Translations under genes and position numbers: made by a program | Shown here: piece by piece, positions 1-26,031 of the stretch | Position numbering within the stretch: position 1 is the stretch's first letter | How the letters are laid out: every line of letters begins with the position of its first letter | Notes under the pieces: generated by a model | Database searches by the model: none | Seen by the model: the letters and a program-made list of their open reading frames with translations, nothing else | Told to the model about the DNA's origin: nothing | Virus record (IMG/VR): IMGVR_UViG_3300013101_000073 | Coordinates: 1-26,031 of that record | Direction: 5' to 3' (one strand) | Length of the DNA stretch: 26,031 nucleotides | Source: a virus

Positions 1-1
1 A

Positions 2-148
2 AAAGATGGAGACATCTCTTCTGTAAAAGCCGGAAAAGATAATATCTTTGGAATTGGATACATGAGAAAACTTAACGAAAAAGTTAATGTTGGTTTTCAA
101 ATGGATCTTAATGGAACCTTTGGGATTACTTTAGGTACTGACTTTTAA
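2..148 (+). CDS. C-terminal end of a beta-barrel-like protein (partial)
   Basis: An open frame enters from the left edge and stops at 146-148, giving 48 residues. The translated end alternates polar and hydrophobic residues (NVGFQMDLNGTFGITLGTDF) and finishes in Phe, the usual terminal signature of outer-membrane beta-barrel strands. The next gene encodes a secreted protein that also ends in Phe, so the two may be related envelope proteins. A strong terminator follows directly, so this gene ends a transcription unit. The N-terminus and any signal peptide lie outside the window. The barrel assignment is inference from a short tail. Confidence 0.6.
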   Translation, partial: KDGDISSVKAGKDNIFGIGYMRKLNEKVNVGFQMDLNGTFGITLGTDF

Positions 149-152
149 TAAT

Positions 153-174
153 AGGGAGCTTCGGCTCCCTTTTT
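153..174 (+). terminator. Rho-independent terminator with UUCG tetraloop
   Basis: A perfect 7-bp stem (AGGGAGC with GCTCCCT), a TTCG tetraloop and a run of four T follow. It lies five bases after the upstream stop codon. This is the clearest intrinsic terminator in the window. Confidence 0.93.
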
Positions 175-187
175 GTATGGGGGAATA

Positions 188-628
188 ATGAAAACAATAA
201 TTATACTATTAACAATAATAACAAGTCAATATATCAATGCAAAAACATTCCTTGGAATAGCTCAAGGTGTTCATTTGCAAGGTGAAAAGTTAAATGATAC
301 ACATCCATATTTAGGTGTTAATTTATACAATTTTGGAGCTATGACTTACTTAAATAGTTTTAATAAAGTAGGTTTTGCTGGTTATTATGAATTTAAAGAA
401 AAAAAGAGTAAGAGTATTGAATTTAATTTTAAAATAGGAGTTACTACTGGCTATAGTCCAATAATGGATTATGAAGGTCATACTTATCGCCTAGGTAAGA
501 AGTTCTTCTTTGATAATAATATAATGTTACTCATGATACCAGGTATGAGCTTTAAATACAATGATTATAGTTTAGACTTTACATTGTTAGGCGATTCATT
601 AAATGCCGGTATAACAATTAGGTTTTAA
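188..628 (+). CDS. Secreted beta-barrel-like envelope protein
   Basis: A 146-residue protein. The ATG at 188 is chosen over the one at 173 because GGGGGA (178-183) sits at ribosome-binding distance from it. It begins MKTIIILLTIITSQYINA, a typical signal peptide with a likely cut after Ala. The mature part has many short alternating strands rich in Tyr, Phe and Gly and ends in Arg-Phe, as outer-membrane barrels do. I do not recognise the family. The size would suit a small eight-stranded barrel, possibly an envelope-modifying or superinfection-blocking protein, which is inference only. It opens a new unit after the terminator at 153-174 and is followed one base later by a small zinc-finger-like gene. 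Confidence 0.75.
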   Translation: MKTIIILLTIITSQYINAKTFLGIAQGVHLQGEKLNDTHPYLGVNLYNFGAMTYLNSFNKVGFAGYYEFKEKKSKSIEFNFKIGVTTGYSPIMDYEGHTYRLGKKFFFDNNIMLLMIPGMSFKYNDYSLDFTLLGDSLNAGITIRF

Positions 629-629
629 T

Positions 630-809
630 ATGAACTGTGAAATACATAAGAAATATAAAGGTAGAAGAAAACCTAAGCATGAGTGTGTTGGGTGTTTAAG
701 TTTATATCTACTTATCAAGAGTAAACCTAGGGTACAGCCAATGCCAACTAAAGTAATACCAGATAAAACTAAGTACAATCGAAAGAAGAAACATAGGAAT
801 CAAGAATGA
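630..809 (+). CDS. Small Cys/His zinc-finger-like protein
   Basis: A 59-residue basic protein starting at ATG 630, one base after the previous stop. Residues 1-22 hold a Cys, a nearby His and then a CVGC pair in the arrangement C-x2-H-...-H-x-C-x2-C, with YKGRRKPK between them. This looks like a small zinc knuckle of the kind common in phage proteins. The C-terminal half is Lys/Arg-rich (KYNRKKKHRNQ), so nucleic-acid binding is plausible. The stop overlaps the next start (ATGA at 806-809), which suggests translational coupling. It is too short to assign a function. Confidence 0.7.
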   Translation: MNCEIHKKYKGRRKPKHECVGCLSLYLLIKSKPRVQPMPTKVIPDKTKYNRKKKHRNQE

Positions 810-1153
810 TGACAATCTTTTTATACATAGTAGCTTACATAGTAATACCATTTATTATCTTTAGCATTAATGATTTCTTTTATGGTTATTTTGGTGAAAA
901 TTATGGTGCACCTATATATGATGAAGGTAATATGCCAGAAGTGGTAATGCACATGTTATGGCCTTTAGTGGTATTTATGTTAATTGTAATTTGGATAATA
1001 AGCTTTTTAATATATGTATATAATGATGTATTTAAAGTGAAATTTTGCTTTAAAGATATGAATAAATTTAGAAAAATGGGTAGTAAGAAACATGCTTTAA
1101 AAAATGACTTAGACTATCAAGCTGAGAAGTATTTAACTGGGAAAAAGAAATGA
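806..1153 (+). CDS. Two-pass membrane protein
   Basis: A 115-residue protein with a hydrophobic segment at about residues 3-20 and a second at about 50-71, followed by a basic C-terminal tail (KFRKMGSKKHALK). The ATG at 806 overlaps the previous stop, and a second ATG follows at 809. No enzymatic motif is seen. It is the first of three consecutive overlapping genes for membrane-associated proteins (806-1831), so they may form one membrane complex. I do not recognise the family. Confidence 0.75.
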   Translation: MMTIFLYIVAYIVIPFIIFSINDFFYGYFGENYGAPIYDEGNMPEVVMHMLWPLVVFMLIVIWIISFLIYVYNDVFKVKFCFKDMNKFRKMGSKKHALKNDLDYQAEKYLTGKKK

Positions 1154-1656
1154 CTATGTGGGGTGATCCAGATTGGGACACAAAAACAGAACATACTTTT
1201 TATGCACTTAAGTCTTTTCGTTTTTGGGGTAATAAAGTAGGATTTATTAGTGGGGATATGAAAGAGAAATGGGGTGAGCCTCGTTGGTCTGCTAATATAA
1301 CAGGTGTAGATAATCTTTATAAAATCTTTAATGTGGGATATTACTATTATAGATGGAGTCCGGAACAAAGTCCTAAATATTTTATATTAAATACATTAAA
1401 TAATTGGTCTATGTTCTTTTTTAGGGTGTGGCCAGTTTGGATATTAACATTATGGTATCAAACATTCTTTTACAATGTGGCATACTGGATACCAATGATT
1501 AGACATCACAAGAAGGCTTACAGTATTTATTGTGAAGCTGATTGGAAAGAGCTACTTTGGTTCGCGGGTAGATATGCTCATCGTATGGGAGAGAAATATG
1601 AAGGGTTAACATTCCCTAAGAATAGAAAAGATATAACAGGAGAAAATGATGAATGA
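1150..1656 (+). CDS. Aromatic-rich membrane-associated protein
   Basis: A 168-residue protein unusually rich in Trp, Tyr and Phe. Residues 1-78 look soluble, with WGDPDWD and WGEPRW motifs. A hydrophobic aromatic stretch at about 83-112 looks like one or two membrane segments, and a basic segment follows. It overlaps the previous gene by four bases and the next by eleven. The pair of Trp-Gly-(Asp/Glu)-Pro motifs is distinctive but I cannot tie it to a family. Function unknown. Confidence 0.75.
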   Translation: MTMWGDPDWDTKTEHTFYALKSFRFWGNKVGFISGDMKEKWGEPRWSANITGVDNLYKIFNVGYYYYRWSPEQSPKYFILNTLNNWSMFFFRVWPVWILTLWYQTFFYNVAYWIPMIRHHKKAYSIYCEADWKELLWFAGRYAHRMGEKYEGLTFPKNRKDITGENDE

Positions 1657-1831
1657 TTTATTTACAGTAATAGCAACAATTTTAATTGTGTTTTTAATAA
1701 CCATGATATTAACTATGTGGGGATGGAGTCTATTCATGGTGCCTGTCTTTGGAATGCAAGCGCTCACTGTGAGTCAAGCATTTGGCTTTGTTTTATTGAC
1801 TAATATGCTTAAATTTAAGAAAAATGATTAG
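1646..1831 (+). CDS. Small two-segment membrane protein
   Basis: A 61-residue protein with hydrophobic stretches at about residues 5-27 and 29-53 and a short basic tail (KFKKND). AGGAGA at 1637-1642 is the ribosome-binding site; ATG 1646 or 1649 could both serve. It lies within the membrane-protein cluster and its end overlaps the first microgene at 1824. A holin-like role is conceivable from size and topology but there is no direct support. Confidence 0.72.
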   Translation: MMNDLFTVIATILIVFLITMILTMWGWSLFMVPVFGMQALTVSQAFGFVLLTNMLKFKKND

Positions 1832-1979
1832 TGAAGATGCTAGTGATGAGATTGTAAATTTAACAGATGATTTAACTCTCGTTCTTGGGGCATTTAAGAT
1901 TGTTAACCGAGATGAAGAATACCTTATGTGGGATTCTTTAATAGATTATTGGAAAAGAGTACATGCGGATAGTAATTAA
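1824..1979 (+). CDS. Microprotein of the VLxxLKII family (copy A)
   Basis: A 51-residue acidic protein starting at ATG 1824, eight bases inside the previous gene. Its core reads LTLVLGAFKIVNRDEE followed by WDSLIDYWKRV. The next gene (1963-2124) has the same layout (TIVLRLLKIIDRPME, then WIQLMNYWKTH), so the two are tandem paralogues seen directly in translation. Short upstream overlap and good reading-frame continuity support expression. Function unknown; the layout suggests a hydrophobic helix, a polar turn and a second aromatic helix. Confidence 0.7.
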   Translation: MISEDASDEIVNLTDDLTLVLGAFKIVNRDEEYLMWDSLIDYWKRVHADSN

Positions 1980-2124
1980 TAAACGTAGGGAAATTACACC
2001 TATAACTGATGAGTTCACTATTGTTCTTAGGTTATTAAAGATCATAGACCGCCCAATGGAGAGTTTCATTTGGATACAATTAATGAATTATTGGAAAACA
2101 CATGAACAAAGAGATACAGAATAG
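1963..2124 (+). CDS. Microprotein of the VLxxLKII family (copy B)
   Basis: A 53-residue basic protein. ATG 1963 is chosen because GGAAAAGAG lies just upstream (1951-1959); this gives a 17-base overlap with copy A. The core FTIVLRLLKIIDRPMES and the tail FIWIQLMNYWKTH align without gaps to copy A at LVLGAFKIVNRDEEYLMWDSL. Copy A is acidic and copy B basic around the shared core, which could mean they pair, but that is inference. No known domain is recognised. Confidence 0.7.
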   Translation: MRIVINKRREITPITDEFTIVLRLLKIIDRPMESFIWIQLMNYWKTHEQRDTE

Positions 2125-2320
2125 ACAAAGAGCAAATAGAATGAGAGAAAACAATAAATGGAATGATGATAGTTTTCTCACAGCACATTATATATGTGGA
2201 ATGCTACTTGCTTTAAATATCATTAACCTTAAACAGCATTATCTTTTAGTTAAATATATAAGTAACCAACCAGGTATTAATGATGATCAAGATAGAAGTT
2301 TACTCAGACGGGAGCGGTAA
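2102..2320 (+). CDS. Microprotein of the VLxxLKII family (copy C)
   Basis: Up to 72 residues if it starts at ATG 2102. ATG 2141 is an equally good start, since AAAGAG lies upstream of it and it avoids a 23-base overlap. A basic N-terminus leads into GMLLALNIINLKQHYLLVKY. The stretch MLLALNI(I/C)N is nearly identical to the microprotein at 11404-11556, more than 9 kb away, which is the strongest evidence that these small genes are one family. The 3' end overlaps the RNase H gene by 41 bases. Confidence 0.65.
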   Translation: MNKEIQNRQRANRMRENNKWNDDSFLTAHYICGMLLALNIINLKQHYLLVKYISNQPGINDDQDRSLLRRER

Positions 2321-2714
2321 TTCCTTCAGTTCAGATGGTGGATGGGGAAGTGTTATCTTAATTGATGGTGTTAAAACCAAGGAACTATCTGGTTATCTAC
2401 CTAGCGCAACGAATAATACTGCAGAGTTGACAGCAGGAGTACAGGGTTTGAAGTATGCTGATGCTTACATTCAAGCAGCTAAACTAAAAGAATATGAAGT
2501 TACACTCATATCTGATTCACAATTGGTATTATGCTACGCCAGTGGAAAATGGAAGTGTAAAGCTATACATCTAGCTCCTCTAAAGATAGAGATCATGAAC
2601 CTATATAATAAACTTAATGTTATAGGTAAATGGGTAAAGGGGCATAGTGGAAATGAGTTCAATGAATTATGTGATCAACTAGCTGGTGAGGCTAGAAAAA
2701 ATAAAGGAGTTTAA
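2280..2714 (+). CDS. rnhA: Ribonuclease HI
   Basis: A 144-residue RNase H-fold protein that cuts the RNA strand of RNA-DNA hybrids, for example to remove primers during phage DNA replication. The catalytic carboxylates are visible: Asp10 in YSDGSG, Glu49 in TAEL, Asp79 in ISDSQ and Asp132 in CDQLA. The conserved His122 sits in KGHSGN. Length is normal for bacterial RNase HI (about 150). ATG 2280 and 2283 are both possible starts. It stands alone among microgenes rather than beside replication genes; the DNA ligase at 23817 could finish the fragments it processes. Confidence 0.93.
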   Translation: MMIKIEVYSDGSGNSFSSDGGWGSVILIDGVKTKELSGYLPSATNNTAELTAGVQGLKYADAYIQAAKLKEYEVTLISDSQLVLCYASGKWKCKAIHLAPLKIEIMNLYNKLNVIGKWVKGHSGNEFNELCDQLAGEARKNKGV

Positions 2715-2715
2715 T

Positions 2716-2859
2716 ATGGCATTTTCAGATTGTCCTGAATGTTGGGACACACCATGTACATGTGGACATGAGTGGAAGCAATTAAGTGTAGAGGCATTAG
2801 AAGAACACCTAGAGATGATACGTGAAGTATTAGAGGGTAAGTACAATGAAGAGGGATAA
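2716..2859 (+). CDS. Small CxxC-CxC-H zinc-binding protein
   Basis: A 47-residue protein two bases after rnhA. Residues 6-18 read CPECWDTPCTCGH, a tight cluster of four Cys and one His that should bind one zinc ion. The rest is an acidic helix (about residues 22-45). Its start follows AAAGGAG at 2703-2709. No specific family is recognised; small zinc proteins like this are common in phages and often bind RNA polymerase or nucleic acid, which is only a possibility here. Confidence 0.7.
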   Translation: MAFSDCPECWDTPCTCGHEWKQLSVEALEEHLEMIREVLEGKYNEEG

Positions 2860-2989
2860 TATCTTTACTGGTACACATAGACGCATTAAATATGTTAAGT
2901 CTTTCTTGTGGGTGTTAGCTCATTTAAAGATTATATCTAGGCGAAACAAAGTAATCCTAGAGGCAAGACTAGTAGCGAGTTTAAAATGA
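2846..2989 (+). CDS. Microprotein of the VLxxLKII family (copy D)
   Basis: A 47-residue very basic protein starting at ATG 2846 behind AGAGGGT (2832-2838), overlapping the previous gene by 14 bases. The core is FLWVLAHLKIISRRNKVILEARL, matching copies A and B at VL..LKI(I/V). Its stop overlaps the next start as ATGA at 2986-2989. Function unknown. Confidence 0.68.
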   Translation: MKRDNIFTGTHRRIKYVKSFLWVLAHLKIISRRNKVILEARLVASLK

Positions 2990-3141
2990 TAGCATTAGAA
3001 CGAGAAACTAATAACTTTATTGTAATTAAAGAGATGTTGAGGGTATTGCTATTACTTGATATTGTTGATGATGATGATAGGTTTGAAATGACTGGCCAAT
3101 TAATTGACCTTAATACAGCTTTAAAATCTATTAGGTGGTAA
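2986..3141 (+). CDS. Microprotein of the VLxxLKII family (copy E)
   Basis: A 51-residue protein coupled to copy D by an ATGA overlap. The core is MLRVLLLLDIVDDDDRFEM followed by QLIDLNTALKSI. Copy D is strongly basic and copy E strongly acidic in the loop after the core (SRRNK against DDDDR). This repeats the acidic/basic pairing of copies A and B and is a possible hint of paired partners. Function unknown. Confidence 0.68.
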   Translation: MIALERETNNFIVIKEMLRVLLLLDIVDDDDRFEMTGQLIDLNTALKSIRW

Positions 3142-3211
3142 ACAGTCTAGAGAAGTAACAGCCAAAAGTGACACTGCTACGCGGGGCCGCTTTGATCAAA
3201 TGGAGATAAGT
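3142..3211 (+). other. Short GC-rich intergenic element with palindromes
   Basis: Seventy bases without a gene in an otherwise AT-rich, gene-packed region. It contains TCTAGA, the GC-rich block GCGGGGCCGC (3181-3190) and directly after it the perfect 10-bp palindrome TTTGATCAAA (3191-3200). A weak hairpin may form between GTAACAG and CTGCTAC. GGAGA at 3202-3206 is the ribosome-binding site of the next gene. Role unknown. Confidence 0.4.
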
Positions 3212-3433
3212 ATGACAGAAGTAATGAGACGTATTAAACTAGCTCAATTAGAATCAGAGCTTTTAGATATTAGATTCAATATTAAGAGACATGAGGGGAT
3301 AGTTAACTCTGTCAAGATAACTGATTCTAAGTTCAAAAATACTAGTAAGAAGAAGATACTAAACCTAATCAAAGAGAAGAATAGATTAGTAGATTTGATA
3401 ACTGAGTCAATGTTCCTAGATGTAGAGTTGTAA
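3212..3433 (+). CDS. Small coiled-coil protein
   Basis: A 73-residue protein. ATG 3212 is chosen because GGAGA (3202-3206) lies five bases upstream; ATG 3200 would place this site inside the coding region. The sequence is helical and charged with Leu/Ile heptad-like spacing (residues 8-30 and 46-66) and no Cys, so a coiled coil is likely. The stop codon TAA at 3431-3433 also forms the first bases of the promoter box at 3432. Function unknown. Confidence 0.65.
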   Translation: MTEVMRRIKLAQLESELLDIRFNIKRHEGIVNSVKITDSKFKNTSKKKILNLIKEKNRLVDLITESMFLDVEL

Positions 3434-3450
3434 AACCGATTCGATAATAA
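3432..3450 (+). promoter_or_regulatory. Phage promoter box 1 (T type)
   Basis: AAAACCGATTCGATAATAA, one of six copies of the 19-bp box WAAACMGAWTCGAWAWWAW. It overlaps the upstream stop codon and ends 18 bases before the ATG at 3469. No conserved -35 sequence is seen upstream, so the box itself would be the recognition site. The promoter function is inferred from its repeated intergenic position. Confidence 0.65.
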
Positions 3451-3468
3451 CCTAGAAGGGAGAATTAT

Positions 3469-3612
3469 ATGAGTAACTATTTATCAAGAGTATACTTAAG
3501 TGCAATGACAACTATGAATAAATCAATGATGTTTCCAATTGAATACTATATCGGAATGGTGGCAAGTAGTGGTGGTGATTGGTTATTTATCTTTCACTTG
3601 TCGGTGGTTTAA
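3469..3612 (+). CDS. Short hypothetical protein behind promoter box 1
   Basis: A 47-residue protein with a good ribosome-binding site (AAGGGAGA, 3457-3464). It is rich in Met and Tyr with a hydrophobic C-terminal end (DWLFIFHLSVV), which may insert in or lie on a membrane. It is the first gene after the promoter box at 3432-3450 and is followed immediately by a two-segment membrane protein, so it may open a small membrane-protein operon (3469-5301). Not recognised. Confidence 0.6.
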   Translation: MSNYLSRVYLSAMTTMNKSMMFPIEYYIGMVASSGGDWLFIFHLSVV

Positions 3613-3789
3613 ATGAGAGAGTATCTTAGATCATTATATATCATGTTGTTAGGTATAATATTAATTGCCATAATTATAGGTCCGATATTTCTTGCTGCAA
3701 CTTTTATAAATAACAACTTCCTTTATCTATACATCGCAACGTTTCTAACATGCCCTATAATTTATAGTGAATTAGATAAAAATATATAA
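3613..3789 (+). CDS. Two-segment small membrane protein
   Basis: A 58-residue protein starting directly after the previous stop. Hydrophobic stretches at about residues 9-31 and 34-50 form a hairpin-like membrane topology, with a charged tail (SELDKNI). The size and topology are compatible with a holin or small envelope protein, but no family signature is seen. Confidence 0.65.
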   Translation: MREYLRSLYIMLLGIILIAIIIGPIFLAATFINNNFLYLYIATFLTCPIIYSELDKNI

Positions 3790-3806
3790 ACAACTAAGGG
3801 GAAGAA

Positions 3807-3965
3807 ATGAGATTACCAGATATACCAGTTGAATCACTTATGGATATACATATAAGAACCCTTATTGAAGTTGGATCTATATTTGGTATAGTGTTCTTGC
3901 TGATAATTGTTGGGGCAATAACAATGACTATGATTGAGTGTGCAAAGAAGAAAAATGATAGATAA
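3807..3965 (+). CDS. Single-pass small membrane protein
   Basis: A 52-residue protein with a clear ribosome-binding site (AAGGGGAAG, 3796-3804). One strong membrane segment spans about residues 22-42, followed by a basic CAKKKNDR tail, so the C-terminus is probably cytoplasmic. It overlaps the next tiny gene by eleven bases. Function unknown. Confidence 0.66.
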   Translation: MRLPDIPVESLMDIHIRTLIEVGSIFGIVFLLIIVGAITMTMIECAKKKNDR

Positions 3966-4062
3966 AATCAAAGAGATTATAGAAGATATAAAACATGAAA
4001 TAGAATGGATCTTAGCTGGAATGCCAAAGCCCATCAAAGTTAAAGAGGATAGAAATGAGTAG
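3955..4062 (+). CDS. Very short helical peptide
   Basis: A 35-residue open frame, ATG 3955 to TAG 4060-4062. It would form an amphipathic helix (IKEIIEDIKHEIEWIL) with a basic tail. AAGAAG lies upstream of the start and the stop overlaps the next start by eight bases, matching the local style of coupled genes. The length makes coding status uncertain. Confidence 0.42.
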   Translation: MIDKIKEIIEDIKHEIEWILAGMPKPIKVKEDRNE

Positions 4063-4609
4063 ATATCAATTTAAGACAGATGATTTACTATTGAGATTAC
4101 TTAGGGATTATCACGATATAGATGTTTCTGAAGCTATGTCCTTCTTTGGTGAAAGAGCTGTACAGATGCTAGATTCAGAACCTAATGTGAATGAGAAAAG
4201 TAGAAGCCCAATGACTTTTTATGTAGATCAAGGTAATATTAAAAAGACAGTTACATTTACACATAGGTATAAAAAAGGTCAGAAATTTGCTACACATCTT
4301 AACAGTATGGCAAATAGCAATAATAAAATATACGTTCTAAGAGGATTCTTCCCTAATACACACCTACCATTCAAGATGACATTAGTTAAATTTGAAGGTA
4401 TTGATATGGCAAGAGGTAAGATTACAATTGGATTAAAAGAACATCACACTAGAATAGATAGCGAAGATATAGATGATTATAATGAGGCTATTACTGAGGC
4501 AATTCTACTGAGTACTGAAGTTAAAGGTGATGAAAAGGTAAAATATAAATATAGGGCTTTTAAATGTATGCGACCAAAAGGTATGAAACTTTATCATGAA
4601 AAAAAATAA
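4055..4609 (+). CDS. Hypothetical protein, 184 residues
   Basis: A soluble, mixed alpha/beta, basic protein with no signal peptide or membrane segment. It starts at ATG 4055 behind AGAGGAT (4044-4050). No catalytic motif is recognisable; the middle (residues 50-125) looks strand-rich and the last third helical, ending in a basic tail. It is the largest gene in the 2.7-6.3 kb block. It overlaps the helical protein at 4596 by 14 bases, which suggests they are made together. Confidence 0.75.
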   Translation: MSRYQFKTDDLLLRLLRDYHDIDVSEAMSFFGERAVQMLDSEPNVNEKSRSPMTFYVDQGNIKKTVTFTHRYKKGQKFATHLNSMANSNNKIYVLRGFFPNTHLPFKMTLVKFEGIDMARGKITIGLKEHHTRIDSEDIDDYNEAITEAILLSTEVKGDEKVKYKYRAFKCMRPKGMKLYHEKK

Positions 4610-4895
4610 ACAAGAACCACCTAAAAGAGCACGGCGAGCTATAACTAAACTTCACACATTAGTAGAATACTTAGAGTTTTACATGGGCAACAGTCCTGAA
4701 TTTAGAAAGTGTGTTGTTAAAGAGTTAGCACAAGACATAGAAGAAGTGTTACATGAACTTAGTATTGAGAAAAACATAGACCATATTAGACTTGCTACTA
4801 AGTTAAAGACTATTTGGAATAAGAAATTAAATGTAAAAATAGAGAAAGAAGTAGAAAATAGAATTGATGAAATCAAAAAGAATGATTTGGAGTAG
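4596..4895 (+). CDS. Helical charged protein, 99 residues
   Basis: Starts inside the previous gene (ATG 4596). The first 16 residues are basic (KKNKQEPPKRARRA). The remainder is predicted by eye to be almost entirely helical with alternating charges, ending in an acidic/basic coiled-coil-like region (about residues 70-99). No known motif. A role as a partner of the preceding protein is plausible from the overlap. Confidence 0.7.
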   Translation: MKKNKQEPPKRARRAITKLHTLVEYLEFYMGNSPEFRKCVVKELAQDIEEVLHELSIEKNIDHIRLATKLKTIWNKKLNVKIEKEVENRIDEIKKNDLE

Positions 4896-4897
4896 AT

Positions 4898-5137
4898 ATG
4901 TGGTGGGTAATATTAGTAGTTGGTATTATAGCTTTTAACCTTCTTTACAAATCGCCGACTGATAAATATATAGAGCGACAAAGTAAAACAATCAAGCAAC
5001 TTGATAGGAATAAGGAAATGATTGATATTTTAATAAAACTTAAAGTAATAACTGATGAAGAGATGCACGCCATGCGCAATATGGCATTTGCAGAATTTCA
5101 CTTCAATAATGTTAGACATAGGGGATTAATAGGATGA
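4898..5137 (+). CDS. N-terminally anchored membrane protein
   Basis: A 79-residue protein with an N-terminal membrane anchor (WWVILVVGIIAFNLLY, residues 2-17) and a charged helical cytoplasmic part. GGAG at 4888-4891 is the ribosome-binding site. Residues 41-53 (MIDILIKLKVITD) resemble the core of the VLxxLKII microproteins, so this may be a membrane-anchored relative; the resemblance is short. It overlaps the next membrane gene by four bases. Confidence 0.7.
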   Translation: MWWVILVVGIIAFNLLYKSPTDKYIERQSKTIKQLDRNKEMIDILIKLKVITDEEMHAMRNMAFAEFHFNNVRHRGLIG

Positions 5138-5301
5138 TTAATTATACAATTATAGCACTATTTGCAATTGGAGCACTCGGAACTATTATCAACATGCTCA
5201 TTATTGCTTATGTTGTTAATGCATATAGAGATTTATCTCAGGTCTTTTTTGATGTCAAGAATAGGGTCAATGAAAGGTTCAGTAAGCTGATCAGGTGCTA
5301 A
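5134..5301 (+). CDS. Single-pass small membrane protein overlapping a convergent gene
   Basis: A 55-residue protein coupled to the previous gene by an ATGA overlap (5134-5137). Residues 4-27 are a strong membrane segment, followed by a charged amphipathic helix ending KLIRC. Its last 69 bases overlap the minus-strand zinc-ribbon gene at 5233-5475. Both frames look real: this one has clear topology and coupling, the other has four zinc ligands. Confidence 0.62.
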   Translation: MINYTIIALFAIGALGTIINMLIIAYVVNAYRDLSQVFFDVKNRVNERFSKLIRC

Positions 5302-5475
5302 GACACTAAGCATTCGTGTGATATTTATGGATTGTTTTTCCATATATCCACAAAATCGGCATTTATTCCAAGTTCTCTCATATTCTGTTGAAGTGTGTGG
5401 CCCAAATGAAGAACTGCAACATTTAGGGCAAAAGTATGAGTTTAAGCTTAAATCAGAGTGTAATTGTAAGTTCAT
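5233..5475 (-). CDS. Zinc-ribbon protein on the minus strand
   Basis: An 80-residue protein reading leftward from ATG 5475. Residues 16-19 (CPKC) and 39-42 (CRFC) form a CxxC...CxxC zinc ribbon, with an aromatic and polar spacer between. The C-terminal 22 residues are encoded in DNA that also encodes the end of the plus-strand membrane protein. No Shine-Dalgarno sequence precedes the start. Instead a perfect TATAAT (minus strand, 5489-5484) sits eight bases before the ATG, so the mRNA may be leaderless. Zinc ribbons of this size can bind polymerase or nucleic acid; the target is unknown. Confidence 0.7.
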   Translation of the reverse strand: MNLQLHSDLSLNSYFCPKCCSSSFGPHTSTEYERTWNKCRFCGYMEKQSINITRMLSVLAPDQLTEPFIDPILDIKKDLR

Positions 5476-5483
5476 ATAGTTAT

Positions 5484-5489
5484 ATTATA
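5484..5489 (-). promoter_or_regulatory. Sigma70-type -10 box for the minus-strand zinc-ribbon gene
   Basis: TATAAT on the minus strand, eight bases upstream of ATG 5475. A start about seven bases downstream would place +1 near 5477, leaving almost no 5' leader. No good -35 box is seen. Confidence 0.5.
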
Positions 5490-5517
5490 CTACAACTAGG
5501 AGGTCAGGACTTTAATG

Positions 5518-5526
5518 TGATACAAT
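5518..5526 (+). promoter_or_regulatory. Extended -10 promoter for 5570 operon
   Basis: TGATACAAT matches the extended -10 pattern TGnTATAAT with one change. It lies 43 bases upstream of the GTG start at 5570 and diverges from the minus-strand promoter at 5484-5489. A small hairpin (CCAAT 5544-5548 with ATTGG 5556-5560) in the leader would cover the first G residues of the ribosome-binding site. No -35 match. Confidence 0.5.
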
Positions 5527-5569
5527 AGAGATATACTACCTAACCAATTATAATCATTGGAGGACTTAA

Positions 5570-5884
5570 GTGTCTAGGAATAGAAGCTCGAAGAATGACT
5601 GGAGACGGTACATTAAATTTGAGCAAGAAAATGAAAAACTAAGAAAAGAAGTTAATAAGCTTAGAAAAGTAGTTAATACAATGGTTATCGATCAATTAGA
5701 GCAACGAGCTCTTAAGATTGAAGATGGTGAAATACCAATATCCTCTATTTGTGAAGTGTGTGGAAATGAAGATCTACATATTGTACCCATTAAAAGACCT
5801 GATGGTAATTGGGAGATTAAATTATGCAAAAGTTGCAACCACCGACAAGCAATGCAAAAAAGCAAAGAACAGAAAGAGAAATAG
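5570..5884 (+). CDS. Leucine-zipper plus zinc-ribbon protein
   Basis: A 104-residue protein with a GTG start supported by GGAGGAC at 5559-5565. A basic N-terminus (residues 1-18) leads into a coiled coil with heptad-spaced Leu/Val (about 18-48). A zinc ribbon follows, with CEVC at 62-65 and CKSC around 86-89, then a Lys-rich tail. Basic region, zipper and zinc ribbon together suggest a dimeric nucleic-acid-binding protein, possibly a transcription regulator. That is inference; no named family is recognised. The next gene starts 61 bases before its end. Confidence 0.75.
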   Translation: MSRNRSSKNDWRRYIKFEQENEKLRKEVNKLRKVVNTMVIDQLEQRALKIEDGEIPISSICEVCGNEDLHIVPIKRPDGNWEIKLCKSCNHRQAMQKSKEQKEK

Positions 5885-6075
5885 AAATTGGCAATGATTA
5901 TTCTAAGGCCAGAAAATTCCCACATACAATTATAGGTAGAAAGAGACTTAGAGGTTTACGTAGAGCTCTTTGGAAAATAAACATCCACTTATTTGTTCCC
6001 ATGAATTCAGCTCAATACACTGATGAATATTGTAAAGCGTATTCTAAAGAAGTAGAGTCAGATGCACTCTTTTAA
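5824..6075 (+). CDS. Small basic protein overlapping the zinc-ribbon gene
   Basis: An 83-residue protein. ATG 5824 is supported by GGGAGA (5809-5814) at proper spacing, even though this gives a 61-base overlap with the preceding gene in another frame. The middle is very basic (GRKRLRGLRRALWK). No motif is recognised. The 3' end overlaps the next microgene by 14 bases. Confidence 0.6.
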   Translation: MQKLQPPTSNAKKQRTEREIEIGNDYSKARKFPHTIIGRKRLRGLRRALWKINIHLFVPMNSAQYTDEYCKAYSKEVESDALF

Positions 6076-6268
6076 ATATAGTAAAACAAGTAATTCACAA
6101 ATACAAACCATATTAAGACTTGCTCATGTTCTTAGGCAATTAGATTTATCCAACAAGTGGTGTTGGAAAGTAGAAACAAGATCTGAGTATGCTTATATGG
6201 GTGAAGATCAAGTTATAGAGTTTTACTATAACTATTTCGCACTACATAATAGAGGTAAACATGATTAA
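6062..6268 (+). CDS. Small protein, possible distant VLxxLKII family member
   Basis: A 68-residue protein starting at ATG 6062 behind AGAAGTAGAG. It has ILRLAHVLRQLDLSNKW followed by an aromatic end (VIEFYYNYF). The order of a hydrophobic Leu-rich helix, a polar loop and an aromatic helix resembles the microproteins elsewhere in the window, but the core motif is altered. It overlaps the next gene by eight bases. Confidence 0.62.
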   Translation: MHSFKYSKTSNSQIQTILRLAHVLRQLDLSNKWCWKVETRSEYAYMGEDQVIEFYYNYFALHNRGKHD

Positions 6269-6440
6269 CATATCAACGGATTGGGAGCATGGTTCTGCTG
6301 AAGATATATTTGTTCTATTCGCTTACCTAATAAGTAAAGTTGATAAGAGTATGGTTATTAAATCTATAAATAGAATTGAAATAAGTGATTACTGTTTAGA
6401 GTTCGCACTTACCTCCACCACAAGCAATCTCACCCGATAA
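6261..6440 (+). CDS. Small protein overlapping the 3' end of the RNR gene
   Basis: A 59-residue protein behind AGAGG (6251-6255). The middle (EDIFVLFAYLISKVDKSMVIKSI) and aromatic end (ISDYCLEFAL) again resemble the microprotein layout. The last 45 bases overlap the convergent minus-strand ribonucleotide reductase gene, so its last residues are constrained by that gene. No terminator is visible between the two convergent units. Confidence 0.55.
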   Translation: MINISTDWEHGSAEDIFVLFAYLISKVDKSMVIKSINRIEISDYCLEFALTSTTSNLTR

Positions 6441-8255
6441 ATCAGTATCATCATTATCTTCTATTATATTAGTAAGATCAATATCATTTAAATGTTTTTC
6501 CATTTCAGCATATTGTTCTGACGTAATGGTTTCAAATGGGGCTTGAGTATAAGTTCCACCATTGTAAGGTAAGACAGATAAACCATTATATACTTCTTTG
6601 TTGAGCCACATCCATTGAGCTACAGTTTCCCATTCATCATCTTTGATAGATATGGTTGCACTAACATTGTGGGTATTTTCTCCCTTACGATGTCCTGGAT
6701 TAACCCATTCTTCAGAAACTTTCTTTACTCGTTCAAGTAAATCAATAGCACTTTCATCTCTAAATATTCCACCAGCTGGCGCTTTAATGGGTACTTGAAC
6801 AATAGCTTGAGTTTCTGGTTTAAAGAATTCATCTTCTATTAATTCAGGATGATTCTCTGATAGGTACTTATATATAGCTTCATTCTTACCTAGACGCATA
6901 CGTCTAATAAAGTATGGATCATGCCATGCATGTATACCTGAACTTGTACCAAGCACCATAGAGGTTGTTCCTGATGGTTTAATGGCTGTTGTTCTCGCTG
7001 CATGGTTAATTCCAATTATATCCGCTATTCTTGCATTTTCCTTCCTTACTTCCTCTGCGGCTTCGGTTAAGTTATATTTAAGTACTTCACCAGAAGCTAT
7101 ACCAGTACCAGATACACCTATTAATGCTTCTTTTTCAGTAGTTCGTTTCCATATATCTCTAAGATAATGAAAGTCAGTATAGCCAGCTTGAAGCGTACCT
7201 AAGAAGGCTGCTGCTTTTGATCTAGCATTGAGATCTTCTTGAGACTCTACATTGCTGAAATTGATTTCAGTAAGATTACAAAATTGATAAGGTTTAAGAG
7301 CTATCTCACAGCAGGGATTTGTTCCCCAATCTGCATTGTTACTAAAATAAAACCCAGGCTCACCAGAACCAGAAGCTTTAATCTTACTCCACAAATCCAT
7401 AAATTTATCATATGTAATCTTATGACGAACTATAACAGCTGAGTTATTTGATCTACCACGTTGTGGGTTTTTCTCCCACCAATTACCAAATTTACATGTT
7501 AACATAGCTTGATCATCTATATCAAATAAGCTAATCATTGCAGCCCTACGAATACCACCTGCGAGTACCGCATCAGCGATGTGGCACATAATATCATGCA
7601 CCTCTAATGATGTAAGTTTCTCTCCATCTTTCTTTCTATCAAGGATAAGTTGAAGTTCAACTAAACATCTGCGTAATGGCTCAGGTCCTGGTGCTTTACC
7701 GCCTGATGTGATAAGTGGTGCACCCTTCTCTCTAATGTCCCTGAAGTCGAAATCAGGTAGTGATCTACCTTTCATGTAAGCTGCCATTAAAGCTTTAACA
7801 GCATCAGCCCAACCTTCTATATTATCACTAACTAAAAACCTACGTTTCTTTAATGGTTTTCTAATTGTTGATAATTTGTCGACATGATTATTTTGAACTG
7901 AATAACCTACACCAGTTCCACCTAATAATAAGAACATGGTCTCACCAAAGCATCTATAATCATCTATAGGTAGGAAACAGCAGTTGTAAACTCTATTGGG
8001 GCTAACTGCGATTGGCTTGCCAGCAAACTGCATTGATCTCATACTTGGCAAGACCTTCATAGGTATGATGAATTCATTATATAGATTAACTATCTCTGTG
8101 GTTAACTGCGGGTACTTATCTAAATGCATATCTCGATTACGATAACACAACTCTAGCCACGTTTCCCGTCTTTTCTTTGCTGGTAAAAATTTAGCATACT
8201 TAGTGAAAATTGTAATATCTGATAAAATCTTTAGACTTTTCGGCAGTTCGGCCAC
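6396..8255 (-). CDS. nrdJ: Class II (adenosylcobalamin-dependent) ribonucleotide reductase
   Basis: A 619-residue enzyme that reduces ribonucleotides to deoxyribonucleotides using B12 as radical source, feeding phage DNA synthesis. The radical-site motif NPCCEI is at 313-318, so Cys315 is the thiyl residue with Asn313 and Glu317. The reductant cysteines are Cys92 or Cys93 (YNCCF) and Cys326, eleven residues after Cys315 as in the Lactobacillus leichmannii enzyme. A CxxxxC pair at 612/617 ends the protein, as expected for the thioredoxin-recharged tail. The phosphate-binding-like PSGTTSMVLGTSSG follows later. It is about 120 residues shorter than the Lactobacillus enzyme, so an internal allosteric insertion may be missing. 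The start is GTG 8255, supported by GGAGG. ThyX at 19850 serves the same pathway. Confidence 0.93.
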   Translation of the reverse strand: MAELPKSLKILSDITIFTKYAKFLPAKKRRETWLELCYRNRDMHLDKYPQLTTEIVNLYNEFIIPMKVLPSMRSMQFAGKPIAVSPNRVYNCCFLPIDDYRCFGETMFLLLGGTGVGYSVQNNHVDKLSTIRKPLKKRRFLVSDNIEGWADAVKALMAAYMKGRSLPDFDFRDIREKGAPLITSGGKAPGPEPLRRCLVELQLILDRKKDGEKLTSLEVHDIMCHIADAVLAGGIRRAAMISLFDIDDQAMLTCKFGNWWEKNPQRGRSNNSAVIVRHKITYDKFMDLWSKIKASGSGEPGFYFSNNADWGTNPCCEIALKPYQFCNLTEINFSNVESQEDLNARSKAAAFLGTLQAGYTDFHYLRDIWKRTTEKEALIGVSGTGIASGEVLKYNLTEAAEEVRKENARIADIIGINHAARTTAIKPSGTTSMVLGTSSGIHAWHDPYFIRRMRLGKNEAIYKYLSENHPELIEDEFFKPETQAIVQVPIKAPAGGIFRDESAIDLLERVKKVSEEWVNPGHRKGENTHNVSATISIKDDEWETVAQWMWLNKEVYNGLSVLPYNGGTYTQAPFETITSEQYAEMEKHLNDIDLTNIIEDNDDTDLSGEIACGGGKCEL

Positions 8256-8470
8256 TTAATACCTCCATGGTATTTATAAATTGATTCTGATTATTTGTAA
8301 TTTTGTGCTAATATTTAGCTTGTGAGACTATAAAATATAGGTCGCGAAAATGATGTTTTGATGGTTGATTTTCTATATATATTCACATTTTTGGTCATTT
8401 GAGGTTCCTATTTGCATTTATTGATATCTAGATTCTACCACAATCTCCCACTTAAACTCTTGTTTTTTTT
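8256..8470. other. Divergent intergenic region between nrdJ and tRNA-Gln
   Basis: About 215 bases without a convincing gene on either strand. On the minus strand there is a TATAAATA octamer (8278-8271) just before the RNR ribosome-binding site. There is also a degenerate relative of the phage box (CAGAATCAATTTAT, from 8289 leftward) and a TGGTAGAAT extended -10-like sequence (about 8440-8432). Any of these could drive nrdJ; none is strong enough to choose. Confidence 0.4.
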
Positions 8471-8488
8471 GACAGATTCGATAATTAT
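8471..8488 (+). promoter_or_regulatory. Phage promoter box 2 (T type) before tRNA-Gln
   Basis: GACAGATTCGATAATTAT, with core CAGATTCGATAAT identical to the shared box. It ends 14 bases before the first base of the tRNA, so transcription would begin in the short tRNA leader. Its presence before an RNA gene argues against a purely translational role for the box. Confidence 0.65.
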
Positions 8489-8502
8489 TTAGAAAGATTT
8501 AG

Positions 8503-8577
8503 TGGGATATCGACAAGTGGTTAAGTCCCAGGGTTTTGATCCCTGTATCGTAGGTTCGAATCCTACTATCCCAGCCA
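8503..8577 (+). tRNA. tRNA-Gln (anticodon TTG)
   Basis: A complete cloverleaf. The acceptor stem is TGGGATA/TATCCCA, the D-stem GAC/GTC and the anticodon stem CAGGG/CCCTG, with loop TTTTGAT giving anticodon TTG. The T-stem is GTAGG/CCTAC with loop TTCGAAT, the discriminator is G, and CCA is encoded at 8575-8577. A phage tRNA for CAA Gln codons fits the AT-rich codon use. It is the only tRNA in the window and has its own promoter box. Confidence 0.96.
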
Positions 8578-8617
8578 TTTTAACTAAGGTGATATCGGAT
8601 TAAAAAATAGAACAGTG

Positions 8618-8626
8618 TGGTATAAT
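8618..8626 (+). promoter_or_regulatory. Extended -10 promoter for the NAD operon
   Basis: TGGTATAAT is a perfect extended -10 (TGnTATAAT), 48 bases before the ATG at 8675. The local sequence GTGGTATAAT is identical to the minus-strand promoter of the sigma-like gene at 22733-22741. No -35 match is seen, as is usual for extended -10 promoters. It probably uses host sigma70, making the NAD operon an early unit. Confidence 0.6.
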
Positions 8627-8637
8627 AAGATTATATA

Positions 8638-8656
8638 ATTCTGCGGGTAGCGGAAT
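8638..8656 (+). promoter_or_regulatory. 5'-leader hairpin of the NAD operon
   Basis: ATTCTGC pairs with GCGGAAT (7 bp with one T-G pair) around a GGGTA loop. The predicted transcript start is near 8633, so the hairpin would sit at the extreme 5' end of the mRNA, where it could protect against decay. It is too small to be a typical riboswitch. Confidence 0.4.
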
Positions 8657-8674
8657 GAAACACAGGAGAATACG

Positions 8675-9760
8675 ATGAAGTATAAGACGTCAGTTTATAT
8701 CGGTAGATTTCAACCAATCCATGAAGCACATTTAGACATCATAGATCAAGCACTCAAAATTTCAGAAACAGTTATCATATCAATAGGTTCATCACATAGA
8801 CCTAAAACCATTAAAAATCCTTGGACAGCACAAGAACGAATAGAGATGATTAAATCAGCCCTATTAGATCGCCATCATCCAGGCCTTTCAACTCAAGGTT
8901 GGAAAGATAAACCAGAACCAACCATTATATCAAGAATCAAGTTTATTCAAGTAAGAGATCATATGTACAACAACACACGTTGGGCAACTGAAACCTATTC
9001 TAAAGCATTATTAGCTGGAGCAACACAAGATAAACAAACAGCACTAATAGGTTGCTTCAAGGATAAATCATCTTGGTATCTCAATATGTATCCTCAGTGG
9101 AGTTTGCATTCCATAGATAAAATATATAACGATGATAATGAACTTATGAATGCTACAGATATTAGAGAAGAAATATTTGAGACAGGTAAAATTATAGAGA
9201 ATTCAGAATATATTCCTGCATGCACATATAAAGAGCTCAGTGCTTGGACTTACAGTGAAGAGTGTACTAAATTAACAGATGAATATTCTTTCATAAAGAA
9301 TTATAAGAAAGCTTGGGAGAATGCACCTTATGCTCCCACATTTGTAACTGCTGATTGTGTGGTTATAAAGTCAGGTCATATATTAATTATCAAACGTAAG
9401 TTTAATCCAGGTAAAGGTCTTTGGGCATTACCTGGAGGCTTTGTAGATCAAGGTGAAAAGATAGAAGATTCAGCTATCAGAGAATTAAAAGAAGAGACTA
9501 GAATAAAAATAGACAAACCTGTTCTTAGGAGAAGTATAGTTGATGTGAAGATATTTGATCACCCTGAGAGAAGCTTAAGAGGTCGAACCATTACACATGC
9601 TCACTTAATAGATTTAGGTGAAGGTCCATTGCCAGAGATTAAAGCAGGTGATGATGCTAGTGGTGCTCATTGGATTCCATTGGCTGATCTTAAGAATTTA
9701 GAAGATCAAATGTTTGAAGATCATAATGATATTATCCACAACTTAACGAGTAGGTTTTAG
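8675..9760 (+). CDS. nadM: Bifunctional NMN adenylyltransferase / Nudix hydrolase
   Basis: A 361-residue fusion. The N-terminal half is a nucleotidyltransferase with the GRFQPIHEAH signature at 10-19 and an SSHRPKTIKNPW region, and it joins NMN and ATP to make NAD+. The C-terminal part (about 220-361) is a Nudix domain with GGFVDQGEKIEDSAIRELKE at 254-273, followed by EETR; the usual Gly near the end of the Nudix box is Arg. Nudix partners of this type cleave ADP-ribose or related dinucleotides. The architecture matches the cyanobacterial slr0787 type and phage KVP40 NatV. It opens the NAD operon, with the PRPP-synthetase-like gene starting directly after its stop and NAMPT at the end. Confidence 0.93.
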   Translation: MKYKTSVYIGRFQPIHEAHLDIIDQALKISETVIISIGSSHRPKTIKNPWTAQERIEMIKSALLDRHHPGLSTQGWKDKPEPTIISRIKFIQVRDHMYNNTRWATETYSKALLAGATQDKQTALIGCFKDKSSWYLNMYPQWSLHSIDKIYNDDNELMNATDIREEIFETGKIIENSEYIPACTYKELSAWTYSEECTKLTDEYSFIKNYKKAWENAPYAPTFVTADCVVIKSGHILIIKRKFNPGKGLWALPGGFVDQGEKIEDSAIRELKEETRIKIDKPVLRRSIVDVKIFDHPERSLRGRTITHAHLIDLGEGPLPEIKAGDDASGAHWIPLADLKNLEDQMFEDHNDIIHNLTSRF

Positions 9761-10681
9761 ATGTATATATTTAGCACACAACAATATTCAGAGTTAGCCA
9801 AAGAGGTTGCCAACAAACCAAATATTGATTGTCAAATTGGTAATATTGAAGTCAAACACTTTGCTGATGGTGAAATCTATCACCGCATTAAAAATCCAGA
9901 AGAATTAAGAGATCAAGATATTGTATTAATAGGTGGAACCATTAATGATACGGAGATAATGAACCTCTATAATTTAGCATCTTGTCTAGTTCATTGTGAT
10001 ATACGAAAACTCCATCTAGTAATTCCTTATTTTGGTTATTCAACTATGGAACGAGCTATTACATATGGAGAGGTTATTAAGGCTAAGAATATAGCTAGAA
10101 TGTTTAGTGGATTGCCACAAGCTATTAATGGTAATTTTATATATCTTATAGACTTACATACAGAAGGTATTCCTTTTTATTTTGAAGGGCCAAGTCATGT
10201 AATTCATTTATATGCTAAAAAAGAAATTCACAAAATGATTAAAAAAATAGGTACCCCAAGTAATATGGTGTTAGCAAGTACAGATGCAGGTAGAGCTAAA
10301 TGGGTAGAAAGCTTAGCGAGTGATTTTGGAATGCAAGCAGCCTTTGTTCTTAAGCGTCGTGATGAAAATGGCACTGAAGTTACAGCAATAAATGCTGATG
10401 TTAATGGTAAAACAGTAGTTATATATGATGACATGATTCGCTCAGGTGGAAGTATTATTAATGCAGCCAAGGCTTACAGAGCAGCTGGAGCGAACAAGGT
10501 TTATGCAACATGTACTCATGGTATATTTTGCTCAGATGGCTTAGAAAAATTAAGAACATCAAATGTAATTGAAAGAGTATTCACCACCAACACGCATGCA
10601 AACTGTGTACAATCAAATAGTGGAGAATTTTTAACAAAAATATCAGTTAGTAATCTTATAGCAAAAGGATTAAGAATATGA
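9761..10681 (+). CDS. prs: PRPP-synthetase-like pyrophosphokinase, divergent
   Basis: A 306-residue member of the ribose-phosphate pyrophosphokinase family. The PRPP loop VVIYDDMIRSGGS is at 219-231, and DLHTEG (131-136) and KRR (198-200) match the family. However, the usual YARQDRK stretch that contacts ATP is YSTMERA here (93-99), and the usual SPDxGGxxRA is STDAGRAKWV. A normal role would be to make PRPP for the NAMPT at 12422. The altered residues and the macrodomain neighbour leave open the related NARP1 reaction, in which an Adps enzyme adds pyrophosphate to ADP-ribose. Family is sure; substrate is not. Confidence 0.88.
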   Translation: MYIFSTQQYSELAKEVANKPNIDCQIGNIEVKHFADGEIYHRIKNPEELRDQDIVLIGGTINDTEIMNLYNLASCLVHCDIRKLHLVIPYFGYSTMERAITYGEVIKAKNIARMFSGLPQAINGNFIYLIDLHTEGIPFYFEGPSHVIHLYAKKEIHKMIKKIGTPSNMVLASTDAGRAKWVESLASDFGMQAAFVLKRRDENGTEVTAINADVNGKTVVIYDDMIRSGGSIINAAKAYRAAGANKVYATCTHGIFCSDGLEKLRTSNVIERVFTTNTHANCVQSNSGEFLTKISVSNLIAKGLRI

Positions 10682-10995
10682 AACCTGAAAAGAAAGTTAA
10701 TTACTATAAAAGTGGAAAGGTTGAATATGAAGGGTATTTTATAAATGGAAAGCTACATCGCCCAGATGGCCCAGCTTATATTGGTTACTGTGAAAGTGGA
10801 AAAATTGAATTTGAAGGGTATTATATTAACGGAGAGCACCATTGCTTAGGTGGGCCAGCTGTAATTAGTTACCATAAAAGTGGAAAAGTTGATTATGAAT
10901 GGTACTATGTTAACGGAAAGCAACTTACGGAAGAACAAATAGAAGAAGTTAAGTTTAACAAAATGTTTGATAAAGAGTTAATGGAGATTTTATGA
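10678..10995 (+). CDS. Repeat protein with three 28-residue GKxxxEGYYxNG units
   Basis: A 105-residue protein made of tandem units starting at about residues 9, 37 and 65. Each unit has the pattern Y-x-x-SGK-(V/I)-x-(Y/F)-E-(G/W)-Y-(F/Y)-x-NG, and the first two continue into a HRPDGPA or HCLGGPA segment. The underlying DNA repeats too. This resembles MORN-like antiparallel beta-hairpin repeats, which usually form binding scaffolds. A short helical acidic tail (from about 84) ends the protein. It overlaps both neighbours by four bases, so it is part of the NAD operon. The binding partner is unknown. Confidence 0.82.
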   Translation: MKPEKKVNYYKSGKVEYEGYFINGKLHRPDGPAYIGYCESGKIEFEGYYINGEHHCLGGPAVISYHKSGKVDYEWYYVNGKQLTEEQIEEVKFNKMFDKELMEIL

Positions 10996-11411
10996 AATTA
11001 GGATTAGATATACATGGGGTTATAGATAATAAGCCGGAGTATTTTAGAAAAATGGCAGCTGACTTGCAATATGCAGGTTGGGAGATACATATTATAACTG
11101 GTGGTTCTTTACAAAATGGAGAAATTGAAAAAGAACTTAAGAAAATGGGAATAGTATATACTCATATCTTTTCAGTTTATGATCATCTGAGCGACACTAA
11201 AGCTAAGACAAATGAAGAATTAGGTATAGCATCTCGCTACCCATTTCCTGATGAAACATGGAATAAAGTAAAATCTATATATTGTGAGAAAGAGGGAATA
11301 GATATGCACATAGATGATATGCCTGAATACCTAGAATATTTCACTACACCATACATGCTCCACAAGGATAGGAGTAGGAATCATAAAGGGCAATTTGGGA
11401 AACATGAATAA
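10992..11411 (+). CDS. HAD-superfamily phosphatase-like protein
   Basis: A 139-residue protein. Motif I is LDIHGVID (Asp6 as nucleophile; the usual second Asp is His8), motif II Thr is in IITGG (about 36), and acidic motif IV is IDDMPEYL (about 100). These mark a small capless HAD phosphatase. Its place between the PRPP-synthetase-like gene and the macrodomain suggests a nucleotide or ADP-ribose-phosphate substrate, but that is inference. The His in motif I may alter the general acid/base step. It overlaps the next microgene by eight bases. Confidence 0.8.
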   Translation: MKLGLDIHGVIDNKPEYFRKMAADLQYAGWEIHIITGGSLQNGEIEKELKKMGIVYTHIFSVYDHLSDTKAKTNEELGIASRYPFPDETWNKVKSIYCEKEGIDMHIDDMPEYLEYFTTPYMLHKDRSRNHKGQFGKHE

Positions 11412-11556
11412 ACTAAATATACATCAATTTTTTAATATGCTCTTGGCTTTAAATATATGTAATGAAGATAATATGATATTTGAACCATACGAACAATTAG
11501 GTAGAGAGATACTTGAATTATATATGGATGGTGTAGATTGGATGGGGGAATTATGA
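11404..11556 (+). CDS. Microprotein of the VLxxLKII family (copy F)
   Basis: A 50-residue acidic protein, ATG 11404, with GGGAAA just upstream. The core FFNMLLALNICNEDN is almost identical to copy C at 2102-2320 (GMLLALNIINLKQ), and an acidic amphipathic helix follows (YEQLGREILELYMDG). It sits between the HAD protein and the macrodomain, coupled to the latter by an ATGA overlap at 11553-11556. Function unknown. Confidence 0.72.
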   Translation: MNKLNIHQFFNMLLALNICNEDNMIFEPYEQLGREILELYMDGVDWMGEL

Positions 11557-12038
11557 TAATAGAAATACAGGGTGATTTATTTACAACTACAGCTGATGTC
11601 ATAGGTCATGGGTGTAATTGTGTTGGTGGATTTGGCAGTGGAATAGCTGGTCAAATAGCTAATATATATCCTAATGTAAAGGCAGCTTACTGGAACTATC
11701 ATATCAAGGTAGGTTGGAAGTTGGGTGATGTTCAATATGTTGATATAGGTAATTCTGACCATAGAACTATAGTTAATTGTGCTACTCAAAAAGAGTATTT
11801 ACCAAGAAATAAAAATCATGCTAACTATGCAGCTATTAAGAGGATATTATTGAAGTTAAAAGACTATTGTCAAGCCAACAATAAATCCCTAGCACTTCCT
11901 CGTATAGGTTGTGGCTTAGCTGGTGGACAATGGGATTTAACTGATTTTCAAAAAGAACACAAACTTTATCAACACACTATCAAACAAATATATGAAGAAG
12001 TATTTCATGATTTTAATGTAGAGGTTTACTACTTATGA
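11553..12038 (+). CDS. Macrodomain protein (ADP-ribose binding or processing)
   Basis: A 161-residue single macrodomain. ATG 11553 is chosen because GGGGGAA (11542-11548) is placed correctly for it. Visible motifs are QGDLF (6-10), IGHGCNC and GGFGSGIAGQI (17-35, the ADP-ribose loop), TIVNCATQK (72-80) and LPRIGCGLAGGQWD (115-128). The pattern fits the POA1/TARG1-like branch, which removes ADP-ribose from proteins or the 1''-phosphate from ADP-ribose. Within an NAD-rebuilding operon it could recover ADP-ribose left by NAD-destroying defences or process the ADP-ribose phosphate made by tRNA repair. Activity class is inferred. Confidence 0.9.
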   Translation: MIIEIQGDLFTTTADVIGHGCNCVGGFGSGIAGQIANIYPNVKAAYWNYHIKVGWKLGDVQYVDIGNSDHRTIVNCATQKEYLPRNKNHANYAAIKRILLKLKDYCQANNKSLALPRIGCGLAGGQWDLTDFQKEHKLYQHTIKQIYEEVFHDFNVEVYYL

Positions 12039-12226
12039 GTAATGTATATACAAGTCAAACTAGAAATCCCATGGCACAAATGTTATTACTAATAATGCAT
12101 TTAGGCATAGTACCTAAAAATATGGGACATAGTTACAACATAAAATATGGTGAAAATATTTGGATGACTATCAGTAAATATACAGATTTATATGGTGGGG
12201 AGGATAAAGATGAGCTTGATGAATAA
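12035..12226 (+). CDS. Microprotein, probable VLxxLKII family (copy G)
   Basis: A 63-residue protein coupled to the macrodomain gene by ATGA (12035-12038). The core QMLLLIMHLGIVPKNMG is followed by an aromatic strand-like segment (YNIKYGENIWM) and an acidic tail. It resembles the copy at 25033 (MLTHLGILTTGKG). Its 3' end overlaps the next microgene by 17 bases. Function unknown. Confidence 0.68.
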   Translation: MSNVYTSQTRNPMAQMLLLIMHLGIVPKNMGHSYNIKYGENIWMTISKYTDLYGGEDKDELDE

Positions 12227-12425
12227 CCCATATGTGGGATTACAGATGATACTAATAGCATTAGATGTTATTAAAAAAGATCCAGGTGGTAGATGGAGAA
12301 AGAAACACCCTGGTTTAGATTTCTTTACTGAAATAAGAAAGTTTAATATTAAATATGAGTATAATAAAAACATTAAGCACTCAGATAGAGAGCCCAAACA
12401 TAAAAATAACAAGGAGTTATTATGA
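12210..12425 (+). CDS. Microprotein, probable VLxxLKII family (copy H)
   Basis: A 71-residue protein. ATG 12210 is supported by GGGGAGG at 12197-12203, so the earlier ATG at 12192 is unlikely. The core is LQMILIALDVIKKDPGGRW, then a basic loop, an aromatic helix (GLDFFTEIRKF) and a long basic tail. It lies directly before the NAMPT gene and overlaps it by four bases. Function unknown; co-production with NAMPT is likely from the coupling. Confidence 0.68.
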   Translation: MSLMNNPYVGLQMILIALDVIKKDPGGRWRKKHPGLDFFTEIRKFNIKYEYNKNIKHSDREPKHKNNKELL

Positions 12426-13786
12426 ACAAATCAATCGTGCTACGCACAGATAGTTACAAATTCGGACATTTCAAGCAATACCCCCAAAATACAACTAAGG
12501 TATTCTCTTATATAGAGTCGCGTGGTGGGAAATTTGAAAATTCGGTCTTCTTCGGATTGCAATATCTAATCAAAGAATATTTAACTAAACCAGTTACCAT
12601 GGAAGAGGTAGAGTATGCTAAGAAGCGTACAGAAGCTCATGGTGTTCCATTTAATTATGATGGTTGGAAATATATAGTAGAAAAGTTAAATGGAAAGCTA
12701 CCATTAAAGATCAGAGCAGTTAAAGAAGGCACAATCATGCCTGTTAAAAATGTAATGGTTACGATGGAAAACACAGACCCAAAATGTTACTGGTTAACAT
12801 CATATGTAGAAACACTTCTACTTAAGGTCTGGTACCCGATTACAGTAGCAACAACCTCTAAAGAGTGTAAGAATATTATATCTGCTTTCTTAGATGAGAC
12901 TGCAGACTCAAATGAAGGTTTACCCTTCAAGTTACATGACTTTGGATATAGAGGGGTTAGCTCTGAAGAGTCTGCTGCAATTGGTGGTGCTGCTCACTTA
13001 GTTAACTTCATGGGAACAGATACATTTAATGCAATTGAGTTTTTAACTGAACACTACGGTGCTGATATGGCTGGATTTAGTATTCAAGCTACAGAGCATA
13101 GTACAGTTACCTCCCATGGTCGTGAGGGTGAATTTGACTTCTACAATAAGTTCCTAGATATAACTAAAGGCGATGCCATAGCTGCATGCGTTAGTGATTC
13201 ATATAATATATATGAAGCCATTAAGATGTGGGGAAAATTAAAGGATAAGATTGTAGAGAATGAAATGATTTTAGTCGTTAGACCTGATTCTGGTGATCCT
13301 ATATCCATGTCTCTTGAGTGTGTTGAGCATTTAGATAGAGAGTTTGGTTCTATTGTTAATTCAAAAGGGTTTAAACTCCTCAATAATACTAGAGTTATAT
13401 ATGGTGATGGAATTGGCTCTCCAGAAGTTATTAGACAAATACTACTCAACTTAACTAAGGCTGGATATTCAGCTGATAACTTAGCCTTTGGAATGGGTGG
13501 AGGTTTGTTACAGAAGTTAGATAGAGATACAATGAAGTTTGCTATGAAGTGTTCAGCTATTGAAGCTGATGGTAAAATTATAGAAGTCTATAAAGAACCT
13601 ATAACAGACCCTGGAAAGAATTCTAAACGTGGGTTTTTAGATCTTATTAAAGTGAACAATGAATATAAAACTATTCAAACACCTAGCTCAATCCCACATA
13701 AAGATAGTGAAATGATCACTTACTATGAAAATGGTGAGTTGTTAGTTAATCAGACCTTAGAAGAAATTAGAAATTTAGCTAAGTAA
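12422..13786 (+). CDS. nadV: Nicotinamide phosphoribosyltransferase (NAMPT/NadV)
   Basis: A 454-residue enzyme that makes NMN from nicotinamide and PRPP, the first step of the two-step NAD+ salvage completed by the adenylyltransferase at 8675. Family blocks are intact: HDFGYRGVSS (172-181), HLVNFMGTDT (192-201), ATEHSTV with the phosphorylated His226 (223-229), RPDSGDP (287-293) and GGGLLQKL (359-366). Length is close to bacterial NadV. Nicotinamide is the product released when defence NADases destroy NAD+, so this enzyme would reverse that damage. A Namat-type ADP-ribosyl variant cannot be excluded by eye. A terminator follows. Confidence 0.95.
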   Translation: MNKSIVLRTDSYKFGHFKQYPQNTTKVFSYIESRGGKFENSVFFGLQYLIKEYLTKPVTMEEVEYAKKRTEAHGVPFNYDGWKYIVEKLNGKLPLKIRAVKEGTIMPVKNVMVTMENTDPKCYWLTSYVETLLLKVWYPITVATTSKECKNIISAFLDETADSNEGLPFKLHDFGYRGVSSEESAAIGGAAHLVNFMGTDTFNAIEFLTEHYGADMAGFSIQATEHSTVTSHGREGEFDFYNKFLDITKGDAIAACVSDSYNIYEAIKMWGKLKDKIVENEMILVVRPDSGDPISMSLECVEHLDREFGSIVNSKGFKLLNNTRVIYGDGIGSPEVIRQILLNLTKAGYSADNLAFGMGGGLLQKLDRDTMKFAMKCSAIEADGKIIEVYKEPITDPGKNSKRGFLDLIKVNNEYKTIQTPSSIPHKDSEMITYYENGELLVNQTLEEIRNLAK

Positions 13787-13792
13787 AATTAC

Positions 13793-13815
13793 CCCCTCAC
13801 TCTGAGGGGCTTATT
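13793..13815 (+). terminator. Terminator at the end of the NAD operon
   Basis: CCCCTCA pairs perfectly with TGAGGGG around a CTC loop, followed by the T-rich CTTATTAATT. The stem is strong but the T tract is interrupted. It lies seven bases after the NAMPT stop and six bases before promoter box 3. Confidence 0.75.
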
Positions 13816-13820
13816 AATTC

Positions 13821-13839
13821 AAAACAGAATCGAAATAAT
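13821..13839 (+). promoter_or_regulatory. Phage promoter box 3 (A type) before the three-way-junction RNA
   Basis: AAAACAGAATCGAAATAAT, identical to box 4 over the first 16 bases. It ends eight bases before the first base pair of the structured RNA at 13848, so the RNA would start almost exactly at the junction's closing helix. Confidence 0.68.
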
Positions 13840-13847
13840 ATCACAAA

Positions 13848-13936
13848 GCGGGTCATCCGATTCGAGTGTATGTAATGTTGGTCGGATATACAAGGTGTGG
13901 GTCTTTAGCGAAACCTTCACACCTGGACCCGCACCA
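13848..13936 (+). ncRNA. Three-way-junction RNA with tRNA-acceptor-like end
   Basis: Three perfect helices are visible. P1 is GCGGGTC (13848-13854) with GACCCGC (13926-13932). P2 is ATCCGA (13855-13860) with TCGGAT (13882-13887). P3 is AGGTGTG (13893-13899) with CACACCT (13918-13924), with an inner GGT/ACC extension. Junction strands are 0, 5 and 1 bases. P1 has seven pairs and is followed directly by ACCA, like a tRNA acceptor stem with discriminator and CCA. No T-arm or anticodon arm of normal size is present, so it is not a standard tRNA. The next ribosome-binding site (GGAG, 13938) starts two bases later. It may be a tRNA mimic, a processed small RNA or a leader switch for the RNA ligase operon. 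Confidence 0.6.
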
Positions 13937-13949
13937 TGGAGATGATTAC

Positions 13950-14102
13950 ATGAGAGAAGTTGAAGAATCATATACAACACTGAGGTATCTATTGTATACA
14001 TTAAATTTAATACCCGGGAGTGGACGATTAATATTAGGTGAAGATACCTATTTCATGAGAATCAACGAGTTTAATTTCTGTGACCACTGGGGGAAACTAT
14101 GA
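13950..14102 (+). CDS. Microprotein, probable VLxxLKII family (copy I)
   Basis: A 50-residue protein. ATG 13950 is used because GGAGATG (13938-13944) precedes it; reading further upstream in the same frame would run through the structured RNA. The core LRYLLYTLNLIPGSGRLIL is followed by a strand-like aromatic end (TYFMRINEFNF). It overlaps the RNA ligase start by four bases, so translation of the ligase is probably coupled to it. Function unknown. Confidence 0.66.
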   Translation: MREVEESYTTLRYLLYTLNLIPGSGRLILGEDTYFMRINEFNFCDHWGKL

Positions 14103-15223
14103 GTGAAGAAAGTGGATCAACATATAAAGTACCAATGACTAAAATATTAAAGATTAATGAACATCCAAATGCGGATAGACTAGAGATAGCTACAGTGTAT
14201 GGATTTCAAGTTATTGTTAAGAAAGATACTTATAGTGAAGGTGATGAGGTATTATATGTACCAATAGATTCAGTCTTACCTCAAGATATAGAAGATCACC
14301 TCTTTCCGCCTGAAGCTAAGATTAAACTACATAAACATAGAATCAAGCAAATACGGATTCGTAAGATTGCTTCACAAGGTATGCTTATTCCTATAGCTGA
14401 AATGGAAACAGTAAAAGATATCAGAATTAGAGAGCTCGAAGGGGATTACTCTGAGAAACTGGGAATAACTAAATATGAACCACCAACACGCGGAAGTTCT
14501 TTTGGAACCGTTGGTAAAAAGATTAAGAAGAATGAACATTCACAATTTGATAAATTTGGTGGATTAAATAATATTAAATGGTTTCCATCTATGTTTACTT
14601 CAGAGGAAGAAATTGTTCTTCAAGAGAAAATACATGGAACTAATGCTAGAGCTGGTAAGTTGAAATATGAAGCTAATACCATATTAAAGAAAATTAAAAA
14701 GTTATTTAAACTAACACCTGAATATGTATTTTGCTATGGCTCTAATAATATGCAGTTACAAGAGCACAATGACCATAAAGGGTATTATGGAGAAAATATT
14801 TATGGCCAAGTGTTCTCTGGGATTAATGTAGAAGAGAAATTAGATAATGGTGAAATAGTTTATGGTGAAATATATGGAGAAGGTGTCCAGAAGAATTATA
14901 GCTATGGAACTAGAGAAAAGAAGTTCATATTATTTGATGTAAAGAAAGACGGTAAGTGGTTAAGTCCAGATGAGGTATGTGAATTTGCTAAATTGAGAGG
15001 ATTTGACTTAGTTCCTGAAATATATCGTGGTCCATTTAAAGATTTAGATCATGTTAAATCTCACTCACTTGGAGCTTCAATCTTAGCACCATCTCAAAAA
15101 GTAAGAGAAGGGGTTGTAGTAAAAGCTTTACATAACTACAATAATAAGGGTGATGCAGGTAAACGAGCTCTTAAAATTATATCTGAGAAATACTTAGATA
15201 AAGAGCAAACAGATTTCCATTAA
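14099..15223 (+). CDS. RNA ligase with N-terminal OB domain (Rnl5-like)
   Basis: A 374-residue ATP-dependent ligase. Residues 10-125 form an OB-type domain (PNADRLEIATVYGFQVIV and DEVLYVPIDSVLP). The nucleotidyltransferase follows, with motif I EKIHGTN (Lys177 takes the AMP), motif IIIa-like VYGEIYGEGVQ, FILFDV, motif IV EGVVVKAL and motif V RALKI. The OB-first order is that of the Deinococcus Rnl5-type RNA ligase rather than T4 Rnl1 or Rnl2. A likely job is sealing nicked or cleaved RNA such as tRNA broken by host defence nucleases. Its leader carries a tRNA-like RNA, and a metallophosphoesterase that could act on RNA ends follows. Confidence 0.88.
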   Translation: MSEESGSTYKVPMTKILKINEHPNADRLEIATVYGFQVIVKKDTYSEGDEVLYVPIDSVLPQDIEDHLFPPEAKIKLHKHRIKQIRIRKIASQGMLIPIAEMETVKDIRIRELEGDYSEKLGITKYEPPTRGSSFGTVGKKIKKNEHSQFDKFGGLNNIKWFPSMFTSEEEIVLQEKIHGTNARAGKLKYEANTILKKIKKLFKLTPEYVFCYGSNNMQLQEHNDHKGYYGENIYGQVFSGINVEEKLDNGEIVYGEIYGEGVQKNYSYGTREKKFILFDVKKDGKWLSPDEVCEFAKLRGFDLVPEIYRGPFKDLDHVKSHSLGASILAPSQKVREGVVVKALHNYNNKGDAGKRALKIISEKYLDKEQTDFH

Positions 15224-15232
15224 AGGTAGATT

Positions 15233-15862
15233 ATGAAACCTAAATTATATTTTACATCTGATTGGCACATAGGTCATTTCAACTGTTTAGCATTAGATGG
15301 TAGGCCTTTTAAAGACTTGGATCATATGAATGAAATGTTAATTAAGAATTTTAACTTTCTAGTTCCACATCATGGAATAACCTATTTCCTAGGGGATATG
15401 GGGTTTTCTAAAAGTGGATTACTTAAAAAGGTAATAACAAGATTAAATGGTAAGAAAATATTAATACCAGGGAATCACGATGATAAAGGCATGTATGCTT
15501 ACTATGATGCAGGGTTTGACTTTGTTACTGATAAAGCTCAAATAGTCATAGGTAAGAGTATAATTACCATGTCACACTGCCCTTTAAAGGGAATATATAG
15601 AGAAGATACCACTGGAATGGCTAATGCTCTACCTGGTGAGAATTGGCATAGAGAGACTAAGCATAGCAATAGATATGCTATGGATGATTTTGGTCAATTC
15701 CATTTACATGGACACATTCATAGCCCTAATGGTGGGAGATCAAAAAGAATATTAGATCGTCAAATGGATGTTGGTGTTGTGTGTAATGGGTATAAACCTG
15801 TATCTATATCAACAGTTGAGAGTTTTGTAGCTAAGTATAATAATAATAACGGAGGAAGATAA
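15233..15862 (+). CDS. Calcineurin-like metallophosphoesterase
   Basis: A 209-residue enzyme with the full two-metal signature: SDWHIGH (Asp10, His12), GDMG (54-57), GNHDD (80-84), SHCPL (His115) and HGHIHS (159-164). It follows the RNA ligase by nine bases and is itself joined to the next gene by a one-base overlap. Small phage enzymes of this type hydrolyse phosphomonoesters or diesters. A role in trimming RNA ends for the ligase, for example opening 2',3'-cyclic phosphates, is a reasonable inference from position but unproven. Confidence 0.9.
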   Translation: MKPKLYFTSDWHIGHFNCLALDGRPFKDLDHMNEMLIKNFNFLVPHHGITYFLGDMGFSKSGLLKKVITRLNGKKILIPGNHDDKGMYAYYDAGFDFVTDKAQIVIGKSIITMSHCPLKGIYREDTTGMANALPGENWHRETKHSNRYAMDDFGQFHLHGHIHSPNGGRSKRILDRQMDVGVVCNGYKPVSISTVESFVAKYNNNNGGR

Positions 15863-16443
15863 TGGAATTAAGTTTAAGAAAAGCAAGAAAATTAGAATCA
15901 AAAATTGGTAATCTTATTAAAAACCTAAGAGGTGAATTAGAGACACAGAAAACAGTTCGTGTCAATGCCGATGTACAGACAGAAATACTCCCAACATTGG
16001 TATTAGCAAGAAGTACTTTCTTTGCTTCTTTTGATAATATTCAAGAGTTAGTAGATGTAAGGTTTAATATTAGAGGTCTTATTTCTGAAGCAAATGAATT
16101 AAGTGGAATAAATAATAAAATTATATTGAAAGTTACCTTAGAAAATAAGATAGTTGGTTACAATTCACTATCTAAGGGCTTCAATGTACTTGAAGAAAAA
16201 GAATTAGAAGATGATTCTCATAAGTATAAAGTTCAATTAAGCAACGGTGATCGTTTTAGTAGGTCTACTTTTGATGCCAACTTTCTTTTAGGGAAGGATA
16301 CAGTTGAATTTAAGAAGCAACAAGTTGAATTAGGTAAGCAAATTGATTCATTAGAAGATGAATTATTAGGTTTAAACTATTCAACTACAATTAAATTAAC
16401 AAACAATTTAATTGCCTTACTGCAGACGAATAGTCTACTGTAG
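15862..16443 (+). CDS. Hypothetical protein with coiled-coil ends
   Basis: A 193-residue protein sharing one base with the preceding stop. Residues 1-30 are helical and basic, the middle (30-150) is mixed, and about 150-175 is a charged coiled coil (KKQQVELGKQIDSLEDELLG). No catalytic motif, signal peptide or membrane segment is visible. It is the last gene of the RNA-ligase unit, before the structured non-coding region. A small hairpin (CTGCAG 16420-16425 with CTGTAG 16438-16443) overlaps its stop codon. Not recognised. Confidence 0.75.
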   Translation: MELSLRKARKLESKIGNLIKNLRGELETQKTVRVNADVQTEILPTLVLARSTFFASFDNIQELVDVRFNIRGLISEANELSGINNKIILKVTLENKIVGYNSLSKGFNVLEEKELEDDSHKYKVQLSNGDRFSRSTFDANFLLGKDTVEFKKQQVELGKQIDSLEDELLGLNYSTTIKLTNNLIALLQTNSLL

Positions 16444-16451
16444 AGTAATTA

Positions 16452-16682
16452 GGATAGCTATAGAATTGATGTAGATTTGAGAAACTTATAGATGGTGTGC
16501 TATTGTAGTACTACCTCCCTAACCTGGAACTAATATGCTTGTCAACAGTGCTGCTTATCGGACTAGATTCCTTTGTTATTTGTCCGCTGTTGGATGCAAT
16601 TTGTACCTTGTTTTTTGTCAAACCGCTCAGAGGAGCCTTGTTACTTGTTCTTCTCTTTTCAATTGATATTCTATAGCTATCC
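16452..16682 (+). ncRNA. Large structured non-coding RNA candidate before clpS
   Basis: About 230 bases with no convincing gene, closed by a perfect 15-bp inverted repeat: GGATAGCTATAGAAT (16452-16466) and ATTCTATAGCTATCC (16668-16682). Inside, CAACAG (16543-16548) pairs with CTGTTG (16587-16592). Nested within it, CGGAC (16559-16563) pairs with GTCCG (16582-16586), leaving a ten-base bulge on one side. A small hairpin GCTC-AGAG-GAGC lies at 16625-16636. ACCTCC at 16513-16518 equals the 16S anti-Shine-Dalgarno core. No promoter is obvious upstream, so it may be processed from read-through. It ends 12 bases before promoter box 4. Not a tmRNA (no T-arm, no CCA). Confidence 0.55.
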
Positions 16683-16694
16683 ACCTTATTTTGT

Positions 16695-16713
16695 AAAACA
16701 GAATCGAAATTAT
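16695..16713 (+). promoter_or_regulatory. Phage promoter box 4 (A type) before clpS
   Basis: AAAACAGAATCGAAATTAT. It ends 19 bases before the clpS ATG at 16733, leaving room for a short leader with the AAAGGGGGTG ribosome-binding region. Confidence 0.68.
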
Positions 16714-16732
16714 ATTAAAGGGGGTGTCATAT

Positions 16733-17077
16733 ATGAGCAAGTTCTCTCATGACCAAGAAAGTGATATTGCAGTTAAAGAAAAAGAAATTATAAACGAACC
16801 ATCACAATACAATGTTGTAGTTCACAACAATGACTTCACATCCTATGATGAAGTTATTTTAATCTTATCACAAGGGTTTGAACTTACACACCGTGATGCT
16901 CTTGGGGTTGCTAGTAAGGTTGATTCTGAAGGTAAGGGAATATGTGGTACATACCCTAAAGAAATTGCTGATATGAAACTAATGCTAGTGGACATAATTA
17001 AAAAGCAATTAATTCAAATTATGCCAGTTCGTGCACGTGAAATAATAATGTTAAAATTTACCATTGAAAAAGCCTAG
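16733..17077 (+). CDS. clpS: ClpS-like adaptor of the Clp protease
   Basis: A 114-residue ClpS-fold adaptor, which hands substrates to ClpA. ATG 16733 is chosen over GTG 16724 because GGGGG ends at 16724. Conserved features are QYNVVVHNNDFTSYDEV (25-41) and GKGICGTYPKEIADMK (67-82), ending IEKA like the E. coli protein. Against E. coli ClpS, the N-degron pocket residue Asp35 is Asn33 and His66 is Asp64 here (VDSEGK in place of VHYQGK). Those changes should alter which N-terminal residues it binds. ClpA follows nine bases later. A flexible acidic N-terminus (1-22) is kept, as needed for ClpA delivery. Confidence 0.92.
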   Translation: MSKFSHDQESDIAVKEKEIINEPSQYNVVVHNNDFTSYDEVILILSQGFELTHRDALGVASKVDSEGKGICGTYPKEIADMKLMLVDIIKKQLIQIMPVRAREIIMLKFTIEKA

Positions 17078-17085
17078 GAGTTTAA

Positions 17086-19386
17086 ATGACTAATAAGATA
17101 ACAGAAGAATTAATGGATGGTGTGGTATCTAGTTCTAATATAGATACTATTTCTACTTGTAAATTCTTTAGATATTGTTTAAATAATGAATTTGAAGAAA
17201 ATAAAGAATTTCTTAAATCTAAAGGTTGTGATATAGAATATCTGAAAGATGCCATAGATGACCATATAGAAGTTGAAGATGCTCAATTAGTGATATTCTC
17301 ACAGGTTAAAGATTTAATGGGTAGACCAAGAAGTTTTGAACCAGCAATGACACAGGATTTAAAGAAAATATTTGAAATATCAAAAAATAAAGCTCAAAAA
17401 GATAGTAGACCAATATTTTTTGAAGATATATTAAATTCCTTATATGAATTATCCTCTACTGAACCAGATATGTATGTTGTATTCTTTCTTAAGAAATCAG
17501 GGTATAAGCATGATCCAGATAGCGGAGTTTCTATTAAGGGTAAATATAAATTCTTAAGTGAGTTATGTGATGACTTAGGCGAAAGAGCTAAAAAGAAACT
17601 AATTGATCCATTGATTGGTAGAAGGCCAGAAGTAGAGAGAATGGTAGAAATCTTAGCTCATTATAAAAAGAAAAACCCAATGTTAGTTGGATTACCTGGG
17701 GTAGGTAAAACAGCTGTTGTTGAAGGGTTAGCATCTATGATAGAGCAAGGTCTTGTACCAGAAGCTCTTAAAGAATCTAGAGTATACTCTTTAAACGTAG
17801 GTAATATCCTAGCTGGCTCTAAGTTTAGGGGAGAGTTTGAAGAGAAAGTAAAGGGTGTTTTAAAAGATATAAAAACTCTCAAAGAGAAAGATGGAATAAC
17901 AGGTATATTATTTATAGATGAAATTCATCAAGTAATGGGAGCTGGTTCCGGTGGAAGTAAAGAAGGTGTTGATCTGGCTAATATGATTAAACCAAGCTTA
18001 GCCAATGGTGATCTTAGTTGTATTGGTGCAACTACCGATGATGAATACAATCAAAAAATAACCAAAGATAAAGCTCTATCTAGACGATTTCAAGTTGTTA
18101 AGATAGAAGAGTCTTCTGCTAGTGAAACAATGAGAATCTTAGAGCAGGGTATTAAACCTGTATTAGAGAAGTATCATGGAGTTAAATATCCAAAAGAAGT
18201 GTTGCAGAGAATTGTAGACCTATCTAGTCAATATGTTACTACTCAGTATTTTCCTGACAAAGCTATATCTATTACAGATTCAGTTGGTGCAAGAATAAAG
18301 ACAACATTAAAAGGTAAAAGAGTTACAGCAACAATAGATGACGTTGAACAGATTATATCTACCATAACTGGAACACCAGTTTCAGCCTTTAAGCAAAACA
18401 ATGATGAAAATGCCTATGTTGATATAGGGAATAATATTAAGGAAGTAATATTTGGGCAAGAGAATGCTATTGATCAAGTGGTTGAACAAGTAGAATTATC
18501 TAAAGCTGGATTGAGAGATCTAGGTCAACCAATAGGTTCATTCCTACTCTTAGGTCCAACGGGTACAGGTAAGACTGAATTAGCTAAGCAGATAGCAGCA
18601 CAGACTAAATCAAACTTCTTTCAATTAAATATGTCAGAATTCTCAGAAGAACATTCAGTAGCAAAGCTATTCGGTGCTCCTCCAGGGTATGAAGGGCATG
18701 ACACAGGTGGTGTCTTAACTAATGAGATTATGAAGTATCCTCACACTATATTATTATTAGATGAAATTGAAAAAGCAAATAAGAAAGTCTATGATGCTCT
18801 TTTAGGTATTATAGATGGTGCCAGCATGACAGACGGTAGAGATAATGCTGTCGACTTCAGTAATGTATTAGTCTTAATGACTAGTAATGTTGGAGCGGCA
18901 GCGGCATCCCTAACCAAGAGACCATTAGGGTTAGCATCTTCTATTGAGAATGAAATTGATGCTAAATCAAATGTTATGGAGGGGTTACTGAAGACAACCT
19001 TTAGTCCAGAGTTTAGAAATAAGCTAAGTGGTGTTGTGAAGTTCAATTCTTTAAGTAAGGATATTATGATTAAAATTGTTGAGAAGTTTATTAAATTAGC
19101 TCAATTAAAATTAATAACCAAAGGTATTAAGCTAAATGTAAATAAGAAAGCTAAAGAACTATTAGCCAAACGAGGGTTTGATCCAGCAATGGGGGCAAGA
19201 CCTATTAAGCGTGAAGTTGATACATCAATTGTTAAGATGCTAGTTAGACCTATATTAAAAAAGGAATTAGAGCCTGGAGATACAATTAAGGTAACTACTA
19301 AAAAAGATGAAATAATTATAAACTTTGTAAAACCAAAACCCAAAGTAGTTAAAAAGAAGGAGTTAGTCGGTGTATCTAAACCTTAG
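17086..19386 (+). CDS. clpA: ClpA-like AAA+ unfoldase
   Basis: A 766-residue two-ring unfoldase, close to the E. coli ClpA length of 758. It has a divergent N-domain (1-150) that would dock ClpS. The first AAA+ module has Walker A GLPGVGKT (202-209) and Walker B LFIDE (275-279). The second has Walker A GPTGTGKT (490-497), Walker B LLLDEIEKA (556-564) and sensor PEFRNKL. An LGL tripeptide at 614-616 sits where E. coli ClpA has its IGL ClpP-docking loop, so docking to a ClpP ring is expected. It pairs with clpS just upstream and the ClpP-like gene at 21410. The C-terminus has a Lys-rich tail. The gene is intact. Confidence 0.95.
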   Translation: MTNKITEELMDGVVSSSNIDTISTCKFFRYCLNNEFEENKEFLKSKGCDIEYLKDAIDDHIEVEDAQLVIFSQVKDLMGRPRSFEPAMTQDLKKIFEISKNKAQKDSRPIFFEDILNSLYELSSTEPDMYVVFFLKKSGYKHDPDSGVSIKGKYKFLSELCDDLGERAKKKLIDPLIGRRPEVERMVEILAHYKKKNPMLVGLPGVGKTAVVEGLASMIEQGLVPEALKESRVYSLNVGNILAGSKFRGEFEEKVKGVLKDIKTLKEKDGITGILFIDEIHQVMGAGSGGSKEGVDLANMIKPSLANGDLSCIGATTDDEYNQKITKDKALSRRFQVVKIEESSASETMRILEQGIKPVLEKYHGVKYPKEVLQRIVDLSSQYVTTQYFPDKAISITDSVGARIKTTLKGKRVTATIDDVEQIISTITGTPVSAFKQNNDENAYVDIGNNIKEVIFGQENAIDQVVEQVELSKAGLRDLGQPIGSFLLLGPTGTGKTELAKQIAAQTKSNFFQLNMSEFSEEHSVAKLFGAPPGYEGHDTGGVLTNEIMKYPHTILLLDEIEKANKKVYDALLGIIDGASMTDGRDNAVDFSNVLVLMTSNVGAAAASLTKRPLGLASSIENEIDAKSNVMEGLLKTTFSPEFRNKLSGVVKFNSLSKDIMIKIVEKFIKLAQLKLITKGIKLNVNKKAKELLAKRGFDPAMGARPIKREVDTSIVKMLVRPILKKELEPGDTIKVTTKKDEIIINFVKPKPKVVKKKELVGVSKP

Positions 19387-19531
19387 TGATATGTTAACCA
19401 CTTTACATCTTGGTGAATTTTTTGGACGATTGGGGTTAATTAGTCGTCACAATAATGAATGGGATGATTATCAATATGAATGTAGAGTTGCAAGATTAAG
19501 ATCAGTAAGAGAATTAGAAGATCATGAGTAG
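19370..19531 (+). CDS. Microprotein with GTG start, possible VLxxLKII family (copy J)
   Basis: A 53-residue protein. The GTG at 19370 is supported by AAGGAG at 19357-19362, while the first ATG (19391) has no ribosome-binding site. It overlaps the end of clpA by 17 bases and the next gene by eight. The sequence LGEFFGRLGLISRHNNEW resembles the family core and its polar loop, followed by a basic helix. The family link is weaker than for copies A to F. Confidence 0.6.
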   Translation: MYLNLSDMLTTLHLGEFFGRLGLISRHNNEWDDYQYECRVARLRSVRELEDHE

Positions 19532-19853
19532 ATATAAAAAGTTCAATCTTTATCATGCTTTAAAGAAAAGAACTGAAAGAAAGTTTATTAAAAATACAAT
19601 AGCAACTTTTTTTAGTGGAATATCTTCATGTGAATCTTTAGACTTTTCCATACACTTTATAGCACTATGTATATCATTATTACTTGTATATTTCTTTAAC
19701 CTAGGTTTTATATGGTGGATGATTCTTGATTCAGCTATACTAGCAATAATAACACTAACAATTAGCATTGTTGATTCATATTTTTTGTATAAAATAAAAG
19801 TAAGAAAAAATGGAAGAAAATCAATAGCAACAATATTGGGGATACAAAAATGA
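19524..19853 (+). CDS. Two-pass membrane protein
   Basis: A 109-residue protein with a basic N-terminus (HALKKRTERKFIK), membrane segments at about residues 44-59 and 63-89, and a basic C-terminus (KIKVRKNGRK). The charge pattern suggests both ends are cytoplasmic. It overlaps thyX by four bases (ATGA at 19850). No family recognised. Confidence 0.72.
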   Translation: MSRYKKFNLYHALKKRTERKFIKNTIATFFSGISSCESLDFSIHFIALCISLLLVYFFNLGFIWWMILDSAILAIITLTISIVDSYFLYKIKVRKNGRKSIATILGIQK

Positions 19854-20551
19854 AAGTTAAATTAATAGCGAAAACTAAAATAGATCAGGGTTATTTAGAA
19901 GAACAAATGAAAGCTGCAAGTGAAGAAGATCTAGCTTTCATTCAAGGTATACAAGATTTAGAAGGGTTAATCGCTTACACAGCAAGAGTATCCTCTTCTA
20001 ATCAAAAGAATCCTAGTTATGCTGGATTGATTAAATATTGTATGAAGCATGGACATTGGTCTATATTAGAAATGGGTAATGTTAGTTTTGAGATTGAGAC
20101 ATCTAGAATGATTGCACCTCAAATATTAAGACATCGTTCTTTCTCTTTTCAGGAGTTCAGTCAGAGATATTCTGCAGTAGATAAATCTGGCATTGAACTA
20201 TATGTTTGTCGAAGACAAGATAAGAAGAATAGACAAAACTCTGTAGATGATATGTCTGAGGAATATAAAGAAGAGTTTAAGCAAGATCAATTAGATAATT
20301 GGAAAAGAGCATTTGAATATTATAAAAAGTGGTTAGATAGAGATTGTGCAAAAGAGTGTGCAAGAGCTTTTCTACCTTTACAAGCTAAGACTAAGATGTA
20401 TATGAATGGAACTCTTAGAAGTTGGGTTCACTACATTAATCTGAGAGCTGATCCAGCTACTCAAAAAGAACATAGAGATATAGCTGAAGCCATTAAATCT
20501 GAATTAGTAAAAAGTTTTCCAATTATTTCTGAAGCAGCAGGGTGGATTTAA
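19850..20551 (+). CDS. thyX: Flavin-dependent thymidylate synthase
   Basis: A 233-residue ThyX, which makes dTMP from dUMP using FAD, NADPH and methylene-tetrahydrofolate. The family signature RHRxxSxxxxSxR is present as RHRSFSFQEFSQR at 94-106. The Ser-containing substrate region and a late ADPATQKEHRDIAEAI segment with the conserved Arg/Gln fit the family. Length is normal. Together with the class II RNR at 6396 it supplies deoxynucleotides for phage replication, and both are alternatives to the common ThyA and class I enzymes. It lies in the same + strand run as clpA. Confidence 0.95.
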   Translation: MKVKLIAKTKIDQGYLEEQMKAASEEDLAFIQGIQDLEGLIAYTARVSSSNQKNPSYAGLIKYCMKHGHWSILEMGNVSFEIETSRMIAPQILRHRSFSFQEFSQRYSAVDKSGIELYVCRRQDKKNRQNSVDDMSEEYKEEFKQDQLDNWKRAFEYYKKWLDRDCAKECARAFLPLQAKTKMYMNGTLRSWVHYINLRADPATQKEHRDIAEAIKSELVKSFPIISEAAGWI

Positions 20552-21019
20552 ATGAATAAAGAACAAGCATTTGACATTATTAAACTCATAAGCGATGCCG
20601 TTTTAAGTGAACTAAAAGTTCCTGAAGATATTCGTAAGATGGATGATCCACGTTACTATATTAAGTGGGAATCAAGTAGGTGGTCTAAAGATACTGTTGA
20701 TAAGGTAATATTATATAATCATATAACCTACACTGAAATATATGTTAGTGTTGAAAATCATAGATATATAAGTGTACATTTTAAAAGAAATAGAGTAGAA
20801 GAATCTTACATATTTAACGCACCTTTTTTAAGAATTTTACCAAATAAAGCATATAAACAATATATGAAATTTGCGAGTGTTATTGGAAAATTTAACAAAA
20901 TAGAACGAGATAAAGCTGAGCAATTAGCTTTAAAAATAAAAAGCATAGACTTTAATCATGCTTTCAATAAAGCATTTCCTGATGAAATCAACGATATATT
21001 ATTAGGGCAAGATGATTAG
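20552..21019 (+). CDS. Hypothetical protein, 155 residues
   Basis: Starts directly after the thyX stop. Soluble, with a helical N-terminus (1-28), a central strand-rich part (about 37-85 with ITYTEIYVSV and RYISVHFKRN) and a helical C-terminal third. No recognisable catalytic motif. It overlaps the next gene by eight bases; both look like parts of one coupled pair of unknown function. Confidence 0.72.
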   Translation: MNKEQAFDIIKLISDAVLSELKVPEDIRKMDDPRYYIKWESSRWSKDTVDKVILYNHITYTEIYVSVENHRYISVHFKRNRVEESYIFNAPFLRILPNKAYKQYMKFASVIGKFNKIERDKAEQLALKIKSIDFNHAFNKAFPDEINDILLGQDD

Positions 21020-21299
21020 TAAAATATTAAATTTAATACCTAGACCAATATCAGATGTCGAGCGGGTAATAGATTATATAGCAGAATATAGGGTTAATAA
21101 TGTATGTGATACTAGTCCACTAGTAGATCAATCTTTTAATGTCGGACCTTATATATTGCAGTTTAGTTATAGTGATGAATTTTGTCAACTTAAATTAAAA
21201 AGAGACACTATACCAATATTTGCCTTCAATGATGCTGAAAGTATATTTGCTATAAGAAGGGTTTTGGGCTTGATAGCAGTGTCGGACCATGGTGTTTAA
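21012..21299 (+). CDS. Hypothetical protein, 95 residues
   Basis: A small alpha/beta protein with a strand-rich centre (GPYILQFSYSDEFCQLKLKRD, 45-65) and short helices at both ends. ATG 21012 overlaps the previous stop. Its own stop TAA (21297-21299) supplies the first bases of promoter box 5. Not recognised. Confidence 0.7.
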   Translation: MISKILNLIPRPISDVERVIDYIAEYRVNNVCDTSPLVDQSFNVGPYILQFSYSDEFCQLKLKRDTIPIFAFNDAESIFAIRRVLGLIAVSDHGV

Positions 21300-21315
21300 A
21301 CCGATTCGATAATAT
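21298..21315 (+). promoter_or_regulatory. Phage promoter box 5 (T type) before the clpP leader
   Basis: AAACCGATTCGATAATAT, overlapping the stop codon of the previous gene. It ends 24 bases before the large leader hairpin and 94 bases before the clpP-like start, the longest leader of the six boxes that precede protein genes apart from the three-way-junction case. Confidence 0.67.
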
Positions 21316-21339
21316 ATTGTGAATAATACGATTCTTCTC

Positions 21340-21392
21340 AAGGCATCCACATGAGATATGAGTTATTGTATAAGAGAAATGTGGATGCCCTT
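21340..21392 (+). promoter_or_regulatory. Long leader hairpin of the clpP-like gene
   Basis: GGCATCCACAT (21342-21352) pairs perfectly with ATGTGGATGCC (21379-21389) around a 26-base AT-rich loop. TTCTC just before the left arm could instead pair with GAGAA (21374-21378) at the end of the loop, so two mutually exclusive folds are possible. The ribosome-binding site AAAGGAG lies downstream and outside the helix. There is no T run, so it is not a terminator. A regulatory or stabilising role is inferred. Confidence 0.6.
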
Positions 21393-21409
21393 CAAATAAA
21401 GGAGTATGT

Positions 21410-22054
21410 ATGAGTGAATTAAACGAAGAAATTATGGTTAATAAATTTACTGAAGAATCAGCTAGAAACTTCAGAAAACAACTTATTTCAAAAGCTACCT
21501 CTAATCCTGATGCGCCTATAATTATATACATAGACTCCTATGGTGGGTCAATAGATTCATTAAATAGCATGTTAGATGCAATAGAGCAAATGACGAATAT
21601 AATAATTACAGTTTGTACTGGTAAAGCTATGAGCTGTGGTTCAGCACTACTAGCAGCTGGAGACCATAGGTTTTGTGGTAGAAATTCTAGAGTATTAATT
21701 CATCAAGGTTCAGGTGGTGCAACAGGTCCAATAGAGGGATTGCAGAATGATGTTACTGAAAGTAAGAGAATGAACAAGGAACTTATGACCAAGATAGCTA
21801 AGAGGTGTAGTTTAACCCTTAAAGAGCTTAAGTTTGAAATGAAGAAGCAACTAACAAATGAAGATGATGAAGCTAGGGACTTATATTTAACCCCAGAAGC
21901 TGCATTGAAGATTGGTATAATTGACTTCATAGGTATGCCACATATCAAACCAATTATTAATTATAGTGTTGAGATAGCACCTGAAAAAAAATACAGTATT
22001 GATAAAAAACCAATTAAAAAGAAAACTAAAAAGAAAACGGTTAAGCGTAAATAA
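21410..22054 (+). CDS. clpP: ClpP-like serine protease subunit
   Basis: A 214-residue ClpP-fold protease. The oxyanion segment IDSYGGSIDS is at 41-50. The catalytic triad is complete: Ser75 in AMSCGS, His98 in LIHQG and Asp157 in ARDLYLT. It has no long N-terminal propeptide and ends in a very Lys-rich tail (from about 190: KKPIKKKTKKKTVKRK), which host ClpP lacks. S14-family proteases in phages often mature capsids. Here the clpS-clpA pair in the same region and the shared promoter box argue for a degradative partner of ClpA, although a capsid role cannot be ruled out. Confidence 0.92.
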   Translation: MSELNEEIMVNKFTEESARNFRKQLISKATSNPDAPIIIYIDSYGGSIDSLNSMLDAIEQMTNIIITVCTGKAMSCGSALLAAGDHRFCGRNSRVLIHQGSGGATGPIEGLQNDVTESKRMNKELMTKIAKRCSLTLKELKFEMKKQLTNEDDEARDLYLTPEAALKIGIIDFIGMPHIKPIINYSVEIAPEKKYSIDKKPIKKKTKKKTVKRK

Positions 22055-22071
22055 ACCGAATCGAAATAAAT
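22053..22071 (+). promoter_or_regulatory. Phage promoter box 6 (A type)
   Basis: AAACCGAATCGAAATAAAT, overlapping the clpP stop codon and ending 26 bases before ATG 22098. It combines the ACCG start of the T-type boxes with the GAA..GAA core of the A type. Confidence 0.65.
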
Positions 22072-22097
22072 ACAACAAAGAACTGGAGGAATGAATT

Positions 22098-22427
22098 ATG
22101 AGTGAAGAAAATAATGTAACAGATGACGTAGTTAATAAAATTGCAATATCTAATGATGATTGTGACAATGTACGTAAGTACTGTGGACACTTTGGAGTTG
22201 ATAGTAGCGAAGGTTTAGAGGCTGCATTAGCGGGTTTTATAAAAGATAATTCTTTTGAAAATCAACAAGAAGTAAAATTAGAAATATGTAAGTGGATTCT
22301 TGATAGTGCTCATGCATCTTTCAAAGATAGTCTTTGGGATGCACCCAAGAAAGCAGCTGAAGAGGTTGTATTTGATTTGCAATTTGATAAAGATTTAAAA
22401 GATACTCTTTCAGAAAAAGAAGATTAG
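22098..22427 (+). CDS. Acidic hypothetical protein behind promoter box 6
   Basis: A 109-residue, mostly helical, acidic protein with its own promoter box and a strong ribosome-binding site (CTGGAGGAATG, 22083-22093). It contains three Cys residues without a clear metal pattern. The single-gene unit, strong leader and small acidic nature would suit an abundant regulator or inhibitor, but that is inference. It converges with the sigma-like gene, sharing four bases. Not recognised. Confidence 0.7.
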   Translation: MSEENNVTDDVVNKIAISNDDCDNVRKYCGHFGVDSSEGLEAALAGFIKDNSFENQQEVKLEICKWILDSAHASFKDSLWDAPKKAAEEVVFDLQFDKDLKDTLSEKED

Positions 22428-22726
22428 ATTTTTTTCTTTTGTTGATAGAAATAATTATCAACAGCATTTTCACCACCAGAAGAGGTAACATGATCCATCA
22501 TCTTACCTTTGATTCTATTAGAGGCGTAAGTTGAAAAACTAGCACCCTTTTTAGGATCATAAAGGTGAAATGCATCGATAAGCCCATGCATGCCGTGGGA
22601 ATGAAGATCAGTTAATTCTATATGTGGAGGTAAACCTGACTTATGCAACTTATTAGCGTGCATATTAATTAAAGGTGCATACTCTATGAGCATATCGTTT
22701 AAGTGATCTCTTTTTTTATTAGCCAT
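22424..22726 (-). CDS. Region-2-only sigma factor (FliA/sigma28-like)
   Basis: A 100-residue protein read leftward from ATG 22726. Residues about 14-80 match sigma70-family region 2 of the FliA type: YAPLINMHANKL, ELTDLHSHGMHGLIDAFHLYDPKKGASFSTYASNRIKGKMMDHV. Region 2 binds the polymerase clamp and melts and reads the -10 element. Regions 3 and 4, which read the -35 element, are absent, and the protein ends shortly after. A sigma lacking region 4 would recognise only a -10-like box, as T4 gp55 does, and the six single-box motifs in this window are candidate targets. A TATAAT lies six bases before its ATG, so its mRNA is probably leaderless. Confidence 0.85.
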   Translation of the reverse strand: MANKKRDHLNDMLIEYAPLINMHANKLHKSGLPPHIELTDLHSHGMHGLIDAFHLYDPKKGASFSTYASNRIKGKMMDHVTSSGGENAVDNYFYQQKKKI

Positions 22727-22732
22727 GTAGCT

Positions 22733-22741
22733 ATTATACCA
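22733..22741 (-). promoter_or_regulatory. Extended -10 promoter for the sigma-like gene
   Basis: On the minus strand, TGGTATAAT ends six bases before ATG 22726. A normal start distance would put +1 at or next to the A of the ATG. The GTGGTATAAT sequence is the same as in the NAD operon promoter at 8617-8626. Confidence 0.6.
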
Positions 22742-22766
22742 CGATTTATTAGTATAAAGGAATTAT

Positions 22767-22982
22767 ATGACATTTTATGATACTGACAGAATTGTCAGAA
22801 AACAACAAAAGTATGAAAAATTAAAGGCTTACGGCATCATTAATAAGTTAGAGAAGGGAAACTTATCTAACGAGGATATGGTAAAGGCAGTAGATATCTT
22901 ATTAAAAGATGAAAATACTGAATTCCAACAAGATATCCTTAATAGAGCTAAAGCTATACTAGTATCTCGTAAGGAAGAATGA
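22767..22982 (+). CDS. Small helical protein, 71 residues
   Basis: Divergent from the sigma-like gene, starting at ATG 22767 behind AAAGGAAT (22757-22764). It is entirely helical and charged (KQQKYEKLKAYGIINKLEKG, then NEDMVKAVDILLKD). No motif is recognised. Its stop overlaps the start of the secreted protease gene (ATGATG at 22979-22984), so the two are coupled. Confidence 0.7.
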   Translation: MTFYDTDRIVRKQQKYEKLKAYGIINKLEKGNLSNEDMVKAVDILLKDENTEFQQDILNRAKAILVSRKEE

Positions 22983-23794
22983 TGAAAAAAATATTAGCAA
23001 TAAGTACATTAGTATTAATGACAGTGGTACTCTTAAATCCATTGGTGTTGTTTGTCCCATACAAAATAACCCACCCACCTGAGGGTAAAGAAGGTGCCAT
23101 AATACAGATTGTAAATAAACAAGGACATAATTGTACAGCCTTCGTCATATCAGATACAAAGGCCGTAACTGCAGCTCATTGTATTGATATAACCTTAAAC
23201 TATATTGACACGAAGCATAAAGAAAGAGTGGATATGGTAAATAAAGCATTACAAAGTTTAAACAATAGAATTGAAATTCTAAAAGATTGCAAGACACCTC
23301 GATGCCAAGCAGCTTACTTAAGAATGTCGAGAAGTCGTGATCTACTATTACCTAAAGTAGCAAAATTAAGAAATTTAAAAGCCAGTACCTATAAGGTGTT
23401 TAATATGTATGGTAAAGATGTTTGCATTACAGCAACAGCATTTTTTAAAAATGAAAGAGATAGAGATCATGCCATTATTAAGGGTAACTTTAAGAACTTC
23501 ACTAAAATACCATTGAGAGCTGGATTCTTTGTTGAATCAGGTGATAAACTGCGAGCATGTGGATTTGCTGGTGGTAATAAGCCACCAATATGTACAGATT
23601 TTATTGCGCTAGGTCCTGAATCTTTTATGTATGCTGGGCTTGGATATTTCGTTAGAGGTATGAGCGGCGGACCTGTAATAGATAAATATGGCTTTGCAGT
23701 AGGGATAATATCAGCGATGCATGTTGATTATGCATTAATAGATACTACAATTGGTATATTTGATTTTGACTTTGAAAGACCTAAAAAGAAATAA
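22979..23794 (+). CDS. Secreted trypsin-like serine protease
   Basis: A 271-residue S1-fold protease. An N-terminal hydrophobic segment (residues 4-27) acts as signal peptide or anchor, placing the enzyme in the periplasm. The triad is complete: His67 in TAAHC, Asp163 in RDHAII and Ser229 in GMSGGPV. Cys-rich positions (Cys52, Cys68, Cys104, Cys109, Cys149, Cys194, Cys205) suggest disulfides. An unusual charged helical insertion (about 78-135) separates the His and Asp. Start is ATG 22979 or 22982. Possible roles are cutting host envelope proteins or receptors; the secreted thioredoxin-like protein at 25188 could assist folding. Confidence 0.88.
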   Translation: MMKKILAISTLVLMTVVLLNPLVLFVPYKITHPPEGKEGAIIQIVNKQGHNCTAFVISDTKAVTAAHCIDITLNYIDTKHKERVDMVNKALQSLNNRIEILKDCKTPRCQAAYLRMSRSRDLLLPKVAKLRNLKASTYKVFNMYGKDVCITATAFFKNERDRDHAIIKGNFKNFTKIPLRAGFFVESGDKLRACGFAGGNKPPICTDFIALGPESFMYAGLGYFVRGMSGGPVIDKYGFAVGIISAMHVDYALIDTTIGIFDFDFERPKKK

Positions 23795-23816
23795 TTTAAT
23801 AATTAAGGAAACGTTT

Positions 23817-25046
23817 ATGGCTTTGACAATTTTAAGAGATATAGCTAATGTCTCTGGTAAAAATGATAAATTAGAAATCTTAAAAGCTAACTCTGATAAT
23901 AAAGAGTTAGCTGAGTTATTGGATGCGGTGTTCAATTATAACCGTAGATTTTGGGTAAATAAGTTTGATATGCCAGGGCCTGGGTGTGGTAATACACATA
24001 GTGATTTTATGGTCTTATTAAATGAATTAGAAAATAGAACCATTACAGGTAATCAAGCTAAAGATACAGTGAGATTTTTTTTAAATCAATGTTCAGAACA
24101 ACAACAAGAGTGGTATGCTAAAGTCTTACGTAAGGATCTTAAGGCTGGATTCTCAGTTAAAACAGCGGTTAAGGCAGGATTTAAATCAATTCCTGTATTT
24201 GATGTTATGCTTGCTAAAGATGGCAAGCTATGTAAAAAACTAGATGAAGTTATAAATGCAGGTGTATACGTTAGTCCTAAGTTGGATGGTTATAGGTGTT
24301 TGGCGGTAGTGGTCGAAGGCAGTGTCACCCTGTATTCCAGAAATGGCACTATATACAATAACTTCCCTTCTATAACTAAGTCCCTATCAAGTTGCTTTCC
24401 CACTGGGAAATACGTTTTCGATGGTGAGATTATGTCTGATGACTTTCAGGCGATGCAACAGACAGCCTTTGCTGAGAAGCGAGGGCAAACAGTGGGTGAT
24501 GTTAAATATCATGTGTTTGGATATATAGATTATGGTGAGTGGGTCACTCAAAAGTTTAAAATGAATACAATGTCTAGATTAACTGAGTTGGGATTGTTGG
24601 CCAAGAAGTTTGATTCTAATATAATTAAAGTACAACAAACCTTTGTTAATTCTAAAGAGTTAGTTCTTAAAATGGAGAATCAATATTTAACTCAAGGTTA
24701 TGAAGGTGCTATGACACTTCCTGATATACCTTATTTTTTAGGTAAAAAGAGTAATAGGCTTCTTAAGTTTAAGACCATGCTTTCACAGGACTGTACTATC
24801 ATAGGGATGTATGAGGGTAAACTCGGAACTCGTCTAGAGGGTGTGATGGGTGGAATAGTTGTTACTCAAGAAGATGGTTTAGAGTGTGAATGTGGAACTG
24901 GTTTCTCAGATGAAGATAGGAAATATATGTGGGATAACAAGTCTGAATTTATAAATCGGATAGTTGAAATAAAATATCAAGATATTGCCTCTCAAGGTAA
25001 GATGAGGTTCCCAGTTTTTATGAGATATAGAAATGACAAATCGTGA
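23817..25046 (+). CDS. ATP-dependent DNA ligase
   Basis: A 409-residue ligase that seals nicks in phage DNA. ATG 23817 is chosen because AAGGAAA (23805-23811) precedes it; the frame stays open further upstream without a binding site. After an N-terminal helical domain (1-145), the catalytic core has motif I SPKLDGYR with Lys155 as AMP acceptor, YSRNG, motif III VFDGEI, motif IV EGAMTL and motif V LLKFK. The C-terminal OB domain is compact. The layout suggests the T4-type small ligases. It works downstream of RNase H and the dNTP enzymes of this window. Its end overlaps a microgene by 14 bases. Confidence 0.93.
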   Translation: MALTILRDIANVSGKNDKLEILKANSDNKELAELLDAVFNYNRRFWVNKFDMPGPGCGNTHSDFMVLLNELENRTITGNQAKDTVRFFLNQCSEQQQEWYAKVLRKDLKAGFSVKTAVKAGFKSIPVFDVMLAKDGKLCKKLDEVINAGVYVSPKLDGYRCLAVVVEGSVTLYSRNGTIYNNFPSITKSLSSCFPTGKYVFDGEIMSDDFQAMQQTAFAEKRGQTVGDVKYHVFGYIDYGEWVTQKFKMNTMSRLTELGLLAKKFDSNIIKVQQTFVNSKELVLKMENQYLTQGYEGAMTLPDIPYFLGKKSNRLLKFKTMLSQDCTIIGMYEGKLGTRLEGVMGGIVVTQEDGLECECGTGFSDEDRKYMWDNKSEFINRIVEIKYQDIASQGKMRFPVFMRYRNDKS

Positions 25047-25191
25047 ACAGCGAAGTGCTACAAGAGGGTTAACTGAAATGCTAACACATTTGGGTATATT
25101 AACTACAGGTAAAGGGTCAACAAATAGAGTGGTGATATGGAGAAATTTATCTGTTTACTTTAAAATCACTGATAAATCGGAGAGTATATGA
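25033..25191 (+). CDS. Microprotein, probable VLxxLKII family (copy K)
   Basis: A 52-residue basic protein starting inside the ligase gene (ATG 25033, with TATAGAAATG context and no strong ribosome-binding site). The core LTEMLTHLGILTTGKG is followed by a strand-like NRVVIW and an aromatic end (LSVYFKI). It resembles copy G (LLLIMHLGIVPKN). The stop overlaps the next start by four bases. Function unknown. Confidence 0.65.
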   Translation: MTNREQRSATRGLTEMLTHLGILTTGKGSTNRVVIWRNLSVYFKITDKSESI

Positions 25192-25583
25192 AAAAACTAT
25201 TATTAGCATTATGTTTAATAACATCTATGGCAAGTAGTGCTGATGTTATATTATTAACTACACCTCAGCAAGTTAAAGACTTTTTTGCTCAAGGTAAACC
25301 AACTATTATCATGCAAGGTGCTAAGTGGTGTAGTGGATGTACACAAACTTACCCTCATTTTGTAGAAGCTGAAAAAGTATTTAAAGGTAAAGTCTTATTT
25401 GGATATATGGATACAGATAAGATAGCCCTTAAAACAGCTAAAAGATCAAGATATATTCCTACTTTTGTTGTTGGTAAAACAGAAGCAGAATTGAGATCAG
25501 CTGTAAGTTTAGATAAGTTTATAACTAGAGATACACTTGGGTTTATTGAATATGTAACTAGGTTCACAGGTGTATATCCGTAA
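25188..25583 (+). CDS. Secreted thioredoxin-like protein
   Basis: A 131-residue protein with a signal peptide (residues 1-18, KKLLLALCLITSMASSA). The thioredoxin fold carries the active-site motif WCSGC at 47-51 and the cis-Pro loop IPTF at 90-93. Because it is exported, it would act on disulfides in the periplasm or outer membrane rather than recharge the cytoplasmic RNR. Likely clients are the Cys-containing secreted protease at 22979 or envelope proteins; that is inference. It is coupled to the microgene before it (ATGA) and the one after it (TAATG). Confidence 0.87.
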   Translation: MKKLLLALCLITSMASSADVILLTTPQQVKDFFAQGKPTIIMQGAKWCSGCTQTYPHFVEAEKVFKGKVLFGYMDTDKIALKTAKRSRYIPTFVVGKTEAELRSAVSLDKFITRDTLGFIEYVTRFTGVYP

Positions 25584-25738
25584 TGATAGTTGTGAGATTT
25601 AAACCTAATAATAGGTTTGCATTTATAAATGACGCTAAAATAATGGCAGCTATGATAGATGTAATGCAATTATTAAGGCTAATGAATGTCATTAGTACAA
25701 CAATGGGTGATAATAAGCTGTTTGTAAAATTAGGGTAA
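25583..25738 (+). CDS. Microprotein, possible VLxxLKII family (copy L)
   Basis: A 51-residue protein sharing one base with the previous stop (TAATG). It has MIDVMQLLRLMNVISTTMGDNKLFVKLG, a hydrophobic Leu-rich helix followed by a turn and a short strand. This is like the family core but with changed spacing. The next gene starts two bases after its stop. Function unknown. Confidence 0.6.
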   Translation: MIVVRFKPNNRFAFINDAKIMAAMIDVMQLLRLMNVISTTMGDNKLFVKLG

Positions 25739-25740
25739 AT

Positions 25741-26025
25741 ATGAAAGAAAAAGAATTAGAATGTATAAATAAATTAATATACGAAGATTTATATGAAGAT
25801 TTTAAAGAGTATATCTTAGATAACAAGTTGGCTAAAGAGGAAGATTTTAGGTTGTTAGCTAGAGATACTGAACGAGCAAGATTTGTCTGTTACACTTTAG
25901 ATCAAGCGGCTAAAGCAGAAAAGATAATATTATTAGACTATGAGTGGACATTTTTACCTATTGAATTAATTAAGGTAACTTGTGTAACTGAAAGAGAAAA
26001 AAGAGAGTTTACATATGGCCATTGA
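25741..26025 (+). CDS. Hypothetical protein, 94 residues
   Basis: A soluble acidic protein, largely helical in the first 65 residues with a strand-like end (WTFLPIELIKVTCV). No signal peptide or catalytic motif. It follows a microgene and overlaps the next start by eleven bases. Not recognised. Confidence 0.68.
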   Translation: MKEKELECINKLIYEDLYEDFKEYILDNKLAKEEDFRLLARDTERARFVCYTLDQAAKAEKIILLDYEWTFLPIELIKVTCVTEREKREFTYGH

Positions 26026-26031
26026 TATTAT
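26015..26031 (+). CDS. Start of a gene running off the right edge (partial)
   Basis: ATG 26015 opens a frame (Met-Ala-Ile-Asp-Ile) that continues beyond the window. AGAGAG lies upstream at 26002-26007, and the overlap with the previous stop fits the local style. Only five residues are visible. Confidence 0.45.

Follow-up and report, generated by a model that had tools for sequence, protein, structure and literature searches.

The protein regulated by the gene 32 leader of phage T4 is an OB-fold protein. The leader itself carries a pseudoknot that serves as a translational operator (PMC3014915). 5'-terminal stem-loops of the ompA/papA type stabilize mRNA, according to work cited in PMC3997798, and the Y RNA YrlA lies in bacterial Rsr-Rtc RNA-repair operons (PMC7790460).

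We analyzed a viral DNA of 26,031 nt (IMG/VR record IMGVR_UViG_3300013101_000073, positions 1 to 26,031; hereafter the window), in which a predicted three-way-junction RNA precedes a 50-aa ORF and an RNA ligase gene. If it acts as a leader, this RNA resembles that of T4 gene 32 in being a folded stretch of phage mRNA upstream of a Shine-Dalgarno (SD) sequence with a small coaxial pseudoknot, here a candidate. It differs in its third hairpin and closing helix, which make it a three-way junction; no A+U-rich operator tail is shown here, the first gene is the 50-aa ORF, and binding is proposed as a model. With the ompA/papA stem-loops it would share a stable helix a few bases from the predicted 5' end and an open SD downstream, although the structure is a junction rather than a simple hairpin and five unpaired 5' bases are predicted. 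As with YrlA, a structured RNA with a tRNA-like feature adjoins an RNA ligase gene, but a T-loop or cloverleaf domain and an Rfam match are lacking and the ligase is Rnl5-like, not RtcB. A closing 7-bp helix followed by A-CCA recalls a tRNA, of which every other arm and signature is missing.

Sequence and predicted fold of the junction

The predicted junction occupies positions 13848-13932 of the plus strand. It is closed by P1, a perfect 7-bp helix of GCGGGTC (13848-13854) and GACCCGC (13926-13932). P2 (13855-13887) pairs ATCCGA (13855-13860) with TCGGAT (13882-13887) in 6 perfect base pairs around a 21-nt loop and can be extended by two G-U pairs. P3 (13893-13924) consists of 7 perfect pairs between AGGTGTG (13893-13899) and CACACCT (13918-13924), inside which GGT (13900-13902) can pair with ACC (13913-13915). 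ACCA follows P1 at 13933-13936. The preliminary description had reported perfect helices of 7, 6 and 7 bp followed by ACCA; these are found in the sequence, and the minimum free energy structure given by RNAfold is the three-way junction (-33.0 kcal/mol). As sequence, the junction is confirmed.

None of 200 dinucleotide shuffles was equally stable (z = -3.2), and z was -2.1 when the RNA was folded from the predicted transcript 5' end through the start codon. The 89-nt stretch forms a sharp GC peak (51.7% vs 32.9% for the window) and belongs, among window stretches of that length, to the top 0.01%. A tight junction of three perfect helices of 7, 6 and 7 bp occurs at this single site in the window, the match on the other strand being its own reverse complement. 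At least one such junction was present in 7 of 208 dinucleotide-shuffled windows (∼3%), a figure that understates chance because the search criteria were chosen after the structure had been seen. The placement between promoter and SD is a stronger argument than this statistic.

Two further pairings involve the same bases. UGUAU (13867-13871) in the P2 loop may pair with AUACA (13888-13892), which is the whole P2-P3 linker, to give an H-type pseudoknot of 5 bp (chance expectation 3-10%). Such a pseudoknot could stack on P2 and leave G13925 as the sole unpaired junction base. A competing 10-bp helix with one G-U pair, GGTGTGGGTC (13894-13903) with GACCCGCACC (13926-13935), excludes both P1 and P3 and takes up the 3' strand of P1 including the ACC. 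Since this helix uses the ACC, its presence after P1 can be explained without any tRNA function. For the 105-nt leader, the junction (-31.0 kcal/mol) is ahead of P2 plus the alternative helix (-24.6 kcal/mol) by 6.4 kcal/mol. In longer transcripts the balance between the junction and the 13894-13935 hairpin shifts, and, according to where the 3' end is set, the probability of P1 lies anywhere from 0.07 to 0.86.

Promoter motif, gene order and related leaders

A terminator-like hairpin, CCCCTCACTCTGAGGGG (13793-13809), lies 3' of nadV and parts two units. It is followed by a phage promoter motif, ACAGAATCGA with an A/T-rich tail (13824-13838; clade consensus ACMGAWTCGAWWWWW), copies of which are found with small changes at positions 3435, 8472, 16698, 21300 and 22055 of the window, all on the plus strand and ahead of genes or of a tRNA-Gln. 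Over 309 kb from the clade, ACMGAWTCGAW has 69 copies in forward and 0 in reverse orientation, where permuted motifs average 0.7 copies; a separate search of seven related records gave 69 matches vs 4 for the reversed pattern, confined to one strand per contig. Related records were found via their ClpA protein and they too carry the motif, which was noted in L049-L064. In a 165.8-kb contig it is restricted to about 105-146 kb. The earlier statement that the junction starts eight bases after a promoter box is true for AATAAT (13834-13839); a generic sigma-70 scan gave nothing at this place, and it is the clade-specific motif that is present there. A pyrimidine-A step 18-19 nt past the motif start is kept at 40 of 56 sites, which suggests the transcription start. 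Here it is C13842 A13843, so that A13843 is the candidate 5' end of the RNA and the junction begins 5 nt past it; by the same step, the tRNA-Gln transcript is predicted to begin 12 nt ahead of the tRNA. A sigma-70 protein of 100 aa that comprises region 2 only (22424-22726, minus strand, opposite to its neighbors) and has homologues across the clade relatives is a plausible candidate for the factor that recognizes this promoter. The motif provides predicted start sites for a whole unstudied phage clade, all of whose leaders become testable.

Downstream of the junction, the SD GGAG (13938-13941) stands 8 nt ahead of the ATG at 13950, the start of the 50-aa ORF (13950-14102, plus strand). This ORF had no match in Pfam or PHROG and has a homologue in the related record L039 (∼31-35% identity). 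A 78-aa frame with a GTG start (13866-14102) runs through the RNA and was rejected; because SD and L039 homologue favor it, ATG 13950 is taken as the real start. The RNA ligase gene (14099-15223, plus strand; PF09414 and a PHA02142 OB-fold domain, PHROG 968, Rnl5-like) overlaps the end of the ORF by ATGA, which places the ligase on the same message. Its product matches the Naegleria RNA ligase in the PDB, which we take to be of the Rnl5 type. The next gene 3' of it encodes a calcineurin-like phosphoesterase (15233-15862, plus strand). The junction had been assigned to the leader of an RNA ligase unit; the ligase context stands, but the first gene of the unit is the 50-aa ORF and the ligase comes second. 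In a fold of the leader plus the initial 40 nt of the ORF the SD was mostly unpaired, and its opening dropped when the ORF was included whole.

ORFs of ∼50 aa are also scattered over the window, at 1824, 1963, 2986, 11404, 12035, 13950, 19370, 25033 and 25583. They have in common a short hydrophobic LL..L.I pattern, align weakly and possibly form a fast-evolving family of small proteins.

Among 56 leaders of this promoter class the candidate has the most stable fold, 3.4 sd below the others. Its distance from motif start to ATG is 126 nt, whereas most leaders of the class measure 31-40 nt. In L039 the homologous ORF begins ∼19 nt past the start of the same motif with no structured RNA in between, so the junction looks like an extra block placed between the promoter and the ORF. 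Directly past the same motif, the leader of a ClpP-like gene forms an 8-bp helix in which 6 of the 8 pairs show compensatory changes among four phages (window 21319-21402; L057 2606-2685; L059 9573-9640; L064 3259-3322), a count matched by 3 of 500 shuffles. This compensated helix shows that structured leaders are selected in the clade.

Relatives and known RNA families

The seven related records, mostly fragments, yielded neither a homologue of the junction RNA nor the RNA ligase. Since the ligase did not turn up in them, it and the RNA may have been acquired together. No homologue of the junction RNA came from blastn against phages and plasmids or from scanning viral contigs for an exact 18-mer, and contig scans with the ligase and phosphoesterase proteins gave no relatives. 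A covariance model built from the single sequence, which detects close copies and misses distant relatives, was negative for the 309 kb of clade sequence and 259 kb of nadV loci, as well as at four genome matches of an 18-mer. With the same model no similar RNA was found at four ligase loci, so that by this measure four distant phages have the ligase without the RNA. The junction RNA is best read as an orphan with one known copy. A different well-folded region lies 3' of nadV in the closest nadV relative (L002, 7366-7550), ahead of an unrelated ORF; it folds differently and is not counted as a homologue.

Rfam had no match at the gathering cut-off, in line with the earlier view that no family of this form has been described, and on this result self-cleaving ribozymes and riboswitches were rejected. 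The best Rfam hit, mir-5391, reached 22.5 bits of the 99.3 required and was discounted, as it follows the alternative hairpin. The features of tRNA type that are present at 13848-13936 are the 7-bp closing helix, G+1, the discriminator A and CCA. The T and anticodon arms are indeed missing, as had been noted, and so is the D arm; ARAGORN called no tRNA here and the Rfam tRNA model was unmatched even at E ≤ 10, and tRNA identity was rejected on these grounds. As for RNase P substrate features, G+1 and 3' RCCA are present and the T stem-loop is absent.

Proposed role of the leader and alternatives

The reading that we favor, with about even confidence, is that of a structured leader acting in cis at the 5' end of the message that encodes the 50-aa ORF and the RNA ligase. 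On the best reading such a leader would affect mRNA stability or translation. The sequence and its predicted fold, the promoter motif, the order of the genes and the SD position are shown; the transcription start, the pseudoknot, the stability effect and the translational coupling, and with them which effect applies (stability, translation or regulation), we infer. In favor of a leader are the place of the junction 5 nt past the predicted start, at a strongly supported strand-specific motif, its top rank in stability among the 56 leaders, the mostly unpaired SD, the ATGA overlap, the comparison with L039 and the compensated helix of the ClpP-like gene's leader. The stabilizing 5'-terminal stem-loops (work cited in PMC3997798) and the T4 gene 32 pseudoknot (PMC3014915) are precedents. 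Transcription from the phage promoter would begin at about A13843. The message would start with five unpaired bases and continue into the compact junction, probably tightened by the pseudoknot, which would end 5 nt ahead of the open SD. Most likely the fold near the 5' end would be a physical block that slows 5'-end-dependent mRNA decay, and it would also prevent base pairing between upstream sequence and the ribosome-binding site. Slower decay and a free ribosome-binding site would prolong expression of the first ORF and of the ligase ORF that overlaps it.

Counting against a cis-acting leader, five unpaired 5' bases may suffice for entry of RppH or RNase E. The competing 13894-13935 hairpin in longer transcripts and the reduced SD opening with the whole ORF also speak against it, as does the single known copy, the pairing being known from one sequence. 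If the leader does work in cis, the small set of phage leader structures known so far would gain a junction-type fold, and expression of an RNA-repair ligase would be tied to RNA structure.

More tentatively, the junction might be a regulatory operator or switch, to which a protein (for example the ligase via its OB-fold) or a small ligand binds at the junction or pseudoknot. Binding would shift the RNA between the junction and the 13894-13935 hairpin and tune translation, much as gp32 of T4 binds a leader pseudoknot. This possibility draws on two mutually exclusive folds that use one 3' strand, on a pseudoknot that could occupy the P2-P3 linker, on the OB-fold domain of the ligase and on the phage precedent of the T4 gene 32 leader pseudoknot operator (PMC3014915). 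However, neither fold directly covers the SD, the junction is well ahead in the 105-nt leader, and Rfam gave no riboswitch or operator match. The element would moreover adjoin the 50-aa ORF, not the ligase, and the four distant phages have their ligase without a similar RNA.

We consider it unlikely that the leader yields a free small RNA, tRNA-like at its end, that works in trans as a decoy or as a substrate of CCA enzyme or RNase P. Such roles had been proposed in the preliminary description on the basis of the ACCA and the 7-bp helix; in the face of the missing D, anticodon and T arms and the negative ARAGORN and Rfam tRNA results, a processed tRNA-like small RNA is possible but unsupported beyond the ACCA, of which the alternative helix accounts for the ACC. 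No terminator-like site was found 3' of the ACCA, and no similar RNA stands at the four ligases elsewhere. In its favor are G+1 and the discriminator A beside closing helix and CCA, the same promoter class at the tRNA-Gln of the window, and the tRNA-like YrlA RNA in Salmonella RNA-repair operons (PMC7790460); excision at 13936, with loss of 13843-13936, would also leave a 13-nt UTR of class-typical length with the SD intact.

We think it quite improbable that the junction is a GC-rich insertion that arose by chance or lacks a function, its good fold being put to no use. Its single copy, the lack of relatives in the searches and the shuffled windows that yield such a junction somewhere would fit, but it occupies precisely the interval from promoter start to SD, where leaders of this class are normally short; it is the most stable of 56 and a sharp GC peak. 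Least probable of all is that the junction represents a new class of phage RNA. Such an RNA would be a three-way junction with a pseudoknot and a 3' end of tRNA type, made under a promoter class that also makes the phage tRNA and excised from the ligase message, and it would either decoy tRNA-cutting enzymes or be sensed by the ligase. If it were processed, the RNA would be a phage counterpart of the tRNA-like RNAs in bacterial RNA-repair operons.

Another sequence of the clade immediately follows the promoter motif and precedes clpS (L039 6111-6215, equivalent to L026 from 925 downward on the minus strand). It contains TGGGTTCGATTCCCA between ATGTAT and ATACAT and looks like a degenerate tRNA; ARAGORN and Rfam gave no call for it.
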